Source: Bdellovibrio sp. ZAP7
GTDB lineage: Bacteria > Bdellovibrionota > Bdellovibrionia > Bdellovibrionales > Bdellovibrionaceae
DNA length: 64,000 nt
NCBI RefSeq assembly: GCF_006874645.1
Contig: NZ_CP030082.1
Coordinates: forward strand, 1,054,001-1,118,000
Direction of reading: 5' to 3'
The notes beneath the pieces are model-generated. The model had not been told where the DNA came from. It worked only from the letters and a program-made list of their open reading frames with translations, and did not search any database. The position numbers and the translations under genes are program-made. Below are positions 1-64,000 of the stretch, in pieces (position 1 is the stretch's first letter; every line of letters starts with the position of its first letter).

Positions 1-703
1 CAAGTAAAAGTATGTGAAGTGGTTTTTTTATAGAGTCGGCAATTTTCGAGAGTTTTTTATAATCAATTGTCTGCACGAATCCTACTGTCGGGGATTCTAT
101 CGGTAATGATGAGGTAGGGGGAGGATTGAATGCCTCTTGATTCCAAGAAAAGTATTCTATTTGTCCTTGAATTGTTTTCTTTGAAACGTCATGAACTTGC
201 CTCATGACGTGCTCCAGACGTCCCGCAGTGGATAGTTGACCGATCCAAGTTATAATCTTCCAAATAATCACGCTGAGGACGGCGATTGTAATAAAAAATA
301 AAATGACTCTGCCATCGGCGCCATAATATTTAGTTGATAACGCTGTCAACGAAACCACACTAAATATAAAGCCGCCCAAAAAAGTTGATAAGGCCGAGTG
401 TGCCTTGGGATCGCCGATGACTAGGGCGGTTGCTCGCGAGGGAGCGCTTCCGTTGACATTCGCATAACTGGTCACGAGGGTAGCTAACGAAAATGTGACA
501 ACTGCAAGCAGACTGCTGGCCATGATTGTCAGGATCCGATCAACAGCCTCACCCCCTAATAAATCAGAGAGTTCGCCGGGCACCAAGGGGGATAGTGAAA
601 CTGAAAACAATGTTGCAGCAATGGCGGCCATGCAATACAAGCCAGCTCTAAAGGATAGGTTGGTTTTTAATTTTCTATAGATCTGCAACAGTTTAAGTCC
701 CAT
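1..703 (-). CDS. DUF2254 family membrane protein (3' end beyond left edge)
   Basis: The minus-strand frame is open from an ATG at 703 to the edge of the window, so only the N-terminal ~234 residues are present. The start is preceded by GGAGG with five-base spacing; an in-frame ATG 18 bases upstream is possible but has a poorer ribosome binding site. Visible are several hydrophobic segments (around residues 20-40, 60-80, 105-125 and 140-160) and a segment near residue 85 matching the DUF2254 pattern of a Tyr-Ala/Ser-Pro-rich loop followed by a Gly-rich membrane helix. DUF2254 proteins are inner-membrane proteins of unknown function. It lies 120 bp downstream of the hydroxylase gene on the same strand and may be co-transcribed with it. 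Confidence 0.7.
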   Translation of the reverse strand, partial: MGLKLLQIYRKLKTNLSFRAGLYCMAAIAATLFSVSLSPLVPGELSDLLGGEAVDRILTIMASSLLAVVTFSLATLVTSYANVNGSAPSRATALVIGDPKAHSALSTFLGGFIFSVVSLTALSTKYYGADGRVILFFITIAVLSVIIWKIITWIGQLSTAGRLEHVMRQVHDVSKKTIQGQIEYFSWNQEAFNPPPTSSLPIESPTVGFVQTIDYKKLSKIADSIKKPLHILLL

Positions 704-822
704 CAAACCTCCATCCACCATATTGAAATCGCGGTCCGCGTTCAACCAGTACAAATTGTGGAGGATGTTGTGTGACAGTAAACTTCCTGGAAAGGTCGTT
801 AACCACCAAAGGCCTTCAACAC

Positions 823-1551
823 TTATTTTGTCCTGGATTTATGCACATCACGAAGCAACAACATCTCACCCAATCGTTGCTCTTTCTCATCATCAAATCC
901 ACAGGTGCCATTCCACTCTTTGGGATTTTCATAAGTCCCAAACATCATGTCCCAGAGTACGAAGTCGCCATAATTGTTCTTATGCTTATTGTATTCATGG
1001 TGGATACGATGCATTTCAGGGCGCTGGAATACGTATCCGATCCACTGTGGGGTTTTGATATTGGTGTGATAAAAGAACTCCCCCAGTGCTGTCATTAGGG
1101 TATAGACAGCGCCGGCTTCGACACTAAGGCCTAAAAATGTAAATACAATCAAGCTGCCAAGTATCGAGTTCACAAGCATCTCTTGAGGGTGCTTGTAAAA
1201 CGACGTGATGACTTCCAGTCTTTGCGGGCTGTGATGGATTTGGTGAAAGTATCTCCATAGGAAGTCAGAAGTGTGGCGTACTCGGTGCCACCAGTAAAAT
1301 ACGAAGGTCGCAAAGAAGTAGGCCAAGAATCCACCAAGCCAAGGGCCTACATGTTCTGATAATTTAAATAAAGAAACCGCGGAAAGCCATTTTTCCCAAG
1401 TATATCCCGCAAGGGTGACGATACCTAATTGCAGAATGTTGATCGCAAGGACTCGGATGTGCCAGGTTTTTACATCGGGAAGCTTCCAGCCTGTAAAGAT
1501 TCGTTCAAGGATAAAGCAGAATACGAATATTGATAAAGTGATCGTGAGCAT
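823..1551 (-). CDS. Sterol desaturase / fatty acid hydroxylase family protein
   Basis: A 242-residue integral membrane di-iron oxygenase. The histidine clusters that bind the two irons are visible in order: HRVRH near residue 90, HQIHH near residue 104, HTN near residue 162 and HRIHHEYNKHKNNYG near residue 180. Four to five hydrophobic helices surround them, with a WWHR signature just before the first cluster. The family hydroxylates or desaturates C-H bonds in lipids (sterols, fatty acids, carotenoids, alkylglycerols); the substrate here cannot be told. A TetR-type regulator is divergently encoded 131 bp away and probably controls this gene. Confidence 0.88.
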   Translation of the reverse strand: MLTITLSIFVFCFILERIFTGWKLPDVKTWHIRVLAINILQLGIVTLAGYTWEKWLSAVSLFKLSEHVGPWLGGFLAYFFATFVFYWWHRVRHTSDFLWRYFHQIHHSPQRLEVITSFYKHPQEMLVNSILGSLIVFTFLGLSVEAGAVYTLMTALGEFFYHTNIKTPQWIGYVFQRPEMHRIHHEYNKHKNNYGDFVLWDMMFGTYENPKEWNGTCGFDDEKEQRLGEMLLLRDVHKSRTK

Positions 1552-1612
1552 GTTGCCTCCGTCTCTATGCTTTCAATTTACCAAGAGGTATCGGTCATGG
1601 GAATGAATGGTC

Positions 1613-1639
1613 CCGACAGATCAGGTGGTTTTTTGTCGG
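1613..1639. promoter_or_regulatory. Inverted repeat between hydroxylase and TetR genes, candidate operator
   Basis: CCGACA at 1613-1618 is mirrored by TGTCGG at 1634-1639, a perfect 6-bp dyad with a 15-bp spacer in the divergent intergenic region. This position and symmetry suit the operator of the adjacent TetR-family regulator. Binding is inferred only. Confidence 0.35.
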
Positions 1640-1682
1640 TCTGAAGCTTGTAAACACGGTCCTATTTTGAGACGATTTATCT

Positions 1683-2267
1683 ATGTCGAATAAGGCTGAT
1701 TCTAAAGAGCAAAAGCAGGTGGCGGTGTCACTGGCTATTCTAGAGGTTATTGAGTGGGATGGCTTAAATGGGGTGACTCATTCAAAGGTGTCTCGCAAAT
1801 CGGGCGTTTCCCGTGCTTGGATCTATGAGTATATCGGGAAAGACAAGTCGGACCTGATCGAATACGCGGGGGAGGTTTTTACTTCATTCTTTGCTCGTAT
1901 CAAGAAGGCGAATCGTCCCAAGACTCGTGCGGAGATGATGCAGCGTTTGGAAGAGGGCACTGAGTTCGTGTTCCAAGCGGTGCAGGCCAATCCGGTTATT
2001 ATTAAGCTTCATTATCGTTTTCGTGGGACTGATACCGCGATCGGGAAAGTGATCGCTAAGTATGAGAAGTATTGGATTGGGAATACTTCTAAGAGCCTTA
2101 TGGAGATTATGGGGATGAGTTCGGCGGAGGCGAGCGCTTTTGCGGAGATGGTGATGGTGCTTAGGCTTGGGTTTGCTTTTCGGGTGGTGACTTCGAAGGA
2201 TTCTTCGCGAGTTTTGCGGGAAGCGAAGTTGGCGATGAATTTTATTGATGGCCTTCGTTGTGAATAA
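1683..2267 (+). CDS. TetR/AcrR family transcriptional regulator
   Basis: 194 residues. The N-terminal ~60 residues form a TetR-like helix-turn-helix (VTHSKVSRKSGVSRAWIYEYI), with the typical recognition-helix Trp-Ile-Tyr in place of the usual Leu-Tyr-Tyr/His. The rest is a helical ligand-binding domain with no recognisable ligand signature. It is divergently oriented from the sterol-desaturase-like gene, an arrangement that usually means local repression of the neighbour and of itself. No second gene follows within 200 bp on this strand. Confidence 0.8.
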   Translation: MSNKADSKEQKQVAVSLAILEVIEWDGLNGVTHSKVSRKSGVSRAWIYEYIGKDKSDLIEYAGEVFTSFFARIKKANRPKTRAEMMQRLEEGTEFVFQAVQANPVIIKLHYRFRGTDTAIGKVIAKYEKYWIGNTSKSLMEIMGMSSAEASAFAEMVMVLRLGFAFRVVTSKDSSRVLREAKLAMNFIDGLRCE

Positions 2268-2470
2268 GTCTGTTTCAAAAGCTTTCCCAGTTATTTGCTG
2301 TGGGGGCTTCCACTTGTCAATATATCAGAAACGAGATTGAGTAGGGTTTGCTGAATTCATTAACTCAAATTAATAAATGAGTTATGATATCAATGCTTCA
2401 ATTGAAGTGCTTCGGAAGAAATATTACTACTAAATATTGCTTATTTCAAAATCAAGTGGAGTTACATTAA

Positions 2471-3346
2471 ATGGATATTTTGCCGGAAGCTGAGACGTTG
2501 CTAAATAGTTTTGTGATGGAAGGTGGCATGGAAGGATCAGTTGTTTCACCTTCTGTTTTATATCATTACACGAGTTGTGAAACGTTTCTAAATATTCTCA
2601 AGAATCAATCTTTGTGGCTTACACATGCCTATTATACTAATGATGCTTCAGAGTTTTCGCACGGAATGAACTTATTCATCGGGTGTTTGGACGGCTTAAT
2701 TCAATTTAATTTCCAACAGATTTTTATAGACCGGATGAAGGAATTTATGGCCAAAGAAAGTAAAAATCCCAGCCTCGCACCATATATTTTTTGCTTAACA
2801 GAGAATAAAGATCAGTTGAGTCAATGGAGAGGATATGGAGATTTTGGATCGGGTGTTTCAATTGGCTTAAAGACTTCTGATATAGAAGCCCATAAATCCT
2901 TTCACATGAGTCTTTTGAAGATTGTTTATGATGACAGTGAGAAGAGGCAGATTGTTGGGGCGATTTTTCAGAAGTTTGTAAATCTCGTCAGGAATATAGG
3001 TCAGAATGTTAATAATATTTCTTATGTTCGTAGACTCGCGCTGGACTTTTTTCGGGTCGCTTACACCCAATCACTTAGATTTAAAGATAAAGCTTGGAGG
3101 GAGGAATCCGAGTGGAGATGCGTAATTTTAGCTGAATCCATTGATCTAAGAGTTAAAGTAAGATCAAGAGCGGGAATGTTGATTCCTTATGTCGATGAGT
3201 CGATCTCATCTGTTCACCATTTCCTTGACGAAGTCGTTGTTGGGCCGAAAGCATCATTTGATTTACAGGCAGCTTCCTTAGAGAAGATCAAAATAAAGCT
3301 ACAGTCCAATTTCAAAATTTCACGTTCGGCGTTGCCCTTTCGCTAA
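2471..3346 (+). CDS. DUF2971 domain protein
   Basis: 291 residues. The N-terminal part reads YHYTSCETFLNIL ... LWLTHAYYTNDASEF, followed by FCLTENKDQLSQWRGYGD and GVSIGL; these are the hallmark blocks of DUF2971. The C-terminal half carries KDKAWREESEWR, also typical of the family. The biochemical activity is unknown. DUF2971 genes are often found in defence or accessory islands, which fits the position immediately upstream of recombinase remnants and Hachiman. The gene stands alone, with no signal peptide or membrane segment. Confidence 0.8.
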   Translation: MDILPEAETLLNSFVMEGGMEGSVVSPSVLYHYTSCETFLNILKNQSLWLTHAYYTNDASEFSHGMNLFIGCLDGLIQFNFQQIFIDRMKEFMAKESKNPSLAPYIFCLTENKDQLSQWRGYGDFGSGVSIGLKTSDIEAHKSFHMSLLKIVYDDSEKRQIVGAIFQKFVNLVRNIGQNVNNISYVRRLALDFFRVAYTQSLRFKDKAWREESEWRCVILAESIDLRVKVRSRAGMLIPYVDESISSVHHFLDEVVVGPKASFDLQAASLEKIKIKLQSNFKISRSALPFR

Positions 3347-3349
3347 AAA

Positions 3350-4099
3350 ATGCCGACTTGTCACGCCATCGTGTTGCCACTTTCGACGAACGCTCCCCCG
3401 GAGCATTCGACGAAACGACGCTCTCTCTTCTTCGAGTCCTGCTACCCCGCAGACGCACAAATGCCTTGCGGAGATTTAGCTGGCTTAGATTTTTTTGGAT
3501 TTTTTGAGAAAAATGGATGTCCAACCCCATCATTAAGCAGGAATTGGCCGCCCCTTGATATTATTAAGTTTTTTCGAAAAGACAGCCCCTTAATTTCCGA
3601 TGAAATTGCCGTTTTATACTGCCAGGGTATGTCGATTACTGACATTTCTGCTCGTACTGGGATTAAAAGGCATACCGTTTGGAAGACTATTAAACGTCTT
3701 AAGAAAGAGTCTAACTCTGAAGTTTCAGTTCCTTATGACAGATGGCGCAAAGGAAAGAAGCGGACTGGGGCAAGGCCGCCGTTTGGTTTTTGTATCTTGG
3801 AAGGGGAGCTTGTCCGCGACCCTAAAGAGTACCCAACGCTTCTTTTGATTTTCGATTTATGGAGCAAGGGGATGTCCGTTACTTCCATCGTTAATTTACT
3901 TGGGGAAAAAGGACTGCGATCGCGTACTGGTAAGGAGTGGAGCTATCGGGTTGTTCAATCAATCACCAAGCGAATTGATGCCAAAGAACTTGAAATGATA
4001 AAAGGTAGGATTTGGTTTTCTGAAAAATACCTGAAGGAAACCAAGGCTAATAAATCAGCGAATACTCAAAATAAGAAGAGTTCAAGGAGGTGTTCATGA
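3350..4099 (+). CDS. Serine-recombinase C-terminal tail (HTH + recombinase-like domain), module 1
   Basis: The open frame starts four bases after the DUF2971 gene, but recognisable protein begins only at NGCPTP (base ~3512). From there it has a helix-turn-helix (GMSITDISARTGIKRHTVW), a linker with PYDRWRKGKKRTGARPPFGF, and a domain like the PF07508 recombinase domain (LVRDPKEYPTLLLIFDLW ... GLRSRTGKEWSYRVV). There is no resolvase catalytic domain. The same tail forms the C-terminus of the truncated large serine recombinase at 46.6-48.4 kb, and another copy is at 33.6 kb. The first ~54 residues look like fortuitous coding, so the true start is uncertain. The stop overlaps the next start as ATGA. 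Confidence 0.65.
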   Translation: MPTCHAIVLPLSTNAPPEHSTKRRSLFFESCYPADAQMPCGDLAGLDFFGFFEKNGCPTPSLSRNWPPLDIIKFFRKDSPLISDEIAVLYCQGMSITDISARTGIKRHTVWKTIKRLKKESNSEVSVPYDRWRKGKKRTGARPPFGFCILEGELVRDPKEYPTLLLIFDLWSKGMSVTSIVNLLGEKGLRSRTGKEWSYRVVQSITKRIDAKELEMIKGRIWFSEKYLKETKANKSANTQNKKSSRRCS

Positions 4100-4269
4100 A
4101 CTTCAGTGAGTTAATTAAATGGGGTATCGGCATAATTTTGATGTGGTCGACTGTTACGCATACAGATAAAATCCAAGGGACACTTTTGAAAGCACGGGCA
4201 GAACTGATTTATAATTCTCGAACGGCGACATGGGGTACTCCTCGGGTATTTAAACGGAGCAGAAGATGA
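3509..4269 (+). repeat. Recombinase-tail/microprotein cassette, copy 1
   Basis: This segment recurs at 33618-34408 and, more divergently, at the end of the recombinase at 46.6-48.6 kb. Copies 1 and 2 share their left 73 bases with a single mismatch by eye. Identity then falls to roughly 84 percent over the next 130 bases (about 21 differences counted). Each copy ends with a small gene for a membrane-anchored peptide. Confidence 0.8.
4096..4269 (+). CDS. Small membrane-anchored protein of the recombinase-tail cassette (module 1)
   Basis: 57 residues, preceded by AAGGAGG at 4084-4090. It begins with a short hydrophobic helix (LIKWGIGIILMWSTV), continues with an amphipathic, basic segment, and ends near SRTATWGTPR. 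Two homologues in the window (34205-34408 and 48363-48575) share the plan and the motif SRTxTWG[ST]P[KR]. The start overlaps the upstream tail gene by four bases (ATGA), and its own stop overlaps the next start by four bases, so all three appear translationally coupled. The function is unknown. A single-pass inner-membrane location is inferred from the hydrophobic N-terminus. Confidence 0.7.
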   Translation: MNFSELIKWGIGIILMWSTVTHTDKIQGTLLKARAELIYNSRTATWGTPRVFKRSRR

Positions 4270-5354
4270 GAACTGGGATCTTTGACACGAATCTTATCAA
4301 ACAGATGACGAGACCTGGAAAACGCCAGAGATATGACGATGTTGTTATTTGGTTGAATCAGAGAGGTTTGGTCGACTTTACAAAGTCCCTAATTCTTCTC
4401 ACTCCAGGAGGTATTACAGAGTTCTTGGGATATGGAACTATCACCGTTGACGCAGACCCCGCCGTTCTTGAGGCCACAATTCAGCGTATTAGAAATGCTC
4501 CGAACAATGCTTCGAATATGCAAGCTGCCAAAAATACTCTTTTTGAGCATTTTGAGAAGAAGATCTACGCATCAAATTATATTTCAAAAGCTACTCTTTC
4601 GCGACTTGTGGGACGTGAAATGAATTATGTGGATGATTCATTGAAGGAGTGGCTCAGAGATTTACTAAAAGATGCGACCCAATCAGGAGATAGTAGAAAA
4701 ATAATTGTGAATAGAATAGCAATGGACCACCTTCAAAGAGTTCAATGGCCAGTAGACATCTCGAGAGACGTATATGCTTCTTTTATGGTGGATGTCCATG
4801 TGGCTGCTAATCATGGCGTATCTTATAATTCTACGCGGTCGATGTGGTTGATTTGGCAGGACTTCAATCAAACGAAAGTTCTTCGTGAAATGTTACAGGC
4901 AAAGAAGGCGTCACAAGTAGGTCACAAATCAGAGGTTTCGAATGTTCTCTCTTTAGTTGAACTGATTGAAAACATGCGAACGTTAGAAAATTTAGCGCGT
5001 TTTAAAAATAATGAAGACTTTGTTGATACGGAAGCAATTCACTTTGCGGTGGTTGGTCGATATGAAAACGGAGTGCTCGCGCCGATCTTATTTAATACTT
5101 GCGATCCAATTGAGGCAGTACTTACGAGGCTATTACTTTTTAAGTGGTTTTATACAGCAACCTATCGCCGGATGGAGCGAAATGATGAAGCTATTCCTCC
5201 AATGGCTCATGGTAAAATTGTTCAGTTCGATTTAAAAACATTAAAGCCACAATATGTGGTGGATGTTGATCAGATACCATCAAGTATGGATTTTCTGTTT
5301 TCCACAAAATTGGAACAATGGATTGAAGAACAGAAGAAGAAATTTTCTGTATAA
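4266..5354 (+). CDS. Uncharacterised protein with PIN-like features
   Basis: 362 residues with no confident family match. The N-terminus IFDTNLIKQM resembles the first acidic strand of PIN-domain nucleases. A later block, DFVDTEAIHFAVVGRYENG, then ILFNTCDP, resembles the remaining PIN acidic residues and the final Asp-bearing strand. A long helical insert of about 200 residues separates them. If this reading is right it is a Mg-dependent ribonuclease-like protein, plausible in a defence setting. It is coupled by ATGA overlap to the cassette microprotein upstream and lies 190 bp before hamA. Confidence 0.5.
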   Translation: MRTGIFDTNLIKQMTRPGKRQRYDDVVIWLNQRGLVDFTKSLILLTPGGITEFLGYGTITVDADPAVLEATIQRIRNAPNNASNMQAAKNTLFEHFEKKIYASNYISKATLSRLVGREMNYVDDSLKEWLRDLLKDATQSGDSRKIIVNRIAMDHLQRVQWPVDISRDVYASFMVDVHVAANHGVSYNSTRSMWLIWQDFNQTKVLREMLQAKKASQVGHKSEVSNVLSLVELIENMRTLENLARFKNNEDFVDTEAIHFAVVGRYENGVLAPILFNTCDPIEAVLTRLLLFKWFYTATYRRMERNDEAIPPMAHGKIVQFDLKTLKPQYVVDVDQIPSSMDFLFSTKLEQWIEEQKKKFSV

Positions 5355-5545
5355 TTTTTAAGTTCTCTATTTGTGGTTGGATAGTAAATTGCGTCGATCA
5401 TCTATGAGTCGAGAATGGAGACTTGTGGGACGCTGAGGTTTTTCGAAAGAAGTAGTCCATAATGGTGTGGGCATGTAAGAAACCGGTCTTTAGTACTAGA
5501 AGCTTATAGTTCACTTGTTGAAGCTAATAAACTACAATTAATTTG

Positions 5546-6238
5546 ATGAAAATAGAGGATAAGAAAAAATTCGACCTAAAGGTGCCGTGTGAAGTCCATT
5601 ATATACACGTTGTGGTTACAGACGTAAAGACTAGGGCGGAAGAGATCATACAGTCTGTTCAAGATACAAGCTGGATTTCAAAATTAACTCCTTTGAATCA
5701 GTTAGCTTTCAAATCAAGAGCCGAGAAAACGATAAAGGCTCTAGTTGAAAATATTTTTAGTAAGGTCGATGATACAGTTACCTCTGAGTTTGGCGAGTAT
5801 CTTGTTTCATTTACGGCACAAGAATCTCTTTGCATAGAGTACACTCACCAAAAGTTTCCAATTGCAGATATTTTTAAAAATCGACTTCTTGGCAATGGCG
5901 GATTTGATTTTCATACGGAGTCTCCTAATAAGTTTATTCTCTTTGGCGAGGCGAAATACAAAGCCAGATCATCTCCATGGAAGGATGCTCTAGAACAGGT
6001 TAATGATTTTATCGCAGAAGGAAAGGATGCTGGAGAGCTAGTGGAGCTACAGCAATTGTCGAAGTCGGGTGCCTGCGACGAATTTCTTCAAGGTCGTAAA
6101 GGCTTTGCGGCAGCATTTTCACTGAATGCCGTGAATAAAAAGAAAGCTATTGAGGATGCTATCAAGAGTGCCCTTCTGGCGTCACTCCTGACGCATACAG
6201 AAATCTATATTATAGGAGTAGAAGTTCGTGCTGAATAG
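5546..6238 (+). CDS. hamA: Hachiman anti-phage protein HamA (DUF1837 nuclease)
   Basis: About 231 residues. The C-terminal half contains IADIFKNRLLGNGGFDFHTE followed by ILFGEAKYK, the conserved DUF1837/HamA core with a PD-(D/E)xK-type Asp...Glu-x-Lys arrangement. HamA is the nuclease effector of the Hachiman system and is held inactive by the HamB helicase until phage-associated DNA is sensed. I prefer the ATG at 5546 over the TTG just before it. The gene overlaps the helicase gene by 11 bases, the standard hamAB order. Confidence 0.88.
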   Translation: MKIEDKKKFDLKVPCEVHYIHVVVTDVKTRAEEIIQSVQDTSWISKLTPLNQLAFKSRAEKTIKALVENIFSKVDDTVTSEFGEYLVSFTAQESLCIEYTHQKFPIADIFKNRLLGNGGFDFHTESPNKFILFGEAKYKARSSPWKDALEQVNDFIAEGKDAGELVELQQLSKSGACDEFLQGRKGFAAAFSLNAVNKKKAIEDAIKSALLASLLTHTEIYIIGVEVRAE

Positions 6239-8537
6239 TATAATTGCTGGTGATCGTGTTGAAGAAGAGATTTGCCGACGAATTTCAATAATTCATTCTC
6301 AAGGTCCGGTAAATGCGGTTGATTTGGAGTTTTTGTCCTATGCCAAGAAATTTCATCAACCTGTTTTTTCAAAGTATGAATCGAAGTTGCTTTATGTGTT
6401 GGGCCAATTTTACAAATCCCTAGAACCAAGAAGTTTTATAGAGACGGTTTATAATCTATATTCAGAGGGAATTTCTAAGGAATTAGATGAGTATTTTACG
6501 CCAGTACAAGCGAGTATTTATTTGCAGATAAAAGCAAAAAAGTATTTCTCATTCTCGGCGCCCACGAGTGCCGGGAAATCATACTTATTTCGAACTCTTA
6601 TCAAGAGAGAAAAAAAGGATATTGTAATTGTTGTTCCTTCGCGTGCCTTGATTTCGGAGTACTACAAAGCGGTAATGGAAATTGTTGAAGACAGTAATGA
6701 AATATTGGTTTTGCAGTTCGCGGATAACATAAACACAAAAAAGACAGAGCGTCGAATATATATAGTGACCCCGGAAAGAGCGATCGAGCTCTTTAAAATA
6801 TCCCGTCATTTGTCTATCGGTCTTTTTCTAATGGATGAGGCCCATATTTCTGAAGATCCAAGTCGCGGAATAAAATTTGATTGGTTTGTCCGAAGAATTG
6901 GCGAGGAGTTCAAGGATGCCAAAAAGGTTTTTGCTCATCCGTTTGTTGAGAACCCAGAAGCTCAATTGAAGAAGCATTTTATTCAAGAAGAATCGGCGTC
7001 AGAGAACTTCAGGCAAGCGTCTGTCGGAAAAATATTTCTGGAAAGAAGCGCCGACGGTTTCAAATATTTCTCTCCGAATATTGAATGTGATGATGTTCTT
7101 AGTAAGACTGATCCAGTGATGAGCATCATTAAAAATAAGGGCTCGGTTTTAATTTACATTGCAAAATCTAAGCTTTATGAAGATGAGTTTGATGCGCAGT
7201 TTTTACCATATATTAAATCGTGCCCCCAAATTCGCGATGATGGAGCCAAAAAAATAATTTCAGAATTGGCCGAATACCTAGGTGTTGATAGTAGTGAAGA
7301 TAAAAAATCTGATCTCCTTGAGTACATGCGAAAAGGAGTTGTAATTCATCATGGATCAATTCCACTTAAAGCACGTCTCTTGATTGAAGAATTTGTGCGT
7401 GCGGGTTACGCACGTATTTGTTTTGCGACGTCCACATTAAATCAAGGTATTAATATGCCATTTGATGCCGTATGGCTGGCGAGAATAGATCGCTTAAAAC
7501 CGTTGGATTTAAAGAATCTCATTGGGCGTTCTGGACGGTCGCAGAAAAATGATGTTTTTGACTTTGGTTACACGATTGTCGAATCTGACAAGAGAGAACT
7601 TTTTCTTCAAAAATATAACCAGGCGTTTGAAATTTCAGAACAATCTCAGTTGGAGCTGTTATCTACTGGTAAAGACGAAGACGTATTTGACCTAGTCGAG
7701 TCCTTAAAAAATAATTCTTTCAACGACAACTTATTTTTGCCTCAATCTCAGGTTGATCGAATAAAGGCTGCGGATATCAATGGTGATGTATCATTTTTGC
7801 TAGACAGTTTTTTCGGACAAAATGAAGTAATAACGGGGAATCAATACAATGCGCTTGGGGAGTCTCGGCGAAAGAAAATTAAGGAAACTCTAGGCAGACT
7901 GTATTCAGTCCATTTAATTAGGCAAGAACTAACGACTGCAGAGAAGTCAGTCTTAAGTACCGCTATACCAATTCTACTTTGGAGGATTCAAGGTAAATCA
8001 TTCAGCCAGATTGTATCTATGAGATTTGCATATCTATCCAGAAAAGACGAACAGAAGATAATTAAGAAGCGTCTTAAAAATAAAGAGATCAAGAAAGGCG
8101 AAGCCAAGGAGCTGCTAAGTAAATTAGAAGCCCGAGTTCAAACCGCTCCGGCGCCGATTCCTGATAAGCGACTATCCCGATCATGGTCTTTTACAAAAAC
8201 AGCTGCAGAGGACTTGTCTTATGATCATGTTATTTATGATACATATGACTATTTAGATAAAGTAATCTCGCTTTCAATGGTTGACCCGTTATGTGCAGTG
8301 TTTGAGGTGTATTTCGAACGGTCAAAAGACGAGAGAGCCAAAAAGTTGATTAATTTTATTCGTTACGGAACCGATGACTCGATAGAGATCTATCTACTTC
8401 GATATGGTTTTGATTTCGAGGAGATCGAGTGGCTTAAGCCACATATAGAGCAGGTTAATACCGAGGAGATTGTATTCGCCAACACAATTAAAAAATTGTC
8501 TGACGAGAAGCTGAAAGTGATCCAACGCTATATTTAA
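6228..8537 (+). CDS. hamB: Hachiman helicase HamB
   Basis: 769 residues starting at a GTG with TAGGAG upstream. Superfamily-2 helicase motifs are visible: Walker A SAPTSAGKS near residue 110, VPSRALISEY (motif Ia), MDEAH (Walker B, motif II) near residue 200, FATSTLNQGINMPFD (motif V) near residue 400 and LIGRSGRS (motif VI). The C-terminal ~300 residues are helical and typical of HamB. HamB loads on damaged or replicating DNA and releases the HamA nuclease. Together the pair forms a complete two-gene Hachiman locus with intact motifs. Confidence 0.9.
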   Translation: MLNSIIAGDRVEEEICRRISIIHSQGPVNAVDLEFLSYAKKFHQPVFSKYESKLLYVLGQFYKSLEPRSFIETVYNLYSEGISKELDEYFTPVQASIYLQIKAKKYFSFSAPTSAGKSYLFRTLIKREKKDIVIVVPSRALISEYYKAVMEIVEDSNEILVLQFADNINTKKTERRIYIVTPERAIELFKISRHLSIGLFLMDEAHISEDPSRGIKFDWFVRRIGEEFKDAKKVFAHPFVENPEAQLKKHFIQEESASENFRQASVGKIFLERSADGFKYFSPNIECDDVLSKTDPVMSIIKNKGSVLIYIAKSKLYEDEFDAQFLPYIKSCPQIRDDGAKKIISELAEYLGVDSSEDKKSDLLEYMRKGVVIHHGSIPLKARLLIEEFVRAGYARICFATSTLNQGINMPFDAVWLARIDRLKPLDLKNLIGRSGRSQKNDVFDFGYTIVESDKRELFLQKYNQAFEISEQSQLELLSTGKDEDVFDLVESLKNNSFNDNLFLPQSQVDRIKAADINGDVSFLLDSFFGQNEVITGNQYNALGESRRKKIKETLGRLYSVHLIRQELTTAEKSVLSTAIPILLWRIQGKSFSQIVSMRFAYLSRKDEQKIIKKRLKNKEIKKGEAKELLSKLEARVQTAPAPIPDKRLSRSWSFTKTAAEDLSYDHVIYDTYDYLDKVISLSMVDPLCAVFEVYFERSKDERAKKLINFIRYGTDDSIEIYLLRYGFDFEEIEWLKPHIEQVNTEEIVFANTIKKLSDEKLKVIQRYI

Positions 8538-8573
8538 GCATTAATCTAGGGTGACTCTACCTGGAGGGAGAAA

Positions 8574-8777
8574 ATGCTTATGATTAAAAAAAACGAAGGT
8601 AAGAAGAATAGGAAAAGAGGAAGACCGAGAACAGTTTCTGGAATTCCAGATGTATTAAAAATTAAACTCATGCCAATTCCAGAGCCCTCAGATCAGTTTG
8701 AGAAAAGAGCAAATGAGGTTCGAGATATCATTGCTCAGATAATCCTTTTGGGAATGAAGACGACAGACGAAAAGTGA
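8574..8777 (+). CDS. Small basic protein with AT-hook-like motif
   Basis: 67 residues, with GGAGGG 7 bases before the ATG. The N-terminal third is strongly basic and contains KRGRPRT, which matches the AT-hook core Arg-Gly-Arg-Pro. The C-terminal part is a predicted amphipathic helix. It is 36 bp downstream of hamB on the same strand, so it may be co-transcribed with Hachiman. Function is unknown; minor-groove DNA binding is inferred from the motif alone. An alternative ATG lies two codons in. Confidence 0.5.
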   Translation: MLMIKKNEGKKNRKRGRPRTVSGIPDVLKIKLMPIPEPSDQFEKRANEVRDIIAQIILLGMKTTDEK

Positions 8778-9097
8778 CTGAATGAATTCCTGCTTAATGA
8801 TTGGAATGGACCTCTACGTGATAAGCAAGTTTATAACTAGCTAAAATCTTTGAGAGTTGCTGGCTGAAACTTCTGAAAAGGCTCGGTAGAAGCAAAGTAA
8901 TTCGATCGAGCTAAATTCTTAAGTATCTGAATCTGCTCGGGATTTAATTGCGATTTATTGCTGAAGAAAATGGATGGAAAGGCAGGATTACTCCTGAACT
9001 TCCTAAGATACCGAAAACACCAGCTATTTTTGCAAAGCACTACAAAATCGCTACAAACTACTACAATTAAAAAGGCAACAGTCATTTGACGCATCGC
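8778..9097. other. Left end of putative integrative element (no convincing gene)
   Basis: 320 bases between the small AT-hook gene and the integrase stop. I see no supported gene. A minus-strand frame (8837-9094) is open, but it lacks a ribosome binding site and spans the repeat cluster; at most it is a gene remnant. The integrase-proximal part holds CACTACAAAA (9038-9047), GCTACAAAC (9050-9058) and ACTACTACAATT (9057-9068), candidate integrase arm sites that are echoed at the right end near 33.43-33.49 kb. Confidence 0.45.
9038..9068. repeat. Tandem CTACAA repeats, candidate integrase arm-binding sites (left)
   Basis: Three closely spaced CTACAA-containing units lie 30-60 bases beyond the integrase stop codon. 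The 10-mer CACTACAAAA is repeated at 33446-33455, within a similar cluster about 24.4 kb away. Tyrosine integrases bind such short direct repeats at the arms of their attachment sites. The core crossover sequence could not be identified. Confidence 0.45.
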
Positions 9098-10228
9098 CTA
9101 TCCATCTCCCTGCTTTGCAAAGATAGAGATCACTTCGCCTACTGGAGTTTCAGGATCATGAAGGTGTAGGTTGTCGGTCATACCCTTAATGCTGATACCT
9201 GCCTTACGCATGTAAATCATCATTGTTTTGATATCCGACCATCCACCAGCAATCATAACTTTTGCGGGCTCTACGCCATTCCCTAGAAGGGCTGTCGCCC
9301 AACTTGCGCGAAGGTCATGAAACCTTACAGGAGGCAGCCCAATTCCCATTAGAAAAGCCCTTAAAATCTCGGCCTGCCGTCCTTCGGTCCATTCCCTGTG
9401 ATGAGGAAGGACAAAGTTGCTGTCCGGATTTTCAGCATAGAGCTGTTTGATGATGGGTATCAGCGGCGGGGCAACCTCGATAGTGCGATCTTGCTTTGAT
9501 TTGGTGAATTCTTTGAAGCCATGCTTATGGTCCCACGCCGACGAGATCAAGATTGTTCTATTGTGCAGGCTAATCTTGTCTTTTGTAAGGGCGTAAAGTT
9601 CGCCATTGCGGCACCCAGTGTATAAAGCAAAGGCCCAGACTGAATACCATGGATGATTCATCTCCCGTGCTTTTTCAAGAAGTTGCTTCATCTGTTCTCT
9701 AGTAAGAACTTTCTTAATTTTGTCTCCGAGACGGAATTGAAGCATCGGAACGGGATTACGTTGCAGATATCCGCATTCAACTGCAAATCCAAAAAGCCCT
9801 TTGATGAACTTGAGCATACTTTTTTGATGTGATGGGGACCTTTCAGCCAGCGTGACCTTAATCAATGCGCGTATCTCTTCGGTACGGATTGACTCAATGG
9901 TTCGGTTGTTCCATTGGCGTGTATGCGCATCAAGACACAGGCGATAGTTCTCGACTGTAGAAGGTGCTAAATCGCGCATTTCCATTGATTCGTAGAACTG
10001 TTCCCGCAATGTCGCTACCTTCATTTTTCCGCCAGCACCTTCTTCGAAGCTCGTCTCAACTTGTAAAACAAGTTGATTATAAATACGCTTTGCCTCGATT
10101 TCTGTGGCGATTAGGTCACCCTTGTCATTACGAGTTCGGCTCAGTGACTTTGGTTGTCTGGTTAATGGATGTCGCTTCGAAAATGTAACTTCATAGCCTT
10201 GTATATCGTCTCTAAATTTAATTCCCAT
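9098..10228 (-). CDS. Tyrosine-type site-specific integrase
   Basis: 376 residues with the phage-integrase layout: an N-terminal arm-binding region (about residues 1-60), a core-binding SAM-like domain (about 70-160) and a C-terminal catalytic domain. Catalytic landmarks are TGCRNGEL (Arg I), RFHDLRASWA (His-x-x-Arg), GGWSD at the second His position (Trp, an accepted variant) and the nucleophile Tyr in MMIYMRKAG. A good ribosome binding site (GAGGAGG) lies inside the end of the excisionase gene, which it overlaps by 11 bases. It probably integrates and excises the 24-kb element whose left end lies just downstream. Confidence 0.9.
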   Translation of the reverse strand: MGIKFRDDIQGYEVTFSKRHPLTRQPKSLSRTRNDKGDLIATEIEAKRIYNQLVLQVETSFEEGAGGKMKVATLREQFYESMEMRDLAPSTVENYRLCLDAHTRQWNNRTIESIRTEEIRALIKVTLAERSPSHQKSMLKFIKGLFGFAVECGYLQRNPVPMLQFRLGDKIKKVLTREQMKQLLEKAREMNHPWYSVWAFALYTGCRNGELYALTKDKISLHNRTILISSAWDHKHGFKEFTKSKQDRTIEVAPPLIPIIKQLYAENPDSNFVLPHHREWTEGRQAEILRAFLMGIGLPPVRFHDLRASWATALLGNGVEPAKVMIAGGWSDIKTMMIYMRKAGISIKGMTDNLHLHDPETPVGEVISIFAKQGDG

Positions 10229-10496
10229 AAAAACCTCCTCTTTTTTGTGAAAGCAAAAGGTTTCTTAAATCAGCTAACGCGTATCGATTCGACCGTCCTA
10301 ATTTATAATAGGGAACTTTGCCGTTACTTGATAGAGTCCACAAAGTTGATGTCGGAATTTTTAGATACGCAGCTGCTTCTTTCGTTGTTAACCACTCCTC
10401 TTCAGTTTTCAAAGAACAAAGTGTTTTTGTATCATTTGGAAATATATCTTTGGTAAATATTCTTAAATCTTTTTTTTGGTTAGAATAATGCGCCAT
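10218..10496 (-). CDS. Excisionase-like MerR/AlpA-type DNA-binding protein
   Basis: About 92 residues from an ATG at 10496 preceded by GGAGG (an upstream ATG at 10535 is less likely). The C-terminal half reads WLTTKEAAAYLKIPTSTLW ... PYYKLGRSNRYA, the standard winged-helix excisionase/AlpA fold. It overlaps the integrase start. It probably directs excision or regulates the integrase. Confidence 0.8.
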   Translation of the reverse strand: MAHYSNQKKDLRIFTKDIFPNDTKTLCSLKTEEEWLTTKEAAAYLKIPTSTLWTLSSNGKVPYYKLGRSNRYALADLRNLLLSQKRGGFYGN

Positions 10497-10562
10497 AGTG
10501 GTCCTCCAGATGCGGAGTACTTTCACGACGCTCATTGAATTGATATGGAACTAGGAGAAGAA

Positions 10563-11414
10563 TTATTTCCCTAGAGATTTCCTTCTGCGATCTATAATAT
10601 CAAGAGCTTGTCTTTCGGCTGGACCGTGATGGTTTCGGTTTGGGTTGAGATGTTTAGCACCTTCTCCCGTAAAAAATTTGGAAAAGGCTTTTTTAAATTC
10701 TGACCCGTTAGTAAATTGCTTCCTCGATAGAAAGGATTCTAATGGACTCGGGCTATTTAATAGATCACAAACTATTTCATAGGCCCTGTCCCATTCTGAT
10801 GAATAAAAGTCTTCCTCGTTGTCGACTCCGGCATCTGAAAACAGCATGCGTCGCTCGGTATCGTCGGACATCCATTCACTTGGCTGATAGAGGCAAATAA
10901 TTCCGAGGCGGTCTAATTCTGAGAGAAATAGTCTTAGCGTCGAAAATTCGCGTGCGTCTGCGGTTTTGGTCACGGAAGATCCGATACGTTTGCCGAGCGC
11001 AATCAAGAAACTTTTGTCACTATGCAGATCGGCTTGAGCTATTCTTTGAATTACGCAAGGATCGTATATCCAAAAAAGGTCCATCCCAATTAATTCCAGA
11101 ATGAAATCGTCCGGGGACTCATCGATCGTCAGAGTTCCCGGGATGATTCCATCGTCTACTTGAACTTCCGACCTAGACTTCAATTGCCCAAGATGAGCCT
11201 TCGCGGAAAGCAAGCCTTTTTCGTCTTGGATTTTTGCTTGTATCAGGCATGAGTTGGCTAGGTGACGCTGTCTATCTATATCTAAGAAAAAATCCAGATG
11301 CTTGTCGTAGTATTCTTTATCCCAAACTTCGTCGGGTGCATCTACAATTGATAGAAGGTACTTATCCATACGTTTTTTCCACTCTGTCCATTCTAGATTT
11401 TGAACGCCTGCCAT
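10563..11414 (-). CDS. Uncharacterised protein in integrase operon
   Basis: 283 residues, preceded by AGGAG and transcribed toward the excisionase and integrase genes. No known domain is recognised. It is acidic overall with a helical composition, has no signal peptide or membrane segment, and ends in a basic stretch (NRNHHGPAERQALDIIDRRRK). Its position in the integrase-excisionase transcription unit suggests an element-encoded accessory or cargo gene. I cannot assign a function. Confidence 0.6.
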   Translation of the reverse strand: MAGVQNLEWTEWKKRMDKYLLSIVDAPDEVWDKEYYDKHLDFFLDIDRQRHLANSCLIQAKIQDEKGLLSAKAHLGQLKSRSEVQVDDGIIPGTLTIDESPDDFILELIGMDLFWIYDPCVIQRIAQADLHSDKSFLIALGKRIGSSVTKTADAREFSTLRLFLSELDRLGIICLYQPSEWMSDDTERRMLFSDAGVDNEEDFYSSEWDRAYEIVCDLLNSPSPLESFLSRKQFTNGSEFKKAFSKFFTGEGAKHLNPNRNHHGPAERQALDIIDRRRKSLGK

Positions 11415-11605
11415 GCTGACTCCTAGTTTCTAACATTCTATCAAATAAAAAAAACGTCAGCAAAGGCGATTGCTGGAATTAGGACACCGTCTAGTTCTGT
11501 GGAAAAAGCTATTTATGCAACATATACCTTCATCAACAAAAAGTATTCCAACGCGGAACAACCAGAATTCGCCAACAAAGCTATATTCTAGAAAGGAACT
11601 TATGA

Positions 11606-12730
11606 GTGAATACCTTTAGTCAACCAGCCCAGTATCTTAGTGATTTCGAGGTACAGAAGCGACATTACTTCATAGATGCCTTCTCGGTTATGCCAATAGG
11701 TGGAACTATTTTAAGTTCTACCATAAAGCTGCCTCGAAAGCAGTATCCAGTAAAGGATGTGTCTCTTGATGTAATTCATGACGTACATCTGCATACAGAC
11801 AGGAATAAGATTTATCTCGGCAGACGCAAGGATAACAAAAATTTTGTTTTTGCAAATCTTCATGATTTGATCCGAATGGATCGTGGATGGCCAAATCCAC
11901 TGCGAACTAGAGATGGAGTCAATCAGTTCACCGTTGAAGAGCAGAGGGTATTGATAGAGTTAGATTCGATTTCTGACTATTCGATACAGTTGATGCAGCA
12001 GCTTTTGAATGCTGGATTCGAGGAAGTCAGAAGATTTGCTAGTGAGATACTAGATGCCGACGCCGAGGTTCTAGTTTCAGACTTTTTTATCAACAGATTC
12101 GAAATTTACACTGAGCTGGGGCCATATAATAGCGACGATTTAGTGGTGATGCGGGAGAGAATTGATGACGTAATTCGAAGAAATTACGGGCTAAAAACCG
12201 AACGGAAGTCAGAAGCTTCAAAAGAATTGACTCACACTGGTTGGCCCGCTCGTACGGATCGAGAGGTGAATCGTTATGAGAAAGCGACCTTAAAGGTTTA
12301 TCCAAAATATGATCGAATCCGAATTGAATCTGCGAATTTATCCCTCCGACCGAGCTTTAGTTCAGTTGGAGATATAAGGAAAGAGCTTCTTTCATTGTAT
12401 GAAAATGTTGTTCAAAGAATAGAGGCTCTGCTTGATCAAGTAATCATTTCTCCTCCGGAGAAGGTCTCTCCGGAGGATCTTTATCTGTTGTTGGAGGGGT
12501 TTAGCTTAAGGGGCGTGAGAAAGGAGAAGGCCTTTGATGAGCTTGTGCGGCAATTAACTCAATTTGGTGTATATGACCCTGGTGCAATTAAAGATGCGAA
12601 TTTGCGTTTGGGTTATTCCCAGTTAAAGAAGCTTTCGGATGCAAGTAATGGAATTTTAGAGAAGAAAAAACGTCCTCCGAAATCTGGTGGGCAGCAACAA
12701 AACTTTTATCTACTGAAGCGGGTACAGTAG
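11606..12730 (+). CDS. Uncharacterised protein, possible rolling-circle Rep-like
   Basis: 374 residues from a GTG start. The only suggestive block is EKATLKVYPKYDRIRIE, weakly like the nucleic-acid strand of gene II/X-type replication proteins, and a helical C-terminus with a basic end (KKKRPPKSGG). I do not see the paired catalytic Tyr or the HUH motif. It is divergent from the integrase operon and precedes the three-gene operon at 12.9-14.3 kb. The function is unknown and the Rep suggestion is weak. Confidence 0.55.
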   Translation: MNTFSQPAQYLSDFEVQKRHYFIDAFSVMPIGGTILSSTIKLPRKQYPVKDVSLDVIHDVHLHTDRNKIYLGRRKDNKNFVFANLHDLIRMDRGWPNPLRTRDGVNQFTVEEQRVLIELDSISDYSIQLMQQLLNAGFEEVRRFASEILDADAEVLVSDFFINRFEIYTELGPYNSDDLVVMRERIDDVIRRNYGLKTERKSEASKELTHTGWPARTDREVNRYEKATLKVYPKYDRIRIESANLSLRPSFSSVGDIRKELLSLYENVVQRIEALLDQVIISPPEKVSPEDLYLLLEGFSLRGVRKEKAFDELVRQLTQFGVYDPGAIKDANLRLGYSQLKKLSDASNGILEKKKRPPKSGGQQQNFYLLKRVQ

Positions 12731-12911
12731 GGAGCTTGGATACGGTAGCTCAATTTGGCCTAGGGAGACGATAGATTCTAGGTCAAAAAAAATAGCTCTT
12801 TGACATTCGTATAGTTTGATTTTGAGTAAGAATCCTATTTCTAGGAAATGTCCCATTCGAACATTGGATGGGATTGTTCCTTAAATTTTTTAATACTAAA
12901 TGGAGGCAATA

Positions 12912-13400
12912 ATGAAATTCCCAAAGATTGATATACAGTTTATCTACCGAAATTTTTTTCCTGGAACCGCAAGTATTGTGGTGAGGGCTAAGGGTGATCA
13001 TCTTAACGCGCAAGATAGATTGGCGCCGATTGGCGAGGAAGCCGCAAGGGCTATCACGAGTTGGTTCATCTCCGACGCTCTTCCATTATTCCATACCGAA
13101 AGTGATTTGGTGTTCCGTAGAGAGTTGCGAGACTTCTATTTTAAAGTCCATGCCAAAAAGAATGACGAGTTCTGTGATCAAGTTCGAAGCTGCAATTCAA
13201 TTGAATCACTTTTAATCGCAGGGGAACTAATTGATTTATATCGTGCAGTGCCCAACTTGTTTATTGAATGTATGGCCTGGGACGACAGTTATCCGTATTT
13301 TGAATTTCCGGAAGACTTTGAAGAACCTAAAGAATGGGTTGGTAAAGAGGCTTACGAAGATGAAGAGCGTGCACATAAAGATAGTAAAGTTCTTCATTAG
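12912..13400 (+). CDS. Uncharacterised small protein A, paralogue of the gene at 13797
   Basis: 162 residues from an ATG preceded by GGAGG. N-terminal IDIQFIYRNFFPG and later NSIESLLIAGELIDLY ... FIECMAWDDS align with YKYIYRNF and NPLEALRFSFEAFH ... FIYCVEWNGDS of the protein encoded at 13797-14273, so the two are paralogues. The C-terminus is acidic, then Lys-rich. There are no membrane segments and no known domain. It is the first gene of a compact three-gene operon (gaps of 8 and -17 bases) ending at a terminator. Confidence 0.65.
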   Translation: MKFPKIDIQFIYRNFFPGTASIVVRAKGDHLNAQDRLAPIGEEAARAITSWFISDALPLFHTESDLVFRRELRDFYFKVHAKKNDEFCDQVRSCNSIESLLIAGELIDLYRAVPNLFIECMAWDDSYPYFEFPEDFEEPKEWVGKEAYEDEERAHKDSKVLH

Positions 13401-13408
13401 GAGAAAAA

Positions 13409-13813
13409 ATGTATACTCCACTCTTTCTTGGTAAACATTTTTCTACTCTGAGGCTGGCGAATGACTTTGTTTATCTGAAAATTAATAACAGTAATTTGGT
13501 TTATCCATTTGAGATTTCTGAGTATGTCGATGCGATGGTGGCAATTTTGCAAGGTAAATACACAAAGGCAATGCCGAATGATGAAATGGAGCTTGTGGAT
13601 AATCTAATAACAACCATCTTGGATCGTTGTGAAAAAATTCATTTTGAATACAGAGTGACGATGGAGACTTGGTTAAGGGAAAACACTGTTGTTCGTTGTA
13701 AGTTGCCTTGGGGAATTCCAGATGCCACAAAGGCGGAGCTAGGCAAAATAGTCTATTGTGTTTTTTTTGATCTTCTTGATTTGCGGGAGGTGAGAAATGA
13801 GTTGGAGGGATAA
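13409..13813 (+). CDS. Uncharacterised small protein B in three-gene operon
   Basis: 134 residues with AGGAG before the ATG. It is soluble and rich in aromatic and hydrophobic residues, and has no recognised domain. It shares the short spacing of its neighbours and overlaps the next gene by 17 bases, so the products are likely made together and may form a complex. Confidence 0.6.
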   Translation: MYTPLFLGKHFSTLRLANDFVYLKINNSNLVYPFEISEYVDAMVAILQGKYTKAMPNDEMELVDNLITTILDRCEKIHFEYRVTMETWLRENTVVRCKLPWGIPDATKAELGKIVYCVFFDLLDLREVRNELEG

Positions 13814-14273
13814 ATATCCACCGTTGTTCGATTATAAATATATCTATAGGAATTTTAGCGAGGAGTTTGCAGAGGAAATCATGAGGATCGTAGATGAGTT
13901 GGCTCATAGAAAGGATGGTGTTTTTTCTTCCTCTTGGCCGACTTCGGAAGCGATTATCAATCATGTCTTTTTTGGTTACGAATGTTCAGGTGCTACCGAA
14001 GTTGATTTGGTAAGATTATACATTCTTCGAAAGATTGTTTTTGCAGATGTATTGAAGAGAAAAAAAGAGACCTGTATCGTAGATCGTAGCCAGTTCGACA
14101 TCTGTGAAGTTCTGAATCCACTGGAAGCTCTGAGGTTCTCATTTGAAGCGTTTCACACATTCATTTATTGTGTTGAGTGGAATGGCGATAGCCTCGCTTC
14201 TTGTATTCAAGAAATTCCAATCTCACGTGGGAACATGAAAATGCAAAACGGAGATGACGAGATTCCGTTTTAA
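13797..14273 (+). CDS. Uncharacterised small protein C with SSB-like C-terminal tail
   Basis: 158 residues, paralogous to protein A. It ends in NGDDEIPF, which closely matches the conserved C-terminal peptide of bacterial single-stranded DNA-binding protein (Asp-Asp-Asp-Ile/Leu-Pro-Phe). That peptide docks to SSB partner proteins such as RecO, RecQ, PriA and exonuclease I. Unlike SSB, it has no recognisable OB-fold. The tail could recruit or titrate SSB-binding host proteins. The ribosome binding site GGAGG lies inside gene B. Confidence 0.65.
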   Translation: MSWRDKYPPLFDYKYIYRNFSEEFAEEIMRIVDELAHRKDGVFSSSWPTSEAIINHVFFGYECSGATEVDLVRLYILRKIVFADVLKRKKETCIVDRSQFDICEVLNPLEALRFSFEAFHTFIYCVEWNGDSLASCIQEIPISRGNMKMQNGDDEIPF

Positions 14274-14291
14274 GCTAAACCAAGTATTCAG

Positions 14292-14330
14292 AGGCCATCA
14301 CGTATTTATGCGATGGCCTATTTTCTATTT
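14292..14330 (+). terminator. Rho-independent terminator after the three-gene operon
   Basis: AGGCCATC (14292-14299) pairs with GATGGCCT (14312-14319), followed by ATTTTCTATTTT. It lies 19 bases after the stop of gene C. Confidence 0.75.
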
Positions 14331-14449
14331 TGATAGGACATACGGGTACGGCGTTGATGAAATAAAGAGTTAAGAAAAGGGCCGTTATTTGCGGATATCG
14401 GGATTTTTTAAAATCTTGATTTTTAATACTTCTAAGGATTTATTAATGC

Positions 14450-15316
14450 TTAATCGCGCACAAATATCCCTGGCTTTAATTCTACAGCATTCATACCAAG
14501 GCTCGGCATAAACAAATCCTTTGTTAGTTGATAAGCCTGATCTGCTATGGCTTGCTTTGAGGGATCACTTGAAACTGTATAATCGCCAATAAATGCAAAA
14601 AAATCTGACAAGACAAATAAATCGTCAGATTTACTCACGACATTGATGCTGATTTCTCCCGGAATTATCGGCCCGATAAAATTGAGAGTCCCGCTGTTCA
14701 CCAAGGATTGTAACAACTCATTCAATCCTGGTAAAATTTTACTCCGAATTGAGTTAACTGCTTCTCCATGCATTTTGGAATCAATTACAGCGCTTAGGTG
14801 GAAATGAATATCTCTGATTCCGTATTTTTTAATCGCTGCAAATAATGGGTATCTGGTTGCAATTAAAGCTGCCTCTTGCAAGCGAATAACTTTGATCATT
14901 TGCTTGTACCGCTCGGGCAAAAGTTGACTCGGACTTAGAATTTCGGTGGTTGAGGCTGCAACTGGAGAAGAGGCTATGAACCATTCTGGGTATTCGATTG
15001 CTGTTTTATAGAAGTTTTTTTCAACGAAATTTTTGGCGAAATCTGGATCTTTTCGAATTAGCGTTCCCCCCATCAATTCTGTTTGGATAAGATTTGCTGA
15101 GGCGATCTGGTGCGCAGCCTTCAGTTTTCGGCTCGCTCTGATTTTTTTCATATGAAGATTACTTAGTCCGGCTTTTTTGAGAAGACTTTCAGCTACCGCC
15201 ACTTGAGACTCAAGGAGGCACACCCAACCAATTCCATAGTGCCCGTTGACCTTAGCGTTGGATAACGTTCCAGTTTCATCAATAAAAATGTGTATTGGAT
15301 CATTCGGTGCAGCCAT
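14450..15316 (-). CDS. DUF3800-like protein
   Basis: 288 residues. It begins with IHIFIDETGTLS, the RNase H-like first strand with an Asp-Glu pair typical of DUF3800, and has KSDDLFVLSDFFAF in the C-terminal part where DUF3800 proteins carry their last acidic cluster. The family is predicted to be nuclease-like and is common in phage and mobile elements. It is transcribed just after the tyrosine recombinase (33-bp gap), suggesting element cargo. Confidence 0.55.
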   Translation of the reverse strand: MAAPNDPIHIFIDETGTLSNAKVNGHYGIGWVCLLESQVAVAESLLKKAGLSNLHMKKIRASRKLKAAHQIASANLIQTELMGGTLIRKDPDFAKNFVEKNFYKTAIEYPEWFIASSPVAASTTEILSPSQLLPERYKQMIKVIRLQEAALIATRYPLFAAIKKYGIRDIHFHLSAVIDSKMHGEAVNSIRSKILPGLNELLQSLVNSGTLNFIGPIIPGEISINVVSKSDDLFVLSDFFAFIGDYTVSSDPSKQAIADQAYQLTKDLFMPSLGMNAVELKPGIFVRD

Positions 15317-15349
15317 TAAGATGGCTTCTACCCAAAGACAAGCAGCAAG

Positions 15350-16309
15350 TCAATCGGCCTTGGATCGCGAAGATTTTAAAAGTTCATCAATCTTTTTTTC
15401 AGGGATGCCGGAAGCACGCTCAATGTTATGGGCATACCCGGCTGTTACGGCCGGAGACGAATGTCGCGCAAATAGTTGAGTCTCCTGGAGTGAGGCACCG
15501 GCAACCAAAGCAAGGGTAGTTGCCGTGTGCCGGAAGGAGTGTGTTGAGATGCGGGGATTATCTATAGAGATGGCTCGGAGTCTGTCCTTGGCTATCCTTC
15601 GAATGGAGCGAGTAGAAAGGCGTTGATGGCGATTTCCATCTGATGTTGACCCAAAAAGTGGTTCAGTTGCTTTTGCAACTGGTCGTTCGGCAAGATATTC
15701 GAGTATTGGAGTTAAGGCCGTTTCGGTGAGGACAACATAGGCATCCTTGGAATCTGAACCTTTGCCTTGTAGCCAGAGAACAGGTTGCCCGGCCTCCTGG
15801 CGTAGGTCATCGATATCTGCTCGCGCAATTTCAATTGAGCGGGGGCCAGTTCGAATCATGAGGTTTAATAGGGCGTAGTCGCGTTTCCCCTTGATGGTGG
15901 AACGATCAATTGAATTCAAAAGTCGAAAAATTTGTGGAATCGTAAGAGGGTCCTTTCGGAAGCGTTTATCTCTTTTTGCTGATTTGATATTCTTTGCAAG
16001 ATTTGGATATATCTTTTCAGATTCCAACCAGGCAAAGAAGGTGCGTACGGCCACCATGTATGCGGCTTGTGTGTTAGAGGAAAATTTACGACTTCTAAGA
16101 GAGCGTTTGTACTCAATTAAATCTCTACGATTTAACGATTTAAAATCGGTATTGAGTAACCACTGTCTGAAATCTTTGAGCCGTCTTTTATATCCCTCAC
16201 GCGAGATATCTTTAACATCATGGGCCGTGATAAATTGTTCGATTAGGCTAGATATCCGGTCTGCTCTCAGCAGTGAACGTTCACGTATAGATTCTGTTAC
16301 TTGTTTCAT
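15350..16309 (-). CDS. XerC/D-type tyrosine recombinase
   Basis: 319 residues. It has an N-terminal SAM-like core-binding domain (about residues 20-105) and a C-terminal catalytic domain with a full residue set: TGPRSIEI (Arg I), a Lys in the beta hairpin, HSFRHTATT (His-x-x-Arg), ARHSSP (second His) and Tyr in VTAGYAHN. It differs clearly from the integrase at 9.1 kb, being shorter and without an arm-binding domain. It may belong to a second element nested in, or fused to, the first. Confidence 0.88.
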   Translation of the reverse strand: MKQVTESIRERSLLRADRISSLIEQFITAHDVKDISREGYKRRLKDFRQWLLNTDFKSLNRRDLIEYKRSLRSRKFSSNTQAAYMVAVRTFFAWLESEKIYPNLAKNIKSAKRDKRFRKDPLTIPQIFRLLNSIDRSTIKGKRDYALLNLMIRTGPRSIEIARADIDDLRQEAGQPVLWLQGKGSDSKDAYVVLTETALTPILEYLAERPVAKATEPLFGSTSDGNRHQRLSTRSIRRIAKDRLRAISIDNPRISTHSFRHTATTLALVAGASLQETQLFARHSSPAVTAGYAHNIERASGIPEKKIDELLKSSRSKAD

Positions 16310-16399
16310 TTTCCCATTTCATCATACCGAAGTGTTCGACGTAATTTTCAATGGAAGAGCTAGAACGAAAAGCTATTTCTGCGTTTCGGGGCGATACGG

Positions 16400-16858
16400 T
16401 TACTTAACGAGCAAAGCTATTACAGTTTTGCTTCCGGAGTTAGCCAGATTTCCATCGAAATCGGGTTGCATAGTGAGAGCCGGGGCTGCGGTATTAGTTA
16501 AGTCGATTTTGTAATAAAAGGCAGCGATACTTGTGTCAGGATATATGGCATTTTCAACAACATCTCCAAGAAGCATATACTCATTTGCAGTGTAAGTGGC
16601 AGTATCGGTCGTAATTGTGATGGTAACAAAAGCACTGCCGTTGTTGAGTGTGGAAACATTGAAGTAAGTTATATAAGTGTTTACGGGATATCCTGCATCA
16701 ATCACGGAATTGCCCGCCGATAAGTCCCGGTTGCTGTAGCGGTAAACGTGCTTCATGGCTCCAATCTCAGAAAGGCTATAAACTTTGAGATCGCGTTCGG
16801 TGCACGAGGTGAGCATAAAAAATACGCCTATGACTAGCATTTTCCCCAGAAAGACCAT
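16400..16858 (-). CDS. Predicted lipoprotein
   Basis: About 152 residues. The signal peptide ends in a lipobox (MLTSC), and the mature part is Thr/Asn-rich and beta-strand-like. Family unknown. It lies 17 bases after the secreted-protein gene at 16876-17466, which it probably follows in one transcript. A GTG six bases upstream is an alternative start. Confidence 0.6.
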   Translation of the reverse strand: MVFLGKMLVIGVFFMLTSCTERDLKVYSLSEIGAMKHVYRYSNRDLSAGNSVIDAGYPVNTYITYFNVSTLNNGSAFVTITITTDTATYTANEYMLLGDVVENAIYPDTSIAAFYYKIDLTNTAAPALTMQPDFDGNLANSGSKTVIALLVK

Positions 16859-16875
16859 GCTCACCCCAAAGCTAC

Positions 16876-17466
16876 TTATTGAAATTTAAAATTATTTTTC
16901 TTGAACCTATCAGCGTAGTCTTTCTCCGCTTTTTTCAAAACTACGTAATTGCTTACTCGGCAATCAATGAACTTTTTGACAGTTGGTCCTCTTGGACCAT
17001 AATCAGTGCCTTCTCCGCAAAATGCGAACACCTGAATGGCTATGTCTCCATCGAACCATAAAGCTAATCCGGATCGGTCAGAATTCAGTTGAACAAATTT
17101 TGGAACAGGAAAATCTTTTCCTAGAATTTCACTTACCTTCGGCAGGTCGCCATACATATTGCATTGACCGGCCATGCTTACATTGTGTTCTTCAATTAAA
17201 CCAGTTTTGCCATTAGCAAACACAGATCGAATAGTTTGAACGCAAGCCGATCGTTCTTTACGCATATATGAATAACCGCAGTTAGGCGGATTTCGGCAAA
17301 CATAGTTTTCATTATTTTCAAATTTTCCAAACTTTGTTGAAGCCTCAGCAAATGGGTGTCCGATAAGCAAATCTGAATACATTTTACTGCTCTTAACACC
17401 GCCGTCGGCATATGCTTCGAACGATAGAAGGCATAATATTAGTAGAACAATTTTATGAAGATTCAT
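16876..17466 (-). CDS. Secreted protein of unknown function
   Basis: 196 residues with an N-terminal signal peptide (hydrophobic core IVLLILCLLSFEAYA, then Asp). The mature part has several Cys, with pairs at CRNPPNC and single residues later, that could form disulfides in the periplasm. No family is recognised. It is upstream of and apparently co-transcribed with the lipoprotein gene. Confidence 0.6.
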   Translation of the reverse strand: MNLHKIVLLILCLLSFEAYADGGVKSSKMYSDLLIGHPFAEASTKFGKFENNENYVCRNPPNCGYSYMRKERSACVQTIRSVFANGKTGLIEEHNVSMAGQCNMYGDLPKVSEILGKDFPVPKFVQLNSDRSGLALWFDGDIAIQVFAFCGEGTDYGPRGPTVKKFIDCRVSNYVVLKKAEKDYADRFKKNNFKFQ

Positions 17467-17516
17467 TTGAATATCCTTTATAAATGTAGATTGTTAGTTG
17501 CCTCAGTAGAAAGTTC

Positions 17517-17798
17517 TCATTTTTTTGCTTTTCGAAGAATGACGTCGAAGTTCCCTGCGAAAATTTCGTCCTCCATCTCTTTCAGTGGAGATTTTCGTTC
17601 AAATGGACCAAAACATAGTTCGTCGACAGTAATGCCAAGTTCATCAGCAACTATTTTAACCTTCTTTATGTCTCTGGGATTGCCTCCAGATAACCATTCT
17701 GAAAGTGTGGTTTTCGGTACACCAGTTTTGCGGGACAGTTGTGCCGCCGTCATATCTCGATCTGCTAAAATATGCTTGAGATTGCTTTTTAGTTTCAT
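17517..17798 (-). CDS. XRE-family helix-turn-helix regulator
   Basis: About 93 residues from the internal ATG at 17798 (the frame is open to 17831). MTAAQLSRKTGVPKTTLSEW followed by LADELGITVDELCFG-like sequence is a textbook Cro/C1 helix-turn-helix. It lies upstream of the secreted protein and lipoprotein pair on the same strand. It is probably a local or phage-type repressor. Confidence 0.75.
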   Translation of the reverse strand: MKLKSNLKHILADRDMTAAQLSRKTGVPKTTLSEWLSGGNPRDIKKVKIVADELGITVDELCFGPFERKSPLKEMEDEIFAGNFDVILRKAKK

Positions 17799-17905
17799 AC
17801 TCAGAACCCATCGGAAAAATGTGAATCTCATTACACAGGAAAAACGATATTACGTACGTTGACCGCTACGCCGTTCACCAAATACAAAATGCCGTACTTC
17901 TCGAA

Positions 17906-18352
17906 CTAGTTAGCAATTAAATCAAGGCTTCCTGGTCTTATTTCCAATTCCCCTGGTTTGAAATCGACGTAGAGATTACGTACTTCGCAATATTCGAAAA
18001 TGTTGAGGAACTCCTTGTGTAGAAATCCGCGCATTCGCATGTGGGAGTACGCAGCTGTGAATGATATTGGATTCCGGCCACGCATGTTCATTCGCAAAAT
18101 CGCTTCCACGTCGGCATCACTGAATTCTAGGTTTAAGTGAAGCTGCATCTCCTCACTCCAAGAATTGAGATTGATGTGAACCAGATATACTTTTTTGGTC
18201 TTAACCCATTCGATCCGGCTATCAATTAGGTTTAGTGCTTCGCGAGCGATTTCGACGTCTTTGTGATCTTCCATCATCACCTCTTCAGTAATTTCTGTTT
18301 TATCACGGTGAAATAGGTCGAAATAATTATTCGTATCAGGCAGAAACGGCAT
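17906..18352 (-). CDS. Uncharacterised protein
   Basis: 148 residues as an open frame. The start is uncertain; an internal ATG at 18277 has AGAGGTG just upstream and is a good alternative. Soluble, acidic N-terminus, no recognised domain. Conserved-looking blocks are VYLVHINLNSWSEEM and YVDFKPGELEIRPGS. Confidence 0.45.
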   Translation of the reverse strand: MPFLPDTNNYFDLFHRDKTEITEEVMMEDHKDVEIAREALNLIDSRIEWVKTKKVYLVHINLNSWSEEMQLHLNLEFSDADVEAILRMNMRGRNPISFTAAYSHMRMRGFLHKEFLNIFEYCEVRNLYVDFKPGELEIRPGSLDLIAN

Positions 18353-18430
18353 CCATCTCGGCTCGATACGTAAGATGCTGTTTTGGTCTAAAACAATAAT
18401 TGCGACAAACTAGGTACTTATTTTCAATTT

Positions 18431-18655
18431 ATGGCGAAAAAATATTGCCGGGTTTGTCGGCACAAGAAAAAGAAGACAGACTTTTATGCAGATCGAACTA
18501 GCTGGGACAAACTCCAGCCGAAATGTAAGGCATGTTCTCGCAGACTTGCTCGATTATACTATGCCATAAACCATGATAAACTCCTTATGCGAAACCGTGT
18601 CCAACTTCGGCAGCGACGACGAAAAGCGCGGAATGTCTTGCAGGTGGCAACTTGA
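18431..18655 (+). CDS. Small zinc-ribbon-like basic protein
   Basis: 74 residues with CRVCRHKKKKTDFY and PKCKACSRR. This two-CxxC arrangement resembles the N-terminal zinc finger of phage recombination endonuclease VII/HNH proteins, but the catalytic part is missing. The C-terminal half is very basic (RQRRRKAR). No clear ribosome binding site is visible. It could be a small nucleic-acid-binding phage protein or a remnant. Confidence 0.45.
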   Translation: MAKKYCRVCRHKKKKTDFYADRTSWDKLQPKCKACSRRLARLYYAINHDKLLMRNRVQLRQRRRKARNVLQVAT

Positions 18656-18662
18656 GATCAAA

Positions 18663-19331
18663 TCATCGAAGCTGTTTTATTAAGAAGTACCTTTTTATAT
18701 TTCTTTCCACTACTCGAATGATTGCAGATCTGGCTTTACGGCAAATCTCAAGATCTTCTATCGATTGCGGGAGGTAGCCAAAATCTTTGGCAAAAAAGTG
18801 TTTTGCTAATTTGAAAGCTTCTTTGTCACTTATTTGGTCTATCGATGTCTGCACGAATTTTTCTGTTGGATAACCGTATAGTTCTGTTGAAGTTAGAATG
18901 ACTTTGCAACCGATACGGGTGAGAGAAGCAAATAGGTCTATTGTTTCTTGATGTTCTCGATATTCACGACGCTTTAATGTAACGTCGGCACTATCAAGGA
19001 AAAGAACGGGATAAGCTTTTTGGACTTCATGAATATCGATCTCGTCGTACTTTATTCCAGCACGTCGAATGTCGTTGTTAAATCGTTCGACTGACAAACT
19101 GGGGCACTCGATTTTTAATCTTCTTAACCCATCCACAACTAGGTGAGTCTTGCCACTCCCAACGCTGCCAATGACAATCAACGGATGCGTGGTGCTGTTT
19201 TGAATATATTTATCAAATGCAACACGAGGATCATAATTACTCGCTAGATAGATAAATTTTCCTACTGAATAGTTTGTGTAAAGCTGATGTTTATCTGACA
19301 AGACATCGATTAACTTTTTAGTGGCATTCAT
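18663..19331 (-). CDS. AAA+ ATPase, replication helicase-loader-like (DnaA/DnaC type)
   Basis: 222 residues. Walker A GSVGSGKTH near residue 57 and Walker B-like VLFLDSAD near residue 108 are visible, with the short AAA+ core typical of phage DnaC or DnaA-like loaders. It overlaps the upstream replication protein by four bases (ATGA), a standard phage initiator/loader pair. The second Walker B acidic position is Ser-Ala-Asp rather than Asp-Glu, a mild oddity. Confidence 0.65.
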   Translation of the reverse strand: MNATKKLIDVLSDKHQLYTNYSVGKFIYLASNYDPRVAFDKYIQNSTTHPLIVIGSVGSGKTHLVVDGLRRLKIECPSLSVERFNNDIRRAGIKYDEIDIHEVQKAYPVLFLDSADVTLKRREYREHQETIDLFASLTRIGCKVILTSTELYGYPTEKFVQTSIDQISDKEAFKLAKHFFAKDFGYLPQSIEDLEICRKARSAIIRVVERNIKRYFLIKQLR

Positions 19332-20416
19332 CCATGGCTTCTCTTTCCATTATACCAATGAGCCGCAACTAACTTTTGCATTACTTCAGAAGGAGGCATC
19401 ATTTGGTTATAATCTCCGAACTGAATCTTTCTATACTCTTCAGTTTGACGAGATTGGTCTTCGGCGGATAGTTCTCGGAACTCAATCAACGCCTTTGCCA
19501 TTTCCTCAGCTTCCATTTTCTTTCGGGCATCCTGCATCTGGAGGTCCTGCTCTTTCTTTTTGCGTAGCTCCTCCCGACGTAACGCCTTCTCTTTGCTTTG
19601 ATGGATCGAGCTGATAACTTCCTCAGCTGTATAGCTTAGATATTTCATCGGACTGTGGATCTTTTCCCCAGTATCTAACGAGCCGTGGATGAGAATATGA
19701 TCTAATGCTTCACCCAGATCGTCTGCGGGATAATCCTGAAGCAAGAGATTCAAATAATACTCTTCTTCGACGCGTTTTTGATGCGGTCGCACTGATTCAA
19801 TGTAGTTGGAAATCTTGTGAGGTAATGCTTCGGAGGGAGAGGGAGTTTTCTTTCCTGTTTTATTTAAGTTTTCTTTCTTGGAGATCTCGTTGAACCTACC
19901 CCTAGGATCGGATTGATCCCCCTCATGAGATACAGTTGAACCTACCTTGGCGTCATTTTCCCTTGCTCTTCGCCATTCTAGGTAACCTCGAACTATGGGA
20001 ACATCATAAAGCGTGGTAGATGAAGCGGTTCCAGGAACTAATATAGTTACAAGACCCATTTCTTTCAAGCTCCGGAGGGCCTTCCTGACGTTCGGAGGCT
20101 GCAATCCTGTCCAAGTAGCTATGAAGGTATTAGAAAGTCGTGCGGCAGGCCTGTGGAAGCCCAGGGTATATCGGAGAATACACTGAAACACGATCAAATC
20201 AATTTTCCGACGAATAACCTTTACCGAGAATTCGTTAATCCTGTGCGGCACAAAGAGAGCTCCGCCTTTTTCGATGAAGTCGACCTTTATTCCAGGAGGT
20301 AGATATTTCGATACGTCAAAATGGGAGAGATCTTTTTGACCTGAGATTGATTTGATCTCAGCTTGATAGCGTCGGAGATCAATAATATCTGAGGTTGGAT
20401 TCTTCAATTCACTCAT
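19328..20416 (-). CDS. Phage-type replication initiator (O-like) protein
   Basis: 362 residues. The N-terminal ~150 residues form a winged helix similar to phage O/DnaD-type proteins: VIRRKIDLIVFQCILRYT, then LSNTFIATWTGLQPPNVRKA and LKEMGLVTIL. The C-terminal ~100 residues are a charged coiled coil (KEKALRREELRKKKEQ). It would bind the element origin and recruit the ATPase encoded next. GAGG before the start and ATGA overlaps on both sides define a three-gene operon. Confidence 0.65.
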   Translation of the reverse strand: MSELKNPTSDIIDLRRYQAEIKSISGQKDLSHFDVSKYLPPGIKVDFIEKGGALFVPHRINEFSVKVIRRKIDLIVFQCILRYTLGFHRPAARLSNTFIATWTGLQPPNVRKALRSLKEMGLVTILVPGTASSTTLYDVPIVRGYLEWRRARENDAKVGSTVSHEGDQSDPRGRFNEISKKENLNKTGKKTPSPSEALPHKISNYIESVRPHQKRVEEEYYLNLLLQDYPADDLGEALDHILIHGSLDTGEKIHSPMKYLSYTAEEVISSIHQSKEKALRREELRKKKEQDLQMQDARKKMEAEEMAKALIEFRELSAEDQSRQTEEYRKIQFGDYNQMMPPSEVMQKLVAAHWYNGKRSHG

Positions 20417-20748
20417 AGATCTACCTCAATAAGACCCCAAGAGACAATAAGCGCATTAAGAATTGCCTTCGCTGTTTCGGCATTTAGGAAGTGGTTAAAG
20501 GCGAATGGATCGCGGGAAGCCGCTTCGCCAAACCAAATTGAATGCGCCCAGTGGACTGCAGCTAGCTCTTCGTTGTGAAAATTTTGGGAAAGAATAGAGG
20601 GCCAATCTATTGAACTTTCCTCCAAGCAAACATGCGGCAACATCTTTGTGCGCAAGCCTGGCAATGAGTTCGTAATATACAGAACCCCAAGGAGGGGTTT
20701 CGAGATTTTATTCGAGGCAGGATTTAGCTGATTAGTGCGGTCTTCCAT
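20413..20748 (-). CDS. Uncharacterised protein, first gene of replication operon
   Basis: The frame is open from 20832. The 5' part overlaps the putative operator region, so I prefer the internal ATG at 20748 (111 residues, MEDRTNQL). No recognised domain. It overlaps the initiator gene by ATGA. It may be a lambda-like early regulator or replication accessory protein. Confidence 0.45.
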   Translation of the reverse strand: MEDRTNQLNPASNKISKPLLGVLYITNSLPGLRTKMLPHVCLEESSIDWPSILSQNFHNEELAAVHWAHSIWFGEAASRDPFAFNHFLNAETAKAILNALIVSWGLIEVDL

Positions 20749-20797
20749 GAAAATAAAAAAATCACAGCGGAATTCTCCGCGCAAGTCTGTGGGTGCA

Positions 20798-20834
20798 GTA
20801 CATATAAGGTTTATATAATTGTTTAGGTACATAT
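20798..20834. promoter_or_regulatory. Candidate repressor operators GTACATAT x2
   Basis: GTACATAT occurs at 20798-20805 and again at 20827-20834, 29 bases apart, flanking a TATAAT at 20814-20819. The cluster lies between the leftward replication operon and the rightward XRE gene, as in a lambdoid immunity region. Confidence 0.4.
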
Positions 20835-20975
20835 GCGTTAGACCGAAAGTGCGGCAATGCGAACGGAATCCGGCAAATCACACCAATTCGTACGAAGCAC
20901 AATTCTTGCCAGATATAATTGCGTGATGTTAAACTCATTCATGTTGACGTATTGACGGGTGGGAGAATTTCAAAA

Positions 20976-21347
20976 ATGAATTCAAAGGAAATACCAACAG
21001 AACTACTGTCATTAGTAGGCTCCTTTCTTCGACAAGGGCGAAAAGCTCGCAATCTTCTTCTTCCTCAAGCTGCACAGCGTATTGGTATATCTGCAGAACG
21101 CTTGCAAGCCATCGAAGACGGATTAGAATTGATCACAACTGAATACGCCCAATTCATAGTCGCAAACTATGGTGGTGCACGCGGTGATGCGGTTGATGGT
21201 TTACTTTGGAGGTTGATGATGGAAAGGAATCGTTGTCACCTACAAACTGAAAGACGCAAGCACCTTTCAGTTGTTGGCGAAGAGTCCCGCCCTTGGGAGA
21301 AGCTTCAATTCTCTAAAATTTCTTGCAGAAGTCTCAGCTCGGTCTGA
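20976..21347 (+). CDS. XRE-type HTH protein, phage-repressor-like
   Basis: About 123 residues from an ATG at 20976 (the frame is open from 20919). LLLPQAAQRIGISAERLQAIEDG is a Cro/C1-type helix-turn-helix, followed by a short helical C-terminus with no protease domain. It is divergent from the replication operon with two GTACATAT boxes between, so it is probably the element's repressor. Confidence 0.6.
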   Translation: MNSKEIPTELLSLVGSFLRQGRKARNLLLPQAAQRIGISAERLQAIEDGLELITTEYAQFIVANYGGARGDAVDGLLWRLMMERNRCHLQTERRKHLSVVGEESRPWEKLQFSKISCRSLSSV

Positions 21348-21553
21348 ATTCCGGATGTGGCCGGCATTTTGATCTTGAATCGCTAAATTATTGTTCCTGT
21401 CGATTATAAACTCGTTGATTTTTTTTGCTTACTGCCTTGAGCCGGAAGGGTGGCGTTTTGCGAAATATATTGAGTTCTTCATGGTATTTGACGTCGAAGC
21501 ATCCAAGTGGTGTGCCAGTAGTTGTTTCGAGTATTAGGGTGCTTTGGCGGCAC

Positions 21554-21832
21554 CTATTTCTTTTTTCTCTTCTCCTGCTTTGGTTGAATTAAGTCTATCA
21601 CTGAAACTTTCTCGTTTCGAAGTTTGGACAACCCCTCTGCAAGCTGCTCAAGCACGAGAAGTGTTGGGTTGGCGCCCGCTTTCTTGTACGGATATAGCTG
21701 CGTGTAGGTGACGCCGATCTCCTGTGCGAGCTTTCCGATTGGTAGGTCGCCTAGTAGTTCAGAAAACTGCAGCTTTGTTTTTGGCGCTATCTTCTTTTTC
21801 TTTTCTGCCACTTTTAACCTTGCCTCAGTCAT
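21554..21832 (-). CDS. Small HTH regulator with basic ends
   Basis: 92 residues. PIGKLAQEIGVTYTQLYPYKKAGANPTL is a helix-turn-helix of the XRE/CI type, flanked by Lys-rich termini (KKKKIAPKTK and KQEKRKKK). It is divergent from the gene at 21909, with dense inverted repeats in the 76-bp gap. It probably autoregulates and controls the downstream defence operon or its small neighbour. Confidence 0.65.
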   Translation of the reverse strand: MTEARLKVAEKKKKIAPKTKLQFSELLGDLPIGKLAQEIGVTYTQLYPYKKAGANPTLLVLEQLAEGLSKLRNEKVSVIDLIQPKQEKRKKK

Positions 21833-21848
21833 TCTTTGATGTAAGTTT

Positions 21849-21886
21849 AAAAGTATAACTTAAAAACTATACTTTTAAAGTTATAC
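21849..21886. promoter_or_regulatory. Nested inverted repeats, candidate HTH operator
   Basis: GTATAACTT (21853-21861) mirrors AAGTTATAC (21878-21886), and AAAAGTATA (21849-21857) mirrors TATACTTTT (21868-21876). Two interleaved perfect 9-bp dyads fill the gap between two divergent genes. Confidence 0.55.
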
Positions 21887-21908
21887 ATTAAAAAGGTGGG
21901 ATGCAATA

Positions 21909-22283
21909 GTGGAAAATGCTGAGGCAGTTGCAAAGATAAATGATCGCCTTCGAAAGGCGATGTCGTTGGGGCAGCTTACAATCGAACTTTCTGAGGTTGT
22001 TTCTTCGTCACCTGTTCGTCCGGAAATAATAAAAGCAGTTCGTGAATTTAAGAGCTTTGACTCTGAAATTGATCTTTCTGGAGACCACTCACTTGGTGTC
22101 TTTCTAGTTGCGGATGAGCCATATGTATTTAGATATACTTATGGAGATGATCGATATGACTATGGCAAAGAAATTGGTAAAAGAGTGCTTAGTGTTTTTC
22201 ATTTAGCCGAGTTTCGTTCTTTAAAGCTAGGAAAAAAAATCCAGGCTTCCGCTCGAAAAATGCTTGATCAAGAGGGCGCATAG
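21909..22283 (+). CDS. Uncharacterised small protein upstream of the helicase-methylase operon
   Basis: 124 residues from a GTG start with AAGGTGGG upstream. The middle contains VADEPYVFRYTYGDDRYDYGKEIG, and the ends are helical. No known domain is recognised. It lies 115 bp before the large helicase gene and may be co-expressed or act as a control protein of the system. Confidence 0.5.
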   Translation: MENAEAVAKINDRLRKAMSLGQLTIELSEVVSSSPVRPEIIKAVREFKSFDSEIDLSGDHSLGVFLVADEPYVFRYTYGDDRYDYGKEIGKRVLSVFHLAEFRSLKLGKKIQASARKMLDQEGA

Positions 22284-22398
22284 AACTGGACCTTTGTCTT
22301 ACTAATGGTGGGTGAAAAGCTTGCTGCTGGTCTAGGCGTCTAATAAAGTATGTAAACAACAACAGATGTTACGAAGTGTTTTATAGAGGTGGGCTGGT

Positions 22399-25300
22399 GT
22401 GGCTAAGCTAGAAGATATCAAAAAGGATGCCGCTGTTAAGGGGATACTCACTGAGCAGCTGGTTTCAATTGTAGATACTAAGTGGCATGGCTCCGACGCG
22501 CTTGAGGTTGTTTTTCGTGACTCCTCCGGTAAGCATGATTCTCAAATCTTGTTCAGAGATAGGGAATCTACTATTGATATCGTTACAGCGGGGCAGCCAT
22601 GGAGTTTTAGGGCGGACGGTGCGCTGCTAAAGCTTGCATCAGAAGCACATCGAATTCGTTTGGCCTACCTATTTGACCCTCTTTTGGCTGTTCACACGTC
22701 TTTAGTGAGGCCGCTGCCTCACCAAATTAGTGCTGTTTATGAATCGATGTTGCCGAGGCAGCCTTTAAGATTTCTTTTGGCCGATGACCCTGGGGCTGGA
22801 AAAACTGTGATGGCGGGACTTCTTATTAAGGAGCTTCTTGCGCGAGGTGATTTGCAGCGCTGTCTAATAGTTTGTCCGGGAAGTTTAGTTGAGCAATGGC
22901 AAGATGAACTTTACGCCAAATTTGGATTGGCCTTCGAAATCCTCACGACAGATAAAATTGAATCCGCTAGGACAGGGAATTGGTTTGGGGAGAATAATCT
23001 TGTTATCTGTCGTTTGGATAAGCTCAGTAGAAATGAAGAGTTAAAAGACAAATTGCGTGCGACTGATTGGGATTTAGTAGTTTGCGACGAAGCCCACAAA
23101 ATGTCGGCCAGTGAATTTGGCGGTGAAGTTAAATACACCAAGCGATTTCAGCTTGGACGACTTTTGAGTGAAGTAAGCCGTCACTTCTTGTTGATGACGG
23201 CCACGCCTCATAATGGTAAGCAAATTGATTTTGAACTTTTCTTGTCACTTCTTGACGGTGATCGATTTGAAGGCGTGCATCGAGAGGGTGTTCATGCTAG
23301 CGATCCCAGTGATTTAATGCGTCGTCTTGTTAAAGAGCAGTTAGTCACATTTGAAGGGACGGCCTTATTCCCGGAGAGAATTGCATATACGGTTACTTAT
23401 GAGTTATCTGAGCTTGAAGTGGAGCTCTACGCTCAAGTAACCGAATATGTGAGAACAGAATTCAATCGCGCAGATGCACTTCACAATGATGGACGGAAAG
23501 GTACCGTTGGCTTCGCACTGACAATTCTTCAGCGAAGGTTGGCTTCGTCTCCAGCGGCGATTCATGAGAGTCTGCGACGTCGACGAGAACGGTTGGAATC
23601 TCGTTTGAGTGAGATTCGTCTTCTGGGGAGAGTGGGCTCAGTTGCTGATGTTTCTAATCACCTAATCGATTTTTCGACTGAAGATCTTGAAGACTTAGAT
23701 GAATTACCTGAAGACGAATTGGAAGTTCAAGAGAACGAATTTGTTGATCAGGCAACCGCTAGTAAGACAGTCTCAGAGTTGCAAATCGAAATCGACATTT
23801 TGAAAGGCCTCGAGGCGCTTGCTCAGAGAGTGATTCGGAGTGGAACAGATAGAAAATGGGATGAAGTCTCAAAAATTTTGTCAGAGAACGCTTTGGTTCG
23901 TGATGCTAACGGTAACTGGCGAAAGATAATCATTTTTACTGAGCATAGAGACACGCTTAATTATTTGCAAACCAGAATAGCTACCCTGCTGGGTAGACCT
24001 GAAGCAGTCGTTGTTATTCATGGCGGCGTTTCTCGCGAAGCAAGAAAAGATGCCGAAAATAGATTTTTGAATGATCCAGATGTGAAAATTCTTATTGCTA
24101 CGGATGCCGCGGGAGAAGGGGTTAATCTCCAGCGAGCGCATCTGATGATAAATTATGATTTGCCATGGAATCCAAACCGTATTGAGCAGAGATTTGGGCG
24201 CATCCATAGGATCGGTCAAACAGAAGTCTGTCATCTCTGGAACTTAGTCGCAAAGGATACTCGTGAAGGGGATGTTTATCTGCAGCTTTTGCATAAATTG
24301 GAAGATGCTCGAGAGGCCTTACAGGGAAAAGTATTTGATGTATTGGGTAAGCTCACTTTTGACAGTAGAAATCTTAAAGATCTAATGATTGAGGCTATTC
24401 GGTATGGTGACCGACCAGAGGTTAGAGCTCGTCTTTCGCAGGTAATCGACAAGTCGGTAAATAAAGAGAGATTACAAGAGCTCCTCCAGGAGCGTGCGAT
24501 TGGGCACGATACAATGGATTCTTTAAAGGTCCGAGATATTCGAGATCAAATGGAGCGTGCGGAAGCTAGAAAATTACAACCTCATTTTGTTGAAGAATTT
24601 TTCTTGGCTGCGTTTGAGAATCTGGGAGGTCAGGTTCATGAACGAGAATCACGAAGATTCCAGATTAATCATGTTCCATCGGAAATCAGAAGACGAGATC
24701 GAGTAATTGGCCGTGGCCAAGCTGTTTTGCAGAAGTATGAACGAGTTGCATTCGACAAGGAATTGCTAAATATCAATGGTAAGCCGAGGGCAGAATTTGT
24801 GTGTCCTGGTCACGCACTTCTTGATTCGACGATGGACATAATCCTTGAAAAATATCGAGATCTTTTAAAGCAAGGAGCGGTGCTATTTGATGAGAACGAT
24901 TTTGGAACTAAGCCGCGGCTATTGATATATTTGGAGCACTCAATTCAAGACGGTAGGGTCGACCGAAATGGGAGTCGTAGAATTTGCTCAAGACGCCTTC
25001 AATTTATTGATGCATTGATAGAAATTAATTCAAATGGCGAATCAACGTCCGGAGAATTTCGCAATGCTGGTTTTGCACCATTCCTAGATTTTCGACCACT
25101 GTCCAGTGTCGAGTCTTCCAAATTGCAGCCATGGTTTGAGAAACACGTAAATACTTTATCAACTCCTGAGCAATCTGCAATAAGCTATGCGATTACTCAT
25201 TTGGTTCCAGAGCACATTCAAGAAGTTCGATCTAGGATCGACATTAGAATTGAAAAGACAATCCGGGCTGTTCACGAGCGGCTTACAAAAGAAATTGCTC

Positions 25301-25932
25301 ATTGGGACCACCGGGCGGAGCAAATTAAGCTCCAGGAGATTGCCGGTAGGACGCCTAAGCTCAACTCACTTAAGGCCACACAGAGAGCGGATGATTTGAG
25401 AGTTAGGTATCAACGAAGAATGGATGAGCTTAAGCAAGAGAAGGCCGTAGCTCCTCAGTCACCAGTCGTAATAGGTTGTGCATTGGTAATTCCTAGCGGA
25501 CTGCTCGCGGCCCTCAATGGTGAGCCTGCAGCCGAGGCGGAAAATATTCGACGTGAAACCAAACGAATTGAAGACTTGGCAATGAAAGCTGTGATGAACT
25601 CTGAAATAGGGCTTGGCAACAGACCTAGGGATGTCAGTCATGAGAAATGTGGTTATGATATTGAATCCAAGGATAAGAACGGTGACTTGCGATTCATAGA
25701 AGTTAAGGGACGAATTGCTGGAGCCTCGACGATTACTGTAACAAAGAACGAGATTCTTCGTGGATTGAATTGTCCAGACCGATTTATTCTCGCCATTGTT
25801 GAGATTGAGGGTTCACTAGCTAAACCTCCGAAGTATATTCGCTTGCCGTTTTCCAAAGAACCCGAATTCGAAACAACTAGTGTGAATTTTGATCTAGGCA
25901 AGCTTTTGAGCAAGGCCACGGAGCCCTTATGA
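22399..25932 (+). CDS. SNF2-family helicase with C-terminal DUF3883-like nuclease domain
   Basis: 1177 residues from a GTG. Helicase motifs: LADDPGAGKTVMAG (Walker A, near residue 130), CDEAHKM (Walker B), TATPHNG, then IATDAAGEGVNLQ and QRFGRIHRIGQ in the second RecA lobe. After a long helical region, the C-terminus reads KCGYDIES ... LRFIEVKGR, the DUF3883/PD-(D/E)xK-like signature. Such helicases accompany DUF1156 methyltransferases and DUF499 ATPases in predicted defence operons. It overlaps the methyltransferase gene by four bases. Confidence 0.87.
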   Translation: MAKLEDIKKDAAVKGILTEQLVSIVDTKWHGSDALEVVFRDSSGKHDSQILFRDRESTIDIVTAGQPWSFRADGALLKLASEAHRIRLAYLFDPLLAVHTSLVRPLPHQISAVYESMLPRQPLRFLLADDPGAGKTVMAGLLIKELLARGDLQRCLIVCPGSLVEQWQDELYAKFGLAFEILTTDKIESARTGNWFGENNLVICRLDKLSRNEELKDKLRATDWDLVVCDEAHKMSASEFGGEVKYTKRFQLGRLLSEVSRHFLLMTATPHNGKQIDFELFLSLLDGDRFEGVHREGVHASDPSDLMRRLVKEQLVTFEGTALFPERIAYTVTYELSELEVELYAQVTEYVRTEFNRADALHNDGRKGTVGFALTILQRRLASSPAAIHESLRRRRERLESRLSEIRLLGRVGSVADVSNHLIDFSTEDLEDLDELPEDELEVQENEFVDQATASKTVSELQIEIDILKGLEALAQRVIRSGTDRKWDEVSKILSENALVRDANGNWRKIIIFTEHRDTLNYLQTRIATLLGRPEAVVVIHGGVSREARKDAENRFLNDPDVKILIATDAAGEGVNLQRAHLMINYDLPWNPNRIEQRFGRIHRIGQTEVCHLWNLVAKDTREGDVYLQLLHKLEDAREALQGKVFDVLGKLTFDSRNLKDLMIEAIRYGDRPEVRARLSQVIDKSVNKERLQELLQERAIGHDTMDSLKVRDIRDQMERAEARKLQPHFVEEFFLAAFENLGGQVHERESRRFQINHVPSEIRRRDRVIGRGQAVLQKYERVAFDKELLNINGKPRAEFVCPGHALLDSTMDIILEKYRDLLKQGAVLFDENDFGTKPRLLIYLEHSIQDGRVDRNGSRRICSRRLQFIDALIEINSNGESTSGEFRNAGFAPFLDFRPLSSVESSKLQPWFEKHVNTLSTPEQSAISYAITHLVPEHIQEVRSRIDIRIEKTIRAVHERLTKEIAHWDHRAEQIKLQEIAGRTPKLNSLKATQRADDLRVRYQRRMDELKQEKAVAPQSPVVIGCALVIPSGLLAALNGEPAAEAENIRRETKRIEDLAMKAVMNSEIGLGNRPRDVSHEKCGYDIESKDKNGDLRFIEVKGRIAGASTITVTKNEILRGLNCPDRFILAIVEIEGSLAKPPKYIRLPFSKEPEFETTSVNFDLGKLLSKATEPL

Positions 25933-28799
25933 AACCCATTTATCGAAAAAAATTAATTGAAGTTGCGATGCCGCTTGAGGCAATTAATGTCGCAGCCGCC
26001 AGGGAGAAATCAATACGGCATGGCCACCCATCTACCCTTCATTTATGGTGGGCTCGCCGGCCATTAGCAGCAGCAAGAGCGGTGATTTTTGCATCTCTCG
26101 TGGATGATCCATCCTGCGATCCTAGATTTAGAACAGATGCCGAACGAAACAAAGAGCGAAAAAGACTTTTTGGAATAATAGCTGACCTTGTGAAGTGGGA
26201 AAATCTGCAGAACGAGAAGGTCATCAATGCTGCTAAACTAGAAATCAAAAGGACATGGGAAAGTATTTGTGAAGAGAGGAAGCTTGACGCCAACGCGGCA
26301 GAGTTTTTTAATCCGCACAAATTGCCGGCACTACATGATCCGTTTGCTGGCGGAGGTGCAATTCCACTGGAGAGTCAGCGTCTTGGTTTAGAGACTTACG
26401 CGAGCGATCTAAATCCTGTAGCCGTTTTGATAAATAAGGCTATGGTTGAAATACCGCCGCGTTTTGCTTCACTTCCTCCGGTGTGTCCAGTGGAAGAAGA
26501 GTCTATCCTATTTGCGAAAGAATGGGTTGGATCAAGTGGTCTTTCTGAAGACATTCGTCGCTATGGGGCTTGGGTTAAAGAGGAAGCCTGGAAGGCTGTT
26601 GGCGACCTTTTTCCTAAGATTACGTTAACTCCCTCCATGTGCAAAGAGCGACCTGACCTGAAAGCGTTAAAAGCGAAAGAGCTGAAGGTGATCGCGTGGA
26701 TTTGGGCTAGAACCGTCAAAAGCCCGAACCCTGCGTTTTCTCAAGTTTATGTCCCGCTTGTATCAACATTTGTTCTAGCAAATAAGCCAGGTAAAGAGGC
26801 TTGGATTCAGCCTCTTGTTAAGGGCAGCAAATACTCTTTGGAAATTCAGCTAGGAAAGCCTCCAGTCAAAGCAAAAAACGGCACGAAACTTTCTAGAGGG
26901 GCTAATTTCGAATGTATTCTTTCTGGTACGCCGATCGAGTCAAAATATATTTACAGTGAAGCCAAGGCGAACCGAATGGGCTCGAAGCTATTAGCGGTAG
27001 TTGCTGAGGGACCACGAGGAAGAATTTATCTACCACCATCAAAAGAGGCAGAAGACATAGCCGCTAGTGCATCGCCAAAGTGGAGGCCGGATCTCGAGAT
27101 GCCAGAGAATCCTCGATCATTTTCCCCACCACTTTATGGATTGAATACATATGGCGATATTTTCACTGATCGACAGCTGGTAGTATTAGAGTCCATTTCA
27201 AGCCTCATTCAGAAAGTTATCAAGAAGGCGAAGATCGATGCAATTAAAGCTGGTTTATCAGACGACGGAATTTCCCTTGAAGATGGGGGCAGTGGTGCAA
27301 CTGCTTACGGTGAAGCTATTGCCGTTTACCTAACCTTTGCTCTCAGTCGTTCCGCGGACAGAGGATCAACAATTTGCACTTGGGATAGTAGCCCGAAAAT
27401 GGAAGCTTTACGTAATACGTTCGGTCGTCAGGCGATTCCGATGACGTGGGATTTTGCCGAGGGGAATCCATTTTCTGATTCAAGCGGAAATTGGATGAAT
27501 AACATTGACTGGGTAGCAAAAGCAGTTCTCAATCTTCCAGCCGCTGCCTCAGGACACACGATTCAAAAAGATGCAGGAAATCAGAACCTTTCCAAAGGAA
27601 AAGTGATCTCATGTGATCCGCCCTATTATGACAATATTCCCTATGCAGACCTTTCTGATTTTTTCTATGTATGGTTAAGACGTACTTTGAGAAATGTCTT
27701 CCCGACACTGTTTACAACCATTGCAACCCCTAAAGCTGAGGAGTTAGTAGCCACGCGGTACCGTCATGGTTCGAAAGAAGCTGCAGAAACATTCTTTCTA
27801 GAAGGAATGACCGACGCTCTCAAGAATATTTCTTCTCAGGCGCATCCGGAATTTCCCGTAACCATCTACTATGCATTTAAGCAGTCAGAAACCGAACAGG
27901 ATGGGTCCGCGTCCACAGGATGGGAGACTTTTCTGGAGGCGTTGATGAGAGCGGGTCTTTCTATTGGTGGTACTTGGCCGATGCGAACCGAGCTGAGTAA
28001 TCGCATGATTGGGAAAGACGCCAATGCTTTAGCATCGAGTATAGTTCTGGTTTGTCGTAGAAGGGACCCGAATGCTGTATCGATTTCGCGACGAGAGTAT
28101 GTGGCACAACTTAGGCGCGAACTACCCCAAGCAGTTCAACACCTAAGACGGAGTGGAATAGCGGCAGTTGACCTGGCTCAGTCGGCGATTGGGCCAGGAA
28201 TGGCCGTTTTCACGAGGTTCAAGAGGGTACTTGAAGCGGACGACAAGCCAATGTCTGTTCGCGCAGCTTTGATCTTAATTAATGATGCACTTGACGAAAT
28301 ATTGGCTGAATCTGATAGCCAACTCGATTCTTATTCAAGATGGGCCGTAGCTTGGTTTGAACAAAATGGATTTAAAGTTGGTTTATTTGATGATGCGAAC
28401 AAACTCGCGCAGGCAAAAAATATTGGGGTAGAAGCCATTGCTTCAGCTGGAATTGTTACTTCTAAGAGTGGCAAAGTTGCTTTGGTTGAGCGTAGTAAGT
28501 TCAAAGATGATTGGTACCCAGACCCAAAAAAGCCGGTCAGCCATTGGTTCGCGATGCAGCAGTTAATTAAAAGACTTGATGAAGGCGGTGAGCAGGAGGC
28601 TGGTGTTCTATTAAGGAATCTCGGCCCCATGGCGTCGAGCTGTCTTGATCTTGCATATAGGTGTTTTGCAATCTGTGAAAAGAGGCAATGGGCCCAAGAA
28701 GCTATTGCATATAACTCGCTCGTCGCATCATGGAGCTCAATTTCTGCATATGCAATGGACCAAGGCAACCTATCTCAAGGCATCTTAAATATTGAATAG
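25929..28799 (+). CDS. DUF1156-containing adenine-specific DNA methyltransferase
   Basis: 956 residues. The N-terminus (IEVAMPLEAINVAAAREKSI ... LHLWWARRPLAAARA) is the DUF1156 signature. DPFAGGGAIPLE near residue 140 is the S-adenosylmethionine-binding motif and CDPPYYDNIPYADLSDFFYV near residue 560 is the catalytic DPPY motif of N6-adenine methylases. The family (COG1743) probably marks host DNA as self. It is coupled to the helicase by a four-base overlap, with the ATPase starting 9 bases later. Confidence 0.88.
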   Translation: MKPIYRKKLIEVAMPLEAINVAAAREKSIRHGHPSTLHLWWARRPLAAARAVIFASLVDDPSCDPRFRTDAERNKERKRLFGIIADLVKWENLQNEKVINAAKLEIKRTWESICEERKLDANAAEFFNPHKLPALHDPFAGGGAIPLESQRLGLETYASDLNPVAVLINKAMVEIPPRFASLPPVCPVEEESILFAKEWVGSSGLSEDIRRYGAWVKEEAWKAVGDLFPKITLTPSMCKERPDLKALKAKELKVIAWIWARTVKSPNPAFSQVYVPLVSTFVLANKPGKEAWIQPLVKGSKYSLEIQLGKPPVKAKNGTKLSRGANFECILSGTPIESKYIYSEAKANRMGSKLLAVVAEGPRGRIYLPPSKEAEDIAASASPKWRPDLEMPENPRSFSPPLYGLNTYGDIFTDRQLVVLESISSLIQKVIKKAKIDAIKAGLSDDGISLEDGGSGATAYGEAIAVYLTFALSRSADRGSTICTWDSSPKMEALRNTFGRQAIPMTWDFAEGNPFSDSSGNWMNNIDWVAKAVLNLPAAASGHTIQKDAGNQNLSKGKVISCDPPYYDNIPYADLSDFFYVWLRRTLRNVFPTLFTTIATPKAEELVATRYRHGSKEAAETFFLEGMTDALKNISSQAHPEFPVTIYYAFKQSETEQDGSASTGWETFLEALMRAGLSIGGTWPMRTELSNRMIGKDANALASSIVLVCRRRDPNAVSISRREYVAQLRRELPQAVQHLRRSGIAAVDLAQSAIGPGMAVFTRFKRVLEADDKPMSVRAALILINDALDEILAESDSQLDSYSRWAVAWFEQNGFKVGLFDDANKLAQAKNIGVEAIASAGIVTSKSGKVALVERSKFKDDWYPDPKKPVSHWFAMQQLIKRLDEGGEQEAGVLLRNLGPMASSCLDLAYRCFAICEKRQWAQEAIAYNSLVASWSSISAYAMDQGNLSQGILNIE

Positions 28800-28807
28800 A
28801 GGAATTT

Positions 28808-31800
28808 ATGGCAATCAGTAATGTTGAAAGAGTTGGAAAGTGCCTTGAGCTACTAAACTCCGGGCTGGCTCCCTATCTTGAAAGAGAATTGAAGCGCACC
28901 TTGGGTAAGGATTGGCTGAAAGCAATTGAAAGCACGTTGAAAGATCATCAAGCCGCTAATTTTCGCAATGAAGTGCTACAATGGGATACGCAACTTCTGC
29001 TTCAGGTGATGATTAATTTCTGGCCTACTTCATTTGAAGGAACACTTGGTAAGAATGGCAGAAATATGGTGGGAGAGCTTGTCGATATTCGAAATCGGTG
29101 GGCTCATCAAAAAGCATTCAACACGGCGGATGCGCTGAGAGCACTTGATACAGTTCAACGATTGCTGTCGGCGATTTCTAGTGAAAATTCTCGCGAGGTT
29201 GAAAAGCATCACTATGAAGTGATGCGGAATAGATTTGAAGATCAAACTCGGCAGGAAAGCAAAAAAGCAGAGAGGGCAACCGTCGAAGGCCGTCCTGAAC
29301 TCGGCCTGAAGCCTTGGCGCGAAGTTGCCACCCCTCATGATGATGTATGCACTGGCCGTTTTCAAGTTGCCGAATTTGCTGCCGATCTTTGGCAGGTACA
29401 CCGAGGAGAAGCGAAGGGTGAATATGCAGATCCTGTGGAATTTTTTGGGAGAACGTATTTAACGGAGGGACTTAAACAACTCCTTAAAATCGGAGTGGAA
29501 CGTCTTTCAGGTAAGGGTGGCGATCCCGTAGTTGAACTTCAGACGAACTTTGGTGGAGGGAAAACGCATTCGATGTTGGCTCTATATCACTTGTTCGGGG
29601 GAACGCTTGCCTCCAAATTGCCAGGTGTCGATGTGTTGATGCGAGATTTGAAGGTCAACATTCCCAAGAATGTTAATCGAGCCGTGATAGTCGGAACTCA
29701 AATTGACCCCGGAAAGATTCATGAGAAGCCTGATGGGACACAGGTACGCACGATTTGGGGTGAGATTGCATGGCAATTGGGCGGAAAAAATGGGTATAAA
29801 ATCGTTGCTGATTCTGACAAAAATGGGACGAATCCTGGGGAGGCTTTGAAGACACTCTTCACGGCCTATAGTCCTTGCTTGGTAATGATTGATGAGTGGG
29901 TTGCATATGCTCGTCAGCTCAGAGATGGGAATGATCTGCCAGCGGGGTCCTTTGATACGCATTTTACTTTTGCACAAGCTCTTAGTGAATGTGCCAAATC
30001 TGTTCCTGATACTTTTCTTGTTGTGAGTATCCCTGCATCTGATGAGCAAGAAATAGGTGGGCAAATCGGAGAAAAGGCTTTGGGTAGACTGAAGAATGCG
30101 TTGGGGAGGGTGCAGGCACCTTGGCGACCAGCCACTCCAGAAGAAGGTTTTGAAATAGTTCGTCGACGCCTCTTTGTGCAAGATCAATCACTTGCTGTTC
30201 ATCGAGATGCGGTCGTTAAAGCTTTTTTTGATAAATACTCTTCAGAATATCATGAATTTCCTGCGCACTGTAAAGAGATGTCATATCGCGATCGAATGAT
30301 TGCAGCTTATCCAATTCATCCTGTTTTGTTTGATTTTTTATTTGAATACTGGTCAACACTCGAACGTTTTCAGCGGACACGTGGTGTTCTTCGACTCATG
30401 GCCACTGTAATTCACGTACTATGGAGAAGTGGTGATAAGAACCTGATGATTCTGCCGGCTTTTGTTCCGATGGACGATCCGAATGTTCAAGAAGAACTAC
30501 AAAAACAACTAGACGACCGCTGGGAAGGTGTTCTCGCTTCTGATATCGACGGTGCTGGATCATTCCCGGTAGCTCTTGATCGTGATAATCCCAATTTAGG
30601 CAGGTTCTCAGCTTGTCGAAGAGTTGCTAGGACTATTTTCATGGGTTCGGCACCTATGGTGAAACAAAATACTAAAGGAATAGCCGCGAAGGAGATTGCT
30701 TTAGGATGTTTTCAGCCAGGTGAGCAAGTCGCGGTTTTTGGAGATGCTTTACGTAGAATCTCTCAGGGATCTAGCTATTTAAACGAAGACTCTGGTCGAT
30801 ACTGGTTTTCAACTCAGGCTACTATTGCAACTAAAGCTAAAGAGCGAGCGCAACATTTTATTGAACTAAGAGAGCCAGTCATTCAGTTTATTCACGATCA
30901 GATTCGTAAAGATATTTCGGGTGCCAACAGCCGAGGTGAGTTTGTGAGGGTTCATGCTATTCCAAGCAATGGGAATGAGATTCCAGATGAGCCAGAAACT
31001 CGCCTAGTGATTTTGGGCGCAAGCATGTCTCATGTAAGTCGGCAAAAAAATACTCCAGCACTCCGGGCTGCTCAAGCTATGTTGGAATCAAGAGGCAATT
31101 CCCCACGATTGAATAAGAATTCACTTGTGTTCCTAGCTCCAGATCAGGATGCGTTTGAGAATCTTTTGCGAGCTGCAGCTGAGCTTCTCGGCTGGAATAC
31201 CATTATAGAAAAGCAAGAGGAGTTTGATCTTAGTCCGTCTGTTGTAAAGCAGGCCGAAGCGCGACAAAAGGCGGCTAGGCAAACATTTGAACTGAGATTG
31301 CCAGAAACTTTCATGTGGATGCTCTATCCGACGCAAACTTCACCACAAGGTAAAATCGAATGGGTTGACGAGAGACTTAGCGGTCAAGAATCTCTTGCCG
31401 TTAGAGCTTCGAAGAAACTACTTTCAACAGAACAACTTCTCACCTCATTTGGTCCAAACAGTTTGCGAAAAGAATTAGATGGAGTTCCTTTGTGGAAGGG
31501 GAATTCCGTTCGAATAAAGGACTTGGCATCATACTTTGCTCAATACCTTTATTTGCCTAGACTGAAATCTTCGCAGGTTGTGCTCGACGCGATTGAGCAG
31601 GGTTTGAGTCGTGTGACCTGGTCAACTGATACGTTCGCTTATGCAGACGAAGTAGATGCAAAGGGCGAAGTATATAAGGGACTTGATGCTGGTAAGCTTA
31701 TCAAACCGGTGTTAAACGAGTTTGCCGTATTGGTGAAACCTGATATTGCTTCGGCGATACTCCTGAAGCACGGACACAGCGAATATGATCAGCCTGAAGC

Positions 31801-32107
31801 TGGTCGAACTTTGGTAACTCGTAGTTCTGACGTAAGAGTTTCAACCGCGAAAGCGGTTCCCGTGGGAGGAAGTCCTAAAATATTCTATGCGTCAGTTCCA
31901 GTGAAAGATTCAAGTAGATTTCTAAAGGAAGCTGGGACATTAAATGCAGAAATTATCTCTCTTCTTACTGGTATTTATGGTGCAGAAGCAGAAATCACAA
32001 TTGAAGTTAGGGTAAATGTTCAAGACGGTATTCCTGATAGTGTGAGACGAGCTGTAACTGAAAATTGTAAGACGCTGAAGTATCAGAATTTTAATTTCGA
32101 GGAATAG
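28808..32107 (+). CDS. HEPN (Swt1-type)-DUF499 AAA+ ATPase
   Basis: 1099 residues. The N-terminal ~120 residues form a Swt1-type HEPN domain with the RNase-like motif Arg-Asn-Arg-Trp-Ala-His (RNRWAHQ, near residue 97). The DUF499 ATPase follows, with NFGGGKTHSMLALYHLF (Walker A, near residue 250) and CLVMIDEWVAYAR (Walker B, near residue 360). HEPN domains with intact R-x4-6-H often cleave RNA. It is the third gene of the operon and is expected to work with the methyltransferase and helicase. The ribosome binding site AGAGG is visible. Confidence 0.88.
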   Translation: MAISNVERVGKCLELLNSGLAPYLERELKRTLGKDWLKAIESTLKDHQAANFRNEVLQWDTQLLLQVMINFWPTSFEGTLGKNGRNMVGELVDIRNRWAHQKAFNTADALRALDTVQRLLSAISSENSREVEKHHYEVMRNRFEDQTRQESKKAERATVEGRPELGLKPWREVATPHDDVCTGRFQVAEFAADLWQVHRGEAKGEYADPVEFFGRTYLTEGLKQLLKIGVERLSGKGGDPVVELQTNFGGGKTHSMLALYHLFGGTLASKLPGVDVLMRDLKVNIPKNVNRAVIVGTQIDPGKIHEKPDGTQVRTIWGEIAWQLGGKNGYKIVADSDKNGTNPGEALKTLFTAYSPCLVMIDEWVAYARQLRDGNDLPAGSFDTHFTFAQALSECAKSVPDTFLVVSIPASDEQEIGGQIGEKALGRLKNALGRVQAPWRPATPEEGFEIVRRRLFVQDQSLAVHRDAVVKAFFDKYSSEYHEFPAHCKEMSYRDRMIAAYPIHPVLFDFLFEYWSTLERFQRTRGVLRLMATVIHVLWRSGDKNLMILPAFVPMDDPNVQEELQKQLDDRWEGVLASDIDGAGSFPVALDRDNPNLGRFSACRRVARTIFMGSAPMVKQNTKGIAAKEIALGCFQPGEQVAVFGDALRRISQGSSYLNEDSGRYWFSTQATIATKAKERAQHFIELREPVIQFIHDQIRKDISGANSRGEFVRVHAIPSNGNEIPDEPETRLVILGASMSHVSRQKNTPALRAAQAMLESRGNSPRLNKNSLVFLAPDQDAFENLLRAAAELLGWNTIIEKQEEFDLSPSVVKQAEARQKAARQTFELRLPETFMWMLYPTQTSPQGKIEWVDERLSGQESLAVRASKKLLSTEQLLTSFGPNSLRKELDGVPLWKGNSVRIKDLASYFAQYLYLPRLKSSQVVLDAIEQGLSRVTWSTDTFAYADEVDAKGEVYKGLDAGKLIKPVLNEFAVLVKPDIASAILLKHGHSEYDQPEAGRTLVTRSSDVRVSTAKAVPVGGSPKIFYASVPVKDSSRFLKEAGTLNAEIISLLTGIYGAEAEITIEVRVNVQDGIPDSVRRAVTENCKTLKYQNFNFEE

Positions 32108-32121
32108 GTTAAGGTTTTCAA

Positions 32122-32955
32122 ATGCTCATTGTTCCTTGGACCGGAAAGCTGGTTTCCGGAAAACTTTTGCAGCGCCGTCATCGGTTCCTTTTGGATGTAC
32201 TCCTTGATAGCGGAGAAAAGATTGTCGCCCATTGTATAAATCCCGGTCGGATGGAGGGATTAGTGCGTCCGGGAGCTCGAATCTGGTTGAGTCATGCACA
32301 ATCGCCTAAGAGGAATCTCAAGTGGGTCTGGGAGCTGATAGAGATTGAGGGTACTCTTATTTGTACCAATAGTTGGTCGGCCAACAAGATTGTAAAGGCG
32401 CTTCTTGATGCTAAAGCTATTTCTGGATTTAAGAAGTATAAAACGATAAGCGAAGAAGTTAGATTAGGTACTAAGACTCGAATTGATTTCTGTGTTCAAC
32501 AAGCAAAAAAATCTCATTTCGTTGAGGTGAAGAGCGTCCAACAGGTTTGTTCCGGGGTTGGCTATTTTCCAAATTCAACGGTACTTCGCTCTCAGTCTCA
32601 TCTCAAAGCTCTTCTGCGCATTATCAATTCAGGTCATAGAGCGACGCTACTTGCGGTAGTTCAACGAAATGACGCTGAACTATTTCGTCCAAGTGATTTG
32701 CATGACCCAGTATTCGCCAAGGCCCTAAGAATCGCGAGCAGAAAAGGTTTGGTTGTAAGAGCGCTTCTTGTGGAGCCAACTACTAAAGGATTTAAATTTC
32801 ACGGTGATCTGCCCGTAGACCTCAAGCCTTACGAAACTACAGAGTTAGAAGAGTGGCGCAAGGACATGAAAGAATTCTCTGGCTGGGTACAAACTAAGGG
32901 CAATCCAAATGCAGCCTGGAGAAAATCAAACCCAAAAAGTAGCAATCAACATTAG
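32122..32955 (+). CDS. SfsA-family nuclease in defence operon
   Basis: 277 residues, about 40 longer than typical SfsA. Recognisable family blocks are HCINPGRMEGLVRPGARIWL (OB-like N-terminal part), the catalytic RIDFCV ... KSHFVEVKSVQQV (PD-(D/E)xK) and YFPNSTVLRSQSHLKAL, TLLAVVQRND. Family members bind and cleave nucleic acid, although the name comes from sugar fermentation stimulation. It sits 14 bases after the DUF499 gene, so it is likely the fourth member of the operon rather than housekeeping. The C-terminal extension is basic. Confidence 0.82.
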   Translation: MLIVPWTGKLVSGKLLQRRHRFLLDVLLDSGEKIVAHCINPGRMEGLVRPGARIWLSHAQSPKRNLKWVWELIEIEGTLICTNSWSANKIVKALLDAKAISGFKKYKTISEEVRLGTKTRIDFCVQQAKKSHFVEVKSVQQVCSGVGYFPNSTVLRSQSHLKALLRIINSGHRATLLAVVQRNDAELFRPSDLHDPVFAKALRIASRKGLVVRALLVEPTTKGFKFHGDLPVDLKPYETTELEEWRKDMKEFSGWVQTKGNPNAAWRKSNPKSSNQH

Positions 32956-33308
32956 ATATCTACCGGATGCCAAATGACGACACCTCGTTTGTGTTTGTAT
33001 TTAATTGGCTTCTTGAATCTCTTGGCGTTTTTCAACACCCAGGCATAAGTGGCTTCATAGTAGAAGTCTGATTTTGATTTTAATGGGGAGGCTCCTGCCT
33101 TCTTCGCATTCTTATTGAACTCGGCAACCGTCAGTGGGCCAACGCAATCAACCAACTCTGCAGTTCCGACAATGGTGCCGGACTTGGACTCAATCAAAGC
33201 GATTTTTCCGCGTTTGTGGCAGCGCTTACCTCTAATTTCCCAGGTCTTTTTCCCGGATAGGATTTTGTCTAGCGGTTCTTTTAAAATAATTAACGCGTCC
33301 ATCTTCAT
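32952..33308 (-). CDS. ASCH-domain protein
   Basis: 118 residues. ALIILKEPLDKILSGKKTWE and IRGKRC, then IALIESKSGTIVGTAELVD, match the ASCH (PUA-like) fold that binds RNA or modified nucleosides. It is convergent with the sfsA-like gene, overlapping by four bases at the stops. GGAG precedes the start. It may be a nucleic-acid-binding or nucleoside-hydrolysing accessory protein. Confidence 0.8.
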   Translation of the reverse strand: MKMDALIILKEPLDKILSGKKTWEIRGKRCHKRGKIALIESKSGTIVGTAELVDCVGPLTVAEFNKNAKKAGASPLKSKSDFYYEATYAWVLKNAKRFKKPIKYKHKRGVVIWHPVDI

Positions 33309-33430
33309 ATATGCATCTCCGTATCACAAAGAATACAAAACCTTGCGTGAGGTATGGAGAAGAAAAACTCTAATGTGTTACTAAGGTCGTAGAGGCCTTT
33401 GTATATGGAACTGAAAACTTAAGGCAAAAC

Positions 33431-33487
33431 TTTGTAGTGATCAATCACTACAAAAATCATGATCACTACAGCCGTCCACTACAAACC
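33431..33487. repeat. CACTACAAA repeat cluster and palindrome, candidate right element end
   Basis: TTTGTAGTGAT (33431-33441) and ATCACTACAAA (33444-33454) form a perfect 11-bp palindrome with a two-base centre. Further copies are ATCACTACAG at 33462-33471 and CCACTACAAACC at 33476-33487. The motif matches the cluster beside the integrase at 9038-9068. This is the best candidate for the right arm of the integrative element. Confidence 0.5.
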
Positions 33488-33584
33488 CTTGCAAGAGCGA
33501 ATAGGTGGAGTTGGAACAACAAAGTCGAGGAGTGGTTAACAGAAACCTTTTGCTATCTATGTTGTTGAAATTAAAGATCTATCT

Positions 33585-33617
33585 CTGAAAAAACAAAAAC
33601 CCGCTTGCGGCGGGTTT
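33585..33617 (-). terminator. Leftward rho-independent terminator
   Basis: AAACCCGC (33597-33604) pairs with GCGGGTTT (33610-33617) around a 5-base loop. Read on the minus strand it is followed by TTTTTGTTTTTT, a good terminator tail. No leftward gene now lies to its right, so it may be a relic of the pre-insertion arrangement. Confidence 0.6.
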
Positions 33618-33722
33618 AAAAATGGATGTCCAACCCCATCAATAAGCAGGAATTGGCCGCCCCTTGATATTATTAAGTTTTTTCGAAAAGGTAACCCCAT
33701 AATTTCCGATGAAATTGCGGTT

Positions 33723-34190
33723 TTGTACTGCCAGGGCATGTCAATCACCGACATATCTGCTCGTACTGGGATTAAGAGACATACTGTTTGGAAGACGCTT
33801 AAACAGCTTAAGAAAGAATCCAGCTCTGAAGTTTCAGTTCCTTATGACAGATGGCGTAAAGGTAAGAAGCGCACAGGGGCTCGACCACCATTTGGGTTTT
33901 GTATTTTGGAAGGGGAGCTTGTCCGTGACCCAAAAGAGTACCCAACACTTCTTTTGATTTTCAGTCTTTGGACCAAGGGGACATCAGTTACTTCCATCGT
34001 CAATCTGCTTGGGGAAAAGGGACTGCGATCGCGTACGGGTAAACAGTGGAGTTATCGAGTTGTTCAATCGATAACCGAAAGAATCGAATCAAAGGAATTG
34101 GTCATGATGCAAAGTAAGCTTTGGTTCTCAGATGAATATTTAAAGGGAATTAGTACAAATAGTAGAAATAAGCCATTCAAAAAAGAATGA
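33723..34190 (+). CDS. Serine-recombinase C-terminal tail, module 2
   Basis: The homologous frame is open from about 33540 and contains NGCPTP at about 33621, but no ATG start is present; the coordinates use a TTG (155 residues). The protein has the HTH GMSITDISARTGIKRHTVW, the PYDRWRKGKKRTGARPPFGF linker and the recombinase-like domain ending GLRSRTGKQWSYRVV. It lacks the catalytic resolvase domain. It is followed after 14 bases by the small membrane protein gene. Either it is a stable free-standing HTH protein or a 5'-truncated remnant. Confidence 0.6.
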   Translation: MYCQGMSITDISARTGIKRHTVWKTLKQLKKESSSEVSVPYDRWRKGKKRTGARPPFGFCILEGELVRDPKEYPTLLLIFSLWTKGTSVTSIVNLLGEKGLRSRTGKQWSYRVVQSITERIESKELVMMQSKLWFSDEYLKGISTNSRNKPFKKE

Positions 34191-34204
34191 TAAGGAAGGT
34201 TAAC

Positions 34205-34408
34205 ATGAATCTAACAAATCTCGTTTCTTGGTGTATTGGAATCATTTTGGGCTGGTCAGCAGTAAGCAACATTGATTTAATTCAACAGTCCATATTGCGT
34301 GCTCAGGCAAAGTTAATTTATGAATCGCGCACGGCCACATGGGGTTCTCCTAAATTTCTAGTTCAACATAAGGAACTACGGGAAACTGGAAACGTCGGAG
34401 CAAAATAG
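34205..34408 (+). CDS. Small membrane-anchored protein of the cassette (module 2)
   Basis: 67 residues with AAGGAAGG before the ATG at 34205. Hydrophobic N-terminus LVSWCIGIILGWSAV, then a helical segment with QAKLIYESRTATWGSPK and a variable polar tail. Closely related to the proteins at 4096 and 48363. Function unknown. Confidence 0.7.
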   Translation: MNLTNLVSWCIGIILGWSAVSNIDLIQQSILRAQAKLIYESRTATWGSPKFLVQHKELRETGNVGAK

Positions 34409-34428
34409 TAAATGCGGGCATCTAGCGC

Positions 34429-35196
34429 ATGAAAAATAATCATTACATTTCGAAATTTCTGACACAACGCTGGCGCAGCCCAGGGTTGCCTTTGTGGCAT
34501 TATGATTTTAAGAAAAAACATTTCTCCGATAAACATTCTGTCGACAGACTCTTCGCAAGAAGAAATCTGTGGTCAGATCAAATTGAAGATTTTTTGCGAG
34601 ACAATACCGAAAATTTCTCACCGACGTTTCTCGCTGGTCTCGAAGCGGGTGCCCAACCCGCGTGGGATGAGTACAAAGCGCTTTTTTTATTGATTCTTTT
34701 TCAGGCTGCTAGAGTAAGTCATGCACAGACTGGGCATTAAAATCTCTCTGCCCTAAGTATTTTTTCTTCTAAAAAGCTGGAGGCGCTCGCTCTGGCTGCT
34801 AAGCAGACAAGAGAGTTAATTGGATTCAGACTGCCAAATGATTTGAGATTCTTTTTTCCGGAAACAGGAATCTTTCCGTTTCCGGTTGATTGTGGCGGCT
34901 ATTTTGAATGGATATTTGCACTCCCTATAAGTGGAACATTTTGTCTTGGATTGGTACCCCAGTCTGTAGATCTAAATCTTTTGCGGGCCAAAATTAGCTA
35001 TTCTCATCTTGCGGCTTGGTCGGTGGGCACCTCCAAGTTTTGCAGTAAAATTGTTATCCATCCAGATCTCTATTCATATAAAAATAGCCTACAAGAATTG
35101 GAATCTAAAATTGTTGAATGTCGGAGCTTTACTGACGCTCAAAGTGAGTTAATAAACCAAGTTCATTCTTTAATCGGCCTTGGTCTGTCTATTTGA
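34429..35196 (+). pseudogene. DUF4238 family gene interrupted by an in-frame stop
   Basis: The first 103 codons (NNHYISKFLTQRW ... LFARRNLWSDQIEDFL) match the start of DUF4238 proteins. A TAA at 34738-34740 breaks the frame, but the same frame continues without further stops to 35196 and still reads as protein (FRLPNDLRFFFPETG ... AAWSVGTSKF). It is a single nonsense event in an otherwise intact gene of about 255 codons. DUF4238 proteins are uncharacterised and common in accessory regions. Confidence 0.7.
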
Positions 35197-35360
35197 TTTT
35201 ATATAAATCATTAATAAAGAGATACCATGACCGCAAAGTTTGTTGATATCTACACATTAAGTCACCGGACAGCTTGTATCAGTTTGTATTTCTCCTGTTT
35301 TATCCTCTTTTTTAAGACGGAGTAGCTTGTTTGAGCTATTAATTCTGAATGGAGGTTAAA

Positions 35361-35894
35361 ATGACTCAAAGAATTCTATTAGCGGGAATATTTATATTAT
35401 TCGCTTTCCATTCACGTGCAGAAACTGGTTCGCGCAGTATTGAGCCATATCACGCCCGACCTTATAGTGTGCAATTTATAGATGAAATGAGCGCACACCA
35501 TGAGGGTGGGGTAGAAATGGCAGAGATGGCAATATCAAAGGCTTATCACTCTAAGTTAAAAGAAATGGCAAAGATGATGAAGCAAGCCCAGCAAGAAGAA
35601 TTAGCGAAGATGGCTGATTGGCGAGTGCGCTGGTATTCATCAAGTCCTAGTTATACCTATATGGGTGCCGAAATGGATATGTCCAAACTTGAGAAGCTTA
35701 GTGGACCAGAATTTGATATAGCTTTTTTAGATACAATGATTATGCATCACCCTGGAGCTATTTTTCTAGGAAGAGAAGCTGCAGGAAGATCTGAAAAGTC
35801 TGAGATTCGTGCATTTGGGAAGAAAATATCAAATGCCCAACAAAAAGAATTAAATGAGATGCGCAAAATGAGAGACAATTGGACAAAGCAATAG
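35361..35894 (+). CDS. DUF305 family periplasmic protein
   Basis: 177 residues from the ATG with GGAGG upstream. A signal peptide (ILLAGIFILFAFHSRA) is followed by two ferritin-like half repeats: FIDEMSAHHEGGVEMAEMAI and FLDTMIMHHPGAIFLGREAA. This His/Met pattern is the DUF305 hallmark and is suited to metal binding. Members often accompany copper resistance genes, which fits this location at the start of the copper block. Confidence 0.85.
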   Translation: MTQRILLAGIFILFAFHSRAETGSRSIEPYHARPYSVQFIDEMSAHHEGGVEMAEMAISKAYHSKLKEMAKMMKQAQQEELAKMADWRVRWYSSSPSYTYMGAEMDMSKLEKLSGPEFDIAFLDTMIMHHPGAIFLGREAAGRSEKSEIRAFGKKISNAQQKELNEMRKMRDNWTKQ

Positions 35895-35897
35895 GCA

Positions 35898-35926
35898 TCA
35901 TTAGGCCATATTCAATGGCCTAATGA
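35898..35926. terminator. Bidirectional hairpin between convergent genes
   Basis: TCATTAGGCCAT (35898-35909) pairs perfectly with ATGGCCTAATGA (35915-35926) around a 5-base loop. It separates the DUF305 gene from the leftward efflux operon. U-tracts are short on both strands. Confidence 0.6.
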
Positions 35927-35933
35927 CTTCAAT

Positions 35934-36359
35934 TTAGTGGTGAGAGTGTTCGCTTTTGCTTTCTGTTTGGTTCTCGAACTTCAGAGGAAGTTTATAAACA
36001 GCATCGTTACCCACCGCTTTTTCGCGAACTGCTTTGATCACAATCTCACTGTCTTGCGAATATTTTTTAGTCGGAACACAATGAAAGTGATCTTGCATTA
36101 CGGTGCAATTAAAAGGAATTTGTACCTTTTTAGCGCGCGCAAAAACTTTGGCACTAGAATCTTTTGTTGTAGAATTCTGAAAATTCATATCTAAAAGATA
36201 AACATGTGCACTCTGATCTTTGTCTAAAACTAGTTCTGTATGAAAAGCTCCTGGCATTTCAATCTTGCCGCCGTGAGGACCAGGCTTGTCTCCACCATGT
36301 GCGCTTGCTAACGTAGGAGCCAGGGTGAGCGTCAGAATTAAGTGTCGAATAAAGTTCAT
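35934..36359 (-). CDS. Periplasmic His-rich protein of metal-efflux operon
   Basis: 141 residues with a signal peptide (ILTLTLAPTLASA) immediately followed by HGGDKPGPHGGKI. It ends in SEHSHH. The body is beta-strand-like. These N-terminal His-Gly blocks are typical of small periplasmic proteins in copper or cation efflux operons and suggest metal binding. It is the last gene of the leftward operon. Confidence 0.6.
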   Translation of the reverse strand: MNFIRHLILTLTLAPTLASAHGGDKPGPHGGKIEMPGAFHTELVLDKDQSAHVYLLDMNFQNSTTKDSSAKVFARAKKVQIPFNCTVMQDHFHCVPTKKYSQDSEIVIKAVREKAVGNDAVYKLPLKFENQTESKSEHSHH

Positions 36360-36372
36360 TGATTTCTCCTTT

Positions 36373-37605
36373 TTAGATAAGTTCAGTTATTTTCGCATTT
36401 ACTATTGTGATATCTCGTTCCAGCTCGATCATCCTGCGCTTTGCTTCGAATAAAGATACCGTGGCAGTTTGAAGATCCGGCGAGTTTTTGATTCCGCGCT
36501 TATATTCTGACAGTGTCATTTCGTAATACTTTTGGGCAAACATGAGTCTTTGTTGCTGATGTATTTTAAGCTTTGCTAGACTTTCTCTAGTAGTTAACAG
36601 GTTTCGTAAATCTTTTTCTATTTCGAGACGGGTGTTCTTTTTGTCAAACTGTTGAGTTGAAACTCCATAGTTTGTTGCTTGATGACGATAATAGCTTGAA
36701 AAGCCAGAAAAAAGATTCCAACTCAAAAGCAATGCGAACCTGGATTCTGTACCATTCAATGGATCTGAATACTCTGGAGTTATTCTGCCATAGCTAGCTT
36801 CGAGATCTAAGAACGGTAAAAACTCAGATCGTTGCTGAGTTACCTTCGCATGAGATATCTCTTCAAGTTGATCTTGTTTTTTAAGAGATGGATTGTTTTG
36901 AAGCGCCGTTTCAATATTTATTTCAATACTATTTATATCAAATGATTCTCGATCTGAAACTGAACTTTCAGAGATATTTAATCCTGTAAGTGTACTAAGC
37001 TCTTTGTTAAGTCGTTCTATTTCAGCTTTGATGGATTCGCGTTCATTCAAAATATTATTTTCTTCTAGATCAATCTCAATACTGTCGACGTTTGAAGTAA
37101 GTCCTGCATTAATTTTCTTCTGTGCCATCTGTCGTTGTTTATTTAAAAAATCAGATTTTTCATCAAGAATAGACAGGTTTTTTTTATTGGCAAGAAGACT
37201 ATAGTAAGTTTCGCGTAACTGACGACGAAGGGCGCGGGTTTTTACATCTAGGTCTAATTGTGCAATTTGGAACTCGCTATTAGAGATTGTCCTCAATGAG
37301 GAGTCTTCTCCTCCACGGTATAGATTCCATCGACCGCTCACGTAGCCTAGATATCCTTCGCTAGGTTCTTGAATGGTTTTATTTTCAGCGTATCCACCAT
37401 TTAAGGAAATTTGCGGAAGAAAATTTCCAAATTGAGATTGTGCCGTCGCTTTTTGCGCCTTCACCGTTGCTTCAAGCGAACGAATTTGCGGATTGGAAGA
37501 TAGCATTTGGGCTTCAAGGGAAGCCAAAGTTGATCCTTCCTTAGCAAATGCAGAAATAAAGACCAAAATGAATTGTGTAAAGATTAAAAGCGACGTCACC
37601 CTCAT
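36373..37605 (-). CDS. TolC-family outer membrane efflux protein (CusC/CzcC-like)
   Basis: 410 residues with a signal peptide. The body is long alpha-helical coiled coil with repeated Gln/Glu/Lys, the usual two-fold TolC repeat: LSWNLFSGFSSYYRHQATNY in the second half and GRWNLYRGGEDSSLRTIS in the first. It would form the outer-membrane channel for the RND pump encoded upstream at 38012-41149. A good ribosome binding site (GGAGAAG) precedes the start. Confidence 0.87.
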   Translation of the reverse strand: MRVTSLLIFTQFILVFISAFAKEGSTLASLEAQMLSSNPQIRSLEATVKAQKATAQSQFGNFLPQISLNGGYAENKTIQEPSEGYLGYVSGRWNLYRGGEDSSLRTISNSEFQIAQLDLDVKTRALRRQLRETYYSLLANKKNLSILDEKSDFLNKQRQMAQKKINAGLTSNVDSIEIDLEENNILNERESIKAEIERLNKELSTLTGLNISESSVSDRESFDINSIEINIETALQNNPSLKKQDQLEEISHAKVTQQRSEFLPFLDLEASYGRITPEYSDPLNGTESRFALLLSWNLFSGFSSYYRHQATNYGVSTQQFDKKNTRLEIEKDLRNLLTTRESLAKLKIHQQQRLMFAQKYYEMTLSEYKRGIKNSPDLQTATVSLFEAKRRMIELERDITIVNAKITELI

Positions 37606-37608
37606 AGA

Positions 37609-38010
37609 TTACTTCTCCAAAAGAAATTTAAAACTGTCGGTTTTGCCCGAGTGCTGTGCCTTGATATCAAGGTCAGCGCGATAGGCACCCTTAAGATCTA
37701 CTTTGGTTGCAAATGCTTTACCGTCATTGGTGAACGTCAAAGCCTGAGGTTTTCCTTTTGGCGTTTTTGCAGTTCCAGTTAACTTTACATCTGCAATTTT
37801 CAAATCTTCTCCAGAATGCGCTAACGGAAAGAATTGAATCGAGTCTCCGGAAACCAGCATTTCCATATTAATTTCTTTGCCAGCTTTGACGATTCCACCA
37901 TGTTGGGCTTTAATTTGGCCCGGGATTTCGTCATGGCCTTCGTGCGCGATTGAATTAACACCGAAAAATAAAATGCTAGATAGCGCGATCGTTAAAAACT
38001 GTTTGTTCAT
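37609..38010 (-). CDS. Small periplasmic protein between RND pump and TolC genes
   Basis: About 133 residues from the ATG at 38010, with AAGGAG inside the end of the pump gene. The signal peptide ends at SIA, then HEGHDEIPGQIKAQHGGIV. The mature domain (LVSGDSIQFFPLAHSGEDL ... YRADLDIKAQHSGK) is beta-rich. It occupies the place of a membrane fusion protein but is far too short, with no barrel-sandwich or hairpin domain recognisable. It may be a metal chaperone or substitute adaptor. Confidence 0.6.
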   Translation of the reverse strand: MNKQFLTIALSSILFFGVNSIAHEGHDEIPGQIKAQHGGIVKAGKEINMEMLVSGDSIQFFPLAHSGEDLKIADVKLTGTAKTPKGKPQALTFTNDGKAFATKVDLKGAYRADLDIKAQHSGKTDSFKFLLEK

Positions 38011-38011
38011 T

Positions 38012-41000
38012 TTAAGTCTCCTTTGATTCAAATATACTTACTTCATCCGTTGTCTTTAGGTATTTAAAAGCTGATTTCTTTCCAAAGTGATAAAAAACGG
38101 TCGGTGTGACAAACATATCTAGCAATGTGCTGCTAATCAAACCACCGACTATAACGACAGCGACGGGATGAAGAATTTCTTTTCCCGGTTCGCCTTTCGA
38201 AAGTACTAATGGAAGTAGGCCAAGAATGGCAGTGAGAGCGGTCATCAATACAGGAACCAGTCTTTCAAGTGAACCACGAATTACCATTTCCTTGGTAAAA
38301 CCTTCTCCTTCATGCTTCATAAGGTGAAGGTAGTGAGAGATCATCATTATGCCATTTCTAGAGGCGATTCCGCAAAGAGTTACAAATGCGACCAAGCTGG
38401 CAATGCTGATCGTTCCATCGGTTATTAAAATAGCTACCACGCCACCAATAAATGCCATTGGAATGTTCAACATAACTTGAAAAGAGATAAAACTACTCTT
38501 GAAGTGAGCGTACAGAATGACGAAAACTGAAATGACGGACAGGAAGCCTAAGAGAATCATTAATCGGGATGCTTGTTGTTGGCTTTCAAATTGTCCACCG
38601 TAATTAATGAAGTAGCCAGATGGGACTTCAACTTTATCTTTAATTTTAGATTGAATGTCAGCCATAACGCTTTCCAGATCCCGACCTGACGAATTAGCTT
38701 GGACGACGATACGCCGTTGAGCATTTTCTCTGTTAATAATATTTGGACCTGAAGTTTCATAGACGTCCGCTATCATTTCGACGCGAACTTTTGTTCCATC
38801 TGGAAGTGTTTTAAGAGGGGTTCGTTTAATAAGATCCAAGTTAGATCGAGATTTTTCATCAAATCTCATAAACGCATCTACAGTCTTTTGCCCCTCGAGA
38901 ATTTGACCAACCACTTCTCCCTGAAGAGCTTTTTCTAAAAGCTGTGCTAAATCTCCTACAGAAACACCAAACTTAGAGGCTTCATCTCTCAAAAGTTGAA
39001 CCTTGACTTGAGGAATTAAAACCTGCTGTTCGATTTGTAAATCGACTAACCCTGGCACGTCTTTTAAAGACTGTTGAACTTCGCTGGCCTTTGCGCGAAG
39101 TGTGGAAAGATCTGGTCCAAAGATTTTTATAGCGATTTGCGCCCGGACGCCCGATAAAAGGTGATCTAGTCGATGAGATATAGGCTGCCCAACATTAACC
39201 GCAACGCCTTGAAGTTCAGATAAATTTCTACGAATTTCGGTAAGCACTTGATTTCTGGGGCGTCCCTCTTCCTTAAAGTCGACATCAATTTCAGAGTAGT
39301 GAACGCCCTCTGCGTGCTCATCTTGCTCGGCGCGCCCAGTTCTACGTGACACAGAAGTTACTTCCGGACTTTTCATGATTAATTCTTCTGCTTTTTTGCC
39401 AAGACGATCTGATTCCTCAAGAGAAATTCCCGGAGTAGCAACTACTGTTATAGTCGCCGTGCCTTCATTGAAATGAGGTAGGAAGTCTCTGCCAATGAAT
39501 GTGGTTAGAAAAACTGCGCAAATAAACAAGGCAGTTGTTACGCCTAAAATAATTTTTGGATGTGCTAAGGATCGGTTAAGAATCTGAGTGTCCCATTGCT
39601 TAAGCTTTCGAACTAAAGCGCCGTCCTTGTGTTCTAAGAGTTCGCCTTTTGATAATAGGTATGAACACAGAACTGGCGTCACAGTGAGAGAAATGATCAT
39701 CGAAGCCAGAAGTGAAATAATATATGAAATCCCGAGAGGCGCGAAAAGCCGACCCTCGATTCCTCCCATGCTGAAAAGTGGAACGAAAACTAAACAGACA
39801 ATAAGAGTTGCAATTACAATTGAATTTCTGACTTCACTAGATGCTTCGAAAATAACTTTGAGCGTATTCTTTGGTTTTGCGAGCAACTTATTTTCGCGAA
39901 GTCTGCGGTATACATTTTCGACGTCAACGATAGCGTCATCAACGAGCTCGCCAATTGCGACGGCGAGTCCCCCAAGTGTCATGGTGTTGACGGAAAGTCC
40001 GAATATTTTAAAAACGATAGCTGTTAAAACAAATGAAAGAGGAATCGCCGTCATAGTTATAGCCGTCGTTCGCAAATTCATCAGAAATAATAAAAGCACA
40101 ATCAGAACGAGAATGACGCCGTCACGAAGAGCCTCTTTAACGTTATGGATCGAGTTTTCGATAAAGCGAGATTGTTTAAAGAGGTCGAGCTCAATTTTGA
40201 CTCCTTTGGGTAGGCCTATCGAGAGTTCCTTTAATGCTTTATCTATATCTTTCGTTAAATCAATTGTGCTTGCGCCAGGTTGTTTTTGAATGGTCATGAT
40301 AACTGAAGCCTTGCCATTTACACTGGCATCTCCTCGTTTGACCTGCGGCCCTTCTTGAACTTCCGCAATATCTTTTACTCGGACGGGTCTGCCTAGGTGC
40401 ATGCCCACAAAAGAATTTTGAATGTCATCTAGACTGCGAACTGCCCCAAGGTTTCTAATCAAATACTCCTGAGCGCCAATATTTATGAAGCCGCCGGTGG
40501 AATTAATACTAAGATCTGAAAGATTGTGTTCGATATCATCTAGGGCTAACTGAAATTTTTGAATTTTTTCGGCTGAGATAAGAATTTGAAATTGTCTCAC
40601 GCCTCCGCCAATTGCGATTACCTGCGTAACTCCTGGGATACTCATGAGGCGAGGGCGCAATGTCCAATCTGCGATCGTTCTCAACTCAAGTGGACTGACG
40701 GTGCCATCTGGAGAACTAAGACCAATAAGCTGTATTTCTCCCATGATCGAGGCGATCGGTCCCATAATAGGTGTCGCATTTTTTGGAAGCTTTTCTTTAG
40801 CTAGAGCTATTTTCTCTTGGACCATTTGTCTATTGCGGTAGATATCTGTTCCCCAGTCAAACTCGATATAAATAACACTTAATCCGACTGCAGAACTGGA
40901 GCGAACTCGCTGTACCCCGGGAAGACCATTCAGTGCGGTTTCAAGGGGAAACGTCACCAAGGTTTCAACCTCTTCGGGGGCAAGGCCAGGGGCCTCGGTC

Positions 41001-41149
41001 ATGATATTTACTGTGGGTCTATTTAAATCTGGGAAAACATCCACCGGAAGAGTTATTAGAGCCCATACTCCGTACACCAAAACTAATGCCGTGAAAGCAA
41101 TAACAAGCAGTCTATGAGTCAGGGCATATTTTATGACTTTATCGAGCAT
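38012..41149 (-). CDS. Heavy-metal efflux RND pump (CzcA/CusA family)
   Basis: 1045 residues, the usual length. The start LDKVIKYALTHRLLVIAFT, TLPVDVFPDLNRPTVNIMTE and, in transmembrane helix 4, AVAIGELVDDAIVDVENVYR identify the HME-RND group; this TM4 signature is distinct from the czcA-type gene at 57.2 kb. Two large periplasmic loops and 12 membrane helices are evident. It is transcribed divergently from csoR-copA, which suggests copper or a similar ion as substrate. No full-length adaptor gene is in this operon. Confidence 0.88.
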   Translation of the reverse strand: MLDKVIKYALTHRLLVIAFTALVLVYGVWALITLPVDVFPDLNRPTVNIMTEAPGLAPEEVETLVTFPLETALNGLPGVQRVRSSSAVGLSVIYIEFDWGTDIYRNRQMVQEKIALAKEKLPKNATPIMGPIASIMGEIQLIGLSSPDGTVSPLELRTIADWTLRPRLMSIPGVTQVIAIGGGVRQFQILISAEKIQKFQLALDDIEHNLSDLSINSTGGFINIGAQEYLIRNLGAVRSLDDIQNSFVGMHLGRPVRVKDIAEVQEGPQVKRGDASVNGKASVIMTIQKQPGASTIDLTKDIDKALKELSIGLPKGVKIELDLFKQSRFIENSIHNVKEALRDGVILVLIVLLLFLMNLRTTAITMTAIPLSFVLTAIVFKIFGLSVNTMTLGGLAVAIGELVDDAIVDVENVYRRLRENKLLAKPKNTLKVIFEASSEVRNSIVIATLIVCLVFVPLFSMGGIEGRLFAPLGISYIISLLASMIISLTVTPVLCSYLLSKGELLEHKDGALVRKLKQWDTQILNRSLAHPKIILGVTTALFICAVFLTTFIGRDFLPHFNEGTATITVVATPGISLEESDRLGKKAEELIMKSPEVTSVSRRTGRAEQDEHAEGVHYSEIDVDFKEEGRPRNQVLTEIRRNLSELQGVAVNVGQPISHRLDHLLSGVRAQIAIKIFGPDLSTLRAKASEVQQSLKDVPGLVDLQIEQQVLIPQVKVQLLRDEASKFGVSVGDLAQLLEKALQGEVVGQILEGQKTVDAFMRFDEKSRSNLDLIKRTPLKTLPDGTKVRVEMIADVYETSGPNIINRENAQRRIVVQANSSGRDLESVMADIQSKIKDKVEVPSGYFINYGGQFESQQQASRLMILLGFLSVISVFVILYAHFKSSFISFQVMLNIPMAFIGGVVAILITDGTISIASLVAFVTLCGIASRNGIMMISHYLHLMKHEGEGFTKEMVIRGSLERLVPVLMTALTAILGLLPLVLSKGEPGKEILHPVAVVIVGGLISSTLLDMFVTPTVFYHFGKKSAFKYLKTTDEVSIFESKET

Positions 41150-41165
41150 AAGTCCTCTTTTCGAA

Positions 41166-41184
41166 TATACTAGGAGGGGGTATA
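41166..41184. promoter_or_regulatory. G-tract inverted repeat, candidate CsoR operator (leftward promoter)
   Basis: TATAC (41166-41170) and GTATA (41180-41184) flank a purine core with five G, giving TATACTAGGAGGGGGTATA just before the pump gene. The form matches CsoR/RcnR-type G-tract operators. Confidence 0.5.
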
Positions 41185-41251
41185 GTCAATTGTGACAAGG
41201 AAAAAAATATTGTTCTTCATATTTTCTCCTTGCAAGACCCCTTGCTAATTA

Positions 41252-41266
41252 TACCCCCATGGGGTA
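41252..41266. promoter_or_regulatory. G-tract inverted repeat, candidate CsoR operator (csoR-copA promoter)
   Basis: TACCCCCATGGGGTA is a near-perfect palindrome 29 bases before the csoR start. It closely resembles the known CsoR operator (TACCC..GGGTA with a central AT-rich pair). It probably represses csoR-copA until Cu(I) binds CsoR. Confidence 0.75.
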
Positions 41267-41294
41267 AGTATGATATGAAATTTAGAGGTATAAA

Positions 41295-41582
41295 TTGAAA
41301 AAAGCAAACAACAAATCTCTTCATCCTGATCATGGTGTTCACAAGAAACGTTTAAATCGAGTCCGTGGACAAATAGATGGTATCGAAAAGATGATTGATG
41401 AAAGACGCTATTGTCCTGATATTTTAATCCAACTGCGGGCTGCCGCTAAGGCTCTGGAATCCATCGAGGCGGAAATTATGCAAAAGCATATTCATGGTTG
41501 TGTGAAGACCGCAATTAAATCTCGTGATGAAAATGCCGTAACAGAAAAAATTGATGAAATAATGATGCTCGTTAAGAGATAG
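41295..41582 (+). CDS. csoR: CsoR/RcnR-family metal-sensing repressor
   Basis: 95 residues from a TTG. HKKRLNRVRGQIDGIEKMID is the signature helix 1. The Cu(I)-binding set Cys-His-Cys is present: Cys in RYCPDIL, then His and Cys in HIHGCVKTA. It is the first gene of a rightward copper operon, 7 bases before copA, and has a G-tract palindrome upstream. Derepression by Cu(I) is inferred from the conserved ligands. Confidence 0.87.
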   Translation: MKKANNKSLHPDHGVHKKRLNRVRGQIDGIEKMIDERRYCPDILIQLRAAAKALESIEAEIMQKHIHGCVKTAIKSRDENAVTEKIDEIMMLVKR

Positions 41583-41589
41583 GTTTTTT

Positions 41590-43785
41590 ATGTCGTTAAA
41601 ATCCGAGAAAGAAATAGAGCTTCAACTTATTGGGATGTCCTGCGTTAACTGCGCCGCAAAGATTGAAAAAACGTTAAATAGTTTTGAACAAGTTAATGCA
41701 TCAGTGAATTTTGCGACTTCCAAGGCCGTGGTTTCATTTCCTTCAGATCAGTGGAGCGCTCATTTACTTGTTGAGAAGATTCAAGAGCTGGGATTTCAGG
41801 CTTTTGAAATCGATGAAGACGCACAGACCGGGGATATCAAAATTATAGTACAGAAAGAAAAGGAACGCGAACAAAGACTTTTCTTTGCAGCGCTAATTCT
41901 TACGAGCCCTTTTATTCTCGAGATGTTCTATATGTTAGGTGGGAATGGTCATCAGGAGCTAATACCAAGATGGGTACAACTGATTTTGGCGACTCCCGTG
42001 CAATTTTGGATCGGGTGGCGATTTTATCGTGGATCCTACTATGCTCTTCGTTCCAAAAGTTCAAACATGGATGTCTTAATTGCTTTGGGTACAACCATGG
42101 CTTATGTCCTTAGTGTTCTGGTAACGGTAATGAACTGGCATCACCAGCATGTATATTTCGAAGCAAGTACCATGGTTATTACACTTGTTCTTGCTGGAAA
42201 ATACCTGGAGTCAAAGGCAAAGAAAAAAACATCAGATGCCCTTGAGGGCCTTGTTCGTCTTCAGCCAAAAACCGCTATCGTCGAAAGAAGCGGTAAGTTT
42301 GAAGAGATTGAAGTTAAGGATGTTATTGTTGGGGATACTGTCATTGTTAAAAACGCCGAAGCAATTCCTATTGACGGTGTTGTTGTTGGTGGAAGTTCAT
42401 CAGTTGATGAGTCTATGCTAACAGGCGAAAGTATTCCCGTTGCTAAACATGTCGGTGACAAAGTTTTTGCAGCGACGCTCAATCACAGCGGTTCTTTGCG
42501 AGTGAAGGCCACTGGTGTTGGCACGCGAACCCAGCTAGCCCAAATTATTAAAATTGTATCGATTGCGCAGGGTTCTAAAGCGCCTATTCAGCGGCTCGCT
42601 GATAAAATATCAGCCATCTTCGTTCCAACAGTAGTGACTGTCAGTTTATTTACTTTCTTTTTAACGTGGATGATTTCTGGTGATCTGGCGTCGGCATTCA
42701 TAGCAGCCGTATCAGTCCTCGTAATCGCCTGTCCGTGTGCATTGGGTTTAGCTACTCCAACTGCAGTCGTTGTGGGAGTGGGAAAGGCAGCCCATGCTGG
42801 GGTACTATTTCGTGACGCTAAAGCACTTGAGGTAGCTGAAAAGATAGATGTCTTGGTCCTTGATAAAACCGGAACTATTACAGAAGGCAAGCCGACAGTA
42901 AGCGACGTCAAGATAGGTAATATGGTGACATTGGAGAATGCATTGCAGATCGCGATGAGTCTTGAGGAAGGTTCCTCTCACCCATTAGCTCGAGCTATTG
43001 TAGACGAAGGAAATAAGAATCATATTTATCCTGTGCCAGTTGATTTTTTTGAATCTGTAGTTGGACAAGGAGTGCAGGGTAAGATTGGGACTGAGGTTTA
43101 CAAGCTTGGAAAACCGGAATGGATTGCCGATAGTGTCCATCTTGACAAAAGTATTTTGCATTCAATGGAAGCAAGCGGACAAACGGTTGTGGTCCTGGCA
43201 TCATCTCAAGAAGTTATCGCCTACTTTGCTATTGCAGATAAGGTTCGTGAAAGCTCAAAAGTTGCTATTCAGCAAATTCTTTCACAAGGCATTCGTGTTG
43301 TAATGCTGACGGGCGATAATGAAGGTACGGCAAAAGCAATTGCGAAGGAAGTCGGTATAGCTGAGTTTAAACATAGCGTGAAGCCATCGGATAAAGCTAA
43401 CTTCGTAGTCGCATTGAAAAGGAAGAAGCTGACTGTGGCCATGGTCGGGGATGGAGTGAACGATGCGCCCGCTCTTGCAATGGCAGACGTCAGTTTCTCT
43501 ATGTCGTCGGGGACAGACATAGCAATCGAAGCGGCAGATGTGACTTTGATGAAGAACGATTTAACATCAGTGTTTGCCGCAATCTCATTGTCAAAATTTA
43601 CCTTAAGAAAGATTAGGCAAAATCTTTTCTTTGCTTTTGTTTACAATGTTTTTGGAATTCCTTTAGCTGCACTGGGAATGTTGAACCCCATTATTGCCGG
43701 AGGAGCTATGGCATTGAGTTCCGTATCTGTTTTAACAAATTCTTTAATGTTAAAGCGCGTTCGATTAACGGCGAATGCAGAGTAG
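41590..43785 (+). CDS. copA: Cu+-exporting P1B-type ATPase
   Basis: 731 residues. An N-terminal HMA domain with GMSCVNCAAKIEK, eight membrane helices, [12 protein letters not shown] in TM6, the phosphorylation site DKTGTITEG, the SHPLA nucleotide loop and [11 protein letters not shown] are all present. The C-terminal helices have YNVFGIPLAA and [12 protein letters not shown], which with CPC define the Cu+/Ag+ (P1B-1) class. It lies directly after csoR and overlaps the [2Fe-2S] gene by 11 bases. Confidence 0.92.
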   Translation: MSLKSEKEIELQLIGMSCVNCAAKIEKTLNSFEQVNASVNFATSKAVVSFPSDQWSAHLLVEKIQELGFQAFEIDEDAQTGDIKIIVQKEKEREQRLFFAALILTSPFILEMFYMLGGNGHQELIPRWVQLILATPVQFWIGWRFYRGSYYALRSKSSNMDVLIALGTTMAYVLSVLVTVMNWHHQHVYFEASTMVITLVLAGKYLESKAKKKTSDALEGLVRLQPKTAIVERSGKFEEIEVKDVIVGDTVIVKNAEAIPIDGVVVGGSSSVDESMLTGESIPVAKHVGDKVFAATLNHSGSLRVKATGVGTRTQLAQIIKIVSIAQGSKAPIQRLADKISAIFVPTVVTVSLFTFFLTWMISGDLASAFIAAVSVLVIACPCALGLATPTAVVVGVGKAAHAGVLFRDAKALEVAEKIDVLVLDKTGTITEGKPTVSDVKIGNMVTLENALQIAMSLEEGSSHPLARAIVDEGNKNHIYPVPVDFFESVVGQGVQGKIGTEVYKLGKPEWIADSVHLDKSILHSMEASGQTVVVLASSQEVIAYFAIADKVRESSKVAIQQILSQGIRVVMLTGDNEGTAKAIAKEVGIAEFKHSVKPSDKANFVVALKRKKLTVAMVGDGVNDAPALAMADVSFSMSSGTDIAIEAADVTLMKNDLTSVFAAISLSKFTLRKIRQNLFFAFVYNVFGIPLAALGMLNPIIAGGAMALSSVSVLTNSLMLKRVRLTANAE

Positions 43786-44053
43786 TGTTGTGGATGTTGA
43801 AAAGATAATTTTAGTATGTAGTTCCTGCGGCGAAGAAGCAGATGCTGGGAACACTTCAAAAAAATTGCAGGGTAGAATCAAAAACTTTGCAAAGGAAAAT
43901 AACGAGCAATGTTTGGTGCTTTTGACAAGTTGTCTCGGAGTTTGTCCTGATCAGGGTATTACCATTGCGTATACCTCGAAAAGTGGCCGAGGAGTAACTC
44001 TAGAAGTTATTCCAGATGAGTCGAGCGGGGAATCGGTTATTAGAAAAATATGA
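43775..44053 (+). CDS. Thioredoxin-fold [2Fe-2S] ferredoxin-like protein
   Basis: 92 residues. Four cysteines in the order CSSCG ... (~37 residues) ... [10 protein letters not shown] fit the thioredoxin-like [2Fe-2S] ferredoxin / DUF1636-type metal-binding family. It is translationally linked to copA by an 11-base overlap and followed after 13 bases by the second ATPase, so a role in copper handling or redox sensing is likely but unproven. Confidence 0.65.
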
Positions 44054-44066
44054 AATGAGGTTGAAA

Positions 44067-46289
44067 ATGAAGAACGGCGACTCTCACAATCATCACCAAC
44101 ACCATCATCACCAAGGGCCGATACTTAATGATATGCCTTCCATTGCAGATGTCACTTCATCGAAGGCTAACATCACTTATACATGCCCAATGCATCCCCA
44201 AATCAGGCAGAATAAGCCTGGTAATTGTCCAATCTGCGGGATGAGTCTTGAACCTTTAGAACCTGCACTTGAAGAAGGCGAAGATCATGAACTTTCAGAC
44301 ATGAATCGCCGATTCAAGGTTTCTCTAATCTTTACGATACCTCTGGTTTTACTTGCTATGGCTGAAATGATTCTGCCATTCAAGATACATGATCTATCCG
44401 GTGCTATTTCATTAAATTACTTTCAATTAATTTTGGCCACTCCAGTAGTTCTATGGTCTGGATATCCGTTATTTCAGCGAGGCTGGATTTCTCTCAAAAC
44501 GTTGCAACTCAATATGTTTACTCTCATTGCATTAGGGACAGCGGTTGCCTATGTATACAGTTTAGTTGCGACACTATTGCCAGCGCTATTCCCTGAAGTT
44601 ATGAAGAATCAGCATACTGGAGAAGTTGGCGTTTATTTCGAGGCAGCTGCTGCTATCATCACGCTGGTACTATTAGGACAGGTTCTTGAACTGAGAGCTA
44701 GGAAGCAAACATCAGGAGCGATTAAAGCTCTATTAGGGCTTGCTCCGAAAATGGCTTTGCGAATTCGTGATGATAAAGAAGAATTCGTCGAATTGTCTCG
44801 AATCGTAATCGAGGATTTACTCAAGGTTAAGCCTGGAGAAAAAGTTCCAGTCGATGGCGTGGTTGTGCAAGGGCAAAGTTCCATTGATGAATCCATGATT
44901 ACTGGTGAACCGATTCCTGTGGAAAAAGAAATGGGTTCTAAAGTAACAGGGGGAACACTCAATGGCACTGGTACTTTTGTTATGAAGGCTGAAAAGGTTG
45001 GATCAGAAACACTACTTTCGCAAATTGTGAAGATGGTTTCAGAGGCTCAGCGAAGTCGAGCACCGATCCAGAAAGTTGCTGACATAGCTTCGAGCTATTT
45101 TGTTCCCGCTGTGGTTGTAATAGCAATCATCGCATATCTTGTTTGGTATTTTGTTGGACCGGAACCAAGAATGACTTATGCCCTGGTCAATGCCATTGCT
45201 GTCTTAATTATAGCTTGTCCCTGCGCTCTTGGATTGGCTACGCCAATATCTATCATGGTGGGAGTCGGCCGGGGTGCGCAGAATGGTATTCTTATTAAAG
45301 ATGCAGAAGCGCTAGAGATTTTCTCGAAGATTAATACTTTAGTTGTGGATAAGACCGGAACACTCACGGAAGGAAAGCCAACGTTATCGAAAGTTATTTC
45401 TACCGCGAACCTTTCTGAAAATGAAGTTTTGAAAATCGCAGCTGCTCTCGAGCGCTCCAGTGAGCACCCCCTTGCACAAGCCATTACAAAGGGTGCTCAA
45501 GAGAGACAAATCAATCTTAATATCGAAGTTAAAGAGTTCATCTCCACAACCGGCAAGGGAATCTCGGGAAATTTAGAGGGGAAAAAGTATTCAGTCGGTA
45601 ACATTAAATGGGCTTCAGAATTAGGTTTCGATTTGAGTAAGTACAATGATGATGTTGAGAAGCTTAGAAAAGATGGTCACACAGTCATGGTACTTATGTC
45701 GGCAACGGAAGTTTTGGGCTTTATTGCTGTTGTGGATCAAATCAAAGTGACAACTTCAGAAGCAGTTCGAACACTTCAAGATAATGGTATCGAAGTGATT
45801 ATGCTTACCGGCGACAATAAAGTGACTGCTATGGCTGTAGCCGAAAAAGTTGGAATAAAAAATGTTATTTCTGACGTACTGCCAGATCAAAAAAGAAGTA
45901 TTGTTCAAGATCTACAGAAACAGGGTCGCATTGTTGGCATGGCTGGAGACGGCGTAAACGATGCTCCAGGATTAGCTCAAGCCCATGTTGGTATAGCAAT
46001 GGGGCATGGTACTGACGTGGCCATTGAAAGTGCCGGCGTTACTTTAATTAAAGGAGATTTGATGGGCATCGTAAAGGCCCGAAATCTTAGCTCCGCTACG
46101 ATGAAAAATATTCGCGAGAATTTATTTTTTGCCTTTATTTATAACTTTGCGGGTGTTCCGATTGCAGCCGGAGTTTTGTATCCATCTCTAGGAATTCTAT
46201 TAAGTCCTATGTTCGCGAGCGCTGCAATGGCATTAAGTTCTGTATCTGTCATTGGAAACGCTCTTAGATTAAAGCGAACTTCGATCTGA
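44067..46289 (+). CDS. CopB/CopA-type P1B ATPase with His-rich N-terminus and metal-binding domain
   Basis: About 740 residues. I chose the ATG at 44067, with GAGG upstream; the frame is open from 44016 and would overlap the [2Fe-2S] gene. The N-terminus is [11 protein letters not shown], then [20 protein letters not shown], a YHS-like heavy-metal-binding domain. [27 protein letters not shown] and [11 protein letters not shown] follow. The class usually exports Cu+/Cu2+ or Ag+. Two Cu-ATPases in tandem is typical of strong copper resistance loci. Confidence 0.88.
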
Positions 46290-46292
46290 CAA

Positions 46293-46325
46293 AAAAAAGA
46301 GGGTGGAACTTCACCCTCTTTTTTC
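46293..46325. terminator. Bidirectional rho-independent terminator
   Basis: AAAAAGAGGGTG pairs with CACCCTCTTTTT around GAACTT, followed by T's on the plus strand and by a T-run on the minus strand. It ends both the rightward copper operon and the leftward YtkA-like gene. Confidence 0.88.
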
Positions 46326-46682
46326 CTACTTCAATACCGAAATTGAAAGTGGAATGGTTTTTAACTCACCTTTATCAATGAGCTGAATCCATACTCTGTA
46401 ATCACCGTCTGTTGGAAATGTTGCATGTAGCATTCCAGTATTTGGAGCGCTTCCTTCCATAGGGTGAACATGCGTTAGCTCATCGCCGTCAGGGGATACA
46501 GCGATAACGTGAGCAAAAGCACCTAAGTAAGGCGTAATTTCAGGAGCTTGACCATCTTCTCTAGTAATTTGGAAGTTAAGCATAGCCTGCCACGGTATCT
46601 TTATTCGAAGCAAAGCGTAAGTAAGAAAGATTTTTGATGTATTCCTTAAAGAAGGGACTATAGGGAAAACGCTTCCGATCAT
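46326..46682 (-). pseudogene. YtkA-like periplasmic domain gene, 5' end replaced by recombinase sequence
   Basis: The frame from 46326 to about 46610 encodes a YtkA-like domain (NFQITREDGQAPEITPYLGA, FAHVIAVSPDGDELTHVHPM, LHATFPTDGDYRVWIQL). Upstream of that the minus frame runs antisense to the serine recombinase, and no signal peptide can be found. The gene therefore lost its 5' end at a junction near 46.60-46.62 kb. An internal ATG at 46583 could still give a short cytosolic product. Confidence 0.65.
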
Positions 46683-48360
46683 TGATGCTCTGGGAATACT
46701 TCCGCGCTCTAATAACCCTGAGGAAACCGGGATAAGATCCGGTCGATGGAATTACACAGCTGTTCGCGATATTCTTGTAAACCCAGCGTATGTTGGTCTG
46801 AAGGAAGTAAATAAAAAGAACAAGGGCAAAGATCCTGAGATGTTAAAGCCTTGGCAGCAATATCAAGTGGTAAAAGCTTCTTGGCCTGAAATTATCGAAA
46901 AGAAAGTTTTTGATCAAGTTCAAGAGATTCTAGAGGAGAATGCAAAGTTTGAACGTAGAAAGTTGGAAGAGGCCGAAAGACGTGTCTTCCTGTTATCTGG
47001 AATTCTCCGCTGTGGAAAGTGCGGACGGCCTCTTAATGGACAGTCGGCACATGGAGAAAAGGAAGTTCATAGATATTATGCTCATTCTTATAAAAGAGGG
47101 AGTTCAAATGCGTGTTCATTTAAAAGAGTAAGGGCTGATGAAATCGAGGATGTTGTGATTAGCTATCTTACAAATGTCATTTCCCGAGCTGGATATATGA
47201 ACGGTATAGAAGCGAACCTAAGATCAATCGCGAATGAAACTCCCGAAAATGTTGCGGATCAGATTGCAAAGGTCAAAAGTGCACTCGCTGAGGTGGAGGC
47301 TGAAATCAAGGCGACATTTAAATTACAACTTAAAGCTTCCCCAGGTACCGAGGCGGCTCAGTTGGCGGTTGAACATCTAGAAGTTCTCGGTAAGAAAAAG
47401 AAACAGTTGAACTCTGTATTAGGTAGCCTCAGTGAGCAAGAAGAGACCGTGATTGATACTAAAGGAATATTAAGAGCGATCCAAAACCGCGTTGCCGAGT
47501 TCAAAAAGGGCTTTCCTAAAGCAAACGCGTTTCTGAAGAGACGTCTACTACGAAAAGTTCTCAAAGAACTTGTTCTAACAGATCAAGGCCTCGAAACGGC
47601 CTTTAATGTCGATCTCACTAATCCGAATCAGGTTATGGATGATTCAATGTCTTACGAACATGGAAAGCTTCTTCAATTTAAAAATAAAAGAGTAATGGCT
47701 GATATCGAAAACAGACCACCAGAAATGCCCCTTCGGGCTACTGGGTCTGATTTTATTCCGTCGTTTGATTTATTGCTTAATGATGGAAATGGATGCCTGA
47801 TCGGTGGAATGCGCAAATCCGACATCGCCCATGATATTATTAAGGTTTTTTCAATCTGGAAGCCATCAATTTATGAAGTAGCGGCCCCTTTATATCAAAA
47901 AGGCCTCTCCATTACCGAGATCGCAAATGAGACCGGACTTAAGAGAACTGCCATCTGGGAAGCTCTCAAGAGCAAGCGCGACGAACTGCATCCAAAAGCC
48001 CCAATTCCTTACGAGCGTTGGCGCAAAGGTCATAAGCGAACAGGGGCGAAGCCTCCCTATGGCTTTTGCTTTCTTCAAGGCGAGGTGGTCCATCACCCCA
48101 ATGAGTACCCAACACTTCTTTTGATCCATAACCTATGGACTAGAGGCAGCGACATCATGTCCATTCTGGCGGCGTTAAGTGTCAAGCGGCTTAAGTCTCG
48201 AACGGGTAGGGACTGGAGTTATGGCGTCATTAAAGCCATCATAAAACGCATCGACGCTGGTGCAATTGTCCTTCGCTCGAGAAAGCTAGTTCTTTCAGAG
48301 GACTTTCTAAAGGGAATGTCTTCACAACAAAATTCATCAACTAAAAAGAAAAAGAGGTAA
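46621..48360 (+). pseudogene. Large serine recombinase lacking its catalytic domain, with duplicated-type C-terminal domain
   Basis: The frame opens after a TAA at 46618-46620, immediately inside the recombinase domain (KIFDVFLKEGTIGKTL ... RWNYTAVRDILVNPAYVG). It continues with a zinc ribbon (LRCGKCGRPLNG ... SSNACSF), a coiled coil, then a second unit: the HTH GLSITEIANETGLKRTAIW and a second recombinase-like domain (PPYGFCFLQGEVVHHPNEYP ... RLKSRTGRDWSYGVI). The resolvase catalytic domain with its nucleophilic Ser is absent. An ATG at 46840 could start a 506-residue product. The last ~200 residues are homologous to the modules at 3.5 and 33.6 kb. Confidence 0.75.
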
Positions 48361-48362
48361 CT

Positions 48363-48575
48363 GTGAATCTCACAAATCTCATCCTCTGGAGTGCAGGTTT
48401 TATTACGGCATTGGCCGGAGTGCAGAACATAGACACTATTCAGCGTGGTATCTTAAAGGCTCAGGCAAGGCTCGTTTATGAGTCTCGGACTGAAACCTGG
48501 GGCTCACCGAAATTCTTAAAAATTAGTAACAGTCATTCTGTTTCTGAATCAAAAAAGGTTCCCAAAAGGAACTGA
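48363..48575 (+). CDS. Small membrane-anchored protein of the cassette (module 3)
   Basis: 70 residues from a GTG two bases after the recombinase stop, with AAAAGAGG upstream. Hydrophobic N-terminus LILWSAGFITALAGV, then AQARLVYESRTETWGSPK, then a polar tail. Third member of the family also seen at 4096 and 34205. The consistent pairing with the recombinase tail suggests a functional link. Confidence 0.7.
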   Translation: MNLTNLILWSAGFITALAGVQNIDTIQRGILKAQARLVYESRTETWGSPKFLKISNSHSVSESKKVPKRN

Positions 48576-48578
48576 TTA

Positions 48579-48605
48579 TTGGCCAACCCTGTTTGGGTTG
48601 GCCAA
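48579..48605. terminator. Hairpin between cassette 3 and arsC
   Basis: TTGGCCAACCC (48579-48589) pairs perfectly with GGGTTGGCCAA (48595-48605), loop TGTTT. It separates convergent genes. U-tracts are poor, so its efficiency is uncertain. Confidence 0.45.
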
Positions 48606-48612
48606 GCTGATC

Positions 48613-49026
48613 TTAAAAATGCAGCTTAGAGAAATCCTCCAGCTTAGAGCGTATGGAATCTCTTGCTGATCTAAATGCTTCCAATTTTTTATCTTCTGGT
48701 GCTGAGGCGGGGTCGGGAATTGGCCAATGAAGTTTTTTAGCTTTCGCGGAGGACAGCACTGGACACACCTCTTCTGCGCATAAGGTAATGACATAGTCTA
48801 AATTGACAAAAAACTTTGGAGACAGTTCATCGTAAAATTTAGAATAGTTTTTTGAAATATCAATGCCGACTTCTTTTAAAACTTCAATGGCATAAGGCTG
48901 AACTTTGCCGCTCGGTTGAGACCCTGCACTTTCGATTTCTGCTTTGTCGCCGAAGATAGATTTCGCAAGACCCTCTGCAAGTTGACTACGGGCTGAATTC
49001 GCTACACATAAAAAAAGTATTTTCAT
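48613..49026 (-). CDS. arsC: Arsenate reductase, thioredoxin-coupled LMW-phosphatase type
   Basis: 137 residues. The N-terminal P-loop CVANSARSQ holds the nucleophilic Cys. The redox pair Cys-x5-Cys is seen in [11 protein letters not shown], and the IPDPAS loop gives the general acid Asp. It reduces arsenate to arsenite for export by the Acr3 permease. It is the last gene of the leftward ars operon, 17 bases after arsH. Confidence 0.92.
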
Positions 49027-49043
49027 TTTAAGTTTCCTGACTA

Positions 49044-49748
49044 CTAGATTTTATCTAGATTCACTTTAATTTTTTGTTCTCGTCTTTCGCTATAGCGATC
49101 TACTAAAAAGTCCCGAACGTCTCGCGTAAGATAAGTAAATCGCATTAGTTCTTCCAGAACATCAACAACGCGATCTCTATACGAGGATGGCTTCATTGTC
49201 CCATTCTCATTAAACTCATTGTCAGCTTGGGCAACGGAGGACTGATTGGGAATCGTGAGCATTCTCATCCATCGCCCAAGAATTCTAAGAGTATTTACCG
49301 CATTAAATGATTGTGAGCCGCCAGAAACTTCCATCACTGCCAAGGTACGTCCCTGCGTTGGTCTGACAGCGCCAATGCTGAGCGGAATCCAGTCGATTTG
49401 ATTTTTCATAACGCCAGAGATATTTCCGTGCATTTCTGGCGATACCCACACTTGTCCTTCAGACCACTGACTGAGCTCTCTAAGCTCTACCACTTTTGGA
49501 TGTTCATGTGATTCCTGATCAAAGACGGGAAGATCTTTCGGGTCATAGAAGCGAACCTCTGCGCCCATCAATGTTAGAATTCCTCCTGCCTCTTCTGCCA
49601 GAAGACGAGATAATGATTTTGCTCGTAGCGATCCGTGTAAAATGAGAATTTTGTCTGGATGCCTTGATGATAACAAATGCTCAGCGGTGGGCTTCAGGTT
49701 GAAGGTCTCTTCGCTGAGATATTCAGGGAAATTGTTCTGTTTACTCAT
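49044..49748 (-). CDS. arsH: ArsH NADPH-dependent FMN reductase
   Basis: 234 residues. [20 protein letters not shown] is the flavodoxin-like FMN-phosphate loop, [20 protein letters not shown] and [18 protein letters not shown] are ArsH signatures, and the C-terminus is helical. ArsH oxidises trivalent organoarsenicals or protects against oxidative stress. Its start overlaps the acr3 stop by four bases. Confidence 0.92.
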
Positions 49749-50812
49749 TGAGTACTCCTAGAGGCCTTTTGGGGAGTGAAATATCGTTTTCTTATCCAAA
49801 GGGAGACTGACACCAGCCCAATCAATACAGGAACCTCAACGAGTGGCCCTATAACTGCTGCGAATGCAGCGCCATGACCTATTCCGAAGGTAGCGATTGC
49901 AATGGCAATTGCGAGTTCGAAGTTATTAGAGGCCGCCGTGAAGGAAAGCGTCGCTGATTGACTATAGTCCGCGCCAGATTTTTTGCTCATAATAAAAGAG
50001 AACAAAAACATTATTACGAAGTACACAGTCAGTGGGATCGCAATACGAACTACATCCATTGGTAGTCGGATGATTTGTTCTCCTTTAAGCGAGAACATTA
50101 AAATAATTGTCATTAAAAGAGCAATCAGCGTGACAGGGCTAATTTTAGGTAAAAAAACATTCTCGTACCAGGCATCGCCTTTTTTACCGCGTAAAATCTT
50201 TCGTGTTAAGTAGCCGGCAGCGAAAGGCACGCCAAGATATAATAAAACAGCGTGAGCAACTTCAGTCATGGAAAGATCAATGTCGGTTTCCTGCAGTCCT
50301 AACCAATTCGGCAAAATCTTAAGAAAGAAAACAGCATATGCCGGAAACAGTATAATTTGAAAAATCGAATTAAAGGCAACAAGCCCGGCGCAGTATTCTC
50401 TATTTCCATCAGCTAAATCATTCCATACAAGTACCATAGCAATACAGCGGGCAAGGCCAATGAGGATGAGCCCAATCATGTACTCCGGATAGCCACGCAA
50501 GAATATTATTGCTAACGCAAACATAAGGGCCGGGCCAAGCACCCAGTTTTGAAGAAGTGAAAGCATAAGAATCTTTTTATTTCGAAAGACAAAACTTAGT
50601 TCTTCATATTTAACTTTGGCCAGAGGGGGATACATCATAAGGATCAAGCCAATCGCTATTGGAATCGAAGTTGTTCCGATGCTCATCTGATTTAGTGTTG
50701 GAACAACTCCAGGCACGAAGTATCCGAGTGCAATTCCTACGAACATTGCGAGAAAAATCCAAAGAGTTAAAAAACGATCTAGAAAGGAAAGTCTTTTTTG
50801 GTTCATCAGCAT
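49745..50812 (-). CDS. acr3: Arsenite efflux permease ACR3
   Basis: 355 residues and ten membrane helices. [19 protein letters not shown] contains the conserved Cys of ACR3 transporters, and [20 protein letters not shown] and [16 protein letters not shown] match the C-terminal half. It exports arsenite driven by the proton motive force. The start ATG overlaps the stop of the merR-type gene (ATGCTGATG). Confidence 0.93.
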
Positions 50813-51210
50813 TTTCCCTCAAAACAATCGGTAATGCGACAGCAAGCCACGGCTTCTTTACTCTTGGCACATGCGCGGTCGATTTTTTTCAGCGCAGTTC
50901 TAATCTTTTCTAAGTCTTTTATTTTTTCTTCGACCTCTTGAAGCTTCAGTTCGGCTAAAATTTGTACGTCGCCACAGGTTGCTTTGGGATTGGTATTTAT
51001 GTGTAGAAGCTCTTGAACTTCTTTAAGGGTAAATCCGAGCTCCTGCGCGCGTTTGATAAATCGAATGCGCTGCACATCTTCGGTTGGGTACTGTCTAAAA
51101 CCGGTTTTTGCTGAAGGTTTTTTAATCAAGCCTTTGCGTTCGTAGAATCGAATTGTTTCTACTCCTACAGAGGCTTCAGCTGCTAGTTTTCCAATAGTGT
51201 TTTGCTTCAT
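50806..51210 (-). CDS. MerR-family thiophilic-metal regulator, first gene of the ars operon
   Basis: 134 residues. [20 protein letters not shown] is the MerR HTH. The metal-sensing cysteines are at 79 (KATCGDV), 114 (RACAK) and 123/124 (VACCRI). The 35- and 9-residue spacings equal those of the Hg(II) sensor of Tn21 MerR (82, 117, 126). An additional Cys pair ends the protein (DCFEGKC). It overlaps acr3 and probably drives the operon from the promoter at 51217-51247. Whether Hg(II), As(III) or another ion is sensed cannot be told. Confidence 0.85.
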
Positions 51211-51216
51211 ATAAGA

Positions 51217-51247
51217 AGTTTAAACTCCGTACCATGGTACGGAGTCA
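51217..51247 (-). promoter_or_regulatory. MerR-type promoter with 19-bp spacer and operator palindrome
   Basis: On the minus strand a TTGACT -35 (51242-51247) and a TTAAAC -10 (51217-51222) are separated by 19 bases. The spacer is nearly all a perfect 22-bp palindrome, ACTCCGTACCATGGTACGGAGT (51223-51244), cut here as ACTCCGTACCA / TGGTACGGAGT. This is the overlong spacer and dyad that MerR regulators untwist, and the half-site CCGTAC equals the mer operator core. Confidence 0.88.
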
Positions 51248-51288
51248 AGGCTAATAGCAAAACTTGGTCAAAACGAAATAATGGATGT

Positions 51289-51867
51289 TCAGCTGTGCTT
51301 TAGAACACAGCATTTATTCTTTAGATATGCTTCCGCTCGAGTGATGAGCATTGGATCAAATATGAGGTAAACGTGAAGGGAGGCGACGATCACCGCTCCA
51401 GGAAGTACTTGCATTGCAATTAGTTTTGAAAGTTCAGGAACCTCAACAGATATTGCTGCATTCAGGTGCCACGCCTCATTCGGCAAGGCTGCAAATGCCA
51501 AAGTCAAAGCCGCCACCCTTAATGTTGTGAGGGTGATGTGTACGAGATATTCATTTGATGGCAAGCCACCCAAGGTCGCTCTGCTTTCGTTCTCATTCAG
51601 AACATCGAGTACTTCGGTTACTAGGTCAAAAGCGAGTATGGCTAGGGTGACCCATAGAATGTAACTTTGTAGTCCAATCCAATATACAAGAATGATGGTG
51701 GGTACAAATAGTACAGCTCTAAGAGTATGGGTGATGTGTTCGAATTTCGAATCTTTGCGTTCTTGCAGCCGAAATTTCCAGAGATGATAGTAGATCCCAT
51801 CGAAGGCTGATAGAAAAAGGAATACTAATAGTATCCAAGAGCTTGCGGTCATAAGTGTTTGATTCAT
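51289..51867 (-). CDS. Uncharacterised membrane protein
   Basis: About 192 residues from the ATG at 51867 with AAGGAG upstream. Five predicted membrane helices; scattered His residues (YYHLW, HITHTL, VHITL, WHLNAA, SLHVY) could coordinate metal or haem. No family is recognised. A TGTGCA-N6-TGCACg dyad lies in its promoter, similar to that of the neighbouring arsR, so it is likely metal-regulated. Confidence 0.6.
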   Translation of the reverse strand: MNQTLMTASSWILLVFLFLSAFDGIYYHLWKFRLQERKDSKFEHITHTLRAVLFVPTIILVYWIGLQSYILWVTLAILAFDLVTEVLDVLNENESRATLGGLPSNEYLVHITLTTLRVAALTLAFAALPNEAWHLNAAISVEVPELSKLIAMQVLPGAVIVASLHVYLIFDPMLITRAEAYLKNKCCVLKHS

Positions 51868-51883
51868 GAGAACTCCTTCTTTG

Positions 51884-51901
51884 TGTGCAGGCATATGCAC
51901 G
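51884..51901. promoter_or_regulatory. ArsR-type dyad TGTGCA-N6-TGCACG
   Basis: TGTGCA (51884-51889) and TGCACG (51896-51901) sit 17 bases before the membrane-protein start. The same pattern lies over the arsR start region at 52264-52281. Confidence 0.6.
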
Positions 51902-51916
51902 CATTTGGATAAATTT

Positions 51917-52252
51917 TTACGGACAACAGTCTTTAATTGCGCGATCTACTTTTTGGAAAAGAGCAGACACTTTCGTGCGGAAACCATTGGCATCAATTTC
52001 AAAATAAGAATTACGCGAAATCTTTTCGTGCTTAAGGAGTCCGGTTTCCACCAAGTTGTGGAGGTGTCGCGAGAGGACAGAGCGATCTTTCTTTATACTT
52101 TTTGCAACTGTCGCGACGTCAGATTTTCCATTGATCAAAAGAAACTTCAGGATTTCTATGCGAACAGGCTCGGCCAATGCTTTAAAGAATTGAGAGTCAA
52201 AGACTTCTACGAGATCTCTTAAAGCGTTTTGTTTCTTTTGGGTTGCTGTCAT
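51917..52252 (-). CDS. ArsR-family regulator 1
   Basis: About 111 residues from the ATG at 52252; upstream in-frame ATGs to 52282 overlap the operator. FFKALAEPVRIEILKFLL and KKDRSVLSRHLHNLVETGLL form the ArsR winged helix. It has a C-terminal CC pair (KDCCP), and no CxCxxC-type site in the recognition region. It likely represses itself and the membrane protein downstream (51867). Confidence 0.8.
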   Translation of the reverse strand: MTATQKKQNALRDLVEVFDSQFFKALAEPVRIEILKFLLINGKSDVATVAKSIKKDRSVLSRHLHNLVETGLLKHEKISRNSYFEIDANGFRTKVSALFQKVDRAIKDCCP

Positions 52253-52263
52253 GCTTAACATTA

Positions 52264-52281
52264 TGTGCATTTGTATGCACA
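52264..52281. promoter_or_regulatory. ArsR-type dyad TGTGCA-N6-TGCACA
   Basis: Perfect inverted repeat TGTGCA / TGCACA with a 6-base centre overlapping the 5' end of the regulator frame. Confidence 0.65.
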
Positions 52282-52516
52282 CGTCAAGTTTTAATGAAAT
52301 CTGAGACGAATTTCGGACATCAGGTTCTTAAGAAAATGGCAGCAGTCACAATATAACAACGAAAAGCTCAGTAAATTACATCCAGAATGTTCATTTTTAC
52401 TTGAATTGTTAAGTTGAAAGCTGCGAATCTCAATAGATTGGTAGATAAGAGGCGAGATCTGAAATTTTCAGATTCTCACTTGTCTTTCAATATTTAGACA
52501 AAGCTAGACATTTTGC

Positions 52517-52541
52517 CTGCATATTTGCATATAAGTGCAAC
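52517..52541. promoter_or_regulatory. Repeat-rich ArsR/SmtB-like operator candidate
   Basis: TGCATAT and GCATAT repeats followed by GTGCA lie just before the ATG of the second ArsR gene. Resemblance to SmtB/CadC operators is loose. Confidence 0.35.
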
Positions 52542-52542
52542 T

Positions 52543-52956
52543 ATGCATGTTATAACTATTGAGCCTCACCAACTTTTCCAATCCCTTTCCGATCTTACTC
52601 GTTTAAGAGTTGTAAGACTTTTGGCTTCGTCTAAGGAAGTGGCATGTCTTTGTGAACTTTCGCAATGTCTGGGGGAGCCAGAATATAAGCTGTCACGCCA
52701 CCTAAAACAATTGCGTCAAAGCGGTCTTCTATCTGCTGAGAAGGAAGGGCGATGGATTTATCATAGTATTCCATCGGCGGAAATAGACCTTCAGGCTCTG
52801 TTTAAGTTCATTTCTAAAATTCCGGATTCCAGCGGAGTTTTTGCCGAAGATTTGAAGCGATTCCAAAAATGTATTGCAGCTCGGAAGGGTGGACGATGCA
52901 TTATTGCTCCGAGCGAAATTTTTCCACAGAAAAAAACGAAGAAAGTAAGAGCCTGA
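52543..52956 (+). CDS. ArsR/SmtB-family metal sensor 2
   Basis: About 137 residues from the internal ATG (an upstream TTG is open at 52513). HQLFQSLSDLTRLRVVRLL, then ACLCELSQCL, a Cys-rich recognition-helix site as in ArsR/CadC, and YKLSRHLKQLRQSGLL. The gene ends 5 bases before the FTR1-like permease gene and probably regulates it. Confidence 0.85.
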   Translation: MHVITIEPHQLFQSLSDLTRLRVVRLLASSKEVACLCELSQCLGEPEYKLSRHLKQLRQSGLLSAEKEGRWIYHSIPSAEIDLQALFKFISKIPDSSGVFAEDLKRFQKCIAARKGGRCIIAPSEIFPQKKTKKVRA

Positions 52957-52961
52957 AATTT

Positions 52962-54875
52962 ATGAAACAATATTTGTCATTGATGGTTTTCATCACGTTA
53001 TTCGGTTTCTTCAATCTCAAAGCAGCGGTTGCCGACGAAGTGAAAAATCCTTCCATTGTTGTGCACCTTCTAGACTATCTTGCAAAAGATTACGGTGGGG
53101 CCGTTAGGAACGGAAAAGTCTTAAGTAAATCGGAATATCAAGAACAAGTTGAGTTCTCTGAAATTGTCGGAAAGGCTTCAAGAGCCTACGACGAATACAA
53201 ACATGACGTTGCTTTTGTTGTTGGCGTAGATAACTTAGTTTTAAAAATTAAAAATAAGGCAAGTGCCGACGAAGTTTCAAAGCTAGCCAGAGAGCTTCAG
53301 ACCAATGCAATTTCATTGGCAAAAATAGAAATTGCGCCTCAAGATTATCCTTTAGTTTCAGAGGGACAAAAAATCTTTGCTCAAAACTGCGCTTCTTGCC
53401 ACGGAAGTTCTGGAATGGGTGATGGTCTCGCAGGGCAGGCACTTAATCCAAAACCCGCAAACTTCCACGAGTCAGAGCGACAATTTGCAAGCTCTCCCTT
53501 CCAGTATTTTAATACAATCCGTTTGGGAGTTCCTGGAACTGCTATGCCGCCATTCCCGTCATTATCTGACAAAGAGATCTGGTCCTTAGCTTTCTTTGTG
53601 AAATCACTTGGATATCAAAAGCCAGAAGGCAAGCTGTCTACGGAGTTGTCGTTAAAGCAAGTTTCCTCTCTTAAAGATGAAGAAATTCTGAAATCACTAA
53701 CAGGTAGTGAAGTTGAAAGAAAACAAATTTTAGCGTTGATTCGCACTTTTGAACCGGCCCCCAAAGAAGGGTCGCAGTTTTTGGCTATTGCTAGAACCCA
53801 TTTAAATCAAAGTTATGATCATTTCAACAGAGGTGAATATGAGCTTGCAACCTCAGAATCTGTAAAGTCTTATCTGCAGGGAATTGAGCCAATTGAACCC
53901 AAGATTAAAGCCAATCAAGCTGGTCTTGTTGAAAAAATTGAGGCGCAAATGAGCGCCTATCGTAACTCTCTTAATGCCGCCACAGCTAAAGATATCGCAT
54001 CAAAAAATTATCAGTCGATAATGTCGACTTTTACAGAAATTCAAAATGTTACTGAAGCAAAAATGATGTCTCCTCAATTAGCGTTTACGGCTGCTTTTGC
54101 TATTTTCTTAAGAGAAGGATTTGAAGCAGTACTGATCATTATCACTTTGCTTGGCGTGATAAAAGCCTTTGGTGCAAAAGAAGCGGCAAAGTGGGTTCAT
54201 TTTGGTTGGATCAGTGCTTTGGCACTTGGTGCAGTCGTATGGTTCGCTTCTGGTCTTCTTTTGAATATGAGCGGCGCAAGTCGTGAAATCATGGAGGGAA
54301 GTATTTCTCTCTTTGCCGTAGTCGTACTTCTGTATGTTGGATTTTGGCTTCATAGACAAACTGAGGTTGGCAGATGGACGAAGTTCGTAAGAGAAACTCT
54401 AAAGGAAGCTCTTGAAAAGAAAAGTCTCATTGTTCTTAGTAGTATTTCTTTTATGGCCGTATTTAGAGAGGCCTTCGAGGTAGTTCTCTTTTTAAGAGCT
54501 ATTTGGAATGATGTGAATGCAGATGGAAGAGCCTCTGTCGGTGAAGGTGTTGCTCTTGCGTTTATCTTAATTTTTGCCTTTTCATATTATGCCGTTAGAT
54601 ACAGTCAGAAGATTCCGATAAAACAATTATTCAATGTTTCCGCTGCGATCATGGGAATTCTCTCCGTAATTCTAGTTGGAAAAGGAATTCACTCTCTTCA
54701 AGAGGCAGGTATTGTAGGTGTTAAGTCCATTGGTCTTGGTTTGAGGGTCGACTTGCTGGGTATTTTCCCTTCGATTCAAACGGTAGTTGCGCAACTTTTA
54801 ATAGCCGCTGTTTTGCTCATTATCTGGAGTCTGGGAAAGAAACCTGCGGCTGCGCCTTTAGGCGAGACTGCATAG
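52962..54875 (+). CDS. Cytochrome c-FTR1 permease, PbrT-like
   Basis: About 637 residues with a signal peptide (LMVFITLFGFFNLKAAVA). A periplasmic domain follows with a c-type haem site CASCHG near residue 145 and a distal Met in GVPGTAMPPFPSL. The C-terminal half has seven membrane helices of the FTR1 family with two REGFEAVLII / REAFEVVLFL motifs. This architecture and length match PbrT-type lead (or iron) uptake proteins. The ArsR gene upstream and nearby Zn/Cd/Pb ATPase support a heavy-metal role; high-affinity iron uptake is the alternative. Confidence 0.8.
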   Translation: MKQYLSLMVFITLFGFFNLKAAVADEVKNPSIVVHLLDYLAKDYGGAVRNGKVLSKSEYQEQVEFSEIVGKASRAYDEYKHDVAFVVGVDNLVLKIKNKASADEVSKLARELQTNAISLAKIEIAPQDYPLVSEGQKIFAQNCASCHGSSGMGDGLAGQALNPKPANFHESERQFASSPFQYFNTIRLGVPGTAMPPFPSLSDKEIWSLAFFVKSLGYQKPEGKLSTELSLKQVSSLKDEEILKSLTGSEVERKQILALIRTFEPAPKEGSQFLAIARTHLNQSYDHFNRGEYELATSESVKSYLQGIEPIEPKIKANQAGLVEKIEAQMSAYRNSLNAATAKDIASKNYQSIMSTFTEIQNVTEAKMMSPQLAFTAAFAIFLREGFEAVLIIITLLGVIKAFGAKEAAKWVHFGWISALALGAVVWFASGLLLNMSGASREIMEGSISLFAVVVLLYVGFWLHRQTEVGRWTKFVRETLKEALEKKSLIVLSSISFMAVFREAFEVVLFLRAIWNDVNADGRASVGEGVALAFILIFAFSYYAVRYSQKIPIKQLFNVSAAIMGILSVILVGKGIHSLQEAGIVGVKSIGLGLRVDLLGIFPSIQTVVAQLLIAAVLLIIWSLGKKPAAAPLGETA

Positions 54876-55036
54876 ACTTTGGGGGAAGTAGTTTTTACGG
54901 GTCTATGCAAATGACTTGCATTGAATTGAGAAAAAGGAATGTTCTTTAATATTCGTATCTAATTTAATGTTCGCCTTGAACTTTGATATTGTAATTGGAT
55001 TTGAGATAGAGCTATATTTTGAGAGTGTATAACAAT

Positions 55037-55369
55037 ATGAAAGCGTTAATTTTTTGGACAGTTGCACTTTCGTTAGTTTCCGTTCTTGTCGGGAACTATT
55101 TGTCTTTTCATATTGATAGCGATGATATTCCAAAAATTTCAGCTCACAATTCGCAGATTCTTAAGTCAAAATTAGATTCCACTCAGGAACATAATTTTGA
55201 CCCTTGCAATCAAGGGCATTGTCACTTGGGGCACTGTGCTGTAGTTCTGTTGCCTCTTAGTTCTGAGGCTATTGATCGGTTAGCATATTTGATTGTTTAC
55301 AGTTCAAAAGAATTCTTTTTTATAAGTCGTTTTCTTGAGGGGCCTTTTCAGCCTCCACGACTTGTCTAA
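55037..55369 (+). CDS. Small Cys/His-rich protein ahead of the efflux operon
   Basis: About 110 residues from the ATG at 55037. A membrane-anchoring N-terminus (ALIFWTVALSLVSVLVG) is followed by PCNQGHCHLGHC, a probable metal site, and a C-terminus FQPPRLV. Small proteins of this form often precede czc/cus TolC genes. A periplasmic location is inferred. Confidence 0.6.
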   Translation: MKALIFWTVALSLVSVLVGNYLSFHIDSDDIPKISAHNSQILKSKLDSTQEHNFDPCNQGHCHLGHCAVVLLPLSSEAIDRLAYLIVYSSKEFFFISRFLEGPFQPPRLV

Positions 55370-55423
55370 GTCTATTTTTCAATAAATCCCTAAAATCGAA
55401 ATATTTTTATTAAAGGTGAAATC

Positions 55424-56662
55424 ATGTCTTTTATGGCAAAGGTTATACCCATGATTCTAGTTATGTCTTTTGCATCAGCGGAAGAGTCAGAACCATGTGT
55501 TGTATTATCTAATTATAAGCAAATTACTTTATGTGCAGAAAGTCGATCTCCTGAAGTTCTCAGAGCTGAATCAGAAGTCAAACAAAGGAAAGCCTCTGTG
55601 GATGCAGCCGGGCAACTTTTAAATCCGGAATTGTCAATGCAGACCATATCCGGTTCCGTGCAGTCAGAAACAAAATCTGAAACTGACGTATCGTTGGCAT
55701 TCCCAATTGAATTGGGAGGCAAAAGATCCTCAAGAAAAAGCATTGCGACCGGGGCACTTTCGAAGGCAGAGCTGGAACTCTTCAATGCAAAAGCAGAAGT
55801 AAGAAAGTCTGTTCTTTTAAAAATCGTAAGACTCCGTCAAATTGATCATGAACTTGATTTGGTCGACGAATCTGCTGAGACATTTAGCAAGCTAGTAAAA
55901 CAGTATGAGTCGCGTCCAACCCTGAGTCCGGAGCAAGAGGTTACACTGACTGTTTTTCGCGTAGCAAAGGGTGAGTATGGCTTTAAGAGAATGGAATATG
56001 ATGAGGAACTTGCTCAACTTGAATCGTTTTTTAAAATTGTGATCGGAAAAGACTTAGCAAGTGTTCGTAAGGTTCTGCCCCCGCGAATTTCGTCCATGCC
56101 TCTGGTGCCCGGTGAAAATAAAGAGGTTGATAAATCACCACTGCTCGGATTGTTAGATGCCGACATAAAAATTGCAAACGCGGAACGGGATCGCACATTC
56201 GGAGATGCTTGGCCCACATTGAACTTAGGGCCTTCCGCAAAATTTTCGAAAGAAGGAAGCCAAAGCTTTGAACAATGGGGACTAAATTTGAGCATGCCTC
56301 TTCCTGTGTTGAGTCTCAATCAAGGAGCGAAGGCGGCGGCGAGTGCTGGAGTTCGTTCCTCGGAAATAAGACGGGAAACCGCACTAAAGGAATTGATTGC
56401 TCGCAGGACCTCTCTAGTTGAGATCTACAAAAAATCTGCGAAAGCTCTGGAGGAAACTCCTAATGGACACACGTTGGAAAGTAAGCATAAGAAAGTTGAA
56501 ACTTTGTTTGTTAAAGGCTTGGTACCTAGTTCATTGGTCATCGAGGCCCACCGCTCTTTAGTGGAGTTTGAGAAAACTAGAAATAATCGAGAGATCAAAG
56601 CAGTAGAGGCGATCCTGGAAATTCAAATTATTGATGGTCAGGAAGTGGAGTTAAGCCTATGA
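55424..56662 (+). CDS. czcC: TolC-family outer membrane protein (CzcC-like)
   Basis: 412 residues. Signal peptide MILVMSFASA, then helical coiled-coil repeats with GQLLNPELSMQTISGS and DAWPTLNLGPSAKF. It would be the outer-membrane exit duct for the CzcA-type pump at 57241. Its stop overlaps the start of the next gene (ATGA), so the order is C-B-A. Confidence 0.85.
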   Translation: MSFMAKVIPMILVMSFASAEESEPCVVLSNYKQITLCAESRSPEVLRAESEVKQRKASVDAAGQLLNPELSMQTISGSVQSETKSETDVSLAFPIELGGKRSSRKSIATGALSKAELELFNAKAEVRKSVLLKIVRLRQIDHELDLVDESAETFSKLVKQYESRPTLSPEQEVTLTVFRVAKGEYGFKRMEYDEELAQLESFFKIVIGKDLASVRKVLPPRISSMPLVPGENKEVDKSPLLGLLDADIKIANAERDRTFGDAWPTLNLGPSAKFSKEGSQSFEQWGLNLSMPLPVLSLNQGAKAAASAGVRSSEIRRETALKELIARRTSLVEIYKKSAKALEETPNGHTLESKHKKVETLFVKGLVPSSLVIEAHRSLVEFEKTRNNREIKAVEAILEIQIIDGQEVELSL

Positions 56663-57231
56663 AGAAGATATTTATTTTGGCAGCGGCTTTAATTATAGGA
56701 TTGAAAATTTCAAGCGCATTTGCCGATTTGGAAAAGAATAAAAAGGTTCCGAACGAGGCAATTCATGCTGAACATGATTCGAGTCATGACGGTGACGCAG
56801 ATAAAAAAGATGAGAAGCCTGACCGCAGTGAAAAAGCTGAAGAATACGGACATGGTGAGCGTGAGGAAGAAGGTTCTAATGTTGGACCGGACAAAGGGAT
56901 CACTGTTGCGGATGAGCATGACGGCATCAAACTTTCCGATGAAGCAGAAAAGAATTTTGAACTGAAGATAATGACTCTTATAGGGAACGCTTCTTGGGAA
57001 GTTCCTGTGAGTGCCCTTCTTACCTCAGGTGAAGAGATCAATATCTACCGAGTAAGAAACGGGTTTTACAAGCGCATTGACTTCGATCTAATTTCAAAAA
57101 ATGCCACTCATATGAAAATCAGTTCAAAAGACCTCGCTAAAGGTGACGGCGTTGTCACGAGCGGTGTGGGCTTTTTGAGAACAGCAGAACTTGCAGCGTC
57201 TGGCGGGGCTTCAGAAGAGCACGGCCACTAA
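56659..57231 (+). CDS. Reduced CzcB-like adaptor protein
   Basis: 190 residues against about 350-520 for CzcB. The signal peptide is followed by a very charged His/Asp/Glu/Lys linker. The remaining ~90 residues resemble the C-terminal membrane-proximal domain of adaptors (IKLSDEAEKNFELKIMTL, then DLAKGDGVVTSGVGFL), ending EEHGH. The barrel-sandwich/lipoyl and hairpin domains are missing. It may still link pump and duct, or only bind metal. Confidence 0.65.
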   Translation: MKKIFILAAALIIGLKISSAFADLEKNKKVPNEAIHAEHDSSHDGDADKKDEKPDRSEKAEEYGHGEREEEGSNVGPDKGITVADEHDGIKLSDEAEKNFELKIMTLIGNASWEVPVSALLTSGEEINIYRVRNGFYKRIDFDLISKNATHMKISSKDLAKGDGVVTSGVGFLRTAELAASGGASEEHGH

Positions 57232-57240
57232 GGATAATTT

Positions 57241-60200
57241 ATGATTAATAAGATAATACATTTTTCTGTATATAACAGGGCTCTGGTGCTTTTATTTACC
57301 GTCATGCTTGCAATAGCGGGTATCTATTCGTTTCAGCATCTTCCGATTGATGCGGTTCCAGATATTACTAATAATCAAGTTCAGATCAATACTACCATTG
57401 AGGGTTTAGCTCCTGAAGAAATTGAAAGATCAATTACCTTTCCCGTAGAGTCTTCGATGAGGGGGATTGCCGGGGTTCTAGAGGTTCGGTCTATCACTCG
57501 CTTCGGGCTATCTCAAGTAACCGTGGTATTCAAGGACTCAGTGGAAGTATATCGCGCTCGACAAATGGTGACGGAGCGACTTCAAGGAGTCCTCGCCGGA
57601 CTTCCTAAAGGCGCCGAGGCTAGATTAGGGCCGATTTCTACTGGGCTTGGAGAGATCTTTCAGTATGCACTCGATTATGAAAAACCAGCAAAAAATTCAG
57701 CGGATCGCTTAAAGCAGTTGATGGAGCTTAAAGCTCTACAAGATTGGTTTATCAAGCCAAGACTTCTAACTGTTGAAGGTGTAGCTGAAATAAACACCAC
57801 GGGTGGTTATGAAAAGCAATTTCACGTGCAGCCCGATATCGGCAAAATGGCATCTTATGGAGTTCACTTCGAACAAATTGTGGAGGCTCTTGAAAAAGTG
57901 AACAGGAATGTGGGCGGTGGAGCCATCGCTCAAACTGCGGAGCAGTTTCTGGTACAAGGTGTCGGCCTCTTTAAAAATGCACAGGACATAGAAAAGGTAC
58001 CAGTGAAGCAACTGGATTCATTTAGGGTCATTCGCGTTGGTGATATCGCAAAAGTGAAGTTGGGAAAAGAACTAAGGACCGGAGCGGCGACTTATAATGG
58101 TCAAGAGACCGTTCTGGGTACTGTGATGATGCTTTTGGGTGAGAACAGCAGGACAGTCGCCACAAGAGTCAAAGATAAGGTCGATGAGATTAAAAAGACG
58201 TTGCCCCCAGGGATCGTGATGACCACGGTGTATAACCGTTCGGATTTAGTGAATGCGACTCTTGGTACCGTAGAGCACAATCTGATCTTAGGTGCGACAC
58301 TTGTAATTGTGATTTTATTCCTGCTAATCGGAAACATCCGTGCTGCTGTCATTACTGCCATCACGATTCCATTATCGTTGTTAGCTACATTTCTAATTAT
58401 GAAACCACTTGGGATTTCCGGAAACCTCATGAGCCTTGGTGCTCTTGATTTCGGTATCATTGTGGATGGAACGGTCATTCTAATTGATAACTGTGTCCGC
58501 TATGTGCATGAACGAAGTAAGGAGTTTGATCGAAAGCTAACCAGAGCTGAGGTTCAGGCCGCTGTCTATGAAGCTGCAGTCGAAGTTCGTGTTGCAGCAG
58601 GTTTTGGAGAGCTAATAGTTGTCGTCGTGTTTTTGCCAATTTTTGCGCTTACTGGTGTTGAAGGAAAAATGTTTGCGCCGATGGCGGCGACCTTTGCAAT
58701 CGCTGTCGCATCCGCATTGATTTTGTCATTTACAACGGCACCGGCATTGGCGTCTTTGATTCTTCAGGGAAATGCAGAAGATAAAGAACCTAAATTTATG
58801 GAGTGGATACGCAAAGCTTATAAACCACTGTTTGATCTGACCTTTAGGCATCGCGTTGCAACTCTTACTTCCGCACTTATAGCTGTGATTGCTGGAGCAA
58901 TTTTATTTGCGACAAGAGGAGCGGAGTTTTTACCGCAACTAAGCGAGGGGTCTTTCGCTTTTCATATGATTCGTCCTGTAAATTTAAGTTTGGATCAATC
59001 CATTGCTTTTCAGTTAAAAGCAGATCAAATCATTAAAACTTTTCCCGAAGTAGACAAAGTTTTTGCGCGCATTGGAACTAGTGAGGTCGCAACTGACCCT
59101 ATGGGAGTAAATATCTCTGACACCTATATCATGTTAAAGGACAAGTCAGACTGGCCAAAAACAAATAGCGACAAGAAGCATACTTACGAAACGTTAGTTA
59201 GTGCTATCGTTGCGCGGCTAGAGAAAGGCCTGCCAGGGCAAAGCTATTTGGCTTCTCAGCCAATTCAAATGCGCTTTAATGAGCTTTTAGAAGGAACCAG
59301 GGCCGACGTATCTGTGAAAGTCTTTGGTCCAAATCTTCAGACAAATATGGATTTAGCGAAAAAGATTCAAGAGATTGTTTCCAAAGTAAGAGGTGCTGGG
59401 GATGTCGAAGTTGACCTTGCAGGCACGAGTCCAGTCTTGCGGATAGAACCAAATGAAGAGGCACTCAGAAAATATGGCGCAAATATTTCAGATGTACTTA
59501 ATACGATCTCTATCGCACTGGGTGGACAGGAGAGTGGTTATCTTTATGAAAATGAAAGAAAGTATCCAATTGTTGTTCGTCTTAATGACGAAGAGCGTTC
59601 TGATTTAAGGACAATTAGAAATCTTCCTGTAGGATTGGGCACAAACGTCACCACGCCGCTTTCAAATTTAGCGACATCCAAGTTTTCTGAGACTTTCGGT
59701 TCAATCAATCGAGAAGATTCGAATCGTCGCTCAGCGGTACTTATTAATTTGCGGGGACGGGATACAGAGAGTTTCGTAAATGAAGCGCAAAAAATGGTTG
59801 AGCAGCAAATTGAATTGCCACAGGGATATTATGTCCAGTGGGGTGGAAACTTTAAAAACCTTCAAGAAGCAAGAAGTAGGCTGTTATTGCTGACGCCGAT
59901 TGCACTGATGTTGGCATTGCTCATGATCTATGCGGCATTTAGAAGTGTGGGCCAAACCATATTGATTTTCTCGTGCATCCCATTTGCTTTGGTCGGCGGA
60001 GTTGTTGGACTTATTGCTAATGGATTACCATTTAGTATTTCAGCAGGCGTTGGATTCATCGCATTGTCTGGTATTGCAGTTTTAAATGGCGTTGTGCTTG
60101 TGAATTACTTCAATCAGTTAAAGAACCAAGGAAAAACAGGAAAAGATCTTGTGATGAAGGGGACAATGATTCGTTTGCGTCCTGTTCTGATGACAGCACT

Positions 60201-60381
60201 GGTGGCTATTTTTGGCTTTTTGCCAATGATGCTCTCGACTGGCATTGGTGCAGAAGTTCAAAGGCCTTTAGCGTCTGTCGTCATAGGTGGCATTGTCTCG
60301 TCAACAATTTTGACTCTTCTTGTTTTACCCACTCTTTACTCAATTTTTGAGAAGAAATTTGTCGGAAGAGTTGCTCACTAA
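57241..60381 (+). CDS. czcA: Heavy-metal efflux RND pump, CzcA type
   Basis: 1046 residues. IDAVPDITNNQVQINTTIEG near the start and, in TM4, LDFGIIVDGTVILIDNCVRY match the HME1/HME3 divalent-cation pattern (Asp-Phe-Gly...Asp-Gly). Twelve membrane helices and two large periplasmic loops are evident. It exports Zn/Co/Cd-type ions by family knowledge. It is immediately followed, after 11 bases, by the P-type ATPase, a common pairing of cytoplasmic and periplasmic detoxification. Confidence 0.88.
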   Translation: MINKIIHFSVYNRALVLLFTVMLAIAGIYSFQHLPIDAVPDITNNQVQINTTIEGLAPEEIERSITFPVESSMRGIAGVLEVRSITRFGLSQVTVVFKDSVEVYRARQMVTERLQGVLAGLPKGAEARLGPISTGLGEIFQYALDYEKPAKNSADRLKQLMELKALQDWFIKPRLLTVEGVAEINTTGGYEKQFHVQPDIGKMASYGVHFEQIVEALEKVNRNVGGGAIAQTAEQFLVQGVGLFKNAQDIEKVPVKQLDSFRVIRVGDIAKVKLGKELRTGAATYNGQETVLGTVMMLLGENSRTVATRVKDKVDEIKKTLPPGIVMTTVYNRSDLVNATLGTVEHNLILGATLVIVILFLLIGNIRAAVITAITIPLSLLATFLIMKPLGISGNLMSLGALDFGIIVDGTVILIDNCVRYVHERSKEFDRKLTRAEVQAAVYEAAVEVRVAAGFGELIVVVVFLPIFALTGVEGKMFAPMAATFAIAVASALILSFTTAPALASLILQGNAEDKEPKFMEWIRKAYKPLFDLTFRHRVATLTSALIAVIAGAILFATRGAEFLPQLSEGSFAFHMIRPVNLSLDQSIAFQLKADQIIKTFPEVDKVFARIGTSEVATDPMGVNISDTYIMLKDKSDWPKTNSDKKHTYETLVSAIVARLEKGLPGQSYLASQPIQMRFNELLEGTRADVSVKVFGPNLQTNMDLAKKIQEIVSKVRGAGDVEVDLAGTSPVLRIEPNEEALRKYGANISDVLNTISIALGGQESGYLYENERKYPIVVRLNDEERSDLRTIRNLPVGLGTNVTTPLSNLATSKFSETFGSINREDSNRRSAVLINLRGRDTESFVNEAQKMVEQQIELPQGYYVQWGGNFKNLQEARSRLLLLTPIALMLALLMIYAAFRSVGQTILIFSCIPFALVGGVVGLIANGLPFSISAGVGFIALSGIAVLNGVVLVNYFNQLKNQGKTGKDLVMKGTMIRLRPVLMTALVAIFGFLPMMLSTGIGAEVQRPLASVVIGGIVSSTILTLLVLPTLYSIFEKKFVGRVAH

Positions 60382-60392
60382 GGAGATTTGCT

Positions 60393-62597
60393 ATGGAAAA
60401 TAAACCCTCTAATTGCTGTAGTTCAAAGAATACGTGTTCTGATACCACTCCGATAAATGGAAGTGGTGATGTGCCGTCGAATGCTAAAGAATCCGTTTTT
60501 AAAGTTAGCGGAATGGACTGCGCCGATGAGATTGCGGCGATTAAAAATTCTTTGGATTTAGATAAAGTATTTCGGGTGGAGGCGAATCTGATGTCCTCTA
60601 CTGTTCACGTCTGGCATTCACCAGATTTTGAAGGAAGTGAGATACAAAATTTCATCAATAAGTCTGGAGTGAAGGTTATTGCCTCTGATGCGAAGAAAAG
60701 GGCAATTCCTTTGCAGAGAGTCGCCCTGGTTTCAGCGTCCGGAACTTTGGTAGGTGCGGTTATATTGGTCAATTTTGCTTTATCCGCTCAGAACCCGTTT
60801 GTTGTTATTCTAAGTCTAGCGTCAATTCTTTGCGGAGGGATTTTGGTTTTTCCAAAAGCTTTCCGAGCTGTAAAACAGGGTCATTTAGATATGAATGTCT
60901 TAATGACTGTCGCAGTTTTAGGGGCAATCTATCTTCGCGATTATATTGAAGCAGCCACCGTGGTATTCTTGTTCGCTTTTTCAGAACTTTTGGAAACGAT
61001 CAGTGTGGTAAGGGCTCGGAAAGCAATTCAAGAAGTTATCAATATTAGCCCTAAAACTGCTTTGCTGAAGAGCGCAGATGGCATCGTTCAGTCTGTGATG
61101 GTGGAATCTCTGAAGATTGGCGATGTGGTTGTCGTTAGGCCAGGCGATCTTTTTCCTATTGATGGCGTTCTTGCAGTTGGTGAAACCGAGGTCAATCAGG
61201 CGCCATTAACGGGCGAATCTACTCCTATTAAAAAGACCGTGGGAGATAGTGTATTTGCTGGAACCGTGAATATTTCTGGAGTCGCCGAAGTAAAAGTCAT
61301 CAAAGGATTCAAAGATTCAAAAGTATCGCAAATAATACGAATGGTGGAAGATGCGCAAAAGAGTAAAGCACCTTCTCAAAGATTTGTAGATCAGTTTGCC
61401 AGAATTTATACACCTGCTGTATTTATCTTAGGCTTATTGATTTGTCTTGTGCCTCCGTTGCTATTTGGCGGTGCATGGAACGAATGGATTTACAAGGCAC
61501 TGGTTCTTTTAGTGATTGCCTGCCCTTGTGCTTTGGTGATTTCGACGCCAGTTTCTGTTGTTTCTGGATTGACAGCAATGGCGCGCCGAGGAGTTTTGGT
61601 TAAGGGAGGAGTATTCTTAGAGACCCTTGGGAAACTCAAAGCTCTTGCTGTTGATAAAACGGGTACAATTACTGAAGGTGTCCCTCAGGTTGTTTCACTT
61701 AAGAAGTGGAATAGCATTGATGAAAAAGAAATTGTTAGAATAGCTGTATCAATTGAGAAACTTTCTTCTCATCCTTTAGCTGAGGCGATAGTTCGATATG
61801 CTGAAAAAATTGGAGTTTCCCCTGATAATATCGAAAAGTCACAAAATGTGCAGGGTAGAGGAGTATTTGCAACTCTTGATGGACACGATTATTTCCTTGG
61901 TAATCATCGATTTACACATGAACTTGGAGTGTGTAGTCAAGAGTTGGAGGAGTATCTTCGAACTCTTGAAGAGCAAGCTTTGTCGGTGATTGTGGTGGGG
62001 CACCAACCCCATGACAATTGTGATGGAGAAGTGCTTGGTGTTTTCGGAGTAGGTGATAAGGTTCGAGAAAATGCCAAGGCAGCCATTCAGAAGATACATC
62101 AGGCTGGATGTAGAACTATTGTCATGCTGAGCGGAGACAACAACCGAACTGTCGAAACAATATCAAAACAAGTGGGAATTGATCAGGTATTTGGTGAGTT
62201 ACTTCCTGAAGGCAAAGTTGAAAAGGTGAAGGAGCTTGTTAGCAAGTACCAATATGTAGGGATGGTAGGGGATGGTATCAATGATGCTCCAGCGTTGGCT
62301 CAGGCCTCCATTGGAATTGCAATGGGCGCCATCGGTACAGATGCAGCAATTGAGACGGCTGATGTGGCATTAATGAAAGATGACCTTGAACAGCTCTCAA
62401 TCGCCATTTCTCAGGGGAAAAGAACCCTGGGCATCATACGATTTAATATTGTGTTTGCGCTTGCATTGAAGGCGGTATTTCTGATCTTAGCCCTGCTTGG
62501 GTATTCAAGTATGTGGATGGCGATTGCTGCTGATACCGGAGCAACTCTAGTAGTGATTTTGAATGCGCTAAGGCTTTTGAAAATTAGTTCACAATAG
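60393..62597 (+). CDS. Zn/Cd/Pb-translocating P1B-type ATPase (CadA/ZntA-like)
   Basis: 734 residues. N-terminal Cys-rich patch (NCCSSKNTCSD) and an HMA domain with GMDCADEI. CPCALVISTPVSVVSG in TM6 (the P1B-2 CPC followed by Val-Ile-Ser-Thr), DKTGTITEG, SHPLAEA and GDGINDAPALA. The C-terminal membrane helix ends MAIAADTGATLVVILNALRL, typical of the Zn/Cd/Pb class. It is part of the czc-like operon. Confidence 0.9.
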   Translation: MENKPSNCCSSKNTCSDTTPINGSGDVPSNAKESVFKVSGMDCADEIAAIKNSLDLDKVFRVEANLMSSTVHVWHSPDFEGSEIQNFINKSGVKVIASDAKKRAIPLQRVALVSASGTLVGAVILVNFALSAQNPFVVILSLASILCGGILVFPKAFRAVKQGHLDMNVLMTVAVLGAIYLRDYIEAATVVFLFAFSELLETISVVRARKAIQEVINISPKTALLKSADGIVQSVMVESLKIGDVVVVRPGDLFPIDGVLAVGETEVNQAPLTGESTPIKKTVGDSVFAGTVNISGVAEVKVIKGFKDSKVSQIIRMVEDAQKSKAPSQRFVDQFARIYTPAVFILGLLICLVPPLLFGGAWNEWIYKALVLLVIACPCALVISTPVSVVSGLTAMARRGVLVKGGVFLETLGKLKALAVDKTGTITEGVPQVVSLKKWNSIDEKEIVRIAVSIEKLSSHPLAEAIVRYAEKIGVSPDNIEKSQNVQGRGVFATLDGHDYFLGNHRFTHELGVCSQELEEYLRTLEEQALSVIVVGHQPHDNCDGEVLGVFGVGDKVRENAKAAIQKIHQAGCRTIVMLSGDNNRTVETISKQVGIDQVFGELLPEGKVEKVKELVSKYQYVGMVGDGINDAPALAQASIGIAMGAIGTDAAIETADVALMKDDLEQLSIAISQGKRTLGIIRFNIVFALALKAVFLILALLGYSSMWMAIAADTGATLVVILNALRLLKISSQ

Positions 62598-62614
62598 AAG
62601 ATTGGAGAGAATTT

Positions 62615-63004
62615 ATGAAAAATAGAGTTGGATTTTTTTTAGTTATTTCGACATTTATGGTTGGTTGCGCTGGATCGGTTGTGAAGTATGATTCTGAGTC
62701 TGCCAAAAGTGGATTTATTAAGGTAGCCTTGGGCTCGAAGGAGAACGTGCACGTGAGTGATAAGATTTTCCTGCTCGAGCGTAAATGCATTGAAACTCCT
62801 AAAGTACCAATTTGTAAGTTTGATCCCATTGGAACACTCACGGTTAAAGAAGTTAAAGAAAGCTATTCTGTTGTAGAGCCGGATAAAGACATTATTTTCA
62901 AGGAAGGTTATTACTTTAAGTTTGCAATGCATTGTGAAGATAATGCGGAAAAATGTAAGGCTGAAGGAGTAGAGGAATCTAAGTTTCAAAAGAGTGGGAG
63001 ATAA
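62615..63004 (+). CDS. Predicted lipoprotein at end of metal operon
   Basis: 129 residues with lipobox FMVGCAG. The mature part is beta-like with five Cys, including KCIETPKVPIC and HCEDNAEKC. GGAGAG precedes the start, 17 bases after the ATPase. Function unknown; possibly metal binding or envelope sensing. Confidence 0.6.
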   Translation: MKNRVGFFLVISTFMVGCAGSVVKYDSESAKSGFIKVALGSKENVHVSDKIFLLERKCIETPKVPICKFDPIGTLTVKEVKESYSVVEPDKDIIFKEGYYFKFAMHCEDNAEKCKAEGVEESKFQKSGR

Positions 63005-63127
63005 AATTTATGAAAGATCAGTCTTCTTACCTGAAGATTGATCTAGCAGTAGGCAACTTTCCAAAGGGCCGGATATTGATGAAGTTCGTCGAATCCTTGT
63101 TGGGGTAAATAGATTATAGGAAATTGT

Positions 63128-63165
63128 GCGAGTGAAGATCCATCTGATATTTCACTCGCATAAGT
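63128..63165 (-). terminator. Hairpin terminating the leftward cusA-cupredoxin operon
   Basis: GCGAGTGAA (63128-63136) pairs with TTCACTCGC (63151-63159). It lies just beyond the stop of the cupredoxin gene at 63167. A second, weaker hairpin (GATCAGTCTTC / GAAGATTGATC near 63016-63043) follows the rightward lipoprotein gene. Confidence 0.65.
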
Positions 63166-63166
63166 C

Positions 63167-63511
63167 TTATTTTACTTGCAGCTTTCCATTTAGCATATTC
63201 ATTCCACATGAATATGCGAGATCACCTTTCTCAAGTTTCCCCAAATCAAAAGTCACAGTCTTATTTAGTGGAAGATCCTTCTTCGTTTTCTTTGATGGTA
63301 TCTGTAATTCAGTGGCGCAAGTCGCTTCGGTTTTTCTGGTTACTTTGAGGATCACCGGGGTTCCTGCTTTAACGTCAACTTGACTTGGCTCAAATCCATT
63401 TTCAGTGACTGAGATTTCGATGACTTGGGGAAGGGGGCTTTCATGTCCCGCTTTTGCAAAAAGACTTGGTGCCGACAAAATGACAGCTGTTAGAAGCAAT
63501 AGTTTCTTCAT
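63167..63511 (-). CDS. Cupredoxin-like periplasmic protein
   Basis: 114 residues with a signal peptide (LLLTAVILSAPSLFA). The mature domain has the cupredoxin strand pattern (VTENGFEPSQVDVKAGTPV) with Cys in EATCATELQIP and a Cys-Gly-Met-x-Met block at the C-terminus (AYSCGMNMLNG). It probably binds copper or shuttles it to the co-transcribed pump. Its start overlaps the pump stop by four bases. Confidence 0.82.
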   Translation of the reverse strand: MKKLLLLTAVILSAPSLFAKAGHESPLPQVIEISVTENGFEPSQVDVKAGTPVILKVTRKTEATCATELQIPSKKTKKDLPLNKTVTFDLGKLEKGDLAYSCGMNMLNGKLQVK

Positions 63512-64000
63512 ACTTTTTCTCCTATTAAATTAGATTTTAATTTAAAACGTTCGTTGTACTTCCACATATAATAAATGACAGGATAAATCAGAAGCTCCAA
63601 TACGAACGAAGTCAAGAGGCCTCCGATCATAGGTGCTGCGATCCGTTTCATTACGTCAGCTCCGGCTCCTACCGACCACATGATAGGGATAAGCCCCATG
63701 AAAAGAGCTGCTACAGTCATTAATTTGGGGCGCACCCTATGAACAGCACCTTCGATGATCGCATTTTTTAAATCCTCAGTGTTATTCATTTGTCCTTTAC
63801 GAATTCGATCTTCATAGGCAAGGTCCAAATACATCAGCATGAAGACGCCTGTTTCGGCATCAAGACCCATAAGGGCAATCATTCCGACCCAAGCTGCGAT
63901 AGACATATTGTATCCTAGTGCAATAAGAAGCCAGACAGCTCCGACAAGAGAAAATGGAATGGCCAGAAGGACAATGCCTGTTTTGGGCCACGACTTAGTG
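63508..64000 (-). CDS. cusA: CusA-type RND copper/silver pump, C-terminal part (cut by right edge)
   Basis: The frame is open to the edge. The visible ~163 residues include IPFSLVGAVWLLIALGYNMS, WVGMIALMGLDAETGVFMLM, YLDLAYEDR and the closing RPKLMTVAALFMGLIPIMWS and GADVMKRIAAPMIGG helices, diagnostic of CusA. The Met-rich segment and Cu context fit Cu+/Ag+ export. Confidence 0.9.
   Translation of the reverse strand, partial: TKSWPKTGIVLLAIPFSLVGAVWLLIALGYNMSIAAWVGMIALMGLDAETGVFMLMYLDLAYEDRIRKGQMNNTEDLKNAIIEGAVHRVRPKLMTVAALFMGLIPIMWSVGAGADVMKRIAAPMIGGLLTSFVLELLIYPVIYYMWKYNERFKLKSNLIGEKV

Follow-up and report, generated by a model that had tools for sequence, protein, structure and literature searches.

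A Czc-type efflux operon of Bdellovibrio whose adaptor appears reduced to the membrane-proximal domain

How an adaptor joins an RND pump to TolC, by deep interpenetration or tip to tip, is a long-running question, and it is raised again by a Czc-type operon of Bdellovibrio sp. ZAP7 in which the gene in the czcB position encodes a protein of 190 residues. The operon lies in a stretch of 64,000 nucleotides (contig NZ_CP030082.1, positions 1,054,001 to 1,118,000), hereafter called the window, to which coordinates refer unless otherwise stated. What such a short adaptor retains, whether it is a remnant, and how its pump could reach the outer-membrane channel are the questions considered here.

All the genes of the locus are on the plus strand. 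The gene at 55424..56662 encodes a complete TolC/CusC-type outer-membrane factor of 412 aa in the CzcC position (Pfam OEP, E 1.5e-18; pLDDT of the AF2 model 86.5). Its stop overlaps by four bases the ATG start of the adaptor ORF (56659..57231), which ends nine bases before the start of a complete CzcA-type HME-RND permease of 1046 aa (57241..60381); the adaptor gene thus shares an operon with TolC and CzcA. The permease scored 1241.6 bits against TIGR00914 over positions 1-1038 of 1051 (cut-off 701.45 bits), and therefore passes as a full-length CzcA-type permease. On its 3' side, a Zn/Cd/Pb-type P1B ATPase (60393..62597) exceeded the cut-off of TIGR01525 with 580.8 bits, while its 594.5 bits against PRK11033 were below the cut-off of that model. 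From the CzcA subfamily and the adjoining ATPase, we infer a pump for divalent metals (zinc/cobalt/cadmium) of the CzcCBA type. Upstream of the TolC gene, a small Cys/His-containing protein without a significant Pfam family (55019..55369) occupies a position that in most relatives is held by a small gene of about 100-145 aa, and is putatively CzcI-like by this position. A second such operon, with an adaptor of 147 aa, is present in the same genome at 957 kb. Elsewhere in the window, a predicted fusion of a c-type cytochrome with an FTR1 iron permease domain is encoded at 52869-54875. Two recombinase-like ORFs (46840-48360 and 33723-34190), whose C-terminal parts look alike by eye, lie beside metal genes, suggesting a mobile metal-resistance island.

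The adaptor begins with a putative signal peptide (residues 1-22, 56659..56724), recognized by eye and helical at residues 3-17 in the model (DSSP). It is followed by a linker rich in His, Asp, Glu and Lys (residues 23-86, 56725..56916), with low pLDDT over most of its length. In relatives, this linker ranges from near 0 to about 180 aa and accounts for most of the length variation among short adaptors, those of 128-134 aa being almost devoid of it; its composition would be that of a possible metal-gathering tail. The remainder corresponds to the membrane-proximal domain (MPD) of RND adaptors, which is built from two segments. The first (residues 87-107, 'HDGIKLSDEAEKNFELKIMTL', 56917..56979; pLDDT > 90) was identified by hhalign, residues 87-105 matching the first MPD segment of full-length CzcB (CzcB 187-205) with E 2.2e-5. 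The second (residues 112-180, 56992..57198) was located by profile, hhalign and structure, and residues 103-190 matched the last 83 residues of CzcB, i.e. the C-terminal MPD segment and the His tail, with E 8e-7. It should be noted that these pairwise E-values are those of single comparisons rather than of a database search, and that whole-length hhalign recovered the N-terminal segment only, the C-terminal one requiring a cropped template. The tail itself, GGASEEHGH (57199..57228), is equivalent to GKAGASHDH of CzcB, and reads GGAPEGHSH in most close relatives.

The NCBIfam model RND_mfp (TIGR01730) matched residues 112-174 at profile positions 252-314 of 322 (E 4.6e-5), but with 22.5 bits against a curated cut-off of 94.9 bits. 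Judged from its sequence, the adaptor is therefore a descendant of the RND adaptor family, yet one that the TIGR01730 model would not call. Among 14 short relatives, RND_mfp matched seven (best E 8.8e-11) and the CzcB/NccB model TIGR00999 two (best E 8.2e-7), and none of the 14 matched HlyD_D23. Searches of PDB sequences by phmmer and by profile returned nothing significant for the short adaptor.

A structural model of the adaptor, obtained with AF2 from 18 related sequences, showed pLDDT mostly > 90 over residues 81-180 and low values over the linker. VIA-align superposed it on CusB (3NE5 chain C) with Z 11.4 and rmsd 2.5, followed by ZneB (Z 10.2) and BesA (Z 8.8), while unrelated folds began at Z 3.2. 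The 96 aligned residues extend over CusB 79-397, a span of more than 300 residues, which is what joining the two halves of the MPD and removing everything between them would produce. When aligned together with longer adaptors, the short proteins were seen to retain a charged region at the N-terminus, the first strand and helix of the MPD, its C-terminal segment and the tail, but no beta-barrel, lipoyl or hairpin domain. Profile, hhalign and structural matches thus all identify an MPD, while not a single residue for the beta-barrel and lipoyl domains is found between its halves, and the helix pair of the TolC-contacting alpha-helical hairpin is absent from both model and alignment (the hairpin does not strictly define RND adaptors, as BesA is also devoid of it). 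Nor could the missing domains be hidden elsewhere in the operon, in a different frame or a different gene, as 55424-60381 leaves no room for them. On sequence and model evidence, the adaptor is a complete bipartite MPD from which some 190-270 residues have gone, comprising the beta-barrel, the lipoyl domain and, in comparison with homologues that possess it, the hairpin. An earlier note on this DNA had described a charged linker and a C-terminal adaptor-like domain only; the ORF of 190 aa and its match to TIGR01730 agree with that description, which nonetheless overlooked the first MPD segment.

The partners of the adaptor show no sign of a similar reduction. The model of the TolC-like protein has the complete TolC/CusC fold (VIA-align Z 27.4 with TolC and 24.2 with CusC), and its two tip loops (modelled at about 164-169 and 364-368), which bear the clade signatures 'LSPEQ' and 'GLVPSSLVIEAHR', fall within the most conserved segments of the protein. 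Alignment to proteobacterial relatives showed that, close to the second tip loop, one of two acidic positions has been lost and the other kept as Glu; these positions would correspond to the gate aspartates of TolC. In CzcA, the relative conservation of the docking domain was 0.96 (DN) and 0.82 (DC), compared with 0.89 and 0.85 in those pumps whose adaptors are longer, with domain limits that are approximate and set by analogy to AcrB. Relative to the whole protein, the docking domain is thus about as conserved by sequence as in longer-adaptor pumps, and is not relaxed; trimer assembly, in which this domain takes part, would be a further reason for its conservation. Together, the conserved TolC tips and the unrelaxed docking domain agree with direct docking of TolC on CzcA, although they fall short of proof.

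Six operons of one clade of the same phylum (L102-L107) go further, in that the TolC gene is followed directly by the CzcA gene in a two-gene operon, and no adaptor gene was found up- or downstream (the downstream side was covered in five of these operons). In the CzcA tree, these pumps nest among those with short adaptors, beside one with an adaptor of 128 aa, and the adaptor gene has therefore probably been lost in this clade. The same genomes have other adaptor-family genes elsewhere. That the adaptor-less operons keep TolC is consistent with a link to TolC that can do without the adaptor. The CzcAs with a short or no adaptor formed one clade apart from the proteobacterial CzcAs with an SH-aLRT of 99, in a tree with two outgroup rows and with the rows of L036 and L109 labelled 'short' by default; when all 86 were placed against 14 outgroups, the FastTree support for the clade was 0.71.

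The reading that we favour, on balance and with some reserve, is that evolution has produced a minimal pump: the MPD would cap CzcA, the linker would collect metal and TolC would dock on CzcA itself. The ancestor shared by the pumps of Bdellovibrionota would have had a secreted adaptor cut down to a metal-binding linker and one MPD. Several copies of the MPD would sit on the porter domain of CzcA, as the MPD of CusB does on CusA, while the His/Asp/Glu-rich linker and tail would deliver periplasmic divalent metal to CzcA. The TolC trimer would then dock through its conserved tip loops straight on the CzcA docking domain, with no adaptor tube in between. Current tip-to-tip models require such a tube between pump and TolC, and this counts against direct docking. 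A similar inference has been drawn for a hairpin-less adaptor in the published discussion of BesA (PMC3807786, PMC4446572).

A different possibility is that the pump does not span the envelope at all. CzcA and the MPD protein would then move metal from the cytoplasm or the inner leaflet into the periplasm, or load metal, with the small protein acting as a metallochaperone or as an activator of CzcA, and TolC would work separately or with another pump. Such an arrangement would account for the absence from the operon of any domain that could form an adaptor tube, for a linker and tail rich in His, Asp and Glu, and for the existence of operons without any adaptor. However, the TolC gene adjoins the short gene in nearly all the operons surveyed, usually with the same four-base overlap, the TolC protein is of full length with conserved tips, the docking domain of CzcA is not relaxed, and TolC is retained even in the adaptor-less operons; we therefore regard a non-spanning pump as unlikely. 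As a separate observation, three operons (L113, L150 and L151) contain an extra ORF of 130-160 aa between TolC and the short adaptor.

The copper operon (35934-41149, minus strand), which the earlier note had taken for a second operon with a minimal adaptor, encodes no adaptor of any kind. It is flanked by stand-alone small proteins, both on the minus strand. One of them (37612-38013) resembles the N-terminal 'GPHGG' metal-binding domain of CzcB, and not the MPD (30-sequence profile, hhalign probability 95%, E 2.3e-8), and is of a type found in 43 of 66 genomes of the family; the other (35937-36359) shows the same motif by eye. A third operon, at and past the end of the window, encodes, with CusA, a CusB of 330 aa (L012:5793-6782, minus strand, just beyond that end), composed of an N-terminal heavy-metal-binding (HMBD) motif, an MPD and part of the beta-barrel. 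Because it matches the barrel-sandwich model at positions 148-205 of 214 only, this CusB also appears to be devoid of the lipoyl domain and hairpin, and its relatives in the family are mostly of 270-336 aa. With a reduced CusB and a copper operon lacking an adaptor, this genome shows reduction on a broader scale than had been proposed, and in different forms.

Adaptors can be common to several pumps, and the genome has other adaptor-family proteins, so that another adaptor, or an unrecognised protein, might supply the bridging domains in trans. Nevertheless, the other adaptors whose context was read adjoin their own MFS or ABC transporters, CusB, the only other HME adaptor near by, lacks the lipoyl domain and hairpin as well, and no other adaptor was found beside the adaptor-less operons, so that supply in trans seems improbable, even more so than a pump confined to the inner membrane side.

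In every one of the 78 readable operons of the CzcA clade across the phylum, the adaptor is short (126-290 aa, median 173.5), and a full-length one occurs in none of them, a count that omits L036 (at a contig end) and L109 (with a scrambled upstream region). Within the same family, a short gene precedes every CzcA whose upstream DNA is readable, and the short relatives from many families of the phylum have the same boundaries and mostly the same kind of tail. Profile A1 detected short-adaptor genes in 130 of the 369 genomes that represent the phylum. Although most genomes of the phylum are drafts or were assembled from metagenomes, complete chromosomes, that of the window among them, show the pattern as well. 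A contig scan with profile A2, which distant short adaptors elsewhere could escape, gave 18 loci, all from Bdellovibrionota except one in an unclassified MAG (L094), which encodes exactly the same protein as a genome of the family (L033). No plasmid match was obtained by tblastn with the short protein as query. As judged from substitution rates, the short adaptors are under purifying selection, dN being far below dS (itself saturated) in the pairs tested. Decay of czcB, known from the plasmids of Candidatus Manganitrophus (L082, L211), where the gene is either interrupted by a frameshift or broken into several fragments, can be rejected here as highly improbable, given short genes with the same boundaries and mostly the same tail type in 78 of 78 readable relatives of many families, dN far below dS, and intact CzcA and TolC. 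The suggestion that this is a lineage-specific simplified pump, for which full-length genes in relatives would have been fatal, is thus supported.

These data suggest that, in the Czc-type pumps of the phylum, the connection to the outer-membrane channel is made without the part that normally bridges the gap. It may even be, although we advance this more tentatively, that in envelope-spanning metal pumps of Bdellovibrionota TolC stands directly on the RND transporter, the adaptor having become a one-domain cap that was then lost in one clade; if so, neither the hairpin nor an adaptor tube would be essential to tripartite efflux. With a phylum of MPD-only adaptors and an adaptor-less clade, related CzcA pumps offer a graded natural series (full, hairpin-less, MPD-only and none), through which one can test directly what a working pump needs at the least. 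The series also suggests that, of all parts of the adaptor, the MPD is lost last.

In the literature searched, which left most subscription journals out of reach, we found no description of a short CzcB in Bdellovibrio. CzcB/NccB (TIGR00999; plasmids of Thauera and Pseudomonas) shares with the short adaptor its place between TolC and CzcA, a His/Asp-rich N-terminal region, both MPD segments and the C-terminal His tail, but has between the MPD halves the 190-270 residues that the latter lacks. On plasmids from outside the phylum, the operons of the nearest CzcAs (47-49% identity) are likewise arranged TolC-adaptor-CzcA, and their adaptors are longer, at 316-536 aa (Legionella fallonii 416 aa, Thauera 529 aa, Nitrobacter IhpB 316 aa); in Thauera, Nitrobacter and Manganitrophus, a P-II-like gene stands between adaptor and CzcA. 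IhpB and the related HME adaptors of Nitrobacter, Legionella and Alteromonas plasmids (L081, L163, L164, L165) resemble the present system in operon order, CzcA type and absence of the hairpin in the alignment, their lipoyl halves being joined by a short loop, but at 316-416 aa they keep the beta-barrel and lipoyl domains. CusB (PDB 3NE5) and ZneB (3LNN) share the MPD fold and have four domains each, against one in the short adaptor. A SilB construct with the N-terminal metal site and MPD (PDB 5A4G; Z 5.8) has a similar domain set, but is a laboratory derivative of a full-length adaptor, whereas the short adaptor is natural. The closest precedent is BesA of Borrelia burgdorferi, a naturally reduced adaptor of an RND pump with a TolC homologue, for which recruitment of TolC in some other way has been inferred (PMC3807786), and which has been described as possibly the greatest difficulty for the tip-to-tip model (PMC4446572). 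BesA, however, is devoid of the hairpin alone and keeps the beta-barrel and lipoyl domains, while the short adaptor lacks these as well, belongs to a metal pump and is found phylum-wide.
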